A stretch of 64,000 nucleotides of DNA, taken from positions 76,846-140,845 of the forward strand of contig JAERST010000005.1 of NCBI GenBank assembly GCA_016845365.1, in the 5' to 3' direction. The position numbers and the translations under genes are program-made. The DNA is from Methanobacteriota archaeon. GTDB taxonomy: Archaea > Thermoplasmatota > Poseidoniia > Poseidoniales > Thalassarchaeaceae. The notes below the pieces were generated by a model that saw nothing but the letters and a program-made list of their open reading frames with translations, did no database searches and was not told where the DNA came from. Shown piece after piece: positions 1 through 64,000 of the stretch (position 1 is the first letter of the stretch; each line of letters starts with the position of its first letter).

Positions 1-101
1 AGCCGTTCCCGTCTGATAATTCCCTCACGAAGTGAGGACTCAGCCCTCTAATCTCAATCGATACGCATGATTTCCCATCCGTTGCGGTTTTCAAGGGGTG
101 G

Positions 102-1193
102 GTGGTCGGGCGGCCCATGCCTCCTATGCCGAGCGAGTTGAAGGAAGCCCTTGAGAGGGCTCAGTCTCTCATCGAGTCCGCCGACCCAGATGGTGCTCTC
201 GATGTTCTACGAACCACCGGATGGAATGCCGCAGACAATAACTCACAGAAGGTCAAGGTACTCTCGTTGGCTGCTGAAGCGATGATCGCCAAAGGCGACA
301 TCGATATGGGCAACCGCAGAAAGCACTGGCAAAGGGCCTACAAGAATTACCAACAAGCCCTGAAATTAGAGTCGTCGAACAAGGATGTTCGCCGTTCGAT
401 GAATAAGCTCGCTTCGATGATGGACGAGCAAGCGATTTCTCTCGGCAAAGGATTCCAGATGTTCGATGATGGCAACCCAACCCCTGCTGGATTGGCTGCT
501 ATTTCGATCTCAATCCTCATCTTCCTCGTCGCCTTCAAGTACACAGGAGAAGCGCTGGAACAACCATTGGAAGGAACAACGGTTGTTCTGGAAGTGTCTT
601 ACATTCACCCAGATAACCCGAATACGCGCGTCGAGGGTGAAATCGTCATCGATTTGTACGCTGATAAGGCTCCAAAGCACGTTGAGAATTTCCTTTATCT
701 CGTGGATAATGATCTCTACGATTACACCTCGTTCCATCGGATTATTGACGGATTCATGATTCAAGGTGGAGATGTTGAGCACAAGAGTGGAAGTGGCGGA
801 TATGCTGGAATCTGGTATGGATATTGCAACGGGAAAACCACTGACTCCACTGGTGCTGCCTACACTGCGGAAACCTGTCCGAAGGAGGATTGGGCTGTTC
901 CTGGTGAACACACGAACGGCCTCAAACATGGCCCTGGTGCTCTCGCCGCTGCGCACGCTGGACTGAACACGGATGGAAGCCAGTTCTACATCGTACCAAG
1001 CGATTCTACCCCAAGTCACCTCGACTGGAATGCGGGCAAGGATTGCAGTTCCCAGTCGTGCCACACTGTCTACGGGATGGTTGTGTCTGGAATGGACCAC
1101 GTCGATGCGATGAGTGAGGTTGCGACTGGAAGCGGAGATTCTCCGACGCACGATGTTCGGTTGATTTCGGCTTACCGGGCTGACTCTGCTTGA
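102..1193 (+). CDS. Cyclophilin-type peptidyl-prolyl cis-trans isomerase with N-terminal TPR-like region and one TM segment (start may be ATG 117 or 126)
   Basis: Motifs VENFLYLVDNDLYDYTSFHRIIDGFMIQGGD and GSQFYIVPSD typical of cyclophilins; hydrophobic segment LAAISISILIFLVAF. Confidence 0.9.
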   Translation: MVGRPMPPMPSELKEALERAQSLIESADPDGALDVLRTTGWNAADNNSQKVKVLSLAAEAMIAKGDIDMGNRRKHWQRAYKNYQQALKLESSNKDVRRSMNKLASMMDEQAISLGKGFQMFDDGNPTPAGLAAISISILIFLVAFKYTGEALEQPLEGTTVVLEVSYIHPDNPNTRVEGEIVIDLYADKAPKHVENFLYLVDNDLYDYTSFHRIIDGFMIQGGDVEHKSGSGGYAGIWYGYCNGKTTDSTGAAYTAETCPKEDWAVPGEHTNGLKHGPGALAAAHAGLNTDGSQFYIVPSDSTPSHLDWNAGKDCSSQSCHTVYGMVVSGMDHVDAMSEVATGSGDSPTHDVRLISAYRADSA

Positions 1194-1267
1194 ATTCTGA
1201 GTGTCGAAGCGATTCCACTTGAATTCTGAGCGCTGAAGTGAATCTGCCTGATTTTGGCTTGCCGAAG
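1161..1267. repeat. 29-bp degenerate tandem repeat, about 4 copies, across the stop codon of the cyclophilin gene
   Basis: TTGATTTCGGCTTACCGGG / TTGAATTCTGAGTGTCGAAG / TTGAATTCTGAGCGCTGAAG / CTGATTTTGGCTTGCCGAAG at 1161, 1190, 1219, 1248. Confidence 0.8.
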
Positions 1268-1435
1268 TTAGCAAACCAGCACTGGCATGTTGCTAGCACG
1301 ATTGCCCGAGATGCACACACTCGATTCGCCTAACCTTGTCGCCTGCCTTGAGTTCACTCGGTATCTGGAGTCTGAGTAATCGATGAGTCATCTTCATTGA
1401 GGGTATGCTCGCCCGATAGCCCGAGGGGTGCTGAA

Positions 1436-4123
1436 ATGGCTGAGGGCGAGGGATTCGATTCAATTCGAGAGTTCACGAAATCTGATGGTTCTCAAGGTCG
1501 ATTCCACGCATTGTCTCACCTGCAGGAATCGGGGGTCTGCGACCTTGATTCGCTGCCGTTTACCATTCGATTACTACTCGAGGCGGCGCTGCGCAAGTGT
1601 GACGGATTCCTGGTGACGCGCGAGGATGTCGAGCGCATCGCTGGATGGTCTCCAACGATGTCTCCAGAAGAGATTCCTTTTGCGCCGAGCCGCGTCATCT
1701 TGCAGGATTTCACAGGGGTCCCAGCCGTTGTCGATATCGCGGCTCTGCGCGATGCGATGGTCGAGTTGGGCGGAGACCCAGAGAGGGTGAATCCTCAGGT
1801 GCCGGTCGATTTGGTGATTGACCATTCGGTTCAGGTCGATGTTTCTGGACTATTCCCGGACGCGCGCGAGCGAAATCTGGAGATCGAGTACGAGCGCAAT
1901 ATGGAGCGCTACCAATTCCTCAAGTGGGGTCAACAGAGCCTCGCGAATTTCCGCGCTGTTCCTCCCGGACGTGGCATTGTCCATCAGGTGAATCTTGAGT
2001 GGATTGCTAGTGTCGCGCGCGAGGAGGATGGTGTGTGGTTGCCCGATACTTTGGTGGGCACGGATAGTCACACTACGATGATCAACGGACTCGGCGTTCT
2101 CGGCTGGGGTGTTGGTGGAATCGAAGCCGAGGCTGTGATGCTCGGTCAGCCGATTTACATGCTGCTTCCTGAGGTCTGCGGATTTGAGCTGACCGGGTCG
2201 CTGCGAGCGGGGGTAACCGCGACCGATATGACTCTGCGAATTGTGGAGATGCTACGCGAGCACGGAGTTGTCGGAAAATTCGTCGAATTCCACGGTTCGG
2301 GCTTGGCAAATCTGAGTCTGCCGGACCGCGCTACAATCGCTAATATGGCTCCAGAATATGGGGCGACTTGCGGATTTTTCCCGGTTGATGAGACGACGCT
2401 GGATTACATGCGATTGTCGGGTCGGGATGAGTCGCATATCGATGACGTGCGCCGCTATTTGACCGCTCAGGGGATGTTTCACACGGCTGATACGCCGACC
2501 CCTTCTTTCACCTCAACCCTCTCACTTGACCTCTCGACGGTCGAACCTGCTCTGGCCGGACCGAAACGCCCTCAGGATAGGGTCGATTTGTCGGCGATGA
2601 AGGCACATTGGAGGCAGAGCCTGAACGCGCCGCTCGGGCATTCTGGGCATGGGGTCGATGCGGCGCGTAACGACGCCTCGGCAGCCGTTGGTGACAGGGG
2701 CGTCGACCTCGGGCACGGTGACATTGTCATCGCTGCCATTACCAGCTGTACGAATACGAGCAATCCGAGTGTGATGATTGCGGCTGGATTGCTCGCGCGC
2801 AACGCGCGTGCTGCGGGTCTATCGATTGCCCCCGCAGTCAAGCCGAGCCTTGCGCCGGGTTCGCGCGTTGTGACAGAATACTTCGATGCGGCAGGCCTGA
2901 CTGATGACCTCGATGCTCTCGGATTCAGTGTGGTCGGCTATGGTTGTACTACCTGCATCGGTAATTCAGGCCCGCTCGATGCCGACATCGAGGCTGCCAT
3001 CGACGAGGCAGACCTCATCGTCGGCAGCGTCCTCTCTGGAAACCGCAATTTCGAGGGGCGAATCCATCAGAAAGTCAAGGCGAATTATCTCGCTAGTCCG
3101 CCCTTGGTCGTCGCCTACGCAATCGCTGGAACTCTCGACATCAATTTCGACGAGGACCCAATCGGCCAGGACGCAAACGGAGAGCCTGTTATGCTCGCCG
3201 ATATCTGGCCCAGCGATGCTGAAATCCAAGCCACAATCGCTGCTTCAATCGACCCAGAAATGTTCCGCCAGCGCTACTCAGACGTGCTAGAAGAACCGCG
3301 CTGGGACGCAATCGCCAGCAGTCAATCAGCCCTCTACCCATGGGCAGAGGAATCAACCTACGTACGGCTGCCATCATTCTTCGAGGGAATCGAGGCAAAT
3401 CCCGCCCCAATTGAGCCAGTCAAGGGTGCGCGCGTGCTCCTCAAACTCGGCGACTCGGTAACCACAGACCACATCAGCCCGGCTGGAGCCTTCCCTCACC
3501 ACGGTCCAGCCGGCCAATACCTCGTCTCCAAAGGCGTTCAGCCCCGCGATTTCAACTCCTTCGGCAGCCGCCGCGGCAACCACGAAGTAATGATGCGCGG
3601 AACCTTCGCAAACGTCCGTATCCGCAACCAAATCGCGGCGGGAACCGAAGGCGGATTCACCACCCATTTCCCAAGCGGCGAGGTCACCAGCGTCTACGAT
3701 GCAAGCATGCGCTACCAAGCCGAGGGCACCCCTCTCGTTGTCCTCGCAGGCACCCAATATGGAACCGGAAGCAGCCGCGATTGGGCGGCAAAAGGAACCC
3801 TCCTCCTCGGCGTCAAAGCAGTAATCGCAACCTCATTCGAACGCATCCACCGCTCAAACCTCGTCGGGATGGGAGTCCTTCCACTGACCTTCCCAGAAGG
3901 CGAGAACGCCGACTCGCTGGGACTCGATGGAACCGAGACTTTTGACATCCCAGCCAGCGCCAACCTCGAACCCCTCTCTTCCATCCCTGTCACGGCGACA
4001 AAGCCGAACGGAGAAGTAACCAAGTTCGACGCAGTAGTGCGTTTGGACACTCCAGTTGAGGTTGATTATTATCGCAATGGCGGAATCCTACAGACAGTTC
4101 TACGAAACCTCGCCGAGGCCTGA
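1436..4123 (+). CDS. acnA: Aconitate hydratase (AcnA family)
   Basis: [96 protein letters not shown] 1436 preferred over upstream 1397. Confidence 0.97.
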
Positions 4124-4154
4124 GTTCAAATCCTGAGACCCAACGGGTGATTCG

Positions 4155-4781
4155 ATGAGCGACGCGGACAACATCCGATTTTCCTTCCGCTCCGCGGAGC
4201 ACGACGTCGAGGTCGTGATTCAAGGTCCGACGTCATGGGTCGATCTCTATCGTGAGCGAATCGGACTCGAAGGTGATATTGGCTACACCCAATCTGTCAG
4301 CGGTGCTCCCGACGAAATTCGTGGTGCCGCACCGAGGGAAAAGAAGGTCAACGTATTGCCGGGTCCTCCTCCCGATCCCAGTCGCCTCCCCTCGGTAGTT
4401 CGAGTGGTCGGCGACCTCGATGTCGAGGCCGGTTTGGAGGCTATCGGGGCGCCTTCGCGAAGCGAGCCGGATTTGGCTGAAATCAGCCTATTTCTCGATG
4501 AATTAGAGGAGGATCCCGAGCCGCTCTCGGACAATATTTCAGGTGACCCAATGGCCGAATCTTGGATACAATTGGTGATGACTCTCGTCGTCCGAGAGCA
4601 CGGACACACATCACTCTCTCTCGGCTCGATTGAGAGCCTCCTTGGAGAGAAGATTAACCGGTCTGGAATCGAGTTGCAAATGTTCCTCGACCGACTATGG
4701 TTACTCGGTCGCCTCGAGCGGATTCACGGCGGAATTGAGACCCAATACGCGCCCAATCCGAGCTGGCTCGAGGCGCACTGA
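4155..4781 (+). CDS. Hypothetical protein, possible C-terminal winged-helix-like region
   Basis: Intact 208-aa ORF between two strong genes on the same strand; no family recognised. Confidence 0.7.
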   Translation: MSDADNIRFSFRSAEHDVEVVIQGPTSWVDLYRERIGLEGDIGYTQSVSGAPDEIRGAAPREKKVNVLPGPPPDPSRLPSVVRVVGDLDVEAGLEAIGAPSRSEPDLAEISLFLDELEEDPEPLSDNISGDPMAESWIQLVMTLVVREHGHTSLSLGSIESLLGEKINRSGIELQMFLDRLWLLGRLERIHGGIETQYAPNPSWLEAH

Positions 4782-4869
4782 GAACGTCCCGAATTCTCTA
4801 CAACTCCTACGGAGTTGCTAAAGTCAGAACGGGCGAAGGCATAAGAGAGGACCGAAATTCGGCGAAGTC

Positions 4870-7800
4870 ATGATGTCCTCGTCCAAGAACGCCCGAAACG
4901 ATTCCCGAGAAGGTCGGTTAGCGATTTTTCTCGTCATGTTGATGCTCAGTTCGCCAATGCTTTCGCTGGTTCCAGCAGCATCGGCGTCACACATCACTCA
5001 GTACGCTGTGCAGCGGGATCCTTCGTTCATTGCAATCGGGGATATCGATTGCGATAACGACAACGATCTCGTCTCGGCGAGTGCGATGGGTCACTTCATT
5101 TCGGCCCTCTACAATGACGGAAACGGCGGCTTCGGGGACAGGCAGGACGTTTTCATCTCAAACAACGATTCTCACCGAGCCGGATTCCGCGATACTGCGG
5201 ACGGTGTGAGAGTCTTCATCGACGACGTCAACGGGGACGATGTCAACGATGTGATTTACTTTCAACAGAACATTCGCTTCGTCGGTGGACCACACATTCC
5301 AGCCAACCTGACAATTCTCTGGGGTGATTGCGCTTCGAGAATCAACAATTGGGATGCATCTGAACCAATCATGGTCAACGAGCCATATCTGACCGACATG
5401 GATGTCGGCGATATCGATGATGATGGCGATGCTGATATCGTCATCAACGTCCACGACCGCGGATTCACCAATAATTTCCTGAAGATTTTCAAGGGCCCTG
5501 ATCCCTCTCAAATCACCAATCAGCAGACCATTCCTGTTCCACTGACCAATGGCCAATACACCAATGTCATGCTGGGCCATTGGGGAGAAGATGTTCTATC
5601 GGGAGGAATTGGTAATCCTGTTGGAGATTGTGAAGACCTCGATATCTGGCTACTTCGAACCCCACCTTACAACACAGGCGTTGGATATTCTCGAGGACAC
5701 TACGACAACATGACCGTCCTCGAATTCGACTGTACTCTCGGAACTTACCCGAGTCCAATGGATGCAACTGCGAGCGGTGTTCACCACTTCAAGCTCGATG
5801 CCGAGCACGGTGATGCTCTACCTGGCATCGATATCGCAGATTCCGACGGCGATGGTGAAATCGATTTGATTGCCGTCGTAGATGGAATTACCGGCAATAT
5901 TTCCTATGCGAAGAAGACCGGTAGTTCTTGGGACACTCAAAATTACGTTTACCTCGGAGATTACCTCGGTGCCTCGCTTACAATTGCTGACGTCAACCGT
6001 GATGGAAATATGGATTTCTTCGTACCGACTGAAGTCACCTTGACTCGTGTACAAGATTCGAGCGCACGTAACCAAACTTACCTTCTGCTCGATAACCTCC
6101 GCGAGGTCAATACTGTCGAGATTATCCTCTCCAACCCAAGTGGCACGGATTATCTTTCATCGATTTCATTCGATGTCGGCCGCCGCCCTACAATGGCTGT
6201 CCCCGGTCAATTAGCTGGTGGAGATGACAGTGCCTACGAGATCGCAATTGGACAGCGCGACCGCGCTTACCGCTTCGCAAATAGCGCAATGTGGCTGGAC
6301 ACTCAGGGCTGGGCAGGTGCAGGAGATTTTCTCTCTGTCCTCAGTCTTGACAATGAGGATGTTGGAATTACCGACGTTACAATCGCACCGGCAGCATACG
6401 ATCCTGCTACTGGACGGGCAATGATTGGAGAAGGTACCCGCTTTGTGAACCTGACAGTCAAGAATACCGGCCTGAATCCGATCTCAGGTTCGGTCGATGT
6501 CGACCTCGAAGTCAAGGAAGTTCTAGACGGAGTCGACACTTTGGTCTATTCGAATGACTTTGAGGGCAATATCGATTCAACGAATTGCCCGAGTTGTACA
6601 ATCGTCAAGAAATCCTACACGGGTGAGTATGGTTCAGGGGCTTCATCATGGCACGAGGAGTACAATGCCTCAGTAGATGAGAATGGAACCGCAACCGATC
6701 CTCCGTGGGAGGCTGACTATAATCCGACCACCTACATGTGGGCTGGAATGGACCATCAAGACAACGATTCTCTATCTGGATACTACAATAATATGGATGA
6801 GGCCTTCATTATCGAGAATGTTGATTTGACTGGCTCAGACGCTGCCTATCTCGACCTTGACCTACTCTGCAGTACTGCCTTCTTTGAGTTGTATCTCGCT
6901 GAACCCTACGGTGTACGAGAGCGCTGGCTTTACGAGGATTCATGCGGAATTGAAGTCTGGAGTGATGGTAATGGATGGGAACAAGTCTTCTTCTTGGGTG
7001 GATGGGATAACGAGCGATTCTTCCGACTCGGCGTCCTCGGTGTCGATCCAGAGTACAATACTTACGACGGGAATTTCTATTGGGAGACCTCGACCGGTTG
7101 GGTCACATTAGATGGCGATAATGGAATCGATTTGACACGATATGCAGGTGAAATCATCGATATCCGCTTCCGCTTCCGCAGCGGATTGATGGGCAGTGTC
7201 GGACCAGAGGGCTCTTCACAAGAAACTCGATTGGATGGATTCGCAGTCGACAATATCAGCATCCGCAAGACCGATGTCCAGTTCGGAACCGAGGAAGTTG
7301 TTAGTCAGACTCTGAATTTCAACAATTTCGCCGCTGGTGCAACTGAGGAAGTTAGCCTAACAGCAGACTTCGTCGATAACACAACTTACTACATCAAGAC
7401 CACATTGACCGGTCCTACAGGATTCGACAATGCCGACGCTACGAATGATGAGGTCAAATTCCAAATCACCGTCAAGAATCTCTTCGACCCAGGTGTAGCA
7501 GAAGAGCCATGGGTGAGTTTGGAGAATGGACTCCGCTACGCATCTGGCGATCGCGACATCGATATTCGAGTGCAGAATTACGGCAATACATTGACCGATT
7601 TCCAACTCGAAACCACGGTCAAGAATGCGCTTCCTGACCTCGTCGCAATCGAGGACTTCTCAGGACTCGACCCAATGTGGGAAGACGATGGAAACGAGAA
7701 TGGTAGCCGATTGGATGACACCAACGGCGACCATCCGATGTTGCCACAGAGCCGTGGTGTGTTCAATTCACACGCCTACTGGTTAGGCGACCCAGACACG

Positions 7801-10800
7801 GGTTATGGTGACGATTGGAATGAGTGGCTCAAGCTCGACCCAATTCCAGTCGCGTCTGGTGGAACCGACTTTACCTACCTCTCCTTCGATTATTTCGCAG
7901 AAGGAGATTACCTCTCAGACAACGATGACAATATCCTCGCAATCCGCGATTCGGCCGGCTTGGAAATCGAGTGGTCCAAGGGCGGAGAGGTCTACAGGGG
8001 CACAGTTTGGGGCAGTTGGACCGACCGAAATGAGAACGGTCTACGACCATTCCACGAGTGTGAGGACTTCGACAATAACGGGCGTTATGATGAGGTCGAG
8101 TACATGGGAGACCACTCTGACCGATACGAATCGGTTGTATGGTTCGATTCAGAGAGTTTGGTCAAGTCGGTCATCATCGACCTGACTCACATCACCCTGC
8201 TCAATCAAACCTCCAATAGCTCATTCAACTGGAGGACCGAGTGTACCGACTTGTCGGGTTCCGAGGTTACTCTAACATGGAGATTCCAGTCGAATGGCGA
8301 CGGGGTTAACGGAAATGCTGGACTTGCAGGATTCGCAATCGACAACATCCGAATCGACGAGTTCACCTTCGAGAACGATGGTACATACACCAACGATGTC
8401 ACAGGACTCGACGCTTCCGAGCGCGAGAAGGTGACCGTCGCGACCCACGATTTCACCTCTGGAATATACCGTATCGATACGATGACTATTCTCAACACAT
8501 CGATCGAAGGAACGACTTGGTACAATAAGTCCGAGACGACAACTGCGAACAATCACTCACAGATTATCTTCAGTATCGCAAGTGCGGACATCACTTTGAT
8601 GCAGCCCGATATTTTGGAGTGCGTCTCTGATATTACCTACAAGTGCGTCTACACCTTCGACTCGGCCTCAGAGCACTCCTTCTCGGTACCGCTGTTGAAC
8701 GGAGTTATCGCGGGCGAATATGTGGTGACGATGAAGGTCGTCGATACTAGTACGGGTCAGACTGTCTACGAACAAGCGGCGGATAACGGGCCGTTCGATC
8801 TCGACCCACACGACCGAGACTTTGCCAATTGGACTACGCCTTACAGCGGTTGGTACGATGGTCGTGAATACAATATCAGCTTCTACGCAGAAGTCATCGA
8901 CGAAGATTCAGCAGAAATGGAACGCTCAGGAAATGACCGTTACTTCGAGATTGAATTCTACAATAACGTCGATGTTGCAATCCTTTCCAATCCAACCGAC
9001 CAGAACCGATTGCAGCGAGTCAAGCAGGACTTGGAAGCGATGGGCATGACCTATACTCAACTTCTAGTCGATGATTGGGAGCGCTACGCGACCGAGAACT
9101 GGATGGAACACTACGACAAGATTCTCCTGCCATGGCAGACAGATTACAACGTCGTTTACGGCGCCTACTACGAAACCCTTGCCGAAACTCGTGATTCAGA
9201 CGGACTCTCGGTAACTGACGTCCTCGAGGCTTACATGGTCAATGGAGGAACCGTACAGATTCACCTCGGACCTTACCGTAACGAGTACCAGCCTAACCGC
9301 TTGCCATTCGGAATGGATATCGCAATGCGCAACCAGTGGAATAACACGGTAACCCACGACGACCTAACCGTTGTCGACGCTTACCACCCACTGATGGACA
9401 ATGTCAACCTCGATGCATTCGCAGGTGTCCACGGTGGCTCCTACGTCGCCCTCGCAGGACTTGACACCGCACAGGTGCAATTCGACCAGATTCCGCAGGT
9501 GTGCGGTGGCCGTATCAGTAATCCACTTGGTACATTCCACACGCTCTTGCGAAGTGAGTCATTCGATTCGCAATCACTACTCTCGATTTGTAACCGCGGC
9601 GCGGGTGGAATGATCGTCACAACTCTGGATGTTGAGAACCCAAGCTTCTCACAGCCATTCGGAGGAACTTCGATGCCTCTGCTATCGAATATGCTCTCGT
9701 ACGATGTTACCCCGTATCCGGCCAACTTCGGCATCGCTGGTGATGGCTTCGACCTGACAATCAATGGGGAGGCGCCTTCGATCGACACTGTAACCGGCGC
9801 CTACGCAACGATGTACATCAAGTCGAATTCAGACCTCGACTTCTCATTCTTGACAGCAGATTCAGCACTCGGTGAGTCGATTATGGCTGATTGGACTCTG
9901 GAATCGACAGACATGAACGAGTCGGTCACCGGATGGCAGGGCGAGATCATCGATTACGGTGAGATTAGCCACATCCGCCAAACCAGCCCGAGCATCCCAA
10001 CTTTGGGAAGCTTCTGTGTTGGTGACAGCGGTTCATCCACGGGATGTAGAATCGGTGCAGAATGGCTCCTCACGCTCTATCTGCACGATGATGAAGGACA
10101 CACACGAATCACCTACATCAATCTCGTAACCGACGATACGCTGGCCGACGAGTTCCGACCAACCGCTGACCTACAATTGGTCCAGAACTCGGTAACGGAC
10201 GAATACGTCACGATGGAGGGAACCAAGACTGTCGGTGGAGTTGATTGGCCGATTTACCGAGTCAGGCTGACCGATAGCGGTGATATCAGCCTGGACTTCG
10301 ATTCCTCTGCCAGCTTCGATGAAGATGCTCCAGAGGGCGAGCGAGGAATCGAGATGTTCGAGTATCGAGTATTCTTCGATTACCCGGTTGATTCTGACGA
10401 CCCAACTTTGCAGGGTCACGAGTACCAAGTTCCTGAAGCCGCTGGCGGAGATCTGTGGAATTACGTATTCCGCAACCAGACTAGCGATGGAACTCTAGAG
10501 AACCAGATTCGTTTGGAGCTCATCGTTTACGACCGAGCCGGCAAGCAATCCGAAAAGGCGAGGATGTACTTCATCATCGTCGGTGAAGACTTCGGAGACG
10601 ACCCACCGATGGTCGAAATCACCTCGCCTCGCTCGACCGATTCACAGAAGGAAGACCTGGTCACGATCAACGGAGTGGTCAACTCAGGAGCCGAGAATGG
10701 AGTTCTAATCGAAGTAGCCCTCGAAGCGGCGACACTCGATTTGACACCTTCACCTAAGGCAACTCAGAAGGCGCTTGGCAAGTACAACTCTACCGGCCTA

Positions 10801-11286
10801 ACCGCACTCGGTGATGGTGATTCATTCACCTTAACTCTGGACATCGTCGACCTCTACTCTGAGACGACCGGTGTTCAGGTGACTGTCTACTGGCGAATTG
10901 TTGAGGGAGACGGAAGTCGATACACCATCGACAATTCGTTCACCATCGACTTGCTACCGCGCCCAAGCGACCCTTGTACACTCAATCCAACCGCTGATGG
11001 TTGTGAGAAGGACAGTGGCAATATGCAGACTATCATGATCGCAGCTGTGGGAATCATCGCAGTTCTTGCAATCGTTGGAGTTACTCTGGTAATGCGCGGT
11101 CGTGGCAAGGGAGATGATGGTGGAGACACAGTCGAACAATTCGGTGGTGTCGAGCAGATGGACCCAGTCGAGGCATATGTCCAGCAGATGGTTGGACAGG
11201 GCTACGATGAGGCTACTGCGCGCCAATATGCCGAGCAGTACTACGCTGCATATTACGCCCAGCAAGGACAAGGCGGCGGCAATTGA
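4870..11286 (+). CDS. Giant secreted/membrane-anchored surface protein (FG-GAP/VCBS-like N-terminal repeats, C-terminal TM helix and Tyr/Gln-rich cytoplasmic tail)
   Basis: Signal peptide LAIFLVMLMLSSPMLSLVPAASA; repeated D-x-D-x-D-G-D motifs (DIDDDGDADIV, DSDGDGEIDLI, DVNRDGNMDFF); TM helix IMIAAVGIIAVLAIVGVTLVMRGRGKG. Confidence 0.9.
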   Translation: MMSSSKNARNDSREGRLAIFLVMLMLSSPMLSLVPAASASHITQYAVQRDPSFIAIGDIDCDNDNDLVSASAMGHFISALYNDGNGGFGDRQDVFISNNDSHRAGFRDTADGVRVFIDDVNGDDVNDVIYFQQNIRFVGGPHIPANLTILWGDCASRINNWDASEPIMVNEPYLTDMDVGDIDDDGDADIVINVHDRGFTNNFLKIFKGPDPSQITNQQTIPVPLTNGQYTNVMLGHWGEDVLSGGIGNPVGDCEDLDIWLLRTPPYNTGVGYSRGHYDNMTVLEFDCTLGTYPSPMDATASGVHHFKLDAEHGDALPGIDIADSDGDGEIDLIAVVDGITGNISYAKKTGSSWDTQNYVYLGDYLGASLTIADVNRDGNMDFFVPTEVTLTRVQDSSARNQTYLLLDNLREVNTVEIILSNPSGTDYLSSISFDVGRRPTMAVPGQLAGGDDSAYEIAIGQRDRAYRFANSAMWLDTQGWAGAGDFLSVLSLDNEDVGITDVTIAPAAYDPATGRAMIGEGTRFVNLTVKNTGLNPISGSVDVDLEVKEVLDGVDTLVYSNDFEGNIDSTNCPSCTIVKKSYTGEYGSGASSWHEEYNASVDENGTATDPPWEADYNPTTYMWAGMDHQDNDSLSGYYNNMDEAFIIENVDLTGSDAAYLDLDLLCSTAFFELYLAEPYGVRERWLYEDSCGIEVWSDGNGWEQVFFLGGWDNERFFRLGVLGVDPEYNTYDGNFYWETSTGWVTLDGDNGIDLTRYAGEIIDIRFRFRSGLMGSVGPEGSSQETRLDGFAVDNISIRKTDVQFGTEEVVSQTLNFNNFAAGATEEVSLTADFVDNTTYYIKTTLTGPTGFDNADATNDEVKFQITVKNLFDPGVAEEPWVSLENGLRYASGDRDIDIRVQNYGNTLTDFQLETTVKNALPDLVAIEDFSGLDPMWEDDGNENGSRLDDTNGDHPMLPQSRGVFNSHAYWLGDPDTGYGDDWNEWLKLDPIPVASGGTDFTYLSFDYFAEGDYLSDNDDNILAIRDSAGLEIEWSKGGEVYRGTVWGSWTDRNENGLRPFHECEDFDNNGRYDEVEYMGDHSDRYESVVWFDSESLVKSVIIDLTHITLLNQTSNSSFNWRTECTDLSGSEVTLTWRFQSNGDGVNGNAGLAGFAIDNIRIDEFTFENDGTYTNDVTGLDASEREKVTVATHDFTSGIYRIDTMTILNTSIEGTTWYNKSETTTANNHSQIIFSIASADITLMQPDILECVSDITYKCVYTFDSASEHSFSVPLLNGVIAGEYVVTMKVVDTSTGQTVYEQAADNGPFDLDPHDRDFANWTTPYSGWYDGREYNISFYAEVIDEDSAEMERSGNDRYFEIEFYNNVDVAILSNPTDQNRLQRVKQDLEAMGMTYTQLLVDDWERYATENWMEHYDKILLPWQTDYNVVYGAYYETLAETRDSDGLSVTDVLEAYMVNGGTVQIHLGPYRNEYQPNRLPFGMDIAMRNQWNNTVTHDDLTVVDAYHPLMDNVNLDAFAGVHGGSYVALAGLDTAQVQFDQIPQVCGGRISNPLGTFHTLLRSESFDSQSLLSICNRGAGGMIVTTLDVENPSFSQPFGGTSMPLLSNMLSYDVTPYPANFGIAGDGFDLTINGEAPSIDTVTGAYATMYIKSNSDLDFSFLTADSALGESIMADWTLESTDMNESVTGWQGEIIDYGEISHIRQTSPSIPTLGSFCVGDSGSSTGCRIGAEWLLTLYLHDDEGHTRITYINLVTDDTLADEFRPTADLQLVQNSVTDEYVTMEGTKTVGGVDWPIYRVRLTDSGDISLDFDSSASFDEDAPEGERGIEMFEYRVFFDYPVDSDDPTLQGHEYQVPEAAGGDLWNYVFRNQTSDGTLENQIRLELIVYDRAGKQSEKARMYFIIVGEDFGDDPPMVEITSPRSTDSQKEDLVTINGVVNSGAENGVLIEVALEAATLDLTPSPKATQKALGKYNSTGLTALGDGDSFTLTLDIVDLYSETTGVQVTVYWRIVEGDGSRYTIDNSFTIDLLPRPSDPCTLNPTADGCEKDSGNMQTIMIAAVGIIAVLAIVGVTLVMRGRGKGDDGGDTVEQFGGVEQMDPVEAYVQQMVGQGYDEATARQYAEQYYAAYYAQQGQGGGN

Positions 11287-11394
11287 GTCGCTGATTGATT
11301 ATGGCGCCCTTTGGGCTGCCATGGCTGAGTCGACCCTCGGTATCGGGGGTCGCTCAGCCGCACCTTGAAGACCCCGAGGCGACCGCCTCGCAAC

Positions 11395-12660
11395 ATGGAC
11401 GCTGGTGAGCGCTACACTGTGGCAGACCTCTCGCTTGGGGAAGCGGGAGGTCTGAAGGTTGCATGGGCGCGAAGCAGAATGCCCGCTCTCGCTGCATTGC
11501 GCGCCCAGGCTGAGAAAGATCAGCCACTCGCCGGTCAGCGAGTGGCTGGTTGCCTGCACGTCACCAAAGAGACTGCAGTGCTAATCGAGACGATTGAAGC
11601 AGCCGGTGCAGAAGTATCCTGGTCCGGCTGCAATCCTCTCTCGACCCAAGATGACGTGGCCGCTTGGCTAGCCTCAGAAGGCTACAGCGTCCACGCCTGG
11701 TACGGTCAGAATAACGATGAATTCTACGAATCCATCGACCGTACCCTCGAATTCAAGCCGACTCTTACCCTCGATGATGGAGCCGACCTAATCTACCGCG
11801 TTCACGCGCAGTACCCTGAACTCGCCGAGGGAGTCATCGGCGGAACCGAGGAGACGACGACGGGTGTTCATCGCCTGCGAGCGATGGGCGAAGCAGGCGA
11901 GTTGCGATACCCAGTCATCGCAGTAAATGACGCATCAACCAAGTGGGATTTCGACAATGTCCACGGAACGGGCCAATCCACCCTTGACGGAATCATCCGC
12001 GCGACGAGCGTTTTGCTGGCTGGCAAGACCTTCGTCGTCGCCGGCTACGGTCACTGCGGAAAGGGACTGGCAAATCGCGCCCGTGGAATGGGGGCCAATG
12101 TCGTCGTCACCGAGGTCGACCCGCTGGCCGCACTCAAGGCGGTGATGGACGGATTCCGTGTCATGCAAATGGATGACGCGGCTGCTATCGGCGACATCTT
12201 CTGTACCGCGACCGGGATGAAGGATGTCATCATCGGTCGCCACTTCGATTCGATGAAGGAAGGCGCAATCGTCTGCAATACTGGGCATTACGATTGCGAA
12301 ATCAACATCGACGACCTCGAGCAGCGCGCAGAGGAAATCTACACCATTCGCGAGAATAACGAGGCATTCGTGTTGGCAGACGGCCGCACAATCCACCTTC
12401 TCGCGCGCGGCCGTCTAGTCAATCTCGCAGCCGCCGAAGGACACCCAAGCGAAGTCATGGACATGTCCTTCGCAAACCAATTCCTCGCACTCTGCCGACT
12501 CGCGGCAGAAGGCGAGTCCTACGATGATGTCGTCTACGATATCAGCCCCGAGCAGGACCGCGAATTAGCAGCCCTCAAGCTCGAGGCTGAAGGGGTCAAC
12601 ATCGACACTCTCACGGCCGAGCAACTCGCCTATCTCAACGATTACTCGGCCGGCACATGA
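11395..12660 (+). CDS. ahcY: Adenosylhomocysteinase (SAH hydrolase)
   Basis: GGLKVAWARSRMPALAALR, GCLHVTKETAVLIETI, VAGYGHCGKGLANRARGMGANVVVTEVDP, VCNTGHYDCEI. Confidence 0.96.
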   Translation: MDAGERYTVADLSLGEAGGLKVAWARSRMPALAALRAQAEKDQPLAGQRVAGCLHVTKETAVLIETIEAAGAEVSWSGCNPLSTQDDVAAWLASEGYSVHAWYGQNNDEFYESIDRTLEFKPTLTLDDGADLIYRVHAQYPELAEGVIGGTEETTTGVHRLRAMGEAGELRYPVIAVNDASTKWDFDNVHGTGQSTLDGIIRATSVLLAGKTFVVAGYGHCGKGLANRARGMGANVVVTEVDPLAALKAVMDGFRVMQMDDAAAIGDIFCTATGMKDVIIGRHFDSMKEGAIVCNTGHYDCEINIDDLEQRAEEIYTIRENNEAFVLADGRTIHLLARGRLVNLAAAEGHPSEVMDMSFANQFLALCRLAAEGESYDDVVYDISPEQDRELAALKLEAEGVNIDTLTAEQLAYLNDYSAGT

Positions 12661-12714
12661 GCCGCCCAAAGTAACCGGCAGAACTCGCCCCTCGAACTCG
12701 CCCTGCGAATCCGC

Positions 12715-13797
12715 TCAATCCTCGAGTTCATCCGACTCAAGTGGCTCATCGGATTCCTCAACCTCGGCTGAGGAATCATCCCCAGAACCCCACCACGAAT
12801 CATCACCAACATCAAAGAAATCAGGCAATTCAGGCTTCCACCTTCTCTGAATTTTCTCATCCGCGTCAACAATCCGCAAGTGACGCTCCCGAAATCCTTC
12901 GGGACGCTTCCCAACAAGATGCTCGTACAATTTGCTGCCGCGGATGCCATCAGGCACACACACCTTCCCAGCAGTCGCTTCCACGTCGAGCGCGCGGTCG
13001 AGGTCCAGGGCGTGTCTATTGAGCGTGTGTAAGAGGCCAGCACCCATTCGCGAGACCCCCATGAAAAGGCCCAGAATAAGCAGGAAAACTAGGATGAATC
13101 CGTATTGCGTTTGACCGAGAAGTTGCATCGCAACGGTGCCGATTAGGAATACGATTGGAGCGACAAAAGTAAACAAGAAAAACGTCTCAGAAAGCGGTTT
13201 TCGTCCTTTCATCCGGTCAATAATTTCCCATCTCGGATGCTTCGGATTTTGTGGTCGAAAGACTTCATCCTTCTCCATTTTCGCAGCCTTCGAAACCATC
13301 TTTCGAACTTGATCCATCTTCACCAATTGACGGCTATCGGGAGAATCCATCCCGTCGCTAAACAAGACTTCGAGAAGCTCACCCGCCTCCGTGTACATCC
13401 CGAGTCGCACAAGAATCGCGATCTGCTCCACCACGGGCGTCACCTCGTTTGGCTCGATACGCCTGCGCTCCTGCCACCACTGCAAGGCTTCCTCGAGCAT
13501 GCCTAAGTGGTCCACGAGGAGGATTCCGCCGAGAATCCATGCATCGCTATCGTCGGGTTCGAGTTGTATGACGCGGCGCAGCGCCCCGAGCGCGGTCGCG
13601 GCCTGCGCCAGCGTCGGCATATCCTGTTGCCCGCGTCTTGCGGGGGGGAGGGTCATGCGGGCGACCATCTTCCAGGCTGCTGCGTGGTCGGGCTCGATTT
13701 GGGTGATTTCTTTGGCGAGTTGGAGTGCTTCTTCGCGCTCTCCGGCTTGTTCGTGCTCGAGCACGTCGACCCAGAGCGTCTGCGCGCTGCTCGCCAT
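12715..13797 (-). CDS. TPR-repeat membrane protein
   Basis: TPR-like helices (EEALQLAKEITQIEPDHAAAWKMVARM) followed by two TM segments (FLFTFVAPIVFLIGTVAM, GFILVFLLILGLFMGV). Confidence 0.8.
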   Translation of the reverse strand: MASSAQTLWVDVLEHEQAGEREEALQLAKEITQIEPDHAAAWKMVARMTLPPARRGQQDMPTLAQAATALGALRRVIQLEPDDSDAWILGGILLVDHLGMLEEALQWWQERRRIEPNEVTPVVEQIAILVRLGMYTEAGELLEVLFSDGMDSPDSRQLVKMDQVRKMVSKAAKMEKDEVFRPQNPKHPRWEIIDRMKGRKPLSETFFLFTFVAPIVFLIGTVAMQLLGQTQYGFILVFLLILGLFMGVSRMGAGLLHTLNRHALDLDRALDVEATAGKVCVPDGIRGSKLYEHLVGKRPEGFRERHLRIVDADEKIQRRWKPELPDFFDVGDDSWWGSGDDSSAEVEESDEPLESDELED

Positions 13798-13844
13798 GGG
13801 CTTCGCTCAAGCGCGGTGGGGATGAATGCTGGGGTTGGAGTGGT

Positions 13845-13951
13845 TCAGCGTCGGCCGCTGCTGAGGTTTAGCGTCGGCCTCTGGCGAGGTTCAGCGTCGG
13901 CCGCTGCTGAGGTTCATCGTCGGCCGCTGATGTGACTCAACGTCGGCCGCT
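13845..13951. repeat. 23-bp tandem repeat, 5 copies, last copy covering the stop codon of the Gar1-like gene
   Basis: TCAGCGTCGGCCGCT-type units start at 13845, 13868, 13891, 13914, 13937 (exact 23-bp period). Confidence 0.95.
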
Positions 13952-14995
13952 GCCGCGGCCTGGGCGATTGCGGCTTGGGCCGCCCCTTCCGGGTCCTCTG
14001 AATCCTGGTCGGCGCGGCTTGCTGCCGCTGCCGGGTGACCTGCCTCGGCCGGGTCCGTCGCGTGGACCTGAGGTTCGTGGTCCACGGCGGTCTCCGCCGC
14101 GGTCAGAGCCTCGGTTTCCTCCGCGGGAATCCCTGCGGTCGCCTCCGTATGAACCGCCTCGGCCACCTCCACGGTTGCCTCCACGGTTGTCTGAGCGTGA
14201 GTCTCTGCGATCACCGCCGCGTGAGTCTCTGCGGTCACCGCCGCGGTTTCCACCGCCACCACGTCCTCCGCCACCGCTCGGGCGGCTGGCTTGGCAACGG
14301 TTGCACTTGTCGCGGAAAGCGAAGTTGTTATTCTTGCACTTGGGGCAATCCCAATCTCCATCGCGGCCGCCTTTGTTATCGCGGCTGCCGCGGTTATCGC
14401 GGCGGTCTCCACCTCGATTATCACGACCGCCGCGGTCATTACGTCGGTCGTATCCACGGTCATCGCGGCGCTGGAATCGGCCTTCGCTGCGCTGGCCTCC
14501 GCGGCCTCCGCTGCTTCCGGCACCTTCTGGGCGGTCTGCCTCACAGCGATTGCATTTATCGCGGAAGGCGAAATTATTGTTCTTGCACTTTGGGCAATCC
14601 CAATCGCCGCCGCGGTTGCCGCCGCGATTATCACGGCCTCCTCGGTCATTGCGGCGGTCGAATCCACGACCACCGTCGCGACCTCTTCCACCATCGCGTC
14701 CGCGACGGTCATCGCGGCGGTCGTAGCGGCCACGCCCGCGGTCTGAGCGTTCGCGCCGCTCCCGCGGCGCGATCTCAACTGGAGAACCGACCGCGCTCGA
14801 AGCATCGATATCTTCAGCCAATGGATGAATGTGAATCAGAGCGCGGTCGACGGCGCCAATCACCGTATTCACGCGACCAATCGGCTTGCCGCCAACGATT
14901 CGAAGTGTGGCACCGAGCCTAGGCGCCTTCCCCTCGAAGGCGATCATCAGACCGCCCTCGTAGGACTCCTTCTCGACCGTCCCGGAGAAGCTCAT
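13937..14995 (-). CDS. Gar1-like H/ACA RNP protein fused to two RanBP2-type zinc fingers and RGG-rich tracts
   Basis: N-term [35 protein letters not shown] (Gar1-like beta barrel); two copies of [21 protein letters not shown]; extensive RGG/RGGDRR tail. Confidence 0.85.
14285..14366 (-). other. RanBP2-type zinc finger, second copy (within Gar1-like CDS)
   Basis: [29 protein letters not shown]-x-C-x2-C-x3-N-x6-C-x2-C pattern. Confidence 0.85.
14529..14607 (-). other. RanBP2-type zinc finger, first copy (within Gar1-like CDS)
   Basis: [28 protein letters not shown]. Confidence 0.85.
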
Positions 14996-14999
14996 GGCC

Positions 15000-17003
15000 T
15001 CAGTCGCGTCGGCCCGAGTATATGAGTGCGGCAGATGCTGCGAGAATCAACCCCGGAAGCCCCATCGCTGGTAATCCGGACGTTGGTTCCGTGGGCGGCT
15101 CGGGCTCCGGCTCGGGTTCAACGAAGAGATGTGAATTGTTGACACTCCTCTGCTGACTTGTACAAACGCCAGATTCGTCGCAACCATGAACCATTATCTC
15201 GTGAACACCCTCTGCCCAGAAGGAGAAATCGATAGCGGGTGTGGACCAAGTATTGCCAGTGACACTCACTTCCCCAAGAGCCACCCCATCGATTAGCAAA
15301 GTGAAGGTAACAGCCTCACCATCTGGGTCGGAAAATTGTCCACTCATCGACCAAGAATTACCGTCCCATCCTTCACTATTCACGACAATCGATGGAGGCT
15401 GACTGGATTTCTTCACATTAAGAGAAACTGAATCCGAGGAGTGCCGAACACCAACACCTTCGACATCTAGCATGAACCAAACATCTCCTGGTATCATCGA
15501 TGTGGAAACCGCCTCAATTGTTGTCTCAGATTGGCCGATATCGAATGGACCGCTTATTTCGAAACCTCCACCCTCCAGTAGAGGCTGACTCATCTTGACC
15601 GTTACCTCGAGGTCCCCCCAACCCTCATTTGGTGTAATTGTCAATGAGTGAGGGTCCAGAAGTTCCAGCGATGATGTACTCACAGTGAATGGAACTCCAA
15701 TCTCCCAGGAACGAACCCCAGAGGATTGGTTCGCTGAATCAATCGCTTCACAGGTGAAGACATTGACGCTTCCATCGTTGGGAACCTGAACCTGCAAAAT
15801 ATTCCACTCCAATTCGATTTCACCGTCACCATCATGGCACTCAATATCCAATGAAGCGACTCCCGCCTCATCGCTAAACCAGCTTGAGAGTTCATCCCAA
15901 TCTGCCACCTTGTGCAATCCACCACCGAGTGCTGCGAAGCGCACACCTTGGTCCGGAGCATCCTCCGTCCACACAGGCGGCTCATCAACAGGAATCGGCG
16001 CGGTGGTGAAATCTGCAAACAAATCCTCACCCACCGGCCATTGTGGCATGTCTGGATAGAATGAGTAGGTCAAACTTCCATCCTCATTCTCTTGAATCGC
16101 GTAACTGCTCGAGCCATCACCGACACAGCTACCTCGCAATGGTGCACTGCCAGCATAATCTCCCATTGCCGCCTCGACATCTCGACCCTCGCATTCCTCC
16201 CACATGTCGAGGCGCAGCCCATCGGTTTGAGGGAATTGAATGTGGTATTCAACCTCTGACATATTCGAAGCATTGAATGCGACCGTGAACTGACTTGGGT
16301 CATCCACATTCGAGATCGTCAGCGTCGCATTCAACCAAAGCATCATGCGGCACTCATCCACCCCTGCAGAAGCATCGATATCGGTATCACAATCCCTCGC
16401 AGAATCGGGAGAAACCGGCACTTCGACGCAATCGCTACTGCTGCCGAAGCCAGAGCAATCACGGATTTCTGAATGGCGAGGCGGGACGAGGTTCCACTCC
16501 TCTACAAGCACCTCGTCCTCGGTCCAACTGACGTTTTTCCAATCGGTTCCTTCTCCCCCCCTGTGAGGGCTGCCGTCGCGCAGGGCTAGTCGGGTTAGGG
16601 TGTGTTGAACGCACTCTGAGGCAATTGCTCTAACTCCCTCTCTCTCATCTGTGGAAATCCATCCATCGTCGCCACTGGGATATACCGCTGCAACATATTC
16701 GTCCAGACTCTGTCGCACCGCATCGGCTAAACTCGCGTTAACCCAGACTACCGCCTCAACTTGTGCTGAATTCCAATCGTTTGCGATTTCTATGTCGAAG
16801 ATTGCCTTCGAGTATTCGAACATGTCTTCGAAGGTGATCGAGCTGCATTGTTCTTCGAGCGTCGGTCCGTCGCCGCCGAGTTGTTCACGACGCTCGTCAA
16901 ATTCCTGTAATTGATAGTCGGGTGCGCTCATTGGAACCCACGATGTGACCATCGCGAACATGGTGAGGAGGGCTGCGAAGCGGAGCGCATCGTCGCGACT
17001 CAT
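15000..17003 (-). CDS. Secreted surface protein with C-terminal sorting-like tripartite tail
   Basis: N-terminal signal ([22 protein letters not shown]); [38 protein letters not shown] tail. Confidence 0.8.
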
Positions 17004-17125
17004 GCAATTTGACGGGTGCTCCGCGCACGATATGGATATCGGCTAGTGGATTTGCTAAGTATTGAGGTACGATTTTTGGTGGTTTTGAGACCAGTTGTCG
17101 GGCTGCAGTACTGCGATTAAAGACA

Positions 17126-17152
17126 AGTTTAGGGCGACCTAAACTATATATC
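17126..17152 (+). promoter_or_regulatory. Perfect 8-bp inverted repeat AGTTTAGG-GCGA-CCTAAACT abutting a TATA-like element (TATATATC) upstream of the PhnD-like gene
   Basis: IR arms 17126-17133 and 17138-17145; TATATA 17145-17150; CDS starts 17214. Confidence 0.7.
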
Positions 17153-17213
17153 ACAATGGTCGGTCGCGCGCCTCGTCGAACACGTAACGACAACACACAT
17201 TGGAAGTGACAAA

Positions 17214-18200
17214 ATGAGAACGAATGCGTTGATGAATGCTCTGTTAGCGGCTCTATTACTGAGTGCTGGTATGGCCGGATGCCTTGAATCGAAAGAAGAA
17301 GATGAGAAGGTGATCCGAATCGCTTTCAAGACTCAAGATGATTACGAAGATCCTGCGGCAAATCCGCAGACCCTTGCTGACTTCATCGCGGCTCAATCGG
17401 GCTACGAAGTCGAACTATACCCAATTACCTCAGACATCGCTGCAATCGAGGCTCTTCGCTTCGGTCACGCCGATATCGCATCCCTCGACGGAGGCGCTGC
17501 GTGGATTGCTTGGAAGCAACACGGACTTGAGGCAATCCTCGCTGACCAGAAGAGCGACGGAACCACTTACTATACCGCTCAGGCATGGGTCCTCGCAGAC
17601 TCAGAAATTCAGTCCCTCGAGGACCTTGAAGGTAAGGATTCCTGCCACACCGGCTGGCTGAAGTCAGCTGGAATGTTGATGCCGATGGGTTACATGATCA
17701 ACAACGGCATCGTTGAAGTCAGCGGAGATGCTGACGACATCGCCTCTCTACGAACCACAATCGAGGATCACTTCGGTAATGCCTCGATTCCTGAGAAGGG
17801 CGACCTCTACTACAGCTACAGCGGTGCCTTCCGCTGCATGACCGAGGGAGTGGGCGATGTCGCATTCGGTAAGTCAACCTCCTACGAAGACCACTGCGAG
17901 GGTAATGATTGGTGCCTCGAGCGAGACCAGTACCGTCCACTCGAGCCTGCTTTTGGACAGGTCCCAAGCCACCCAGTGATGGTCAATACTGAGACCACGA
18001 GCCAAGAGAAGATCGACGTGATTGTTGAGGCATTCCTCGCATTGAATTCTGAGGAGGGTGGATTGGAGATTCTTGACGGAGTCCTCAACACTCCTGGAAT
18101 TTCACAGGTCACATCTGAGGAGCACCTTGGCTCGTACAGCGATGCGATTGGAGCAATCCCGGGCATCGCAGCCTACTTCGATGAGAAGTACGACGAATGA
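17214..18200 (+). CDS. ABC transporter substrate-binding lipoprotein, PhnD/phosphonate-type
   Basis: Lipobox LLSAGMAGC; PhnD-like fold signatures (DIASLDGGAAWIAWKQHG, QVPSHPVMVNTETTSQEK); next to ATPase and permease. Confidence 0.85.
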   Translation: MRTNALMNALLAALLLSAGMAGCLESKEEDEKVIRIAFKTQDDYEDPAANPQTLADFIAAQSGYEVELYPITSDIAAIEALRFGHADIASLDGGAAWIAWKQHGLEAILADQKSDGTTYYTAQAWVLADSEIQSLEDLEGKDSCHTGWLKSAGMLMPMGYMINNGIVEVSGDADDIASLRTTIEDHFGNASIPEKGDLYYSYSGAFRCMTEGVGDVAFGKSTSYEDHCEGNDWCLERDQYRPLEPAFGQVPSHPVMVNTETTSQEKIDVIVEAFLALNSEEGGLEILDGVLNTPGISQVTSEEHLGSYSDAIGAIPGIAAYFDEKYDE

Positions 18201-18964
18201 GCATGGAGAGCACGGGCGGGGTATCGGTGGAAGACCCGAACCCCGTCCGTCTCCGCATGGTTGATGCTGCCATCGGCTTCGACCCCGAGCAACCTCTAAT
18301 CGAGGGCTTGAACCTCGAGGTCAGAGCCGGAGAAATCGTCGGCCTGACCGGCCGTTCAGGTATTGGTAAGACGACCCTGCTGCGCACTGCAGCTGGGCTC
18401 GTCAAGCCACTTTCCGGCTCGGTCGAATGCTGCTGTACTTCGACGACTCGAGCCGAGAAAGGGGCTATCGGTCTGATTCCGCAAAGGCTTGGCCTTGTGC
18501 AACATCAGACCGTTGGATACAACGTATTGATGGGCGCCCTGACCGAAGCGAGTTTCCTTCAGACCGCCTTGTCCTTGCCGAGCAAGCGAATGCGGGATGA
18601 AACGAGAGAGGTCATCGATGAGGTCGGCCTCGCCGACAAGACTCTCGAATCGGTCAACCGCTTATCTGGTGGGCAACAAAGGCGAGTGGCGATCGCGCGC
18701 GCGATGCTGCAAGAGCCGGACCTATTGCTTGCCGATGAATGTCTAGGAGAACTCGATGCTGAGACCGCGCGGGGTATCATCGAATTATTCCGCCACATGG
18801 CCGAAGACCACCGCATGGCGATTCTTCTCGTCGACCACAATCCAGTTCGTGCGCGAACCTTTTGCGACCGCGTCCTACAATTGCGTGGACGCCGCCTTAT
18901 CCCATTCGATGAGGATGAGGAGTCAAAAGCAACTCTGCCGTTAATCGAGGAGGTCGGTTCGTGA
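18197..18964 (+). CDS. ABC transporter ATP-binding protein, PhnC-like
   Basis: Walker A GRSGIGKTTLLR, signature LSGGQQRRVAIARAM, Walker B LLLADECLGELD; 4-bp overlap with upstream gene. Confidence 0.92.
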   Translation: MSMESTGGVSVEDPNPVRLRMVDAAIGFDPEQPLIEGLNLEVRAGEIVGLTGRSGIGKTTLLRTAAGLVKPLSGSVECCCTSTTRAEKGAIGLIPQRLGLVQHQTVGYNVLMGALTEASFLQTALSLPSKRMRDETREVIDEVGLADKTLESVNRLSGGQQRRVAIARAMLQEPDLLLADECLGELDAETARGIIELFRHMAEDHRMAILLVDHNPVRARTFCDRVLQLRGRRLIPFDEDEESKATLPLIEEVGS

Positions 18965-19887
18965 GCGAGTCTCGTCTGGCGAGCAGTCTTCGACTTCTCG
19001 CTCGCCGGCCCGTGCTTCGGGCCGGTGTCTTGATCGGAATCATCACCCTCCTCATCACTAATCATCTGCAGATTACTCTGTGGAAGTTGGTCGATGGATG
19101 GAGCAATCTCTTAGTGCTCGGTTCGGAGGCTCTCCCACCTGATTTCAGCGTCCTCACCGAGCGCGCCGGCTGGACCCATCCACCCTGCACCTTCGAGTCT
19201 GATTTTCTTTGTTCTCCAGCCGTCGTCGGCATGACTCAGACCATCGAGATTGCATTTTTGGCAACGGTTTTCGGGATGATTATCTCGCTTCCGCTCGCAG
19301 CGATGGCAGCCTCGAATTTGTCGCCTTACTGGCTCTCACAAACCACCCGCCAAATCCTCGCCGCCATGAGAGTCCTCCCCTCGCTCATCTGGGCGCTAAT
19401 ATTCGTCATAATAGTCGGAATCGGCCCTCTTGCGGGCGTCCTTGCGATGACGATGTACACCGTTGGATATCTCGGGAAACTGCAGTACGAGGCGCTTGAA
19501 GGGGTTAGCAAGGAGCCCCTCGAAGTAGCGCGCGCCATGGGCCTCCCGCGCTGGCAGGTGGCGCGCTTCTTCGCCATCCCTGAAGCGAGTAATGCCTTGC
19601 TCAGTCAGATGCTTTTCATGTTCGAGTACAATGTTCGTCACGGGTCGGTGATCGGACTCGTTGGAGCCGGTGGAATCGGCTGGTACATGAATCACTATCT
19701 CTCACCCTTCCAACTCTACGACAAAGTGCTCGCGCTCATCATCGTGATGTTTGTGGTCGTGGTTGCAATCGACCAGATTTCTCTGCGCGTGCGCCGCGGT
19801 TTTATCGACGATGTCAACGAATTGCGACGACCGCGCTGGCGTGATATTCTCATCAGCCGCGATCCGGTAAAGACCGATTCAAACTGA
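18961..19887 (+). CDS. ABC transporter permease, PhnE-like
   Basis: Multi-TM; EAA loop EALEGVSKEPLEVARAMGLPRWQVARFFAIPEA. Confidence 0.9.
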   Translation: MSESRLASSLRLLARRPVLRAGVLIGIITLLITNHLQITLWKLVDGWSNLLVLGSEALPPDFSVLTERAGWTHPPCTFESDFLCSPAVVGMTQTIEIAFLATVFGMIISLPLAAMAASNLSPYWLSQTTRQILAAMRVLPSLIWALIFVIIVGIGPLAGVLAMTMYTVGYLGKLQYEALEGVSKEPLEVARAMGLPRWQVARFFAIPEASNALLSQMLFMFEYNVRHGSVIGLVGAGGIGWYMNHYLSPFQLYDKVLALIIVMFVVVVAIDQISLRVRRGFIDDVNELRRPRWRDILISRDPVKTDSN

Positions 19888-19907
19888 TTCGGCGAACCAC
19901 GAATCTG

Positions 19908-19943
19908 GACTCGTCAGCCTCTGCGTCAAGACTCGTAAGCCTC
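19908..19943. repeat. 22-bp direct repeat (GACTCGT[C/A]AGCCTC) on both sides of the gpsA stop codon
   Basis: GACTCGTCAGCCTC at 19908 and GACTCGTAAGCCTC at 19930; stop TCA(-) at 19926-19928. Confidence 0.75.
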
Positions 19944-20942
19944 GACCATTCTACGAACCGCATCAGCAACCTCGGCATCCCCTGCCAGAAGGTCACCCAG
20001 CGCGCTTTGGAAAGGAACATCCATCCCCAACCTGCGCGCACGATTCAGGAACATCCCATTCGCTCGGACCCCTTCAGCAACCATGTGCATCTCACCAAGT
20101 GACTCTTCGAGCGACTTGCCAGAGCCCAACTTCTCACCCAACGTGCGATTGCGCGAACTCGGGCTAGTTGCTGTAACGTACAAATCGCCAATCCCCGCTG
20201 GCCCAAAGGCTGTGGTCGCCTCAGCCCCCATCTGGCCAAGCAATTTGATACCTTCAGAAAAACCAGCAAGAACGAGCGCGGCCTTGAGATTATCACCGCC
20301 AATACTGCCGCGCAGTCCATCGACAAGCCCACATGCAAGCGCGACCGTATTCTTGTACGCACCCCATAATTCAGCTCCGTCGATATCATCGGTCGCAGTC
20401 AACACAAGAGTCTCGGTCGACAATCTCTCAGATATCCGGTCAGCGACCGACCTATCATGGCAGGCGACGACCGCCGTCGTCATCACACCGCGAGCAACTT
20501 CCGGAGCGATCGTCGGGCCGGTCAGAACCACAACAGGATTCGACTTCCCGGCAGCCTCCAGCCTCGCCTCAATCTCCTGCGAAATCATCCCAGATTCACT
20601 CTCGGCTGTCGGCGCCAATCCTTTGGCAAGATCCAGCAGTACGTGCGAGGGCCGAAGTAGAGGAATCAGTTCGTTCACCACGGAGAGAATTACCCCGCTT
20701 GGAAGCGCAAGAATCAGAATTTCACAGGTATCGGTGAGGTCAGACATTTCCATCGTCACACCGAGGTCAGGAATTACGTCCCCAGGGAGGTATTTCTCGT
20801 TGATATTCGAGGTCATCAGCGACTCGTAGACTTCCTGCTCAATGGTCCACCCAAGCACATTGTGCCCGTCTTCACACCACACCTTGGCCAGTGCAGTGCC
20901 CCAATTACCCAAACCGAGAACGCCTATGCGCGACATGTGCAC
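19926..20942 (-). CDS. gpsA: Glycerol-3-phosphate dehydrogenase [NAD(P)+], bacterial-type GpsA
   Basis: IGVLGLGNWGTALAKV, LAKGLAPTAESESGMISQEI, GPTIAPEVARG, AYKNTVALACGLVDGL, GPAGIGDLYVTATSPSSRNRTLGEKLGSG. Confidence 0.95.
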   Translation of the reverse strand: MHMSRIGVLGLGNWGTALAKVWCEDGHNVLGWTIEQEVYESLMTSNINEKYLPGDVIPDLGVTMEMSDLTDTCEILILALPSGVILSVVNELIPLLRPSHVLLDLAKGLAPTAESESGMISQEIEARLEAAGKSNPVVVLTGPTIAPEVARGVMTTAVVACHDRSVADRISERLSTETLVLTATDDIDGAELWGAYKNTVALACGLVDGLRGSIGGDNLKAALVLAGFSEGIKLLGQMGAEATTAFGPAGIGDLYVTATSPSSRNRTLGEKLGSGKSLEESLGEMHMVAEGVRANGMFLNRARRLGMDVPFQSALGDLLAGDAEVADAVRRMVEAYES

Positions 20943-21042
20943 CCCGGAAACCTCTCGCCCGATGCTCTTGTTAAGACCCTATGGGGGTCAGTTCGGTCTT
21001 CCGTTGACTTCTTGATGTGGAGGTCGTGCCCACGGAGTACAA

Positions 21043-21127
21043 GCAGGGGTACCCGAGCGGTCAAAGGGGCTGGGTTTAGGTCCCAGTGCGTAGTGCTTCG
21101 TAGGTTCGAATCCTACCTCCTGCACCA
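21043..21127 (+). tRNA. tRNA-Leu (anticodon TAG), CCA encoded
   Basis: Acceptor GCAGGGG/CTCCTGC, anticodon arm CTGGG-TTTAGGT-CCCAG, variable arm, T arm GTAGG-TTCGAAT-CCTAC, terminal ACCA. Confidence 0.93.
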
Positions 21128-21143
21128 TAAATCGATTACAAGC

Positions 21144-21482
21144 GGTGCAGGGTAGGATTCGAACCCTAGCCGAATCTGTGATTCGGCGGTGGGTTGGAAC
21201 TGAAATAAGCAAAACACATGTTCCAATCAGAAGTCTCCTACCTCCTGCACCAATACTCCTTGAATCCGAGCTGTCGCGCTCCCGAGAGCGCGACTGCGCT
21301 CATCTAGAGCCGCAAGCGGCTGATTGAATACAATCTCGCTTGGACTTCAAATCGGATTCTGCGGAGGGCATTCCATCCGATTGAAAACCAATCCTTTGCA
21401 GGCGTCGGTTCGAACCAACTATCTGATTGAATATCCAATATTTGTGTGGAGCGCTGTGATTCGGTTACCTACCCCCTGCACC
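21144..21482. repeat. Cluster of tRNA 3'-end/T-arm fragments in both orientations downstream of tRNA-Leu
   Basis: 17-bp exact copy TCCTACCTCCTGCACCA at 21236-21252; inverted GGTGCAGGGTAGGATTCGAACCCTAGC at 21144-21170; CGTCGGTTCGAACCAAC near 21402-21418; TTACCTACCCCCTGCACC near 21465-21482. Confidence 0.8.
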
Positions 21483-21515
21483 CCCGCCGCCAAAACAAAG
21501 AAGCCCTAAGGCGAG

Positions 21516-22766
21516 ATGCACGAAGCGATTATCGTGGAAGATGAGGACTCGGGATTCGTACTCGAATACCGTCACAAGGTAGCGATTATCGCGACGGTAA
21601 TCGTTGTCATACTCGTCTCAGCCACTATCGGTTCGGGGGTTTATTTCGCGAAATGGGTCATAGATCGCCAAGAGCAATTTCTTGACGAAGAGTTGGAAGA
21701 GAGTCCACCTCTCTCTTGGGCAAATGCAAGCGTGGTGGTCGATGATATCGAGACGCTTGCTGATTTCGGCTATCGCAAGATAGACACCGTTGCTCACGCG
21801 AATGCTGGCGATTTCATTCAATTCAGATTCGAGGATTTAGGATACGAGGTCGAAGTTCAGGAATTCACTACACAACTTTGTGAGGATTGTCGGAATTACA
21901 TTGCGACCTTGGAAGGCGAGGACCCGAATTCCTGGATTGTTGTCGGAGGACATTATGATGCGATTTGTTATAGTCAGCAAATCATCGTCGGTATCGAATA
22001 TCCCGGTTGTACTTCTGAGGGTGCGTATGACGATGCTACCGGTGTTGCATCTGTTTTGGAACTGGCTCGTTTGGTTAAGGAATGGCAGGGTTACTTTGAC
22101 GAACAAGAAATTGATTTGAAGCCAAAACACACCTGGAAATTCGCGACTTGGGATTACGAGGAATGGCAGGGTCAAGGCTCTCCCGAAGGAGCGGGATATG
22201 GAAGCGAAACCTTTGTTGAAAACTTACCTGAAGGAGTCGAGATTGCAACCTATATCAATCTGGATATGTACGGATTGAATTGGCCGGTTCAAACCCAATT
22301 AATCAGCCAACTGAGCGGCTGCGACGAGGAATACTTCCACCTCTATCTATTCACTTCGCCCCTCGAAGACTGGTCATATTACGAAGATCGTGGGACGAAT
22401 GTAACGGATGAGATGAGGGAGGAGGCCGCCGAGCTTCACGATTGGCTGTACGGCGTTATCGACGAGCTCGGCTACCCCGATGAGTGGGTAGTCGTGCTCG
22501 ACGACACAAAAGGAAATTCAGACCATTACAATTTCATCTCGCGCGGATGGCCTGCGACTTGGATGCGCGGGATGCACGAATTCGTGCAGGAAGAGGATGA
22601 CACTTGCGAACAATCGCCTAAACATGCGCCCACCGACCGTGTCGATATTCTCTACCAACTGGCTGGTGGACGAGATATGTTTGAACTCGGAATGCAGACG
22701 GGGCTTAACGCTCTGACAGCCCTGTTGTGGTCCGATATGTCTGGTGATTTTAGATTCGGGGATTAG
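21516..22766 (+). CDS. Membrane-anchored M28-family zinc aminopeptidase
   Basis: VGGHYDAI, GAYDDATGVASVLELAR, WDYEEWQGQGSPEGAGYGSETFV; N-terminal TM. Confidence 0.88.
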   Translation: MHEAIIVEDEDSGFVLEYRHKVAIIATVIVVILVSATIGSGVYFAKWVIDRQEQFLDEELEESPPLSWANASVVVDDIETLADFGYRKIDTVAHANAGDFIQFRFEDLGYEVEVQEFTTQLCEDCRNYIATLEGEDPNSWIVVGGHYDAICYSQQIIVGIEYPGCTSEGAYDDATGVASVLELARLVKEWQGYFDEQEIDLKPKHTWKFATWDYEEWQGQGSPEGAGYGSETFVENLPEGVEIATYINLDMYGLNWPVQTQLISQLSGCDEEYFHLYLFTSPLEDWSYYEDRGTNVTDEMREEAAELHDWLYGVIDELGYPDEWVVVLDDTKGNSDHYNFISRGWPATWMRGMHEFVQEEDDTCEQSPKHAPTDRVDILYQLAGGRDMFELGMQTGLNALTALLWSDMSGDFRFGD

Positions 22767-22776
22767 GGAATAATCA

Positions 22777-22820
22777 GGCCGAGAGACGGTCGTGAGGCGA
22801 CCGAGAAACGGCCGAGAGAG
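22777..22820. repeat. 11-bp tandem repeat, 4 units (consensus GGCCGAGAGAC), 10 bp after the M28 peptidase stop
   Basis: GGCCGAGAGAC / GGTCGTGAGGC / GACCGAGAAAC / GGCCGAGAGAG. Confidence 0.85.
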
Positions 22821-22895
22821 ATTTTGAGGGCAGCAAATTTCTCGACCATCGTGCCGGCATCAGATTAAAGCCATCCGCGCGACCTTGATGGTTCG

Positions 22896-25007
22896 ATGAA
22901 CCGAGCATTTGCTCTACTCGCCAGCCTGATTTTGATAGCGACCCCATTGTCTGGATGTCTGTCCGGCGAGGATATCGAGGGTCTCGTTGACGATATTCTC
23001 GGCTGTATGGATGAAAACGCTGCGAATTATGAAGAAAATGCCACTGCCGAAGCTCTCGGCGATTGCATCTACCTAGTCTCAATGCAGACTTTCCTCGATG
23101 AGTTGGAAGACTCTCTGGACATCGATTCCCTGCTCGAACAATCTCCGAAGGCTGGATTTTCGTACCATGTCGAAATGACTGTGGAAGAACCTGGCATGAC
23201 TATCGAGAGTACAGTTGAACGTGTGGTCAAGGTCGACCTCGCCAATTCATCTGCATATCTTCGCATGAAGATGGATATGGCTCCCTACATGACCATCGAT
23301 TATGCCGTTACACAAGTTGGCGAGGTCGTCAATGTGGACCAAACCATCTCAATGATGATGACCGGAACAAGTGAATCCTCCTCGACCCAAACTCGTGATA
23401 ATGACCCAGACATCATGCAATTGGTCGACTCGTTCGAGGATTCTTCCACTAGCGGTCTGGATGAGGCTGACATGGAAGAAATTGATGGCTTTGGTGAGAT
23501 TCCTGCCGATGCTAATACCAGCATATCATTCGATACGAAGGAAATGACGCACTCGCTCGTGCTGGAATACTATGACGCTGAGTCAGATCTCGATTACCGC
23601 TTGTCTGTGCTTTTGTCTGAGGATGAGAACCTGATTTCATTCACCCAAGAAGCGAGCAATGAATCCACCGAAATGTTCGCAGAGTACACCACGATGTGGG
23701 GAGACGCGATTGTAATCACTGTCGACGAAACACTCCCGCTGACTGCTCTACCCATCGATTGGCTCGAGGATGAATCCGAAGACGAGGGAGACTTGGATGA
23801 CTGGGACGACGAGGATGGAGACGATGAGATGTCCTGGGCTGAGTACGGCCACTGCGAGTGGGAAGGCGATGAGGAAGCGGTAGCCGCGGGCGATGATGTC
23901 CGCTGGTGGTGCAAGAATGACGCCTCAGATGAAGAATGGGAAGAATGGTGGTTCTATTGTGAGAACGACCAAGATGACGGAATGTGGTATTGTACCGACG
24001 ACTTTGGCCAATCGGCCGAACATGAATATTCAGCAGACGGCACTCAACATCTGAACACAGACGGCGGCGAGGATGCATGGACCATGAACCACTTCTGGGG
24101 ATGCGGTTTGGTAAATGTCCTCGCCGATTCTCTAGATGATCGGGAGAATGACACGATTGCTGCTGGTATTTCGGCTCACCCAGATTTCCCTGATTGGTGT
24201 GGAGAGGTTGTCGGAGTCGATGATCTTCCTCCCGAAATTGGTGGTGGCGAACCAACATATGACCCATCTACAACTCGATACGCTACTGTTCGTGATGGAG
24301 AAGCTCAACTCATCACCATCACAGATGAGAATTTCATCATTGAATTCCCGTTCATGAGCGAATCGGATTGTGAAATGAATGGACTGGTTTGGAATGCTGA
24401 AGATGGACTCTGCGGCAACCATATCCCAGTCTCATTTGCAATGGATGATACAATCCAGGCGATTGAATGGCCTGACGGGATGACCGAGTACGTTCGGTAC
24501 GAGGTCGTCGATAACCATCTCTTCATTGCCTTCCTCAACCCAACAATCGAGGAGCCAGAAGAGGAGTCTGAAACTAAGACTGCGACGGTAAATTCTTCGC
24601 AAATTTTCAACGCTCCAATCTCTGAATTTGAGTTAAGGGCAATCGATTGTAGCGATGCACCGACGACAACCGACGCGATGGGTGAAGAGAATGATCCGAA
24701 TCCATCCGATTGCGATGTTCTCGCGTCGGCCGTTCTCTCGACGAGCGAGACAACCCTCAGCTTCGGCGAGGGCGATTGGGTCACCTTCGTCTATGACGAT
24801 AATGACGGCGACGGCATGATTTCTGCCGGTGATAGCATGACCATCACAAGCTCGCCGGGAGAAGATTGGGACACCAATATCTACGACCTTTGGGCTGATG
24901 AGTACATCACTGAATCCTCGGCACAAAACCCGATGCTACCAGGATTCGGCTCGCTGCTCGCCGCGCTCGGCTTACTGGGCGCTGCAATGGCCTCTCGTCG
25001 GGACTGA
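22896..25007 (+). CDS. Secreted acidic lipoprotein-like protein with C-terminal PGF-type sorting tail
   Basis: Lipobox ATPLSGC at N-terminus; C-term NPMLPGFGSLLAALGLLGAAMASRRD. Confidence 0.85.
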   Translation: MNRAFALLASLILIATPLSGCLSGEDIEGLVDDILGCMDENAANYEENATAEALGDCIYLVSMQTFLDELEDSLDIDSLLEQSPKAGFSYHVEMTVEEPGMTIESTVERVVKVDLANSSAYLRMKMDMAPYMTIDYAVTQVGEVVNVDQTISMMMTGTSESSSTQTRDNDPDIMQLVDSFEDSSTSGLDEADMEEIDGFGEIPADANTSISFDTKEMTHSLVLEYYDAESDLDYRLSVLLSEDENLISFTQEASNESTEMFAEYTTMWGDAIVITVDETLPLTALPIDWLEDESEDEGDLDDWDDEDGDDEMSWAEYGHCEWEGDEEAVAAGDDVRWWCKNDASDEEWEEWWFYCENDQDDGMWYCTDDFGQSAEHEYSADGTQHLNTDGGEDAWTMNHFWGCGLVNVLADSLDDRENDTIAAGISAHPDFPDWCGEVVGVDDLPPEIGGGEPTYDPSTTRYATVRDGEAQLITITDENFIIEFPFMSESDCEMNGLVWNAEDGLCGNHIPVSFAMDDTIQAIEWPDGMTEYVRYEVVDNHLFIAFLNPTIEEPEEESETKTATVNSSQIFNAPISEFELRAIDCSDAPTTTDAMGEENDPNPSDCDVLASAVLSTSETTLSFGEGDWVTFVYDDNDGDGMISAGDSMTITSSPGEDWDTNIYDLWADEYITESSAQNPMLPGFGSLLAALGLLGAAMASRRD

Positions 25008-25097
25008 ATCGGCTCAGAATCACCAATGCCGAGTTCCGTAGGAACTCGTGCGTGAGGACCGACGGGTTGATGACCCGGCGAATCCCTGCGCCAAATC

Positions 25098-27137
25098 GTG
25101 ACCGCGGTAGCATTGCCCGAGGAGTCCGAGAAGGACAGTCTCGACCGTGAGTTGGACCGAATTCGGGCCCGCCGCGAGGGTGACAAGCGATTCTTTCGCG
25201 GCGCCTTTGAAGACTACACTCTGGTCGCAGGCCTAATCATTGGAGCGGTATTCTTCGGCGGCGTCTTCGTGATGTCCTCGGGTTGGGTCGCCGCCGACTC
25301 AATCATCGTCGACAAAACCCTCTCGACAACTCCTCTCGACCCAGGAGAGGAGTGTGTCGACAAAAGAGAGCAAATCTGGTTCAATATCTTCTTCTCGGCC
25401 GAGGACCATCTCCTCAAGGTCGAATCCTACAATGTCGAACCTGATTCTCAAACCGTAATCGGCATCGTCTTCGAATTGAGTAATGGTTCAGAGCAATTAA
25501 TTCTCCAAGGTGGATTAGGAGACCAATTACTCGAATTCGACCCCAACGAATTGGAAGACGGCTATTACAACACAACCGTCATCATCTGGGATGTCGAAAC
25601 CGAAGAAGAAATTGAGACACTCTCTCAGGCTGAATTGAGCAATCTAATCGACGCAAGAGACGACGATGATCCACTCGAATACAAAGAAGTCGACATCGAA
25701 ATTTCCTCCCATTCAAGCGGCCCCTTCAGCTCCGACATCAAACAAGAAGTCGAGGTTCACGATGTCGACCCACGCTCCTGCTGGACCATCGAAGGCTTAG
25801 GCGAATGGGGCTGGAAGATGATGGGAGCCGAGTGGATCGGCGGCCGCGAGGCAGCGATGCTGACCGGCGGCAACGCCGGCATCCCAGCGTGGTGGATGGC
25901 GATGGTCTCGCTGGGAATGTCCCTCTTCTTCCTCTGTGTCCAATACCCATTGATGCACAAGATGTACCACAGAGACACAGACGACTTACTAACCGAATCT
26001 CAGCTCCGTCGTCTAATCCAGAGAACTCTCAGCAAATCCCGAGACAATGTCCGCATCGACATCGATTTCGACCAGATGAAGATGCAGGAACGTCCGATCT
26101 CAATCGATGTACTGCTCCCCTATACAACCCGTTCAACCACCATCGAGCAGCCAGCGGATATCCGTGCAGAATTAACCCGCAGCCTGCTCGAAGAATTCGC
26201 AATTTTCGGCGAAATGCGCCCTCTCCAACTGAAGATTTTCTGCGTCGATGATGGCACTCACGAAGCCCACGAGGGGACCCGACGCTTGGTCAACCAACCG
26301 AGTGGACCAATCGAATTGATGGAAGATTATTCGCAATTTTTCGCAGAGATGAGCGCTTATGGCTGGCTCGAAGCTGCCGCTCAAAAAAGCCTGAATCGAT
26401 GGTTCAAGAAGCACGATTTGGTAGATTATGGCACGGCTTTTCTCGCGGATGAGGACGCGGTATTCGTGCGAGTGATTTACCGGCCGGTGACGCGATTTTC
26501 GTACTTCCTGTTCAAGCCCACATACCGCGATTTGCAGGATGACCTCCACACCCACCTCATGTCTAACCTCACAGAGCACCTCGGCGGGCGCACACTCGTT
26601 GTAAGTGCGAGGAATGAGAAAGCGACGTTGTCCGACCGAGCCGTTGCGGGTAGGGTTGAGCAGGGTGGAGGCGAGATTGAGGGTGAGGCGCTGGTCGCCA
26701 AAGTAGGTGGAATCACTGGGGCTTTGCTACAAAATCCATTCATGGGCGATATCTTGTCGAGTGTCGAATACGTTGCTCACAAGAATCAGACGCGAATCGA
26801 GAAGTATGGATTCTGGTTCCTAATCGTCTTCGTTTGGATTCCATTCATGGCTAGCGGGGTGCTTGTCGGTGCCATGCTTGGGCTGGTTGCTCGGATGCGG
26901 TTTCAGCGCGTTTTGTTGGCTTGTTTATTCGGTGGTACTGCCGCTTCGTTGACTTGGGCATATACCGCTCGTGGGATTATCGAATTCATGGAGCGGTATC
27001 ATGCTGAGGCGTTTATTCCATTCGTGATTTTGCTTGCTGTTGGCTTCACGATAATGCATGTTTTGCGGAATAAGCGGAAGCGACGTGAGGAATTGTTCCG
27101 CGATTCGATGGCTTTCTTTGCTGGGGCTGCGGATTGA
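25098..27137 (+). CDS. Uncharacterised multi-TM membrane protein (GTG start)
   Basis: Intact 679-aa ORF with TM segments near both ends. Confidence 0.8.
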   Translation: MTAVALPEESEKDSLDRELDRIRARREGDKRFFRGAFEDYTLVAGLIIGAVFFGGVFVMSSGWVAADSIIVDKTLSTTPLDPGEECVDKREQIWFNIFFSAEDHLLKVESYNVEPDSQTVIGIVFELSNGSEQLILQGGLGDQLLEFDPNELEDGYYNTTVIIWDVETEEEIETLSQAELSNLIDARDDDDPLEYKEVDIEISSHSSGPFSSDIKQEVEVHDVDPRSCWTIEGLGEWGWKMMGAEWIGGREAAMLTGGNAGIPAWWMAMVSLGMSLFFLCVQYPLMHKMYHRDTDDLLTESQLRRLIQRTLSKSRDNVRIDIDFDQMKMQERPISIDVLLPYTTRSTTIEQPADIRAELTRSLLEEFAIFGEMRPLQLKIFCVDDGTHEAHEGTRRLVNQPSGPIELMEDYSQFFAEMSAYGWLEAAAQKSLNRWFKKHDLVDYGTAFLADEDAVFVRVIYRPVTRFSYFLFKPTYRDLQDDLHTHLMSNLTEHLGGRTLVVSARNEKATLSDRAVAGRVEQGGGEIEGEALVAKVGGITGALLQNPFMGDILSSVEYVAHKNQTRIEKYGFWFLIVFVWIPFMASGVLVGAMLGLVARMRFQRVLLACLFGGTAASLTWAYTARGIIEFMERYHAEAFIPFVILLAVGFTIMHVLRNKRKRREELFRDSMAFFAGAAD

Positions 27138-27214
27138 GGGGTTTTGTTCGCGCCGCAAGGTTGCGGCGGATTGAATAGACTCGGCCACTTGCGTTGAACC
27201 ACAAAGTGGTTCAG

Positions 27215-27895
27215 ATGGCTGGTACACTTCTTGAGATTCAAGGTATGAAGCGGTATTACGAGATGGTCTCTGGAACTGTGAAGGCGCTCGACGGGGTCGA
27301 CATATCGATTTCAGAAGGCGAGCGCATCATCTTGCTCGGGCCGTCTGGCTCGGGCAAGACGACCCTGCTGAATTGTGTGGCAGCGCTCGATAGCCCGACC
27401 GCTGGTGATTACTCCTTTGAGGGCGCGGCGGTGCCGCGCGATGCGCCGGAGCAGATGACGACTTTCCGGCGCGATAATATTGGATACGTCTTCCAATTCT
27501 TCAATCTCTTACAGGATTTGACCGTGCTGGAAAATATCCTGTTAATCCAAGAATTGTCGGGCGGCCGGGATGAGAAGCGGGCGAGGGAATTGCTCGCACT
27601 CGTCGGCCTCGAAGCAGAGGTCGACCGCTTCCCGACTGAAATCAGTGGGGGTCAGCAGCAGCGGGTGGCAATCGCTCGAAGTCTTGCCAAGAGCCCCAAG
27701 CTGCTGCTGGGGGACGAATTGACCGGTAATCTCGATTCCAAGACTTCAGCAATGGTGATGGAAGTCCTAGTGAAGGCGTGTGAGGCGGAGGGAATTACCA
27801 CGATTTTCGTGACTCACGATGAGTCTCTAACGCAATATGCAACCCGAGTGATTCGTCTCGATAGCGGCAAAATACTCTCCGATGAGAATGTGTGA
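27215..27895 (+). CDS. ABC transporter ATP-binding protein, LolD/MacB type
   Basis: Walker A GPSGSGKTTLLN, ISGGQQQRVAIARSL, LLGDELTGNLDSKTS; followed by FtsX-like permease. Confidence 0.93.
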   Translation: MAGTLLEIQGMKRYYEMVSGTVKALDGVDISISEGERIILLGPSGSGKTTLLNCVAALDSPTAGDYSFEGAAVPRDAPEQMTTFRRDNIGYVFQFFNLLQDLTVLENILLIQELSGGRDEKRARELLALVGLEAEVDRFPTEISGGQQQRVAIARSLAKSPKLLLGDELTGNLDSKTSAMVMEVLVKACEAEGITTIFVTHDESLTQYATRVIRLDSGKILSDENV

Positions 27896-27904
27896 GGTGG
27901 CTGA

Positions 27905-30349
27905 ATGAAGCTCCTGCTGACAAAGAGATTGGCGCGCAGTCTGTGGCGCACCAAGTTGCGTCTCCTCGCCGTTGTTCTGATCATCTTGGTCGGAGTAATG
28001 GCTGGAATCGCCTTCGGTCATTATGCGCACACTGCGACGACGATGTACGACGATATCTACGCGGATTCCGATGATGGAACGAATCTCGCAGATGTCTGGG
28101 TTGAGAATCCGCGGACAATTTGGTCATCATCTGAGGCCTCGACTCTATGTGAGGAAATCTCGGCTCAGTGGCCAGAATCTGAATTGGTGATGATGGAGTG
28201 CGAGCCGCGACTCGTGGTCGATGGATTGCTTTTCCACACCGATGAGGATGGGGTTGAGCGGCTCGTTCCAGCGATTTGGCATGGAATCGATGAAGGATAT
28301 GTCGACCGTATCTGGATGCCCGAACACGATTGTTGCGATGGTCGATTAGCCCAGGCGGCGAATGAGATTGTCTTGGATGCACACGCTGTCGAAGGATTGG
28401 GTGTCGAAATTGGAGACGAGGTCTCGATTGGTGCCGGTCAAGGCGGCATGAACTTCACAATCGTCGGATTCGGTTACCATGCTCACCATCTTTACTTCGC
28501 CGCGCCGGGGACGATTGTTCCAGCGGAGTCTGGGGCTTTCGCGACAGGATATCTCACAGCAGAGGGTCTTGAAGCGCTTGCAAATCTCACCGCTGGTTCA
28601 GCGAATGTCTTGCTCATCGATATCGTTGGGTCACCTGATTATGACTTACTTTCTACCGATGAGGATGAGGGCGAGCTGCTAACTCCGGTAGTGGCTTCGC
28701 TAACTGAAATTGCAACTGGAGTTGACCAGGCGGCGATTGTTTACGACCGCTCGGGAATCGCTTCTGTAGAGTTCCTTCGGGCGGACGCTGAAGGTGCGAT
28801 GAAGTCTTATCCGGTCATTACTGGAATGCTGGTTATTGTCGCTGGTATTACCATCTTCCTCAGTCTCCAGCGACTGATTCAATCGCAAGCGCGTGAAATT
28901 GCGATTTTGCGAACTCTTGGAATTCCGCGCTCTGCGATTATGCCATCATACGTCATCGCGCCGCTCGGAATCGGCCTGATTGGTTCTTTCTTCGGCGCGC
29001 TACTGGGAATCTTCCTCGGCGCGCCGTGGATGGAAGCGATGTACGAGGAATTGATTGGAATTCCTGTTTTGAGCGGGGCTGTAGCAACCTCTTCGCTGCT
29101 CGAGATTCTTTCAATCACCATGCTGCTCGTTCTGATCTCGGGAATTCGCCCAGCGTGGCAAGCGGCTAATCTCGACCCTCTTGTGGTAATGCGCGGCGAG
29201 CACGAAGTCAAGTTGAGTTCACGTGCTATTCAGAGGATGACCGCGCGATTGCCGACCACAGTTGGTTTGACTGTTCGTTCGAGCACGCGAAAGCCCATCC
29301 GGCTGGCCTTCACTTTCTTCGCTGTCGGGCTTTCGATGTTGATTCTTGGTTCGATGCTTTTCATGATGGATTCGATGGAGGATCTGATGATCGGCAACGT
29401 TGAGGAAAATGCGAATTGGGACTCGCAGGCCATCGTTTTCCCGGGTACTGAGGGCAATATTGTCGACTGGGCGGATGAGAATTCGGTGGATTACGAACTA
29501 CTGCTCACCTTCCCTGCAAACCTCGTGGACGACCCTCGACAATTGACGGTGTTTGGTTTGGAAGAGTTTGCTACTTCCGGTGAGGGTGCGATGCAAATTC
29601 TCAATCTGGCTGAGGGCAGATTACCTGTTGCAGACTCACCGACTCCCGAGGTTCTCATCGATAATGGAATTCAGCATTTCCTCGATTGGCAGGTTGGGCA
29701 GACTCAGACTGTTCTATTCGGTTCGCAAGCGGTAGAGGTCAAGATTGTCGGGATAACTGAGGGCGAGGTCTCGCGAACGATGTATTTCCATCGTAGCGAC
29801 TTGGCTGCGGAGGTTGGAATTGAGGCGACCTCGGTCTTGTTGACGATTCCAGATGGTGTCGATTCAGATGAGTTGAGCCAGATGTCGATTGGAATCATTG
29901 AGAAGCAGGGAATGATCGATTCGATGAATTCGCTGATGGAAAAACAACAGGGATTCTTCGTGGCAATTCAGATGCTAGGTGTCATCATCGCCTTCGTGGT
30001 TCTGTTCAATACGCTGATCATGAATTTGGCCGAGCGCGATTCGGAATTGGCGACGCTACGAGTGCTCGGCGCACCTCTGAAGCGAATCGGCTCGATGATG
30101 CTGGGTGAGCACTTTGCTATCGGTTTGATCGGCGGTGTGCTCGGTGCGATTTTCTCGATTTTGGGCACGAAGTGGTTGATGAGCCAGATGGTCCAGTGGG
30201 CGTTTTACTTCGAGGTCAGCGCGGACCTTGTGATTTCGGCTGGGTTGGCTGGAATTGTCTTGTTCATCTCGGTGGCTTTGACGCCGTTGGGGATGTGGCG
30301 CGTACGCCAGATGGACTTGGTCGAGAAGGTCAAGGAATTCTCCAATTGA
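27905..30349 (+). CDS. ABC transporter permease, FtsX/MacB-like (two FtsX domains)
   Basis: LIQSQAREIAILRTLGIPRSAI and ERDSELATLRVLGAPLKRI loops flanked by TM helices. Confidence 0.9.
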   Translation: MKLLLTKRLARSLWRTKLRLLAVVLIILVGVMAGIAFGHYAHTATTMYDDIYADSDDGTNLADVWVENPRTIWSSSEASTLCEEISAQWPESELVMMECEPRLVVDGLLFHTDEDGVERLVPAIWHGIDEGYVDRIWMPEHDCCDGRLAQAANEIVLDAHAVEGLGVEIGDEVSIGAGQGGMNFTIVGFGYHAHHLYFAAPGTIVPAESGAFATGYLTAEGLEALANLTAGSANVLLIDIVGSPDYDLLSTDEDEGELLTPVVASLTEIATGVDQAAIVYDRSGIASVEFLRADAEGAMKSYPVITGMLVIVAGITIFLSLQRLIQSQAREIAILRTLGIPRSAIMPSYVIAPLGIGLIGSFFGALLGIFLGAPWMEAMYEELIGIPVLSGAVATSSLLEILSITMLLVLISGIRPAWQAANLDPLVVMRGEHEVKLSSRAIQRMTARLPTTVGLTVRSSTRKPIRLAFTFFAVGLSMLILGSMLFMMDSMEDLMIGNVEENANWDSQAIVFPGTEGNIVDWADENSVDYELLLTFPANLVDDPRQLTVFGLEEFATSGEGAMQILNLAEGRLPVADSPTPEVLIDNGIQHFLDWQVGQTQTVLFGSQAVEVKIVGITEGEVSRTMYFHRSDLAAEVGIEATSVLLTIPDGVDSDELSQMSIGIIEKQGMIDSMNSLMEKQQGFFVAIQMLGVIIAFVVLFNTLIMNLAERDSELATLRVLGAPLKRIGSMMLGEHFAIGLIGGVLGAIFSILGTKWLMSQMVQWAFYFEVSADLVISAGLAGIVLFISVALTPLGMWRVRQMDLVEKVKEFSN

Positions 30350-30420
30350 CGTGATTAGCAGCACGGTGCTCGCGCCGGATTGTTGAAGGGCGTTCTCCAA
30401 AGGAGAACGGTTCGGTCACT

Positions 30421-31200
30421 ATGCGAGTTGTCACTTGGAATGTCAATGGGATTCGCGCGGCGATTCGCAAGGGGCTTGATGAGTGGGTCGAGCGAATCGA
30501 CGCAGATGTGTGGTTGCTGCAAGAGGTGCGGGCTCTGCCCGAGCAATTGCCTCCAGATTGGTCATTGCCGGCTGGGCATGAAGTCGTCTGGCACCCAGCC
30601 GAGAAGAAGGGCTACTCTGGTGTCGCTTCGATGTCTCGTCTCGGCATCGAGGATATTGGGCGGGGTATTGCAACCGCACTCGACCCTATCGATGCGGAAG
30701 GGCGCGTTCTGACGACCAAATGTGGGCCTCTCACCTGCATCAATATCTACCTGCCAAACGGTGGTTCGGGGCCGGCTCGCCAAGCCTACAAGGACCAATG
30801 GTTGGAGGACCTCCTCATCTGGGCCAAACCATTCCTCAACTCTGCCGACCCGGTCGTCCTCGTTGGAGATCTCAACATCGCTCACACCGAGGACGATATC
30901 TGGAATCCGAGCGGGAATCGAATGACGTCGGGCTTCCTAGCCCATGAGCGGGAATGGTTCAGCCGCTTCCTCGAAAGCGGCTGGCATGACCTTCACCGTA
31001 TCCACTTCGGCGAGCGCAAGGGGCCGTACACGTGGTGGTCGAATCGCGGCCAAGCCCGTGCGCTCGACCGCGGCTGGCGCATCGATTACGTGCTCGCAAA
31101 TGACGCAGCATTCGCCGCATTCGAATCAGCAGAAGTCAATCGCGAGGCAGGCCTTGCCTGCTCTGACCATGCGCCATTAATCATCGATTTCAACCTGTGA
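30421..31200 (+). CDS. xth: Exodeoxyribonuclease III / AP endonuclease
   Basis: MRVVTWNVNGIRAAIRKGL, LLQEVRALPEQLP, GDLNIAHTEDD, WRIDYVLANDA, CSDHAPLIIDF. Confidence 0.95.
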   Translation: MRVVTWNVNGIRAAIRKGLDEWVERIDADVWLLQEVRALPEQLPPDWSLPAGHEVVWHPAEKKGYSGVASMSRLGIEDIGRGIATALDPIDAEGRVLTTKCGPLTCINIYLPNGGSGPARQAYKDQWLEDLLIWAKPFLNSADPVVLVGDLNIAHTEDDIWNPSGNRMTSGFLAHEREWFSRFLESGWHDLHRIHFGERKGPYTWWSNRGQARALDRGWRIDYVLANDAAFAAFESAEVNREAGLACSDHAPLIIDFNL

Positions 31201-31322
31201 ATTCGAAAGGGCGACGAGCTTGAGATTTGCAATAATTCTCGAATTCACTCCCTTTGGGAGTGCAATTGTCGGCAGGAATTCTCACCGCATCCTTTCAAGT
31301 GAAGGAGTGCAGGCGGAATCCC

Positions 31323-32117
31323 ATGGCCGAGACGCTATTCGAGAGGCTCGCCCGCCTGCTCCCCGACGGACGCGGAGTTTGGATTCCGATGGACCACGGC
31401 ATCTCCGGCTACCCAGAAAAGGGGCTAGAGAAGATGGACGAGGTCGTCGATGCCTGCATCGCTGGCGGTGCCGATGCTATCGTTCTGCAGAAGGGCACAC
31501 TCTCTCATCACTTCGAGCGAACAGGCTGGAATGGCTTTGTTTGCCATGTCTCGGTTTCGACGGTTCACGGGGGTTCGCGGGCTGGGGAGAAAGTTCGTGT
31601 TGCCTCCGCTGACGAGTGCTTATTCCGAGGCGCTTCGGCTTGTTCGGCTCAGGTGAATTTGGGTGATGAGGCTGAGCCGGAAATGATTGCCGAAATGGGC
31701 GAGTTGACCGGTGAGGCAATCGCTCTTGGCATGCCGGTTTTGGGTATGGTGTACCCTCGGGGGGCGAATCTTGTTGTTGCCGATGACGATGTGACTGGCG
31801 GGGTTGCTCACGCTGCTCGTGTGGCGTGGGAACTCGGTTGCGATGTGGTCAAAGTGCCATGGACTGGCGACGCCGATTCCTTTGCCCAAGTTTGCGCTGC
31901 GGTGCCGATTCCGGTGCTGATTGCAGGTGGGCCTTTGGGGACTTCATTCGAGGAACTCCTCGGCATTGTCGAGCAGGCGATTGCTGCCGGCGGTGGCGGG
32001 GTTTGCATGGGTCGGCAGGTCTTCGGTTCGGCTGACCCGGCTGCGCATGTTCGGGCTTTGCGAGCGGTTGTTCACGAGGGAGCTAGCGCTGCCGAGGCTG
32101 CGGCTCTTTTGGGGTGA
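31323..32117 (+). CDS. Class I fructose-bisphosphate aldolase / ADTH (2-amino-3,7-dideoxy-D-threo-hept-6-ulosonate) synthase family
   Basis: WIPMDHGISGYPEKGL, VVKVPWTGDADSFAQV, PVLIAGGPLGTSFEELL, GGGGVCMGRQVF; first gene of shikimate cluster; ATG 31323 preferred. Confidence 0.85.
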   Translation: MAETLFERLARLLPDGRGVWIPMDHGISGYPEKGLEKMDEVVDACIAGGADAIVLQKGTLSHHFERTGWNGFVCHVSVSTVHGGSRAGEKVRVASADECLFRGASACSAQVNLGDEAEPEMIAEMGELTGEAIALGMPVLGMVYPRGANLVVADDDVTGGVAHAARVAWELGCDVVKVPWTGDADSFAQVCAAVPIPVLIAGGPLGTSFEELLGIVEQAIAAGGGGVCMGRQVFGSADPAAHVRALRAVVHEGASAAEAAALLG

Positions 32118-33094
32118 ATCGCGTGGAATTATGGCTCGAGGGTGAAGATTCCTCGGGTATTACCGATGGCGATGCTCCCTCGGCTTTTGCTGGGCGGGCT
32201 GCTCGAGTTTGGGAAGGCTCTGCGCCAGATGTAGGCGAGGTTCAATTGGATGATTTTCGCGGCCAAGACGAGGCACTATCGCTCGTCGGGATGGTCGATT
32301 GGATTCTTGTTCGATGTTCGGATTGGACGATGATTCCGCTGGAGAATATCGTTGCGGCAGCAGCTGGAAGTGGGACCCGCGTGGCTGCTGCGATTTCGCA
32401 AGTCGTCGATTTGAGAGGTGCTGCATTCGCTCTGCAACACGGTGTCGATGCTTTGCTCATGCCGGCTGATGAGGCACTCTGGGATTCGGCTGAGCAGATC
32501 GTTGCTGAGCGCGATTCTGGATCATCTGCTGATGATGCCACTACTGCGTCAGTGGCTCAAATGGTTCTCGCCGAGGTGAGTTCTGTCGAATCCGGCGGAG
32601 TGGGCGAGCGCGTTTGTGTCGACTTGACCGAGAGGCTCGCGCTCGCCGAGGGCATGCTCATCGGTTCTTCTGCCAATGCCCTCGTACTCATTCATGGCGA
32701 GACGGTCCCGTCACAATTCGTTCCGTCTCGACCATTCCGCATCAATGCTGGAGCCGTCCATGCTTACTGCTTGATGGCGGACGGCTCAACCCGCTATCTC
32801 AGCGAGTTGCAAGCGGGTCAACAAGTAGCGATCACAGATGCGAGCGGCGCAATCCGCCCTGCCACAATCGGCCGCCTCAAAATCGAGCGCCGCCCCTTCC
32901 TCCTCGTCCGCTTCGCAGCCGGCCAACATTCCGGCCAAGTTCTTGCTCAGCAAGCAGAGACCGTCCGCTTCATCGGCGAAGCCAACACCCTCAGCGTGAC
33001 TTCCTTAGCAGCAGGCGACCAAATTACGGTTCAAATCTCATCAGGAATGCGCCACGTCGGCCGCGAACTCGCCGGGGAGATGAACGAGCGATGA
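32114..33094 (+). CDS. 3-dehydroquinate synthase II (archaeal type)
   Basis: FRINAGAVHAYCLMADGSTRYLSELQAGQQV, LLVRFAAGQHSGQVLAQQAETVRF; neighbours. Confidence 0.9.
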   Translation: MNRVELWLEGEDSSGITDGDAPSAFAGRAARVWEGSAPDVGEVQLDDFRGQDEALSLVGMVDWILVRCSDWTMIPLENIVAAAAGSGTRVAAAISQVVDLRGAAFALQHGVDALLMPADEALWDSAEQIVAERDSGSSADDATTASVAQMVLAEVSSVESGGVGERVCVDLTERLALAEGMLIGSSANALVLIHGETVPSQFVPSRPFRINAGAVHAYCLMADGSTRYLSELQAGQQVAITDASGAIRPATIGRLKIERRPFLLVRFAAGQHSGQVLAQQAETVRFIGEANTLSVTSLAAGDQITVQISSGMRHVGRELAGEMNER

Positions 33095-33957
33095 AGATAC
33101 ACGGAATCGGCCGCGCTTGCGCTGGATTCAGCCTACTGCACGCAGCAGGATGTGGCAACGGTGCTGCAGTCCCAATCGCCTTGGGAACCACAGTCATGTT
33201 GACCGACAATCCAGTTCCAATCCCAGAAGACCAATCGAATCTCCTCGGTCTCTTGTTAGAAGCATGGCAAGCGCGAGACCTCCCGCTACCATCCGGAGAA
33301 CTCGGTTGGGAAGTCCGTTCAGAAATCCCGATTGGAATGGGACTCAAATCCAGTTCAGCCCTTCTCGTCTCAGCCCAACGAGCCCTGTCTGATGCAACAC
33401 GCCATCATCTCTCGGCGGGAACCACATTCTCCCTGCTCTCCGCCGTCCAACTCTCCGCTGGCGTAAGTCTAACCAACGCCATCGATGACTTCACCGTCGT
33501 CGCAGACTGGTCAACCCCTTGGCTTGTCGATGCTACAAATATCTCGGACCCACATTCTGATCCTATCAAGTTCCCAAACAAAGAGGTTCTAATCATAATT
33601 CGAGATCAGTCGAAGGCTTCTCTTAGCATCTCAAATTTCGACAGCCTTCGCCCCCGCTTTGAGGAAGTCGTCAGAATCCTGCGAAGCGACGACCCCATCG
33701 AGGCCTTCCGCCTCAATGGTCATCTTGTAGCCCAAACAATCGGCGATGAGGAAGCCGAGGCGCTTTGTGAGGAAATTGAGGTTAGGACCGGGTGTCCAGC
33801 GGCAATCTCAGGTTCAGGGCCTGCGATAGTCGTCTTAGCGGATGTAGACAACGCCGCATCAGTCGAAGCCTTTCTCAATTCGATGGAGCTCAAATGGATT
33901 CGTACCCAAACTTCGCTTCACCAAAAATTCGAGGTGGTGCGTGAACCATGGGAATGA
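33091..33957 (+). CDS. Shikimate kinase, archaeal GHMP type
   Basis: IGMGLKSSSALLVSAQRAL (GHMP ATP-binding), GCPAAISGSGPAIVVL; ATGA overlap with upstream stop. Confidence 0.9.
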   Translation: MKIHGIGRACAGFSLLHAAGCGNGAAVPIALGTTVMLTDNPVPIPEDQSNLLGLLLEAWQARDLPLPSGELGWEVRSEIPIGMGLKSSSALLVSAQRALSDATRHHLSAGTTFSLLSAVQLSAGVSLTNAIDDFTVVADWSTPWLVDATNISDPHSDPIKFPNKEVLIIIRDQSKASLSISNFDSLRPRFEEVVRILRSDDPIEAFRLNGHLVAQTIGDEEAEALCEEIEVRTGCPAAISGSGPAIVVLADVDNAASVEAFLNSMELKWIRTQTSLHQKFEVVREPWE

Positions 33958-35060
33958 GGCTCGGAGAATCAGTCAGCGTCACCCTCTTCGGCGAGAGCCA
34001 CGGACGATGCGTGGGGGCGCTGGTGGAGGGTATTCCTGCTGGAACAGAGATTGATATCGATGCACTGCAAGCCGATATCGAGCGGCGCCGTCCGGGTAGA
34101 AAGGGACTCAGCGCACGCTCGGAAAGCGATGCTTGTGAGATTCTGTCAGGCGTTCATGAAGGCAGGGCAACCGGTTGGCCAATCCTGCTTCTAACGTGGA
34201 ATTCAGACGCCCGCTCCAAAGACTACGGCTTCTTGCCTGACCAACCTCGACCTGGTCATGCAGACATGACAGAACAGGTTCGCTCAGGCGGGGCGGCTGA
34301 CCTGCGTGGAGGTGGTTCTCAATCTGCCCGCCTGACCTATGGCTTGGTCTCGGCATCCAGCCAGCTGCGTGGATTGCTCCGCGATGCTGGCTGGCGTGTC
34401 GACGCTCACCTTCACAGCGTGGGCGAACTCACCGCTCCTCCGCTATTCGGACTCGATAGAGACGGTGAGTTGCCCAAAGATTCCAACATGGCTCGCTTGA
34501 ACTGCCGAGATGAAGCGGCGAGCGAGTCATTCTCCGAACTGATTGAATCCGTGCGAATGGCTCAGGATTCAATCGGCTCAAGCGTTGAATGTATCATCGA
34601 GGGCTTGCCCATCGGTTTGGGAGAGCCTTGGTTCGATGGGCTTGAACCCGCTCTCGCGCGCGGGATGATGGCGATTCCAGGCGCGCGCGCTGTCGAATTC
34701 TCTCGCGGAATCCTAGCCTCACGAATGCGCGGCTCAGAGCATAACGATGCATGGCACCTTGACGGAACCAACCCTGCGCTCGTCGGTGCCGAAGAGGCAC
34801 GCGCCGACGGGGCCTTAGGAGGCCGCTCAACAGGCGCTCCAATGCGCATCATCGTCCACTTCAAGCCGCCCAGCAGCATCGCTCGGGAGCAATCCACTCT
34901 CCACCTCCCGAGCGGGGAGCAGAGGTCGCTGAAAATTCCGGGCCGACACGACCCCGTCCTCGGTCCGCGCGCAGTTCCAGTAGTCGAGGCCATCGCCCGA
35001 CTAGTCGTCGCTGACCTCGGAAAAATCGGTGGCTTTCTGAAATCGAACGAGAGCGAATGA
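33948..35060 (+). CDS. aroC: Chorismate synthase
   Basis: VTLFGESHGRCVGALVEGIPAG, RRRPGRKGLSARSESD, RPGHADMTEQVRSGGAADLRGGGSQSAR. Confidence 0.96.
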   Translation: MGMRLGESVSVTLFGESHGRCVGALVEGIPAGTEIDIDALQADIERRRPGRKGLSARSESDACEILSGVHEGRATGWPILLLTWNSDARSKDYGFLPDQPRPGHADMTEQVRSGGAADLRGGGSQSARLTYGLVSASSQLRGLLRDAGWRVDAHLHSVGELTAPPLFGLDRDGELPKDSNMARLNCRDEAASESFSELIESVRMAQDSIGSSVECIIEGLPIGLGEPWFDGLEPALARGMMAIPGARAVEFSRGILASRMRGSEHNDAWHLDGTNPALVGAEEARADGALGGRSTGAPMRIIVHFKPPSSIAREQSTLHLPSGEQRSLKIPGRHDPVLGPRAVPVVEAIARLVVADLGKIGGFLKSNESE

Positions 35061-35065
35061 TTCTA

Positions 35066-35081
35066 TCACCAATGTTGGTGA
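35066..35081. terminator. Short hairpin TCACCAA-TG-TTGGTGA between convergent genes, possible bidirectional terminator
   Basis: Perfect 7-bp inverted repeat between convergent stops 35060 and 35088. Confidence 0.4.
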
Positions 35082-35087
35082 ATGTCT

Positions 35088-36023
35088 CTAATTGCTTCGT
35101 CCTTCTTGCATCTGCTGAATTCGCAAAGGCAGATTGATTGCGAACGCGCCTGCAATGATTGTGAAAACGAATGCTGTACCAAGCGCAACTCCGTACACAC
35201 TGGTCAGTTCGACAGATTCACTCAATCTTGCAGCCTGAACACTGTCGAAGATTCCAACGATCGCTGGTACGATGAGATTGATCAACAGCGTCAACAACGC
35301 GACCGCACCAGCGACGAGAGGAGTAATTCCAATGGCTCGGTGATATTGTCGAATGATCTTCCCCTCGCCCATAACATAGACTTCTCCAGTTCGAATCGAA
35401 GTGTCAAGCATCGAGAAGCGGATGATACCACTCGTAAGCTCGAAATACATCACCAAGAAGAGTGCGTAGAGAATTAGCAAGAACTTCTGGGCGATTTCAC
35501 CCTCGGGAAGCAGATTCAATCCGAATTCCACCTTGCTTCCAGCGAAGCGCAGAGTAACGAGAATCAGCGCGACATAGGATATTAGCAAGGCCCTTTGGTC
35601 GCGCTGGAAGATGCCGTAAATTCCTCCGACTGCACCCACAGCGAGGATGACGATGTGGAGAATTCCCCCAAGGATTGGGATGCCCACAGCGTTTGCGAGG
35701 CTAAACCAAGCAGTTCCTGTAACCGGGGTAATTACGAAGGTCAGGAATGTGAGTAGGATAAGAACTCCACCAGATGCCATCTGAAGCGTCGAGACGGTGT
35801 TATTCGCCGGCAGGAACTTCATCGAGGAGACAATTGGTCCTCCGAAAAATGACTCAATCCATGATGGAACGTGAATCTCTGGAATAGCATCTACTGGAAT
35901 CTCTGTGCTGGACTTCAAGCGGCCAGCAGCCTTCTTTCGGCTAGGTGCTGAAGACCGAATGGTCTTCCCCTCGTACAGATGAGCAGTATCGCTCGCTCCC
36001 TCTACTTTCGGTGCATCTGCCAT
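35088..36023 (-). CDS. Multi-TM membrane protein of MoxR/DUF58 cluster
   Basis: Several TM helices; 10 bp downstream of the DUF58 gene. Confidence 0.8.
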   Translation of the reverse strand: MADAPKVEGASDTAHLYEGKTIRSSAPSRKKAAGRLKSSTEIPVDAIPEIHVPSWIESFFGGPIVSSMKFLPANNTVSTLQMASGGVLILLTFLTFVITPVTGTAWFSLANAVGIPILGGILHIVILAVGAVGGIYGIFQRDQRALLISYVALILVTLRFAGSKVEFGLNLLPEGEIAQKFLLILYALFLVMYFELTSGIIRFSMLDTSIRTGEVYVMGEGKIIRQYHRAIGITPLVAGAVALLTLLINLIVPAIVGIFDSVQAARLSESVELTSVYGVALGTAFVFTIIAGAFAINLPLRIQQMQEGRSN

Positions 36024-36033
36024 TCAAATCACC

Positions 36034-37350
36034 TCAGAATCCTCTCGCTCCTGCGAGTGCGGTAACCAGCATCATGTCTGGCTCCCAATCCATTACATTT
36101 GCACCAAGACCTCGCAATTCACTAATCAAAATGTCACGCTCGGTCTTGAGAACCTCGTATCCAGTCCTATCGAGCCGACGAGCGTCGAATTCGAATTCAA
36201 GGCTGGATGGAGAGAGAATTGTCACATCGAAGTTACGCGCACGTAGGTCTCGTACAGCGTCCATAATGGTCGGGTCGTCCTCAAGTGGACTCATGATGAT
36301 AATCGGACTTCCCCGGTTGATGTGAGGGAGAATTCGGTTGGTTACCACCTTCAATGGTGTGTTACCCTTGGCCATGGCTCCTGCGAGCTTGGTCAGAATC
36401 ACGTAGAGTTGTTTCTTGCCTGTGTCACGGTCGACCGATACGATTTCGTCTCCGTAGGTCACCAAACCGACCGAGTCTCTTCGAGAAAGGAAATACTGAG
36501 CGAGACTCGCAGCCGCTCTAGTACTGTAGACCAATGAATTGCGACTAACAGGTCCGGTCTCACTAATTCCGCGGCTGTCAATAATCAGAATGATATCACT
36601 AACAGCATCACGCTCGAACTCGTTGACCATCATCTTTCCAGAGCGGGCCCAAGCCTTCCAGTTGACCTTCTTCATCGGATCTCCTGGAATGTATTCACGA
36701 AGGTTGTAGAAATTGGTTCCTTCACCGGGGTTGCGGATGTTGACCGCACCGGTGAAGATCTTCGGAACACGGCTCTTGATGAGCGCGTCCTTGATGTCCT
36801 CCATCTTCGGGAACACTAGGAAATCATCGTAGAGATGAATCTCGCGCTCATTGTGGAATAGGCCGAAAGCATCCTGCACGCGCACACAGACAGGTCCGAT
36901 GGTGTAGAACCCACGAAGCGGGGCTTCGATTGTGTAAGCGATTTCAGTCTCCTTGCGGCCACCGAGTTCCATCAAGACGTAATTTGCGCCCTTCTTGATT
37001 CGCATGACCTCGGGGACCCTGTCTCGAACCTCCAGAACCTTGGAGAGAGTTGAACGGTTCTGGATTCTGAGAACGACATCGATTTCGCCATCTTCGAAGA
37101 CGCGTGCTGATGATAGCTTCCTCATGGCTACGATTGTCTGTAGTTGGATTCCCGCATCGGCTTCAGCATCGTCGATACGACGACCACTAGAGGCAACATC
37201 TGCGTGAGTGGTGCGGAAGGCCGCGTAGGTGAGGAAGGAGAGTAGAACCACGGCGACGGTAACCAGTTGTTGATTTCTCAACACCAGTCCCAGCAGGTAC
37301 AATGCTATCGCTAGGGCGGCAAACATTGCTGATTTCCTACTCCATGCCAT
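36034..37350 (-). CDS. DUF58 domain protein
   Basis: YIPGDPMKKVNWKAWARSGKMMVNEFE, two N-terminal TM helices, VWA-like LIIDSRGIS. Confidence 0.92.
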   Translation of the reverse strand: MAWSRKSAMFAALAIALYLLGLVLRNQQLVTVAVVLLSFLTYAAFRTTHADVASSGRRIDDAEADAGIQLQTIVAMRKLSSARVFEDGEIDVVLRIQNRSTLSKVLEVRDRVPEVMRIKKGANYVLMELGGRKETEIAYTIEAPLRGFYTIGPVCVRVQDAFGLFHNEREIHLYDDFLVFPKMEDIKDALIKSRVPKIFTGAVNIRNPGEGTNFYNLREYIPGDPMKKVNWKAWARSGKMMVNEFERDAVSDIILIIDSRGISETGPVSRNSLVYSTRAAASLAQYFLSRRDSVGLVTYGDEIVSVDRDTGKKQLYVILTKLAGAMAKGNTPLKVVTNRILPHINRGSPIIIMSPLEDDPTIMDAVRDLRARNFDVTILSPSSLEFEFDARRLDRTGYEVLKTERDILISELRGLGANVMDWEPDMMLVTALAGARGF

Positions 37351-37388
37351 CGGCTCTCACCTCCTTTCTCTCAGTCGGCTCGACTGTC

Positions 37389-38393
37389 TCACACGGTTGG
37401 CACTGGCACCTGTCGTAGGATGTCCGAGATGACTTCGTCAGTCTCGAGTCCCTTGATCTGGTGCTCAGGCTTGAGGATCAATCGGTGGGCGACCGCGAGG
37501 GTTGCAACCGACTTCACGTCGTCTGGAGTTACGAAGTCGCGACCGCGCATTGCTGCTGCGGATCGGCTCGTCTTCAAGAGAGCTTGCGAACCACGTGGGG
37601 AGGATCCGACGAGTACTCGTGGGTCCTCACGGGTTCGAGAGACAATCTCGACCATGTACATGCGTACAGCAGGGTCGACGTAGACATCTTCGATTGCCTG
37701 TTGCATTGCGACGACACGAGCTGGGTCGGTGATGACCTCAACCTCGACCTCGTCCTTCTTTCGGGCGATACGTCGAGCGAGGATTTCGTCCTCATCTGCG
37801 CGGTCTGGGTATCCGACGCTCATCTTGAACATGAATCGGTCAAGTTGAGCCTCTGGTAGTGGGTAGGTTCCTTCCTGCTCGACAGGGTTCTGTGTAGCCA
37901 TCGTCAGGAACGGAGCTGGGAGTTTGTGGGTGACGGTTCCGATGGTCACCTGCTTCTCTTGCATAGCCTCGAGAAGAGCCGCTTGCGTCTTTGGTGGCGC
38001 ACGGTTAATCTCGTCAGACAGTAGCAGATTGCAGAAGATAGGTCCAGGCTTGAAGCTGAACTCACCCTTCTTCGCATCGTAGATATTCGTTCCCGTAATG
38101 TCGGCTGGCAACAAGTCAGGCGTGAATTGTACACGCTTGAAGTCGCAGCCGAGGGCATCGGCGAACGTATTCGTCATCAGGGTCTTTGCAAGTCCCGGGT
38201 AATCCTCGAACAGTAGGTTACCGTTGGATAGAATGTTGATCAACACATTGTCGATAACGTGGCTCTTTCCAATAATCACCTTCTGGACCTCGGTGCTAAT
38301 CGCTTGTCCGATCGCACCGACGGCAGCGAGCTTATCGCTCACTTTCTTGGTTCCCGCGGCCTTTTTCTTGGTCGCTGCTTTTTCTTCAGTCAT
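37389..38393 (-). CDS. MoxR-family AAA+ ATPase
   Basis: LLFEDYPGLAKTLM, LLSDEINRAPPKTQAALLEAMQEKQVTIG, MATQNPVEQEGTYPLPEAQLDRF. Confidence 0.96.
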   Translation of the reverse strand: MTEEKAATKKKAAGTKKVSDKLAAVGAIGQAISTEVQKVIIGKSHVIDNVLINILSNGNLLFEDYPGLAKTLMTNTFADALGCDFKRVQFTPDLLPADITGTNIYDAKKGEFSFKPGPIFCNLLLSDEINRAPPKTQAALLEAMQEKQVTIGTVTHKLPAPFLTMATQNPVEQEGTYPLPEAQLDRFMFKMSVGYPDRADEDEILARRIARKKDEVEVEVITDPARVVAMQQAIEDVYVDPAVRMYMVEIVSRTREDPRVLVGSSPRGSQALLKTSRSAAAMRGRDFVTPDDVKSVATLAVAHRLILKPEHQIKGLETDEVISDILRQVPVPTV

Positions 38394-38419
38394 TTTTCTC
38401 TCTCCATTTTCTGTTTGTT

Positions 38420-40006
38420 TCAGTTCTTGCCCCAGCGTCTAATCGCGACCATCAGCTGTCGCAATTCCTGGGGAGTGTATTTTCTGCTTTGGCTATACGC
38501 CAATTCGACAAGTCGGGGGTCGCCGATCATTGTCTGAATCTCAGCTGGCGGTTTGACCGCCATCTGATCTCGTGTCAAGTCATAATGAACTCTGACCTTG
38601 GTGAAAAGTGCTTGTTGCACACGCGTACGATAAGTGCCCGGGTCCAATTTATTCGGACGTTCCTTGAAACGCGTGAGGTCGAATACATGTCGCCAATTCT
38701 CCTTCTCGGGGACAACCATCATGGCGACCAAGAGCAAGAGGCCGACATTCAGCACAACTAGCCACTTGAGGAATGTATTCGAGGTTAGGAGAACAACGGT
38801 TCCCATCGCCTCAACGAATGGTGCGGAGATGATTCCGGTAACGTGACGACTCTCGTCGAAGACGACTTGGAATTGGCCCTTGTCGTCACGAACCGATTTT
38901 GCCATCTTCTTGTTATCGTGCTCCATCATATCGTCGATTAGCAAGGAGAAGTATTCCTCGTTGCCTTCCCAATATGTCTCTCGCGTGATGTCAAGCCAGC
39001 AGTGGTCGGTGTGCTGTTCGCAGGATGGACTCATTCTATTCTCAACAGCGACATCAAGACTCCACATCCTGTTGGAAAATGCTTCTTCGTCGGAGACGAA
39101 GACGATGCTGCCTGTAACCGCCAATTCGCGGGCATTACCGCCCAATCCGCCGGATCCTGCTGTTGTTAGGTCGAAGGCGGTGATGTTTGGATAGTCGATG
39201 CGAACGATGAGCGCGAGGTCACCAGGGGCTGGGTTCTTCGGGTCATCGGCACGGCCGTTTCCTTGGATATCGATGAAGGCCGAGGAGGATGCGGTTGAGA
39301 GGATGTTCACGTCGCGGTGATTCGGGTTGGTCGTATCCATTGGCAATGGCTCGAACTTCATCCCTGTGGGCGAGCGGAACATTACAGGAAGGCGGCAATT
39401 GCGGCGGTTCTCTTCGAGGACATCGGTGTCGACACAACCCTGTCGTAGATGGGATTGGTCCATGTTATTGACATCCTGAGACACCGCGGCCAAGCCCCAG
39501 ACATTCAACCAAGATCCTTGGGTGGCTTGGCCGTTCTCGTATTCAAGCCAAAATTGGCTTTCGTCGTTTAGCGGTGCATCGAAGAAAGTCACTCCGAATT
39601 TCTCTGCCAATCGATTTGCGTTTGTCCCGTCAGCTGCGACGATTACCTTACCACCCTTCTCGGTGACAAAGTCGTAGATCGCTTCTGCTTCTGTCTCGGC
39701 GATCGGCTTCTCTGGCCCGATGATCATCAAAGCAGTGCGGTGTGGGTCCTTCCAGTCATTCACAAGCATCGGAGTCGACATTGTATTGGCGATGAAATAT
39801 CCCTCATCATTCGCCATCGAGTCTCGCATGTCGGTAACTTGGGCGAGTTTTCCAACCTCGCCACTGCCCTCATTTGTATACGCGGAATAGTACGTCGCTT
39901 TGCCGGCGACGAAGATCATTGGAAGGATCAGAAGGAGGACGAGAGTGGTCGCAACGGAGCCCACCACAATATTGGTGAAATTGGCTTCCTCGGATTTCTC
40001 GCTCGC
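38420..40006 (-). CDS. DUF4350-like membrane protein of MoxR cluster
   Basis: N-terminal TM, YDFVTEKGGKVIVAADGTNANRLAEKFGV, TM near 3' end; position next to MoxR. Confidence 0.75.
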   Translation of the reverse strand, partial: ASEKSEEANFTNIVVGSVATTLVLLLILPMIFVAGKATYYSAYTNEGSGEVGKLAQVTDMRDSMANDEGYFIANTMSTPMLVNDWKDPHRTALMIIGPEKPIAETEAEAIYDFVTEKGGKVIVAADGTNANRLAEKFGVTFFDAPLNDESQFWLEYENGQATQGSWLNVWGLAAVSQDVNNMDQSHLRQGCVDTDVLEENRRNCRLPVMFRSPTGMKFEPLPMDTTNPNHRDVNILSTASSSAFIDIQGNGRADDPKNPAPGDLALIVRIDYPNITAFDLTTAGSGGLGGNARELAVTGSIVFVSDEEAFSNRMWSLDVAVENRMSPSCEQHTDHCWLDITRETYWEGNEEYFSLLIDDMMEHDNKKMAKSVRDDKGQFQVVFDESRHVTGIISAPFVEAMGTVVLLTSNTFLKWLVVLNVGLLLLVAMMVVPEKENWRHVFDLTRFKERPNKLDPGTYRTRVQQALFTKVRVHYDLTRDQMAVKPPAEIQTMIGDPRLVELAYSQSRKYTPQELRQLMVAIRRWGKN

Positions 40007-40199
40007 CATTGTATAACCAATCCTTTCATCGTTAGCGTACGCTGAGCACACCTACGCTTCGTCGCGAGCCTCATATCACCCATATATGTTGTTGATTACA
40101 GGGCACCTTATCAAAGTGGATTTGACTCCTTGCGATGCTTATTCTGCACTATCACAGTGCATTGAAAATGCGCTACGGAGAGCCTTCGGAAAGGCTGAA

Positions 40200-41138
40200 T
40201 TAGAAGCGTCTTGAGCTTCTTGCGATCAATGCCCCGATTAGGATACTTAGAACCACGCTGATACCCGGTGCGGGCAGGTTAGATGTCACCACTTCTACTG
40301 GGTCAGACGGCTCCTCTGGGTCATCGGGGTCGTCGGGTTTGGTAGGCGTGGTCTCGACAGTCACTCGGGTGTAATCCGTCGAGAGTTGAGTGCCGTCGGC
40401 TCCGTCGGAGGCGACGGTGACTTCGATTCTGCATTTCCTCGCGGGATGGCTTTCCGATGCCATCACTTTGAGGTCGGCAGTTGTCCCCGCGCCTTTCTCT
40501 AAATTCCTTGAGAGTAGAACGTCCAATCCTTCGTCCGTTGTCATCAGGGGGCAATCATCGGTGATTTCGATCTCTCGGACCTTGTCTCGCGCATTTCCTT
40601 CATTGGTTACTGTGACTCTGAGGATGGAATCGGTTCCAGCATTCATCGGTCCGACAGGGTCCGCGATGTCGACCTTGAGTTGGAAAATTTCGGGAATCTC
40701 AAGGTCGCCCGTCTTCTCCTGAGATTCAGGAATCACCGCGGGTACTCCGCTTCGCTCTTCGAGGTTGGCGGTGATGGAAAAAGCAGCCTTGGTTTTCGCA
40801 TCGATGGAATAGACATCAATCCCCGCGAAAACCAACGAGGCCGAGACATTCGACCCCGCTCCAACAGTCATCGTCTCTGGGCCCGAAAACTGTGCTTCCC
40901 AAGGGGCCTCGAACTCAAAACTGACCTTGATATTGACCAAGCCATCATTGGCGACCCAGAAATTCACCATCGTATGCCCATTTACATTAACGACGAAGGG
41001 ATTTGATTCGTCTTCATCCGGATAATCAATTCCCAATTCCCAATTTCCAATCGATGGGTCGGGTTGAGCGATGGTGCTTGGAGTGAAGGAAATCAGCATC
41101 ATCGCGATGACACTTAGAATCATGATTCGCGACTTCAT
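40200..41138 (-). CDS. Secreted protein with CARDB-like domains and C-terminal sorting-like tail
   Basis: Signal peptide ILSVIAMMLISFTPSTIAQ; tail SNLPAPGISVVLSILIGALIARSSRRF; ATGA overlap with upstream FAD-subunit gene. Confidence 0.8.
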   Translation of the reverse strand: MKSRIMILSVIAMMLISFTPSTIAQPDPSIGNWELGIDYPDEDESNPFVVNVNGHTMVNFWVANDGLVNIKVSFEFEAPWEAQFSGPETMTVGAGSNVSASLVFAGIDVYSIDAKTKAAFSITANLEERSGVPAVIPESQEKTGDLEIPEIFQLKVDIADPVGPMNAGTDSILRVTVTNEGNARDKVREIEITDDCPLMTTDEGLDVLLSRNLEKGAGTTADLKVMASESHPARKCRIEVTVASDGADGTQLSTDYTRVTVETTPTKPDDPDDPEEPSDPVEVVTSNLPAPGISVVLSILIGALIARSSRRF

Positions 41139-42127
41139 TCGGCTCCCTCCAGCATCCCTGCACACGCGCGACGTGTGAGGACCTTGACCATCTTTCTCCT
41201 ATACGAAGGCGCGGACCAGGTGTTTTGTACGGGTTTGACGGCTTTTCGTACGGCTTCGGCCAAAGTATCGATGGTTTCCTTCCCATTCCAATCAGATAGG
41301 GCGGCTTGAGCTTGTTCATCGTGTAATCCTGGAATCGATTCTAGTCCGGTTGTTGCTACTCTCAGGCCGGCAGGTTTTGCTCCCCCGTTCCGCTTCCAAA
41401 GCACCGCAACACCCGCCTCCGGGAAATCCCAAGACTCGCGTTGCCTCAACTTCTGGTAATCGCCTTGCCACTCACCTGCCTCTTCTGGTATTGTCAGGTG
41501 AGTGACCAACTCGCCGGGTTGCAGCACATTGCGGGTCATCCCGTCGAGTTGGAAAAATTCGCTGAGCGGCATCGAGCGTTTGCCGTCCGGCGAAGCGAGG
41601 TGAATGGTCGCGTCTAGGCACATCAGAACCGGAGCGAGGTCAGCCTGGTAGGTTGCGACACAGAGCGTATTCTGGTTCGGGATGACACGGCAGTCCGCAT
41701 CCGTCCCGCAGTCACATTTGTGGCACCAGTCAATCGATTCGCGCCACTGCTCGGTCTGGTTGAACCAATAGCATCGCGTGTCGAGGCAGATATTGCCGCC
41801 GACGGTCCCAGAGCGGCGGATGAGCACACTTGCGATTGAGTCGGCGGCCTTTGCGAGTACCGGGTGAGTTTGGTCGGATTCGGCAAGGTCGTGCAAGCGA
41901 ACCATCGCGCCGATGTGGGTTGGGTTGAACTCGCTCAATTCCCTGACCTTTGCGAGCGAGATCACGTGTGGTTTGACATTGATGTGCCACTTGTAGTTCG
42001 GTAGCAGGTCGGTGCCGCCGGCAATCCAGTCGAATGCCTGGCCAGCGGCGTTCAACTCCCCTGCGATTGCTAGCGCCTCATCGAGACTGGATGGATTGTG
42101 CAACTCGAATGGTGGGGTGCGCATCAA
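41135..42127 (-). CDS. Molybdenum hydroxylase FAD-binding subunit with Cys-rich (4Fe-4S-like) insertion
   Basis: IAGGTDLLPNYK, SGTVGGNICLDTRCYWFNQTEQWRESIDWCHKCDCGTDADCRVIPNQNTLC; CoxM/HcrB-like. Confidence 0.92.
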   Translation of the reverse strand: MMRTPPFELHNPSSLDEALAIAGELNAAGQAFDWIAGGTDLLPNYKWHINVKPHVISLAKVRELSEFNPTHIGAMVRLHDLAESDQTHPVLAKAADSIASVLIRRSGTVGGNICLDTRCYWFNQTEQWRESIDWCHKCDCGTDADCRVIPNQNTLCVATYQADLAPVLMCLDATIHLASPDGKRSMPLSEFFQLDGMTRNVLQPGELVTHLTIPEEAGEWQGDYQKLRQRESWDFPEAGVAVLWKRNGGAKPAGLRVATTGLESIPGLHDEQAQAALSDWNGKETIDTLAEAVRKAVKPVQNTWSAPSYRRKMVKVLTRRACAGMLEGAE

Positions 42128-44928
42128 GCATCACCTCGATGTCGGCGCTCGGTATGCTTCCACGCGCTTCCTGCCAAGCGCGGGGAAGCAAGGTATTCCT
42201 CAGATGGAATCACATTGACCGCCCAGCGCTCATCGACCTCGTCGGGTGGGATTGTCGGATCTAGGCCGAAGAGCGCTCCGTTGTGGTATGGCTGGCGGTC
42301 ATCATCGAGCCTGCGAGCGAGGTCTCGCTCCGCATGCTCGGCCGCGCGCGAGGCGAGAGTATCCTGCAGAGCAGAGTGCTCGAGTCGCGGAGCGCTCAAA
42401 TCGAGAGGATCTTTGACTCCGCTCGATTTGCATTTCTTCTCAATCAATTTGTGCATTCGGTCGGGCGTGATAGGCAATTCAGCCGTCCTCACGCCCACCG
42501 CATCATACACCGCATTACAGACGGCGGGCAAAATCGGCAGAAGCGGACCTTCGCCCGCCTCCTTAGCCCCGAACGGCCCTTCCGGGTCGTTCGATTCAAC
42601 GATGATTGGAACAACTTCAGGCATTTCATGGACGCTCGGAATCTTGTAGTCAAGCAGGTCTGGGTTCATCAGATGGCCGCTGCGCCCGTAGCGCATTTCC
42701 TCGCTGAGAACTTGGCCCATCCCCATGTGGCATGAACCGATGATTTGCCCCTTGACCGAGAGTGGATTCAGCGCCTTTCCGCAATCGTGTGCGGCCCAGA
42801 CCTTCTCGACCTTGGTTTGCCCGGTTTCGACGTCGACGGACACTTCTGCTACGTAGGCTGAGAACGAATATGCCGGCGCTAAGCCGGCTGCCGCGCCCTT
42901 GTGGGTGCGGCCCATCGGGGGGGTTCTGTACGCGCCCGATGCGACCAATGCTCCACGGTCTTCCTGTGCCTTGTGGAGCGCTTCGAGGTATGAGACGCCG
43001 ACCGCCGGGTCGTTCTTTGCGAAGATTCGGCGGTCGCCGATGACGAGTTTTGTTCGGTCGGCGCCGGTGATTTCCGCAGTTGCATCGAGGAGCTCGTCGC
43101 GGATTTGCATGGCTGCGGAAATCGCCGCGTTTGCGTTCATGAAAGTGACACGGGATGAGTAGGAGCCGAGGTCGACTGGTGATGTGTCAGAGTCGCGGGA
43201 TTTGACGCGAATCATGTCGAGCGGTAGGCCGAGGACTTCGGCTACCGATTGGGCGACGACGGTGTCTGAGCCTTGTCCTATGTCGGCGGCTCCAGTGTGG
43301 ACGGTGACTCCGCCATCCATGTCGATTTTCAGGTGGACGGTGGCGTGTGGAAACTTGTTTGGGTCCCAGTGAATGGGTAGACCGGAGCCCGAGATAAAGA
43401 AGCCACAGCCGATTCCGATTCCTTTCCCGAGCGGCATCTTGCGGAACTTCTCGTCCCAGCCGCTCGCTTCTTTGACTCGCTCGAGGCATTCGCGCATTCC
43501 GATTGAGGTGACTCGGAATCCGGTGATTGTCGCCGAATGCGGCGGGAGAAGATTCGCCAACCGCAGAGTGATCGGGTCGACGGACAATTGCTCGGCCAAA
43601 TCGTCGAGCCCAGTCTCAACTGCACAGCGCGAATTCACCGCACCGTGCCCGCGCATCGCACCGCTCGCAGGTTTGTTTGTCCAGACCCGTGCGCCGGTGT
43701 AATGGAAGGCACCTATTTCGTAGGGCGCGGTGTGCAATACTCCGTTGTAATAGGTCGTTACGTGGCCGAATGAAGCGAATGCCCCTCCATCGATGAGCGC
43801 GTCGGTCTCTATCCCGCAAATGCGCCCTTCATCATCCGCGTGAAGATTCATCTCGATCCGGCTTGGGTGACGACCGCGATTGATCCAATAGACCTCTTCG
43901 CGGTCGAAACAAATCCGCACCGGCCGACCCGATTTCCGCGCCAAAATCGCCGCACACATCTCATGCGGAAACGGGTCGGATTTCCCACCAAATCCACCAC
44001 CAACAAAGGTGCGGTGAACATTGATTTGATGCATAGGAACTTCGAGTACGTCAGCCAGTGCTCTGTGGACATAGTGAGGAACTTGTTGCGGCGTGTAGAG
44101 CGTCAATCGTCCCGACGGGTCCCAGTGTGCGACCACCGCGTGCGGCTCGGTAGCAGCGTGATTCACACCCGCGAACAACCAATTCTGCTTGTGGCTGGCG
44201 ACCGCGCTCGAAGCCATTCCATCGATATCGCCGAACTCCTGAAACACCCGTTTCTGGACATTCGCCTCGCCGATGTGGTACCGTCCACGGTCGTGGATTG
44301 GATTTTCTGAATCTTCGAGGCCGTCGCGCATATCGTGGATTGAGTCGAGGATTTCGTACTCGACTTCGATGAGACGCTCGGCCTCGCGGGCCGTCGCCTC
44401 GTCTTCGGCTGCAACGCAGGCGACGAGGTCTCCCGCGTGGCGGGCTTTCTCGACGGCCATGGCGTGCTCGTCCTTGGTAACCGGTAGCACGCCGAACTTG
44501 TTGGCGGCGTCGGCTCCGGTAGCGATCGCTACGACGCCGGGCAATTCGAGTGCTTTCGAGCAATCGATGCTGAGCACTCGAGCATAATGATGGGGCGAGC
44601 GAATGATTCGTCCAATCAGCTCGCCCGCCAACCGCACATCGTCTCCATAGTGAGCCTGTCCAGTCACCTTCCAGCGACTATCGACGAGGGCGGTTGGTTT
44701 GCCGATGACCTGCCCGCTGACCAGCCCATCGTGTCGGTGCGGCCCCCAAGGCTGTGCCTTCTGGCCGCCCTGAGATTCGGGAATCATCGCGTCATCGGTC
44801 GGCCTTGAGAAGCGGTCTTTGCCGCCAGAGCCGGGTTTGGCAAAGGGAAGTTTTCCCGGCTGCTGCCGGTATCCAACCATCTCATCCTCATTTTTGTCAG
44901 CAGCCGAATTTTCATCCGAATCCGCCAT
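42124..44928 (-). CDS. Molybdenum hydroxylase molybdopterin-binding large subunit (XDH/HBCR family)
   Basis: FVGGGFGGKSDPFPHEMCAAILARKSGRPVRI, SGAMRGHGAVNSRCAVE, DIGQGSDTVVAQ, PFGAKEAGEGPLLPILPAVCNAVYDAVG. Confidence 0.95.
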   Translation of the reverse strand: MADSDENSAADKNEDEMVGYRQQPGKLPFAKPGSGGKDRFSRPTDDAMIPESQGGQKAQPWGPHRHDGLVSGQVIGKPTALVDSRWKVTGQAHYGDDVRLAGELIGRIIRSPHHYARVLSIDCSKALELPGVVAIATGADAANKFGVLPVTKDEHAMAVEKARHAGDLVACVAAEDEATAREAERLIEVEYEILDSIHDMRDGLEDSENPIHDRGRYHIGEANVQKRVFQEFGDIDGMASSAVASHKQNWLFAGVNHAATEPHAVVAHWDPSGRLTLYTPQQVPHYVHRALADVLEVPMHQINVHRTFVGGGFGGKSDPFPHEMCAAILARKSGRPVRICFDREEVYWINRGRHPSRIEMNLHADDEGRICGIETDALIDGGAFASFGHVTTYYNGVLHTAPYEIGAFHYTGARVWTNKPASGAMRGHGAVNSRCAVETGLDDLAEQLSVDPITLRLANLLPPHSATITGFRVTSIGMRECLERVKEASGWDEKFRKMPLGKGIGIGCGFFISGSGLPIHWDPNKFPHATVHLKIDMDGGVTVHTGAADIGQGSDTVVAQSVAEVLGLPLDMIRVKSRDSDTSPVDLGSYSSRVTFMNANAAISAAMQIRDELLDATAEITGADRTKLVIGDRRIFAKNDPAVGVSYLEALHKAQEDRGALVASGAYRTPPMGRTHKGAAAGLAPAYSFSAYVAEVSVDVETGQTKVEKVWAAHDCGKALNPLSVKGQIIGSCHMGMGQVLSEEMRYGRSGHLMNPDLLDYKIPSVHEMPEVVPIIVESNDPEGPFGAKEAGEGPLLPILPAVCNAVYDAVGVRTAELPITPDRMHKLIEKKCKSSGVKDPLDLSAPRLEHSALQDTLASRAAEHAERDLARRLDDDRQPYHNGALFGLDPTIPPDEVDERWAVNVIPSEEYLASPRLAGSAWKHTERRHRGDA

Positions 44929-44932
44929 ACAA

Positions 44933-45502
44933 TCACTCTCCAGCGAATCCTGGATGAGGGTCGCTCTTCGGGGCGGTCGAATCGCCGACACCTCGCCCCG
45001 AAGTCAAAATCTCAGATGCCGCTCGCACCGAATCTACAATCTGCTGATAACCGGTGCAGCGGCAAAGATTTCCTTCAATCGCACATTTGATTTCATCATC
45101 GCTCGGACTTGGATTCTCTTCCAACAGCGCCGAGCAAACCACCAAAAATCCCGGAGTGCAAAAGCCACACTGCGAACCACCGCACTCCGCAAACATCTCT
45201 TGAATCGGATGCAGATGGTGGCCATCAGCAAGTCCTTCCACAGTTGTAATCTCTGCACCATCAGCCTCTGCAGCCAGCGTCAAACAAGAGAGTCGAGGCT
45301 GCCCATCAACAAGCACCGTACAGCAGCCACAAGTTCCCATATCGCAGCCTCGCTTCGTCCCCAGACTTCCAGCCTGGTCACGAAGAACATCGAGCAGAAT
45401 CGCATTCCCTTCGATGTTCAATTGCTTCTCAACACCATTCACCGAGGCCGCCCAAGGCACTTCTCCAGCCGAGGGAAGCATGGGTAGCCGGTGTTGCACC
45501 AT
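44933..45502 (-). CDS. Molybdenum hydroxylase 2x[2Fe-2S] small subunit
   Basis: GCDMGTCGCCTVLVDGQPRLSCLTLA and CGFCTPGFLVVCSALL...IEGNLCRCTGYQQIV. Confidence 0.96.
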   Translation of the reverse strand: MVQHRLPMLPSAGEVPWAASVNGVEKQLNIEGNAILLDVLRDQAGSLGTKRGCDMGTCGCCTVLVDGQPRLSCLTLAAEADGAEITTVEGLADGHHLHPIQEMFAECGGSQCGFCTPGFLVVCSALLEENPSPSDDEIKCAIEGNLCRCTGYQQIVDSVRAASEILTSGRGVGDSTAPKSDPHPGFAGE

Positions 45503-45556
45503 GGGTCGAATCCACTCATGATTGTCCTATTACGCTTCGGTCTGAGTCCTTCGGAC

Positions 45557-46204
45557 TCATTCTAGGTCGGAACCCGCCTTTCGCAGCACAGCCCTCTCAG
45601 CCTCTTGCAGGTGGCCGCCGAAAGTCGAACGCGAGATCCCCATCTCTTCTGCGAGCTCCTTGATAGTCAGTTCAGAACCGTCCGAGTAATACCCCCGCTC
45701 CACCGCAAAGGACAACACTTCCTGTTGCCTCTTCGTCAACACTTTGTCCCACCCATTAACCATCTCTCCACGCATCGTAATTACGCTGACATTGTCCGGG
45801 GGCAAGACGACTCTGAGGAGAGCGAGGAAGCGTCGCATCGCCCCCGTCAAACCGGTTACGCGCATCTCCATTCCACTTTTTGAATCGAGGCCGTATGGTG
45901 GTTGGAGATGCAGGTTCGATAGTTCGATTGCAGATTTTGCTAGGCCGTGACTACACAGGATGCTGGCCAAGATTCCGTCCTCAGATTCCTCGTGGATTTC
46001 CATCACTTGGAAGCTCTCTAATTCGTCGAGTTCGTAGATGTCTCTGCCTTCTTTGACTTGGATTTCAGCCAATTGGACTATGCCGACCGGTGAGACTCCG
46101 AGATGTGCTAGGACCTCGAATCGGTCGAAGATGTCGAGAATGCGCGAGAGTTCCTTAGAGGCTTCAATAGTCGAGAGTCTCCACCTCAGCACTACCTTGC
46201 GCAT
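45557..46204 (-). CDS. HTH_10 (bacterio-opsin activator-like) transcriptional regulator
   Basis: C-terminal LTKRQQEVLSFAVERGYYSDGSELTIKELAEEMGISRSTFGGHLQEAERAVL. Confidence 0.9.
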   Translation of the reverse strand: MRKVVLRWRLSTIEASKELSRILDIFDRFEVLAHLGVSPVGIVQLAEIQVKEGRDIYELDELESFQVMEIHEESEDGILASILCSHGLAKSAIELSNLHLQPPYGLDSKSGMEMRVTGLTGAMRRFLALLRVVLPPDNVSVITMRGEMVNGWDKVLTKRQQEVLSFAVERGYYSDGSELTIKELAEEMGISRSTFGGHLQEAERAVLRKAGSDLE

Positions 46205-46314
46205 TGCTGTGCAATTGTGGCGGCGGTTTTCATATCACCGGAGTATATGATTCACCACTTCGTGGTGGCTGATGGTTGACTAAACCGTGCTGAGTCGTCC
46301 GATAGAGCCGAAAA

Positions 46315-47541
46315 TTACGTTCGGGTTGCCCAATAGGCTTCTCGCATTTCTTGGTTCGCCGCCATACATTGGACCACGTCGAAGGGTCGGTTTTGCATCT
46401 GCTCGGTACCGTTCAGATGCTTGATCATCGGTTGAACGTTTGATTCGTTGACGACGCCCCATCCGACTTGGGTGCAGGGGGCTACCGGGGAGATTGGGAT
46501 TGTTCCCGAGCCGGGATCCCAAGTGTTGGCGCTCGGGTACCATCCGGAGAGGTTGAGGGCGTCGCGGATATCTGCTTCAGTTGCTGAGTAATCGGTTCCG
46601 TTGATGATTAGCCCTGCTCGAGTGATTGGGTCGGCGCCGCTGGAGGCGTCGCCGAATTCATCGCGTAAATGTTGGATGATTTTGGAGAGTAGTCCAGCGG
46701 TTCGCGGCGTAGCGAATGAGGTCCCGCTGGTCTCGTGGTAGCCGTCGATATTGTCGTGGTCTGGAAGGACTTGGGTCCAGTCGGCTGCCACGTCAGGGTA
46801 CGAACCGCTCATGGTTTCTTTCTGGTCGTCGCCCTCCTCAGCATAACCTGAGACTCCGATGCTCCAAGGTGGACCTGCGGTCGAGTCTTGGACGGAGGGT
46901 GAGGGCGAGTTATCCGCGGCTCCGGTGTGGATTTTCTTATTCTGCACAACTGCGACCTTCGTGGCGTGCTCGATTCCGGTTACAGGAACCGAACCTGGAG
47001 GGCCGAAACTGGTTGTGATGATGTCGACGAGCGGCTGGTTTGCTGCGGCCAAAACAGCCGCGTCAGAAAATCCTTCGACGAAGAAAATAATTGCCTCAGG
47101 ATTGGCATTTCTCACCGAGCCGGTTACCGCTGTACCATGCCCATCAGCAGGGTCGTCCAGAATAGGTATGTCAGTCCCCATGTCGGGAGATGTACCAATG
47201 ATTCCTGTGCCGGGGAAATAGACGATGTCAGTCGCGTTGATGAGGTCCCAACATGACGCACGGTCCGCCTCGTAACGCTCCTGCCAAGTGCCCTCGAAAG
47301 TTAGGTCACAGGTCATGGTAACGCCCAATCCCTCAATGATCCAATCAGGAATTGTTTCATTGGTTCGGAAGTGGTCGTGATAGACATTGATTCCAGTGTC
47401 GATTGGGGCGACGACGCTGAAGGCCCGGAAGTCGTCGGTCGCCGGTTCGGGCTCGCTCGGGGTGGAGTCGTCACCCCAGATGCAGCCGCTCAGCATTGCT
47501 GATGTTAGCATCAGAATGAGGCCATAGGCGGCTGCTCGCAT
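46315..47541 (-). CDS. Subtilisin-like (S8) serine protease lipoprotein
   Basis: Lipobox SAMLSGC; catalytic blocks PIDTGINVYHD, DGHGTAVTG, GTSFATPRTAG. Confidence 0.9.
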   Translation of the reverse strand: MRAAAYGLILMLTSAMLSGCIWGDDSTPSEPEPATDDFRAFSVVAPIDTGINVYHDHFRTNETIPDWIIEGLGVTMTCDLTFEGTWQERYEADRASCWDLINATDIVYFPGTGIIGTSPDMGTDIPILDDPADGHGTAVTGSVRNANPEAIIFFVEGFSDAAVLAAANQPLVDIITTSFGPPGSVPVTGIEHATKVAVVQNKKIHTGAADNSPSPSVQDSTAGPPWSIGVSGYAEEGDDQKETMSGSYPDVAADWTQVLPDHDNIDGYHETSGTSFATPRTAGLLSKIIQHLRDEFGDASSGADPITRAGLIINGTDYSATEADIRDALNLSGWYPSANTWDPGSGTIPISPVAPCTQVGWGVVNESNVQPMIKHLNGTEQMQNRPFDVVQCMAANQEMREAYWATRT

Positions 47542-47567
47542 AGGTGGGCGGCCCGACGGGCCACCTT

Positions 47568-48401
47568 TCAGTCTTCGGCGCTCTTGAGAGCGCCCTTTTC
47601 CAACGCCATTATCTCGGCGCAGACGCTGATTGCTATCTCTTCAGGGCTTTCTGCGCCGATGTCGATGCCGATAGGACAGCGCACAGAATCAATCGCATTT
47701 TGGCTTATTCCGGCATCGACCAAAGCCTTGCTGAAAGCATTCCATTTCGAGCGCGAACCGATCGCTCCAATTCGCGGTCGACTCTCCTCTCCACGCGCTC
47801 GCAGCATACCGATTAGCAAGTCTTGGTCAACCGACCAATCATGGCCGAGTAGCAACACATCTGAGAAGCGCAAAAAGCCCTCCTCAGCAAGGCTGCCAAC
47901 GAAGCTGTCGACATCGCCATCGTGGTTCTCGACAGCATTAGGATAGAGCTCTCCAGCCGAGTATTCCGAACGGATGTCGTAGACGCTATGCGACCATCCG
48001 AGATTATCGCAGGCGGCGGCAATAGCCTGACCACAATGGCCACCGCCAGCGATCAGAATGTGTGGCACGGGTTCGAGCACCTCCAGTGAGACGGTCACAC
48101 GACCGCCGCAGACGCTGTTTAGCACAGTCGCATCTTGGCCTTTTGCATCGCGGTGCAAAACGTAAGTCTCAACTCGGCCATCACTCGAACCATTACTGAG
48201 CATTTGATTGAGATGATTCTCAACCTTGAGTTCCAAGCCAGCACCACCCACGGTGCCGTGCCTTCGCCCACCATTTGTCACCGCCATCCGTGCCCCTGGC
48301 TTACCCGGGACACTTCCACTCGCCTCGACCACCGAAGCCAAAGCAACACGCTCGCCGCGATTAAGACGGTCGAGCACCCAGGCGAGCGTCGCGCTGGTCA
48401 T
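47568..48401 (-). CDS. xdhC: XdhC/CoxI-family molybdenum hydroxylase maturation protein
   Basis: VEASGSVPGKPGARMAVT, LIAGGGHCGQAIAAACDNLGW, PIGIDIGAESPEEIAISVCAEIMA. Confidence 0.92.
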   Translation of the reverse strand: MTSATLAWVLDRLNRGERVALASVVEASGSVPGKPGARMAVTNGGRRHGTVGGAGLELKVENHLNQMLSNGSSDGRVETYVLHRDAKGQDATVLNSVCGGRVTVSLEVLEPVPHILIAGGGHCGQAIAAACDNLGWSHSVYDIRSEYSAGELYPNAVENHDGDVDSFVGSLAEEGFLRFSDVLLLGHDWSVDQDLLIGMLRARGEESRPRIGAIGSRSKWNAFSKALVDAGISQNAIDSVRCPIGIDIGAESPEEIAISVCAEIMALEKGALKSAED

Positions 48402-48484
48402 GGCTTGCGATATGCTTGCTGGTTTTGGAGTTGTGTCAGGTCATTCGTGTGAGCTCGCGTCGGATTCACGGGAGCTACTACAAG

Positions 48485-48510
48485 AGTTAGCCTCGGCTAA
48501 CTTTGATATG
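48485..48510 (+). promoter_or_regulatory. Perfect 8-bp inverted repeat AGTTAGCC-TC-GGCTAACT abutting TATA-like TTTGATATG, upstream of metal-exporter-like gene
   Basis: IR arms 48485-48492 / 48495-48502; start codon at 48533. Confidence 0.65.
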
Positions 48511-48532
48511 GTGGCCGCCTTCCGACCGCCTC

Positions 48533-49801
48533 ATGGCATTGGACATCAGCGCCGGCGAAGCCCTCGAAATCCTCGTCGTCTCGATGCGAGACGCCTTCCT
48601 CGCCGTCACCGTTTTCGTGGCAGCAATGGTACTGCTTTTCAGCTGGCTGCAATACGTTACTGCGGGCCGATTCGTCGATTGGATTCGCGATAACGAACGC
48701 TGGCAGCCGGTCCTCGGCGCACTGATGGGATTGACTCCCGGCTGCGGCGGCGCCATCATCATGATGCCAATGTACGCGCGTGGCTACGTCACCTACGGAA
48801 CGGTCATCGCCACGCTCATCGCAACCCTCGGCGACGCCGCATTCGTCCTCATCGGCGCCGTCTTCCAAAACCCCGATTTCTTATTCCCAGTTTTAGTCGT
48901 CCACGCGACCTCATTCATCGTTGGAGTCGCGTGGGGATACGGGTCTGACGCAGCAGGCGTCACCCCCGCTCGCCCGCTCGGGCGCTTCGGCCCGACCTTG
49001 GGCTCGTCAGAACCACTGGGCGAAGAGGTCGCTCGTCAACTCGAGGATGAGGCACACTGCGACATCCACGGCACAGATTCAGTCATCGACGACCTCCCGC
49101 GTGAGGTGCCGGAGGGCCTTGGTTACCAGATACTTCACCAGGGTTACCGAGTGTGGTGGGCGGTCACTGCAGTAGGGCTTGTGTTGGCCATTTTGCTGCT
49201 GATTTGGTACGCGCAAGACCCCGATTATGCCCCTGAATTGGTCTGGGATCCGACAACGCGCGATGGGCTTGTGACTTGGGTTGGATTTGTTGGAACTTCG
49301 CTGTCGATTATTCTCTATCTTTCGTCTAAGAATTTCTTTGCTGACGATACCGAAGCGACGATTGGCGACAAGTTGCATTCGATGGACGAAACCCTCGTTC
49401 ACGCTGCCTCCGAAACCGCCTTCGTCACTTTCTGGGTCCTCATCGCCTACCTCGCTTTCGAGTTCGGGATGATCGCTTTTGGGATGACTGAGGGCGACCT
49501 CGCCAAGCATGGTGCTGGTGTTGGCGCGGTCGTGGTCGCAGCCGGTGTCGGTTTGATTCCTGGCTGCGGGCCTCAGATCATCGCCATCACGGCTTATGTC
49601 GAGGGTGTAATTTCATTCCCTGCTTTGGTTGCCAATGCGATTTCGCAGGATGGCGATGCTCTGTTCCCACTTCTTGTTAGGCACAAAGCGGCGTCGCTTT
49701 GGGCTACGATTCACACGACTTTGCCAGCTTTGATTGTCGGTCTTGCATTCCTTTGGATGATGGGTGAATACCCTGATGCTGAGCGCTTGTTGCAGCCCTG
49801 A
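48533..49801 (+). CDS. Putative 10TM heavy-metal exporter family membrane protein (ArsP_2/Mn-transporter-like)
   Basis: Internal duplication LTPGCGGAIIMMPMYARG / LIPGCGPQIIAITAYVEG within multi-TM protein. Confidence 0.8.
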   Translation: MALDISAGEALEILVVSMRDAFLAVTVFVAAMVLLFSWLQYVTAGRFVDWIRDNERWQPVLGALMGLTPGCGGAIIMMPMYARGYVTYGTVIATLIATLGDAAFVLIGAVFQNPDFLFPVLVVHATSFIVGVAWGYGSDAAGVTPARPLGRFGPTLGSSEPLGEEVARQLEDEAHCDIHGTDSVIDDLPREVPEGLGYQILHQGYRVWWAVTAVGLVLAILLLIWYAQDPDYAPELVWDPTTRDGLVTWVGFVGTSLSIILYLSSKNFFADDTEATIGDKLHSMDETLVHAASETAFVTFWVLIAYLAFEFGMIAFGMTEGDLAKHGAGVGAVVVAAGVGLIPGCGPQIIAITAYVEGVISFPALVANAISQDGDALFPLLVRHKAASLWATIHTTLPALIVGLAFLWMMGEYPDAERLLQP

Positions 49802-49806
49802 TGCTG
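49771..49806. repeat. 25-bp-spaced direct repeat CCCTGATGCTG spanning the exporter gene stop codon
   Basis: Exact 11-bp copies at 49771-49781 and 49796-49806; stop TGA at 49799-49801. Confidence 0.75.
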
Positions 49807-49827
49807 TGTGCGCTCAATGTGAGTCCT

Positions 49828-50385
49828 TCACAGGTCTGTTGCGACGCGTCCGAGGGCTTCGATGTCTCCGGGCGTGTCGATGTTTAGGTGTAGGTGAGGG
49901 TCGGCGACCTCGATTCGTGCCGGTTCGATGAGGTCGCGCAGCGGCCTGTCTGGAGCCGCATCGAGGATGCGTTCGCAGTCAGCCGCAGTAAGGGCGATTG
50001 GGTGGCCTCCGCGTCCTTCAAACACAGGGCAAGTGGTGGATTCCGACGCGCGGAGGAGTTCGACGGTTGCTTGGCTGAATCCGGGGCGGTCGACAGGCGC
50101 GATTAGCACCGCCTCGCTACCAATCGCTTCGATCCCGCATTGGATGCTACCAGTCCGCCCCTGTTCTGGTGCGGGATTCACGACGATGTGAGCCTCGGGC
50201 AGAACCTCTCGAATTCGCGGAGCGAGTTCGCCTCGAGTAACGATTGTGAGTTCGAGACCTGCCTCAGCCAACTTGCCTGCAACTATCTCGATGAGAGTCT
50301 GTTGACCGACCTGAACCAGCGCCTTCGGCTGGCCCAGCCGTTGGCTTGCGCCGGCGGCGAGGATAATCGCCTTGTCAATCGCCAT
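49828..50385 (-). CDS. MobA/MocA-like nucleotidyltransferase (molybdenum cofactor cytidylyltransferase family)
   Basis: IILAAGASQRLGQPKALVQVGQQTLIE, APVDRPGFSQATVELL, RGGHPIAL. Confidence 0.9.
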   Translation of the reverse strand: MAIDKAIILAAGASQRLGQPKALVQVGQQTLIEIVAGKLAEAGLELTIVTRGELAPRIREVLPEAHIVVNPAPEQGRTGSIQCGIEAIGSEAVLIAPVDRPGFSQATVELLRASESTTCPVFEGRGGHPIALTAADCERILDAAPDRPLRDLIEPARIEVADPHLHLNIDTPGDIEALGRVATDL

Positions 50386-52387
50386 CTGAGTCGGCGTCTT
50401 CCTCGTCGCTCATCATTGATTCGACGGCGGCGTCCATCTCCTCATCGTATTCTTCCTCGCCGTCGAAGAAGCCGCGCTCGCGCAATTGAACACCCGCGAA
50501 AGCGAGCGCGCCGAGTAACACCAGTACAAGCAAAGCCAGAACTCCCACCAAGAGTCCCATCAGAGAACCGCTTCCACCACTGGCTTCGACCTTATCCTCG
50601 CCCATCACATGAATCGCAACGGCGAGGTTGGTGGAAGCCTCGTCACCGGAGATGGCGCGAACGAGTACCACTTGGTCGCCCTCGACGGTGTTGTTTGGTA
50701 GGAATCGTAGTCGGTCGACGAGCAGACTGTGAGTCACCTCAAACTGCCCGTCGCCAATCTCGAACTCAGCCAAATCCATCCAATTATCGCGCATATCCCA
50801 TGTGCGCCATTGCACTCGCTGAACTCCGCCGGCCAAGTTGAAGACGAGTGAATCACCTTGACCGATGTGCACGCGATTATCCATTCCATACTCGCTCGCA
50901 AGCGTCACATTCAGCGACATGCTGAGTTCGTAGTGATAATTCGCAGCCTCTTCGACTGATGGTTGAGCGTTGACGTGTCCGTGGCCGTAGACGTTGTTTT
51001 GGCGGTTTTTGGGGATTAGGTCATCCGCACAGGGTTCGTTTGCCAGCATGTAGTGGCACTGGCGGTAGGTCGAGGCCTCCTGCATGATATTTCGGACATC
51101 AAACGGGCTCAGGTCCGGGTTCGCCTGGAACATCAACACCCCAACACCTGCGGCGCCGGGCGTTGCCATGCTGGTGCCTGACATCGATGTGTAGCCGTCA
51201 CCCGTGTTTGCAGCGGGCGCGTTTACATTCGAGCCGACGAATGCTACGTTTGGCTTGATGCGCCCTTCTTCGGTCGGGCCTTGGCTTGAGTATGCCGCGA
51301 TTGCGGTATTCTTGTCGAGGGCTCCGACCGTGATCACGTCTTCAGCGCTGCCGGGAGTGCCGATCTGTGCGCTGAAGGCGGAGTTTCCAGCTGCGATGAA
51401 TACTGCTACTCCAGCTCGCATCATCTCGTTAGCCATTCGATTGACCGATTCCTTCTCGCTGGAGGACCATTCCGAGATTCCTGGTCCGCCAAGGCTCAGG
51501 CTGGCTGCGCGGATGTTGAAATCGTGGCGCTTGTCGACGGTCCACTGCATTCCAGCCATCACTTGGGCGTAGGTTCCGCCTCCGCTGCCGCTGAGTACCT
51601 TGACTCCGACGAGGTTGGCTTGGGGTGCGACTCCGACGTCCTCGTAGGTTGGCGCACCGGTTCCTGTGGTGATTCCGGCGCAGTGTGTTCCGTGGCCGTG
51701 GTCGTCGTATGGGAAGACCTCGGTTCCGTTGGTTGCGCCGGGGTTGTTGACCGCGTCGTAGAATGCTAGGATCTTCGGGTCGTGTGTTGAATTATCGTCG
51801 TCGAGGTCGTCGACACCGGTGTGGTTGCCGTCGATTCCGGTGTCGATAATTGCCATCGTCACACCCTCGCCGGTGTAGCCGGTGTCTTGCCAAACTAGGT
51901 CGACACCGTGGGTTGGTACAACGTCCTTCATCTGGACTTCAAGCCAGCCGTCGAGTTCGACGAAGACGACTCCTGGCAGGTCGACGAGTTCGTGGATTCG
52001 GTCTAGGGCTACCGTGCCTGCGATGGAGTCGATTAGCCAGTAGCGGAATTGGGTTTGGAAGGCGACCTCACGCTCGAGCATGGCTTGGTCTGCTTCGCTT
52101 GGCGTGTGGTCGAAGTCGACGATGACGGAGATTCGTCCGTCCTCGTCGAGGTATTCTCGGTGATTATTCTGTGCGGCGATCCAGATTGCATCGTGGATAT
52201 AATCGCCGTCGAGGTCCATGTTCGTGTTCTCCCACCAATCGCCGATTTGTTCGGCGTAGGTCTGCATCACAGGTTCTGTTTGCGGGTTATTGACCGCTGG
52301 AACCGCTGCGGCGAGGGCTGGGACTAGCATCATTCCGAGAATCGCAAAAGCGGTCAGACGCGCTCGAACATTGACTGTGTCTCGCAT
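50375..52387 (-). CDS. Subtilisin-like (S8) serine protease with C-terminal TM anchor and acidic tail
   Basis: AIIDTGIDGNHTGVDD, DHGHGTHCAGITTG, SGTSMATPGAAGVGVL; TM LLVGVLALLVLVLLGALAFAGV. Confidence 0.93.
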   Translation of the reverse strand: MRDTVNVRARLTAFAILGMMLVPALAAAVPAVNNPQTEPVMQTYAEQIGDWWENTNMDLDGDYIHDAIWIAAQNNHREYLDEDGRISVIVDFDHTPSEADQAMLEREVAFQTQFRYWLIDSIAGTVALDRIHELVDLPGVVFVELDGWLEVQMKDVVPTHGVDLVWQDTGYTGEGVTMAIIDTGIDGNHTGVDDLDDDNSTHDPKILAFYDAVNNPGATNGTEVFPYDDHGHGTHCAGITTGTGAPTYEDVGVAPQANLVGVKVLSGSGGGTYAQVMAGMQWTVDKRHDFNIRAASLSLGGPGISEWSSSEKESVNRMANEMMRAGVAVFIAAGNSAFSAQIGTPGSAEDVITVGALDKNTAIAAYSSQGPTEEGRIKPNVAFVGSNVNAPAANTGDGYTSMSGTSMATPGAAGVGVLMFQANPDLSPFDVRNIMQEASTYRQCHYMLANEPCADDLIPKNRQNNVYGHGHVNAQPSVEEAANYHYELSMSLNVTLASEYGMDNRVHIGQGDSLVFNLAGGVQRVQWRTWDMRDNWMDLAEFEIGDGQFEVTHSLLVDRLRFLPNNTVEGDQVVLVRAISGDEASTNLAVAIHVMGEDKVEASGGSGSLMGLLVGVLALLVLVLLGALAFAGVQLRERGFFDGEEEYDEEMDAAVESMMSDEEDADSDGD

Positions 52388-52497
52388 GGATATCGAATTC
52401 GGGGCATCGAGACCCCACTTTGAATCAAGCGGTCCGTCGAGCAAGCAGCCCTAAGGGCTGTTTTTGTTGGGTCAAGCCGAAAATGTGGCCTCGAGAA

Positions 52498-53646
52498 TCA
52501 CAGGTCACGAGTCATTTCGCGACCGATGATCATGCGCTGAACCTGACTGCTTCCCTCGTAGATTTGCAGTACCTTCGCAGCACGCATGAGCCTTGCAACC
52601 GGGTACTCTTCTGAGTAGCCGTAGCCGCCGAAAATTTGCACCGCATCGGTAGTCACTTCCATACAGGAATCGGCAGCGAATCGCTTGGCGTGAGCAGCAC
52701 TCTCGGTATTGCGGATTCCATTGTCCGCTTCCCAAGCGGTTCGCCAAGTCAAAAGGCGGCTCGCCTCAATCTTGGTTTTCATATCGGCGAGCATGAATTG
52801 AATCGCTTGATGCTCATGCAATTTCTTTCCGAACGTCTTGCGCTCATCGGCGTACTGCAAGGCATGTTCGTAGGCTGCGCGGGCGCATCCAACCGCCTGT
52901 GAAGCGACGTTTGGACGCGACAAATCGAAGGCTTTCATCGCGTTGAACCAGCCCTTGCCTTCGACCCCTCCAACTAGGTTCTCGACAGGCACGTGAACAT
53001 CATCGAATCGCACACCTCGCGTGTCGGATGCGCGCTGTCCCATATTGGTCTCCTTCTTGCCGAGAGAAACTCCGTCCCAGCCACTCTCGACGATGAAGGC
53101 ACTCATGCCTTTGTAACCGGCCGATTTGTCGGTATAGCCCAGCACGAAAAACCAGTCAGCATGACCGGCTCCAGTGATGAACATCTTCTCCCCGTTCAGG
53201 ATGTAGTGGTCGCCATCACGAACCGCCGTGGTCTCGATTCTTGCAACATCGCTTCCCGCGGCGGGCTCGGTGACGCAATACGAAGCGATCTTTGGTTCCT
53301 TGACCAAGCGACCGAGGTACTCTTCCTTCTGCTCCTCGGTCCCGCCCGTAATAATCGGCCCCGCGGTCAATCCATTCGAATAAGCCGCGGTGCTAAATCC
53401 AGGGTCGCCCCAAGAGAATTCCTCGGTCACGATTACTTCGTCGGAGATTCCCATTCCCATCCCGCCGTACTCAGCAGGGATGTGTAGGTTGGTCAAGCCG
53501 AGCGAGTGGGCCTCTGCAATCGCTTCGAGAGGAAACTCGTTGGCGCTGTCCCAGTGCTCGGCATGAGGTCGTACAGAATCCCTCGCGAACTCGTGGGCGA
53601 GTTCGCGTAGCATCTCCTGCTCCTCGGACAATCCGAAGTCTGCCAT
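52498..53646 (-). CDS. Acyl-CoA dehydrogenase
   Basis: YCVTEPAAGSDVARIETTAVRDGDHYILNGEKMFITGAGHADWFFV, DAVQIFGGYGYSEEYPVARLMRAAKVLQIYEGSSQVQRMIIGRE. Confidence 0.95.
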   Translation of the reverse strand: MADFGLSEEQEMLRELAHEFARDSVRPHAEHWDSANEFPLEAIAEAHSLGLTNLHIPAEYGGMGMGISDEVIVTEEFSWGDPGFSTAAYSNGLTAGPIITGGTEEQKEEYLGRLVKEPKIASYCVTEPAAGSDVARIETTAVRDGDHYILNGEKMFITGAGHADWFFVLGYTDKSAGYKGMSAFIVESGWDGVSLGKKETNMGQRASDTRGVRFDDVHVPVENLVGGVEGKGWFNAMKAFDLSRPNVASQAVGCARAAYEHALQYADERKTFGKKLHEHQAIQFMLADMKTKIEASRLLTWRTAWEADNGIRNTESAAHAKRFAADSCMEVTTDAVQIFGGYGYSEEYPVARLMRAAKVLQIYEGSSQVQRMIIGREMTRDL

Positions 53647-53860
53647 GATACGGCCACAGGCGACCCTGCCTTAGCCGTTCGCACCGCCAGAAGCCGACAA
53701 CTTCCGGCTCGAACGGAAAAATTGCACAGTCCGAAACACACCCCCTTAGGGGGTGGATGACAGGGGTGTGATACACCGAAAACAAACCAATGAAATACGA
53801 TAGGCACCTCCGCCCGGCCTACCCCGCAAAATAGGGGGACCAACCTGAGGTGAGAAACAC

Positions 53861-54058
53861 ATGCAGAACAAGGCCCAGCACAACGAGGGCTTCACGGCCC
53901 TTGGACTGACATCCGACCGCAACGCAGGAGCAAATGCCACACATATGGCAATGAAGGCTCCAACGATGCCGATGTGGATGCGTCCGATGTCTTGGCGTAT
54001 GCGAGTGATTTCCATCGATGAAGGGGAGGGTGTGGCTTGGGCGCCAAACGCGTTCTGA
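53861..54058 (+). CDS. Possible small protein (65 aa), preceded by strong Shine-Dalgarno-like GAGGTGAG
   Basis: SD-like 53847-53854, ATG 53861; overlapped by a competing antisense ORF 53746-54072. Confidence 0.3.
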   Translation: MQNKAQHNEGFTALGLTSDRNAGANATHMAMKAPTMPMWMRPMSWRMRVISIDEGEGVAWAPNAF

Positions 54059-54152
54059 ACCGAAGCGTACACTCCAGCCTAATCGAATCGCCCGGCATCG
54101 GGCTCGTCCATTTTGTGACGACGATTAGCGTGCCGAATCAGGAGGCGTCGAG

Positions 54153-54689
54153 ATGAGCCTCGAGCCCGTCTACCGCAGTAGCGACACGGCGACTCGCCGT
54201 GCTCAGTACACCGATGTGACGAACCGCATCGTCGCCGCGATTGAAGGTGAAAGCGATTGGGTCGCAGTCCTCGCTACAGCCGTTTGCGAACTTCACCACG
54301 CTTTCACCTACTTCCATTGGACTGGATTCTACCGAGTAACCGAACCTTGTACTCTCAAGGGTGGCCCATACCAAGGAGGCCACGGCTGCACCACCATTCA
54401 GTTCAAGCAGGGAATCTGTGGTGCTGCAGCGCGTGAGAAGAAGACGCAACTCGTCCCCGATGTTCACGCCAGACCCGAGCATATCGCTTGTTCGAGCACG
54501 ACAAACTCGGAGGTCGTCGTGCCCCTTCTGAACCCTCGTGGTGGATTGCTTGCGGTCCTCGATATCGATAGCGATCTATTCGGCGCATTCGATGAGGAGG
54601 ACCGCATCCATCTCGAGTTGCTCTGCGATATTCTAGGAGCGAATCCGGCTACGCCGGATGCGCAATGGAGCCACCGGAGGTGCGACTGA
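54153..54689 (+). CDS. GAF-domain free methionine-(R)-sulfoxide reductase-like protein
   Basis: GFYRVTEPCTLKGGPYQGGHGCTTIQFKQGICGAAAREKKTQLVPDVHARPEHIACSSTTNSEVVVPL. Confidence 0.9.
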   Translation: MSLEPVYRSSDTATRRAQYTDVTNRIVAAIEGESDWVAVLATAVCELHHAFTYFHWTGFYRVTEPCTLKGGPYQGGHGCTTIQFKQGICGAAAREKKTQLVPDVHARPEHIACSSTTNSEVVVPLLNPRGGLLAVLDIDSDLFGAFDEEDRIHLELLCDILGANPATPDAQWSHRRCD

Positions 54690-54768
54690 GGAAGTCAGCA
54701 CCAAGCGAAGCCAAGGTGCGGAGTCGAAGCCAAGGTGAGGTAGTCGAAGACAAGGCCAGGAAGTTGGC
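54687..54768. repeat. About 20-bp tandem repeat, 3-4 copies (GTCGAAGCCAAGGTGAGGTA), starting at the stop codon of the GAF gene
   Basis: GAAGCCAAGGTGCGGA 54707, GAAGCCAAGGTGAGGTA 54726, GAAGACAAGGCCAGGAA 54746; degenerate copy from about 54687. Confidence 0.8.
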
Positions 54769-54780
54769 GTTGTAGTTGGG

Positions 54781-55722
54781 TCAGCCAACGTAGAGGAAGG
54801 CCATGTAGGCCAGATATCCGACCACCATCGTAGCCCCAACTCGGCGTCCAATCTCTCGATCATCGAGAAGCATAGCAGCGACCAGACCTGATGTCAGGAT
54901 AACCACCCAGATGTCGCGTCCAGCGAATTCAGCAGCGACCTCGATGCCACCGCCAATAACCGAAGCTGTACCGAGAATGCCGAGGATGTTCATCACATTC
55001 GATCCGAGGACATTCCCAACAGCGACTCCACCTTGATTTCGTAGAACAGCGATTAGAGTGACAGCCAATTCAGGGAGGGATGTTCCGAGAGCGACCATAG
55101 ATAGACCAATGACGGAGTCGGGGATGCCATATTCTTCCGCCATTCCAGTGGCACCTTCCAATAGCATCACCGCGCCTTGCCAAATCATCAAGCCACCAAC
55201 TACGGTCGCTGCGATGGCTAGAATGATATTGTCAGGGAGCCAGGTATCCTCGGCTTCAGTCTCCTCCCCCTTTCCTTTGGAATAGATGTAGGAATAGGTG
55301 TAATACGCCACCAGAAGAATCAGCATCATTGCTCCGCCTGCAGCCGGAATTTGGCCAAGATAGACAAAGGCGGTGAGCAGGACTGTGGCGAAGATGACAG
55401 CCATTGCATCGCGGCGCAGTCCTGCGCCTGCATCGGTACCAGATCCAAGCATGCAGGCAGTTCCCAAAACCAGCATCACATTGGCGACGTTCGACCCGAG
55501 AACTCCACCTACAGCGATGTCAGGGTCGCCTTGAGCCACCGCTTCGAGAGCCACTGCGAGTTCAGGCAGAGATGTACCGATGGCGACGATAGTAAATCCG
55601 ACCAGAAGCGGTGGAACTCGCAATCTGTAAGCGATTTTGATTGCGCCCTGCACAACCACTTCGCCACCAGCCATTAGCAGGGCGAATCCGATGAGAACTA
55701 GCACGGGGTCGGAGTTCAGCAT
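54781..55722 (-). CDS. Calcium/sodium antiporter, CaCA family (YrbG-like)
   Basis: Two alpha repeats AIGTSLPELAVALEA...GSNVANVML and ALGTSLPELAVTLIA...GSNVMNILG. Confidence 0.94.
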   Translation of the reverse strand: MLNSDPVLVLIGFALLMAGGEVVVQGAIKIAYRLRVPPLLVGFTIVAIGTSLPELAVALEAVAQGDPDIAVGGVLGSNVANVMLVLGTACMLGSGTDAGAGLRRDAMAVIFATVLLTAFVYLGQIPAAGGAMMLILLVAYYTYSYIYSKGKGEETEAEDTWLPDNIILAIAATVVGGLMIWQGAVMLLEGATGMAEEYGIPDSVIGLSMVALGTSLPELAVTLIAVLRNQGGVAVGNVLGSNVMNILGILGTASVIGGGIEVAAEFAGRDIWVVILTSGLVAAMLLDDREIGRRVGATMVVGYLAYMAFLYVG

Positions 55723-55814
55723 CGTACCACGCCCTCGGCGCCCCGCTCATGATGTTTGAGTCCATTCCCATCATCAATAGACGCGCCTTCAACTCATTTC
55801 TACGCGCGCGTGAG

Positions 55815-58676
55815 TCATTCGCACATCCGACGTAGGTGCCGCAGAACGAGGTCTGAGGTCGGAATCGTATGGTCTTCGAGAGGAGGTGAGAAGGGAACCG
55901 GAGTATCGAGCGCACCGATGACAACCGGGGCATTTTCGAGATTCCAAAACGCCTCTTCGAGGATTCTACTGCTAACCGTGTGGCCCAAACCACCTGTGTA
56001 CTGCGCCTCCTGCAGAACGATGAGACGGCCCGTTCGGCGTACCGAGTCGATGCAAGTTTGTGCGTCGAAGGGTTGCAAAGTTCTCAGGTCGACGATTTCG
56101 GTTTCGATGCCGCGCTTGGCTGCTGCTTCTGCGGCTTCGAGGGCTACGTGTACCATCGCTCCCCAAGTGACGATTGTTGCGTCTTTTCCGCCTCGGATTA
56201 CGCGGGCTTTGCCGATGCTTGATTCACCTTGCGCGAGGCGTTCGTGGACCGATTTTGTGTCGACGATTTGGTTGATTGAGCTGCCCCATCCGGTTTTGCC
56301 CCCTCTGAGTCCGTACAGCCCGATGTGCTCGAGGAAAACCACTGGGTCGTCTAATGCGTGGGCTTCTACTAACAGGTCATAGGCATCTTGTGGTGTTGAT
56401 GGGAAGAGGATGACGAGTCCCGGGTCGTTTGCGAACCAGGACTCGATCATATTGGCGTGGAATGGGCCGCTGCGGGTTTTTGCGCCGAGTGGAATTCTGA
56501 CCGTGAGCGGCACTTCTGCGCCCCAGCGCCAGCGGAGTTGGGCTGCATTATTGATGAGGGGATTCATCGCTAGGGCGGCGAATCCGCCGAATTGGATTTC
56601 TGCGACCGGACGCATTCCGCCGAGGGCAGCTCCGGTCGCAGAATGGATGATTATGGCCTCGGACAAGGGCATATCGAGGAGTTTGTCCGAGTGGCCTCGG
56701 GCCTTCAGCGGGAGATTCATTCCGAAGGCCCCGGCGATTTCCATATCTTCGCCCATGAAGACGATTGAATCAGGGTACTTGTCAGCGAGTGCGACCATTC
56801 CGTTTTGGATGGCTTTGGAGTAAGTCCAGGAATTTGGTGCATCGGAGAATTCGATTGAGCAGTGGCCCGGTTTGAGTGGTGAGTCTGGCCCGGGTAGGCT
56901 GACTCCGAAGCGGTCGAACTGTTCTGTGTGCGTTGGCGCATCGTGGAGCGAGGTGATTCCTTGGGTGACCGAATTGCCCTCAGGCCATGCTGCTGCTTCC
57001 ATTTGGGTGCGTGCGGCGTCCACCGATTCTTGCTCTTCGGATTCCATACGCGCGAGGCGGCGCTCGCTGACTCCTAACCGAATGAGGTGCTCGCGGTGGT
57101 TTGGCACTGGGTCCTTTTCCGCCCAATAGGTCAGGAGTTCGCGGTCGACATAACCCGGCGGGTTGCCGCTTGCTGCTCCGAGGTAGAGGTCGTCGTGATG
57201 GTGGGCGTGGCCGCAGCCACGCATGGTTTCGACGTGGATTAGCGTGGCTCCGCCGCCATCGAGGGCATATTCGCGGGCGGCGGCTGTGGACGCGTGGAAC
57301 TGTGCGGGGTCAGAGCCGTCGATTGTCCAAGAGGGGATTCCCATCGAGTGGCCTTTGTCACCGAAGGTCTCGGCTCCAGATTGCCCAACTGTGAATGTGT
57401 CGAGGGCAATCTGATTGTTTTGGATCATGTATGCGATTGGTAATCCTCGGGCCCCGGCGAGGTTCATCGCTTCCCAGAACTCGCCGCTGCTACTGCACCC
57501 CTCTCCGACCGGAGCAAGGTGAAATCGAGGGGCTGCGAGCCGATTAGCAGCCAGCGCAACTCCTGTCGCTGTGGCGCTGGCGATAGGCAGAGGGGCGGTT
57601 GGCGGCAGAACTCGCTTGTCCCAGTTGCCGACGTGTAAATCTCGCCCGCCAGCTCCTTCGATACCTCCGTCCATGTAGGACGTAGACTTGCCCATCTGGG
57701 CGTTGAAAATCTCCAGTGGGGTTTGCCCCATCGAAAGGGCAAGACCGACATCCCGAATCATTGGAGCGATGACATCAGCCTCGTCGATAGACTCGGCAGG
57801 GATGTCGATTGCTCGAGTCATCGAAGTAGCACAAGCGACAACTCCCTCTTGCCAAGTAGAGCGGAATCCCTTGCCTCCGAACTTGCCTCCATCGGGAGTC
57901 TGGATTCCGTTCATGAAGAGGTCTTTGAGGTGCTCATCAAGGGCGCGTGTTCGATGCATCCATCGTTGCCACTCGAAGCGGTCCTCGACGGTGATTGCAG
58001 CCATGTGAGCGATGCGTCGCAAGCAGAGTGCAACATCTCGTAACATGCGCACTGAACGCCTATCGAGATAGAATGTGCCAGTCCGTCGAGGGATGATTTC
58101 CTCTTGAGCGAGCCCGGCCAAGCCCGGCTCGTAGACGCGTTCGCTCAGGACTTGAGTGAACGCGTCACAGAATGAATCTGAAAATTTGTGGAAGGTAGGT
58201 CCATCGAAGCGCTCTGGGGGGTGTAGTTCATTCCAGCATTCGAAGGCATTCTCTACGTGTCCATCGTAGCGCTCGATCAAGAACCGCATCAATTCGGCTC
58301 GCGCAGTCTCACACGGGAGCGGGGCTGCAAACGTCAGAGAGTCAGAAGGCCTCCATCCCGCGCCCCATAACGGAGGAAAGTCCTGCTGATTAGAAGGTCC
58401 GGCTTGCTCCACTCTCTGTTGAGTATCCGATTCGCCACTATCTCGAAGCTCCACCTCGTTGAGTAATTCCTCGATTGAAGTCTCAGGCGGGCGCTCCCAG
58501 ACTTGGGCTTGTTGTTTGCGCCCCCGTCCACTACTTGAACGGTCGAGGGTGACTCTGATTCGCTGGTCGCAAGAAATACACTTTCTGTCGAGGCGCGTAG
58601 TCGATTGGTCTCGCGATTTCCAAGTCTGGTGCTTTCCACAAGAGGGGCATCGCCAGATGCCGCGCCGACCTGTCAT
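55815..58676 (-). CDS. Fused 2-oxoacid dehydrogenase E1 (alpha+beta) with N-terminal zinc ribbon
   Basis: N-term CPSCGKHQTW...RKCISCDQRI; TPP alpha domain (GEGCSSSGEFWEAMNLAGARGLPIAYMIQNN, GHAHHHDDLY), beta domain (FMGEDMEIAGAFGMN, DMPLSEAIIIHSATGAALGGMRPVAEIQF). Confidence 0.92.
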   Translation of the reverse strand: MTGRRGIWRCPSCGKHQTWKSRDQSTTRLDRKCISCDQRIRVTLDRSSSGRGRKQQAQVWERPPETSIEELLNEVELRDSGESDTQQRVEQAGPSNQQDFPPLWGAGWRPSDSLTFAAPLPCETARAELMRFLIERYDGHVENAFECWNELHPPERFDGPTFHKFSDSFCDAFTQVLSERVYEPGLAGLAQEEIIPRRTGTFYLDRRSVRMLRDVALCLRRIAHMAAITVEDRFEWQRWMHRTRALDEHLKDLFMNGIQTPDGGKFGGKGFRSTWQEGVVACATSMTRAIDIPAESIDEADVIAPMIRDVGLALSMGQTPLEIFNAQMGKSTSYMDGGIEGAGGRDLHVGNWDKRVLPPTAPLPIASATATGVALAANRLAAPRFHLAPVGEGCSSSGEFWEAMNLAGARGLPIAYMIQNNQIALDTFTVGQSGAETFGDKGHSMGIPSWTIDGSDPAQFHASTAAAREYALDGGGATLIHVETMRGCGHAHHHDDLYLGAASGNPPGYVDRELLTYWAEKDPVPNHREHLIRLGVSERRLARMESEEQESVDAARTQMEAAAWPEGNSVTQGITSLHDAPTHTEQFDRFGVSLPGPDSPLKPGHCSIEFSDAPNSWTYSKAIQNGMVALADKYPDSIVFMGEDMEIAGAFGMNLPLKARGHSDKLLDMPLSEAIIIHSATGAALGGMRPVAEIQFGGFAALAMNPLINNAAQLRWRWGAEVPLTVRIPLGAKTRSGPFHANMIESWFANDPGLVILFPSTPQDAYDLLVEAHALDDPVVFLEHIGLYGLRGGKTGWGSSINQIVDTKSVHERLAQGESSIGKARVIRGGKDATIVTWGAMVHVALEAAEAAAKRGIETEIVDLRTLQPFDAQTCIDSVRRTGRLIVLQEAQYTGGLGHTVSSRILEEAFWNLENAPVVIGALDTPVPFSPPLEDHTIPTSDLVLRHLRRMCE

Positions 58677-58730
58677 GGGTGCGCCCAGCGTGCTCTAGTA
58701 CAACAAAGAATCGCTGCACGTCTCTAATTC

Positions 58731-58940
58731 TCACCACTTTCCAATCAAGGTTGGTTGGTTTGGATGGTAAAATCCGGGCAATAATGCTATATTTCACCAC
58801 TAATAAATGAATGCGTATTCTTTCTTTCACCACTAATGAGTGAATAAGAGTGCGTTTTTCGAGCAAAATGCGAATGAACACATGAATTTCGCTATTTTAC
58901 CACAATTTAAGCCGATATAGCGACGAATATCACCACTAAT
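58731..58940. promoter_or_regulatory. Array of CACCACTAAT-type direct repeats upstream of the E1 fusion gene
   Basis: TCACCACTTT 58731; TTCACCACTAAT 58793 and 58826; TTTTACCACAAT near 58893; ATCACCACTAAT 58929. Confidence 0.7.
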
Positions 58941-58952
58941 CATCGCGGCACA

Positions 58953-60173
58953 TCAATACTTGGGAACCGCAGAATCTACCTGATCAGCCCACAAATGGAT
59001 GCCACCGACCATATTCCAGACTCGCGCGCGGTCCCATCCTGATTGTCCCAGCCAGCGCGCGACTGCGTCCGAGCGACCCCCACTTCGACAATAGACGACA
59101 ATATCGCGGTCCTGAGGAATATCGCTAGCCCGTTGAGGGACCGCGATGTGAGTAATCCGCAAATCGGTTCCGGGAAGGGAGACAATTGCTTCCTCCGTCG
59201 CTCGGCGCACATCGAGGAGGAATGGATTCCAACCCTCCCGTGATTTCTCTACAAAATCAGCGGGAGTAATCTCCAGCACCGTCCCCGGTGCTGGTTCCGG
59301 CGTCTTCTCCTGACTGGCACAAGCCGCCATCACCAATTCTTCAGACATTTCTCGAACCGCCTCGCGACTTGCATCGCGCTCAAACGAGAGTGTTCGCATT
59401 CGCATCGTTTTGGCGTCGATCACCAATAATTGACCAGAGAGCGGTTCGCCAACTCCAAGAATCAGTTTCAGTGCCTCAGCAGCCTGAATGCTACCAACAA
59501 TCCCCGGTAGAACTCCCAAAACTCCAGCCTCAGCACAATTTGGAGCTAATTCTGGTGGCGGTGCGGTCGGGAATAAATCTCGATAATTCGCGCCACCCTC
59601 GAAATTGAAAACGCTAACCTGCCCCTCAAATCGGTGGATGCTGCCGAAAACCCAAGGAATCCCAAGAATTTCACAGGCATCGCTCACCGTGTAGCGCGTT
59701 GGGAAGTTGTCAGTTCCGTCGATAACGACATCGTAACCGCTCAGCAATTCCAAGGCATTCGCGACACCAAGTCTCAGATTGTGCTCTACGACTTCGACCT
59801 CAGGGTTCAACTCGCGTAAACGGGCAGCCGCGGATTCAACCTTGAGCCCACCGACAGCGGCGGTAGCATGGATGACTTGCCGCTGCAAATTGGTAATGTC
59901 GACACGGTCATCGTCGATGATCCCGATTCGCCCGACTCCAGCAGCGGCCAAATACAGAAGCGCGGGCGAACCCAAACCACCTGCTCCAATCACCATCACA
60001 GATGCATCGCGCAAGCGCTTCTGACCCTCTTCTCCCATCTCGGGAAGCATCAGATGTCGAGCATAACGTGCGCGCTCAGCAGCACTCAAGTCGCTCGACA
60101 TAACATCCCCGAACAGCATTCCATTGATGGGGACTCCGGCTGGAATATCACTCAGTGTTGGTCTTCCAGCCAT
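58953..60173 (-). CDS. ThiF/MoeB adenylyltransferase fused to C-terminal rhodanese domain (start may be 60119 or 60101)
   Basis: RYARHLMLPEMGEEGQKRLRDASVMVIGAGGLGSPALLYLAAAGVGRIGIIDDDRVDITNLQRQVIH; rhodanese loop VVYCRSGGRSDAVARWL. Confidence 0.94.
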   Translation of the reverse strand: MAGRPTLSDIPAGVPINGMLFGDVMSSDLSAAERARYARHLMLPEMGEEGQKRLRDASVMVIGAGGLGSPALLYLAAAGVGRIGIIDDDRVDITNLQRQVIHATAAVGGLKVESAAARLRELNPEVEVVEHNLRLGVANALELLSGYDVVIDGTDNFPTRYTVSDACEILGIPWVFGSIHRFEGQVSVFNFEGGANYRDLFPTAPPPELAPNCAEAGVLGVLPGIVGSIQAAEALKLILGVGEPLSGQLLVIDAKTMRMRTLSFERDASREAVREMSEELVMAACASQEKTPEPAPGTVLEITPADFVEKSREGWNPFLLDVRRATEEAIVSLPGTDLRITHIAVPQRASDIPQDRDIVVYCRSGGRSDAVARWLGQSGWDRARVWNMVGGIHLWADQVDSAVPKY

Positions 60174-61114
60174 CGCTCAGCATCGATTGCTGCCGAACAA
60201 CCCATGCCAGCGGCGGTAATCGCCTGCCGGTATCGAGTATCGACTACATCACCGGCAGCAAAGACACCAGGAACACTCGTCATCGTGTGTTCGTGGTGAA
60301 GAAGATAGCCTGAATCATCGGTCTCAAGTTGACCCTCGAGGAATCCAGTAATCGGCTTGTGACCGATTGCGATGAAAGCACCGGTACAAGCGATTTCTTC
60401 GGTTGAACCATCGCGTGGATCTTCGAGCAGTGCCCCGGTTAAGCCCTTTTCATCGGACAACCATTTCTTGACCGAGCGGAATGGCTTGATCTCAATTTTC
60501 GGATGTTCAGCCGCTCGGTCGTACATCACCTTGGAAGCGCGGAAGACATCGCGTCTGTGAATGATGGTAACCTTGCTCGCAAACCTCGTCAAGAAGGTGG
60601 CTTCCTCCATCGCGGAATCGCCACCTCCAACCACAATAATCTCCTCATCGCGGAAAAATGCCCCATCACAAGTCGCACAGGTGCTAATCCCGCGTCCTTT
60701 CTGAGCATCCTCTCCCTCAGCACCGAGCCAAATCGCTTCAGCACCTGTGCAGATAATCAAGGTCTGAGCGCGGAATTCCTCCCCCTCAACCCAGACCTTG
60801 AACGGGCGCTCGCTAACATCGACCCGCTCGACATTCTTGTCATGAACCTCAAGCCCGAATCTCTCAGCCTGCTCGCGCAGCTGCATCATCATCTCTGGAC
60901 CCCCTATCCCTTGAGGGTAGCCAGGGAAGTTTTCGATATCGGAGGTGAGCATCAATTGCCCGCCCGACATGTAGCCAGCGAACATCAGAGGTTCCAACAT
61001 CGCACGCGCCGAATACAGCCCCGCAGTATAGCCCGCAGGACCCGAACCGATGATGATGACATTGCGAACTTCCTCGGACATGGCCTCACCCAATGTTCGG
61101 CGTTCTTTGAACAT
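60152..61114 (-). CDS. trxB: Thioredoxin reductase (start may be MSEEVRN, slightly internal)
   Basis: IIGSGPAGYTAGLYSARA, STCATCDGAFFRDEEIIVVGGGDSAMEEA, GVFAAGDVVDTRYRQAITAAGMGCSAA. Confidence 0.96.
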   Translation of the reverse strand: MFKERRTLGEAMSEEVRNVIIIGSGPAGYTAGLYSARAMLEPLMFAGYMSGGQLMLTSDIENFPGYPQGIGGPEMMMQLREQAERFGLEVHDKNVERVDVSERPFKVWVEGEEFRAQTLIICTGAEAIWLGAEGEDAQKGRGISTCATCDGAFFRDEEIIVVGGGDSAMEEATFLTRFASKVTIIHRRDVFRASKVMYDRAAEHPKIEIKPFRSVKKWLSDEKGLTGALLEDPRDGSTEEIACTGAFIAIGHKPITGFLEGQLETDDSGYLLHHEHTMTSVPGVFAAGDVVDTRYRQAITAAGMGCSAAIDAERWLEDQH

Positions 61115-61162
61115 TGACTCTCGAAAATCCCACTCGTCAGCCTGCTTGAGACCCCTTGCGAC

Positions 61163-62056
61163 ATGATTTCAACGGTGAATGCACCCGCTTCGCTCATGGC
61201 TTGGCGCCCCGCTCCTCCACCCTCCTCCGACGAGGTTGCTATTGCCGAAAACCACGAGAGTTGGGATGCGGTTGCTCCTGTTCACGCGCAGGGTGGTGGG
61301 GCCGAGTTCTATCGCATTGAGCAGTGGTTGGCGGGTGAGTGTAAACTCGGCCCTTGGGAGATTGATGAGCTTGGCGATGTGGCCGGTAAGAGTCTCTTGC
61401 ATATGCAGTGCCACATCGGTACAGATACGCTTTCTTGGGCGCGCCGGGGGGCGCGCGTGACGGGCCTCGATTTTGCGCAAAATGCGCTTACTGAGGCCCG
61501 ACGCTTCGCTGAAATCCTGGGGATTGATGACGCTCACTTTGTCCATTCGACTGTCGCCTCTGCTGCCGATACTTTGGCTGGGGAGCAGTTCGATATTTTG
61601 TACACTGGGCGAGGTGCTTTGTGCTGGTTGCCAGACCTCGACGAGTGGGCTTCGGTGTGTGCTCGTTTGGTCAAGCCGGGTGGTCTGCTTTACCTCGAGG
61701 AGAGTACGCCCTTCGTGAATACGCTTGAACCGAGAGAGACTTCTGAAGGGGCGATTTTCGCTCCGAAATATGACTTATTTCACGATGGTCCGATTTCTGA
61801 AATTGGTGAGGGTTCCTATGCCGATCCTAATTGGGAGGGCGAGCGCGTCACGCATTGTTGGGAATATCGCTACGATACTGTCATCAACGCGCTCGTGAAT
61901 AATGGCTTTGAGATTGAATCGATGGTTGAGCGCGACGAGTTATTCTTCGATCCGTGGCCGGACAAATTTGAGCCGTCGCGCCCGAATTATTGGCGACTGA
62001 AAGAGGGTGAAGTGCGCTTTCCACTATCATTCACCCTGAAAGCGCGACGTGTCTGA
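61163..62056 (+). CDS. SAM-dependent class I methyltransferase
   Basis: KSLLHMQCHIGTDTLSWARRGARVTGLDFAQNAL, VKPGGLLYLEESTP. Confidence 0.88.
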   Translation: MISTVNAPASLMAWRPAPPPSSDEVAIAENHESWDAVAPVHAQGGGAEFYRIEQWLAGECKLGPWEIDELGDVAGKSLLHMQCHIGTDTLSWARRGARVTGLDFAQNALTEARRFAEILGIDDAHFVHSTVASAADTLAGEQFDILYTGRGALCWLPDLDEWASVCARLVKPGGLLYLEESTPFVNTLEPRETSEGAIFAPKYDLFHDGPISEIGEGSYADPNWEGERVTHCWEYRYDTVINALVNNGFEIESMVERDELFFDPWPDKFEPSRPNYWRLKEGEVRFPLSFTLKARRV

Positions 62057-62071
62057 AACCTCTGTAAGGTC

Positions 62072-62467
62072 TTAGTTTTGCATTGCGATAACTGCGCCGA
62101 CAGCGGCGCGGGCATGCGGTTCCAAGCGCGGTTCAATGTGCTCGGGCTCGGCGCCTGGACCGATTATTCCGAGCCCAATCGGCTTGTCGTGTTTGATTTG
62201 TAAATCGATAATCGCGCGCGTAACAGATTGCCCCATCACCAATCCGTGTTGGGTCTGGCCGCGCTCAATTATTCCCAGAGCGATCGCGCCATCAATTTCT
62301 TCGCGCACGAGCATTCGCTCGAGAGCAAGAGGAGCTTCCATCGAGCCGGGGACCCAAACCACTTCGGTCACTTCGGCATTTTTTGAGGCGGCTTCATCGC
62401 GAGCCCAATCGAGCATTCGCTCGACCTCAGCCTTGTGGAAGGAGCCACAAACTACAGCGATTCTCAT
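62072..62467 (-). CDS. ribH: 6,7-dimethyl-8-ribityllumazine synthase
   Basis: VVWVPGSMEAPLALERM, AIALGIIERGQTQHGLVMGQSVTRAIIDLQIKHDKPIGLGII. Confidence 0.92.
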   Translation of the reverse strand: MRIAVVCGSFHKAEVERMLDWARDEAASKNAEVTEVVWVPGSMEAPLALERMLVREEIDGAIALGIIERGQTQHGLVMGQSVTRAIIDLQIKHDKPIGLGIIGPGAEPEHIEPRLEPHARAAVGAVIAMQN

Positions 62468-63066
62468 CCTTCTACCTCCATCCGTCGAATCGTGTCGACC
62501 ACGGCCTGAGTTCGCGAGTCGATTTCGATATTGACCAGATCTCCCACGACCTTCTGGCCGATGGTCGTGACCCTGAGTGTTTCGGGAATAATATGCAAAT
62601 TGAACGATTCCTCATCGACCTCGCCAATCGTCAATGACATCCCATCGATTGCGACGAATCCCTTTTCGAGAATATACGGTCGAGCCTCGGCTGGATTCTC
62701 GATTCGAAGGTCGATTCCTTGACCGCGCATGACTCGCTCAAGTATTCGCGCGGTCAGCATAACGTGGCCGGACAAAATGTGTCCGCCTAACTCATCCCCC
62801 ATGCGCAAGGACCGCTCAACATTCAGCCGACTGCCAGCCTGTGCCGCACCGAGCGTGCTTCGCTCAAGAGTCTCAGGGATTGCATCGAATCGGACCACGG
62901 ACCCATTGATTGAAACCACGGTCATGCAGATTCCATCGAGGGCCACGCTGGCCCCGACCTCGAGCCCCTCATCGAAGCCATCGAGGTCGACAACAAAACT
63001 GCGAATCTCACCTTCATTCTCAATCTTCGACACCTCGGCGGTCCCAGCAACGATTCCGGTGAACAT
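62464..63066 (-). CDS. ribE: Riboflavin synthase alpha subunit, bacterial two-domain type
   Basis: MFTGIVAGTAEV; duplicated barrels with VGASVALDGICMTVVS and KGFVAIDGMSLTIGEVDEESFNLHIIPET; ATG 63066 preferred. Confidence 0.94.
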   Translation of the reverse strand: MFTGIVAGTAEVSKIENEGEIRSFVVDLDGFDEGLEVGASVALDGICMTVVSINGSVVRFDAIPETLERSTLGAAQAGSRLNVERSLRMGDELGGHILSGHVMLTARILERVMRGQGIDLRIENPAEARPYILEKGFVAIDGMSLTIGEVDEESFNLHIIPETLRVTTIGQKVVGDLVNIEIDSRTQAVVDTIRRMEVEG

Positions 63067-63068
63067 TC

Positions 63069-63557
63069 TCAGTCCTCCTCGTAAGGACCGCCAGTCTCGC
63101 CCGACCAAAGGTCGATTATTCGGGCGATAATCTTGCGAGTTCCATCCAAATCATCAGCCAACCCCTCAACTCGAACAACATCAACATGGCCCCAACCATT
63201 CGCTTCAAGCCCAGCCTTGATTGAATCGCGCGAGTGTTTCTGATCATAGCCGAGCGCGATAATATCAGGTTTGACGACATCCAAGATGTCGAAAATCGCA
63301 ACGGTCGGCGGATTGCCAACAATCGCCTCGTCGACCGGCTTCAAGCCCTGGACCATGCGCCTACGCAGGTCCTGATTAGTCACAGGTTCGTGCTTTTGTT
63401 TGCGGACCGTATCATCGTGTGCAACGACGACCACGAGTTCGTCCCCGAGAGATTTTGCCTGCTCGACATAGTGGAGGTGACCGGCGTGCAGTAGGTCGAA
63501 AACTCCGACCGCCATGACTCGGACCATCAGTTGCTCGCCCCTGTCAAATCTCGTCAA
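63069..63557 (-). CDS. ribL: Archaeal FAD synthase-like cytidylyltransferase
   Basis: AVGVFDLLHAGHLHYVEQAKSLGDELVVVVAHDDTVRKQKHEPV; within riboflavin cluster; true start probably internal. Confidence 0.9.
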   Translation of the reverse strand: MTRFDRGEQLMVRVMAVGVFDLLHAGHLHYVEQAKSLGDELVVVVAHDDTVRKQKHEPVTNQDLRRRMVQGLKPVDEAIVGNPPTVAIFDILDVVKPDIIALGYDQKHSRDSIKAGLEANGWGHVDVVRVEGLADDLDGTRKIIARIIDLWSGETGGPYEED

Positions 63558-63567
63558 TGCTTCGGTC

Positions 63568-64000
63568 TCACTCGAGCCCCAATTCAGCCAGTAAATCCGC
63601 TCCGGTAATCATCGGAATGCCCCGCTCCCTCGCGTACTCTCGAGCTGCCTCAACGGACAATGCTCCGTCGCCGTCTGGCTGCAACATTTCCGCGCCGATT
63701 GTGGCTGGAACGTGGCCGGCGAGTCGAGCGATGGCCACGGCTAGTTCGGTGTGTCCCTGCCGCGTGGCCAAGCCGCCTGGTGATTCTCGGCAAACTGGGA
63801 TGTGGCCGGGTGTGCGGAACTCTTCTCCGAGGGCTGTGTGGGCAGCCTCGCCGCTGATTCCTTGGGCGAGTGATTCGCCTGCTAATTCTGCGAAGCGGCG
63901 GGTGGTCAGGGATCGGTCGCGGTCGGTGATTCCTGTGTATGTGTCACGGTGGTTGATGGAGAGGGTGAATGCCGACCGCGCATCGTATTGCAAATCGTTT
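63568..64000 (-). CDS. ribB: 3,4-dihydroxy-2-butanone-4-phosphate synthase (5' end beyond window)
   Basis: FTLSINHRDTYTGITDRDRSLT, TPGHIPVCRESPGGLATRQGHTELAVAIARLAG. Confidence 0.9.
   Translation of the reverse strand, partial: NDLQYDARSAFTLSINHRDTYTGITDRDRSLTTRRFAELAGESLAQGISGEAAHTALGEEFRTPGHIPVCRESPGGLATRQGHTELAVAIARLAGHVPATIGAEMLQPDGDGALSVEAAREYARERGIPMITGADLLAELGLE

Follow-up and report, generated by a model that had tools for sequence, protein, structure and literature searches.

A Gar1 protein with an RG-rich tail and FUS-type RanBP2 zinc fingers in the marine archaeal order Poseidoniales

RESULTS

A Gar1-type barrel is followed by a long tail that carries two zinc fingers

The window analyzed here, a stretch of 64,000 nucleotides from a Thalassarchaeaceae genome of the order Poseidoniales, holds on its minus strand an open reading frame of 352 codons that starts with ATG and is read down from position 14995 (13937 to 14995), precisely where the initial annotation had placed it. 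The protein, which we call Gar1 for the reasons given below, opens with a beta-barrel (residues 1 to 82; 14750 to 14995) and continues with a first RG/RGG-rich linker (residues 83 to 128; 14612 to 14749), a RanBP2-type zinc finger (core residues 131 to 151; 14543 to 14605), a second RG/RGG-rich linker (residues 152 to 213; 14357 to 14542), a second RanBP2-type finger (core residues 214 to 234; 14294 to 14356), and an RG/RGG-rich C-terminal tail (residues 235 to 352; 13940 to 14293), all on the minus strand. The full-length AF2 model consists of the barrel and two small finger folds (pLDDT of about 87), while both linkers and most of the C-terminal tail are predicted to be disordered (pLDDT below 50 over residues 78 to 128, 160 to 211, and 242 to 352). 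The isoelectric point is 11.4 for the whole protein and 6.1 for the barrel alone. Long open reading frames antisense to gar1 were dismissed as shadow frames, produced by the GC-rich and repetitive sequence of the gene, since homologs keep the minus-strand frame. About five copies of a 23-bp repeat, containing a small inverted repeat (CAGCG..CGCTG), lie over the gar1 stop codon and 3' flank (13842 to 13953); this repeat does not occur in the nearest relative (L005).

Four base pairs before gar1, on the same strand, lies the gene of a 667-residue protein (15000 to 17003, minus strand) whose N terminus has a hydrophobic segment and whose C terminus has a segment resembling a membrane anchor; the protein is probably secreted and membrane anchored. 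In 107 of 108 loci, a homolog of this gene immediately precedes gar1 on the same strand, often by only 2 to 5 bp, and the two genes are probably cotranscribed. The neighbor is not part of Gar1 function, and the order-wide pairing of a surface-type protein gene with that of an H/ACA protein was unexpected. Genes of a phosphate/phosphonate-type ABC transporter (substrate-binding protein, ATPase, and permease, assigned by eye) adjoin the cluster at 17214 to 19887.

The family, more than the single sequence, identifies the barrel as Gar1

Taken alone, the window protein scores weakly against Gar1 models, below their curated cutoffs (PF04410, E = 0.03; NCBIfam NF009632, E = 0.003), and the canonical GPV..P signature has drifted in it (GAV). 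A profile built from 18 close N-domains (A1) had no match in the PDB. The best PDB match of a second profile, built from 43 diverse N-domains from across the order (A2), was Gar1 from Pyrococcus furiosus (2hvy, E = 4.7e-5), then 3mqk, 2rfk, and 2ey4, with yeast Gar1 in fifth place (E = 0.095). PF04410 matches 41 of the 43 members of this set (best E-value, 1.7e-7), and the NCBIfam Gar1 models reach 1.5e-9 among them. Structure points the same way: the 14 best Foldseek matches of the N-domain model (pLDDT of 89.5) are all Gar1 chains, from Pyrococcus, yeast, human, and insect, with TM scores of 0.72/0.84 to 2ey4, and Naf1 appears only from rank 23 on (TM of 0.57). With so small a domain, modest Foldseek E-values (1.6e-3) are to be expected. 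Hence the assignment is weak from the window sequence alone but firm, indeed decisive, from the family. The earlier proposal that the N-terminal 80 or so residues are Gar1-like was thus borne out structurally, with the barrel now delimited to residues 1 to 82.

The genome from which the window derives (26 contigs, 83.7% complete) encodes Cbf5 (E = 3e-102), Nop10 (E = 6e-12), fibrillarin (E = 1e-41), and an L7Ae-family protein, whose match (E = 9e-31) stays below the curated cutoff. Beside these, no other credible Gar1 was found in the 26 contigs, a second Gar1-like match (contig C24, E = 0.47) being set aside as chance. Across the order, Cbf5 was found in 56 of 60 genomes, and gar1 is almost always a single gene. 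The initial annotation would have been contradicted by a separate canonical Gar1 partnered with Cbf5 and Nop10, and none appeared. Together, these observations are best read as showing that the window protein is a true Gar1, the H/ACA RNP protein of Poseidoniales.

The tail is a GAR-type domain whose basic character does not track GC content

Residues 83 to 352 of the window protein (270 amino acids) include 72 glycines and 71 arginines (53% G+R), with 15 RGG and 27 RG motifs. Among the 38 long frames of the window, this tail contains the 100-residue segment with the highest G+R fraction (0.64); the next is the frame antisense to gar1, and the next nonoverlapping frame reaches only 0.27. With its long disordered run and more than about 10 RGG/RG repeats, the tail qualifies as a GAR domain, although it differs from those of vertebrates in being D-rich and F-poor; it is poor in aromatic residues in general and has 3 Y and 3 Q. 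Neither Cbf5 nor fibrillarin of the same genome carries a GAR or lysine-rich extension, which argues that the RG tail belongs to Gar1 rather than to the modification machinery in general. Across the Gar1s of the order, the G+R fraction of the tail follows genomic GC in part (rho = 0.47), but the R+K fraction does not (rho = -0.11, P = 0.27), and arginine-bearing tails, encoded by AGR codons, are kept at 34 to 43% GC. The basic character of the tail therefore does not track genomic GC.

The description of the tail as RGG low complexity interrupted by two fingers was accurate but incomplete, since a genus-conserved block is also present at its C-terminal end. In Gar1s of Poseidoniales family f2 (L133, L139, L155, L172, L175, and others), the last 40 or so residues hold the conserved motif FRKARGK..GHAHNRPP, which is retained even in the fingerless protein of genus g19, and Gar1 of genus g15 shows a variant motif, GGPR.KGHHRK. 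Many contigs of metagenome-assembled genomes (L118, L119, L120, L127, L130, and others) end within the gar1 tail, so the repeats in it probably interrupt assembly and cause surveys to miss the trait.

The fusion spans Poseidoniales, with probable repeated loss of the fingers

The gar1 gene was found in 133 of 146 Poseidoniales (MGII) genomes, and we read it in 110 genomes of the order and in 27 named contigs, the named relatives being "Candidatus Thalassarchaeaceae" and other MGII/Poseidoniales. Fingers, recognized by their four-cysteine pattern, occur in 17 of 21 genera with 1 to 4 per protein, counts that are lower bounds because most of the surveyed genomes are incomplete and the repetitive tail is often truncated at a contig end. 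No sampled member of genera g6 and g8 has fingers, nor does the single g19 genome, but Gar1 still has an RG-rich tail in all of these; in g2, gar1 is cut off by a contig end. When mapped on a tree built from the conserved upstream gene, the finger state changes three times, with each fingerless group nested among finger-bearing ones. Outside the order, the one MGIII Gar1 (L221) is a bare barrel, and the Gar1s of other Thermoplasmatota are short; some of the latter (L209, L211, and L213) have short basic tails in which we saw no fingers. Thus, of the two groups in which the initial annotation had suggested looking for the fusion, MGII has it and the MGIII representative does not. Given this nesting and the short or bare Gar1s elsewhere, the simplest reading is one gain of fingers at the base of the order followed by three losses, a parsimony argument in which the root is assumed rather than inferred by the tree.

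Our survey covered one phylum. In it, PF00641 scored above its cutoff in 28 of 145 genomes, 27 of them Poseidoniales. Most of these matches belong to the reading frame of gar1, and a few are on fragments at contig edges that resemble the other half of a broken gar1; both matches in the window genome are in gar1 itself. The sole finger above the cutoff outside Poseidoniales lies in a 465-residue frame (G177:C2:2900-2983). One genome (G113) had two finger-bearing, gar1-like genes, on contigs C37 and C38, reflecting either a paralog or a mixed bin. The A2-based search gave matches in 75 of the 145 genomes and missed many divergent Gar1s, so that absence elsewhere in the phylum is not evidence of loss. 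Viral contigs held no Gar1 relatives.

The fingers are of the RNA-binding RanBP2 type and under purifying selection

A Pfam scan, which the initial annotation had proposed as a check, identified both fingers of the window protein as PF00641 (E = 2.2e-19; 68.8 bits against a cutoff of 27), and each has the four cysteines. Among solved chains, the FUS zinc finger comes closest (6g99_B, E = 1.3e-6). The two cores, described earlier as near identical, are in fact identical in protein, and their DNA differs at 10 of 63 nucleotides, all synonymous. Without constraint, 10 synonymous and no replacement differences would arise by chance with a probability of about 7e-7 (kappa of 4). The fingers are therefore under purifying selection; they are neither a chance pattern nor a recent copy, the 10 synonymous differences ruling out a recent duplication.

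In ZRANB2, FUS, and EWS, the contact residues of the finger bind GGU (PMC6384913, whose residue numbering we adopt). Among the 178 fingers of the Poseidoniales family, these positions are strongly conserved (D4 in 173, W5 in 178, N14 in 166, R20 in 146, and N24 in 168), while noncontact neighbors such as +8, +14, and +15 vary; both window fingers have D4, N14, R20, and N24. At position 19, F occurs in 101 family fingers and W in 13, with R, S, or N in some genera. The window fingers have F19 and keep R20, and FUS and EWS have W19 and R20 and still bind GGU (PMC6384913), so that the label FUS-like proved apt. However, most fingers of genera g5, g9, and g11 carry K20 together with S19 or N19, the g10 fingers are degenerate, and a zebrafish finger that does not bind RNA has S19 and K20 (PMC6384913). 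RNA binding may accordingly have been lost or changed in g5, g9, and g11, and GG binding cannot be universal in the order.

RanBP2 fingers of the ubiquitin-binding (NZF) type carry a Thr-Phe dipeptide after the second cysteine. This type was rejected for the Poseidoniales fingers, which have mainly N, K, or Q followed by N at these positions (N14 in 166 of 178).

DISCUSSION

What might the tail do? Archaeal Gar1 binds to Cbf5, including the thumb loop, and accelerates both loading and release; its barrel does not touch the guide RNA (PMC7991803; PMC6138745). In yeast, Gar1 without its RGG regions gives a lower single-turnover yield of both hairpins and a changed multiple-turnover yield, and the authors inferred that these regions contact substrate RNA (PMC8096250). 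The most plausible reading of the MGII tail, by this analogy, is an RNA-gripping arm: we predict, with a probability of roughly 0.55, that it is tethered to the H/ACA enzyme and adds single-stranded, GG-preferring RNA binding to it. The barrel would dock on Cbf5 and control the thumb loop as its homologs do in other archaea, the fingers would read GG-containing single-stranded stretches through GG(U/G) binding, and the RG tracts would bind RNA without much specificity. The arm could thereby enrich or better retain substrate rRNA, or guide RNA, at the pseudouridine synthase, with a presumed effect on catalysis. The single-strand GG preference of the fingers would be an extra that the eukaryotic tail is not known to have, and it is tempting to speculate that such an arm may be useful in cool seawater, where RNA exchange is slow. 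In favor of a tethered arm are the Gar1 identity of the barrel, the order-wide fusion, the purifying selection on the fingers, their retained RNA-contact residues, and the persistence of RG tails where fingers were lost. Against it, fingers are missing from two entire genera, the canonical GPV..P signature has drifted, and the GAR tails of yeast are dispensable in vivo (PMC7991803).

Alternatively, the tail may mainly drive condensation, with RG tracts and fingers clustering H/ACA RNPs and nascent rRNA in a nucleolus-like focus. GAR domains of eukaryotic Gar1 and fibrillarin have been reported to drive condensation (PMC11528048), the RGG-finger-RGG layout resembles that of FET proteins, and the tail is long and multivalent; however, the unextended fibrillarin and Cbf5 of the window genome mean that the partners thought to cooperate in eukaryotes are missing, and the tail is D-rich and aromatic-poor, making this prediction unlikely. 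We consider it equally doubtful that Gar1 moonlights as a general RNA chaperone whose tail targets RNA outside the H/ACA RNP, such as mRNA. While a highly basic protein (pI of 11.4) with a tail much longer than its barrel and FUS-like fingers, up to four in some genera, would suit such a role, in every case the tail is joined to the Gar1 barrel, and the order's above-cutoff RanBP2 fingers lie in gar1 frames or apparent contig-edge pieces of them rather than in clearly separate proteins. It is improbable that the barrel no longer works as Gar1, having become Naf1-like or taken on some other role: the weak single-sequence score (PF04410, E = 0.03) and the altered GPV motif could be taken that way, but Foldseek places 14 Gar1 chains above Naf1, and neither the genome nor, as a rule, the order has another Gar1, even though Cbf5 and Nop10 persist. 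Finally, a nonadaptive low-complexity expansion in GC-rich DNA, suggested by the variable tail length and finger number and by the correlation of G+R with GC, is very hard to reconcile with purifying selection on the fingers, a GC-independent R+K fraction, and AGR-coded arginine tails at low GC.

The RG-rich tail bears on a feature considered eukaryotic. A 2021 review describes archaeal Gar1 as lacking both GAR regions (PMC7991803), a 2024 paper holds that GAR domains arose with eukaryotes and that archaeal snoRNPs lack them (PMC11528048), and a 2020 survey with RG-region models found no match in 148 archaeal proteomes (PMC7608942). An abundant marine archaeal order contradicts this published absence from archaeal Gar1. 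We tentatively suggest, as a possibility worth serious attention, that Poseidoniales independently evolved a GAR-type Gar1 and equipped it with sequence-reading, FUS-type fingers, giving the H/ACA enzyme a recruitment arm for rRNA or a nucleolus-like condensate. If true, this would be a natural replicate, in cells without a nucleus, of a feature held to be eukaryote specific. The order also offers a nucleus-free system in which to test whether Gar1 tails serve substrate capture or condensation: Cbf5 and fibrillarin of the window genome carry no such extension, and the repeated finger losses supply natural controls.

Compared with known systems, the window protein shares with P. furiosus Gar1 (2hvy/2ey4), its best PDB match by both profile and structure, the beta-barrel fold, its length, and the signature region. 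The P. furiosus protein, however, adds to its barrel a short lysine-rich end but no RG tail or fingers, and the GPV..P motif has drifted in Poseidoniales. Yeast and human GAR1 likewise combine the barrel with disordered RG/RGG-rich sequence, but have GAR regions on both sides of the barrel and no zinc fingers, whereas the Poseidoniales RG region is C-terminal only, D-rich, and interrupted by RanBP2 fingers; the two kinds of RG tail are likely convergent. The FET proteins (FUS, EWS, and TAF15) have a finger of the same subtype between RGG tracts (FUS, 6g99, E = 1.3e-6), yet the window protein has a Gar1 barrel in place of their RRM and SYGQ-rich N terminus: the Pfam scan found no RRM in it, and its tail has 3 Y and 3 Q, which sets it outside that family. 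ZRANB2 and other RNA-binding RanBP2 proteins share the D4, W5, N14, R20, and N24 set and the repeated fingers, but ZRANB2-type fingers have R at position 19, which is mostly F in Poseidoniales, where the fingers are prokaryotic and fused to Gar1. We found no earlier report of a Gar1-RanBP2 fusion in the open-licence literature. The Poseidoniales fusion thus represents a previously unreported form of Gar1 rather than a new type of system.
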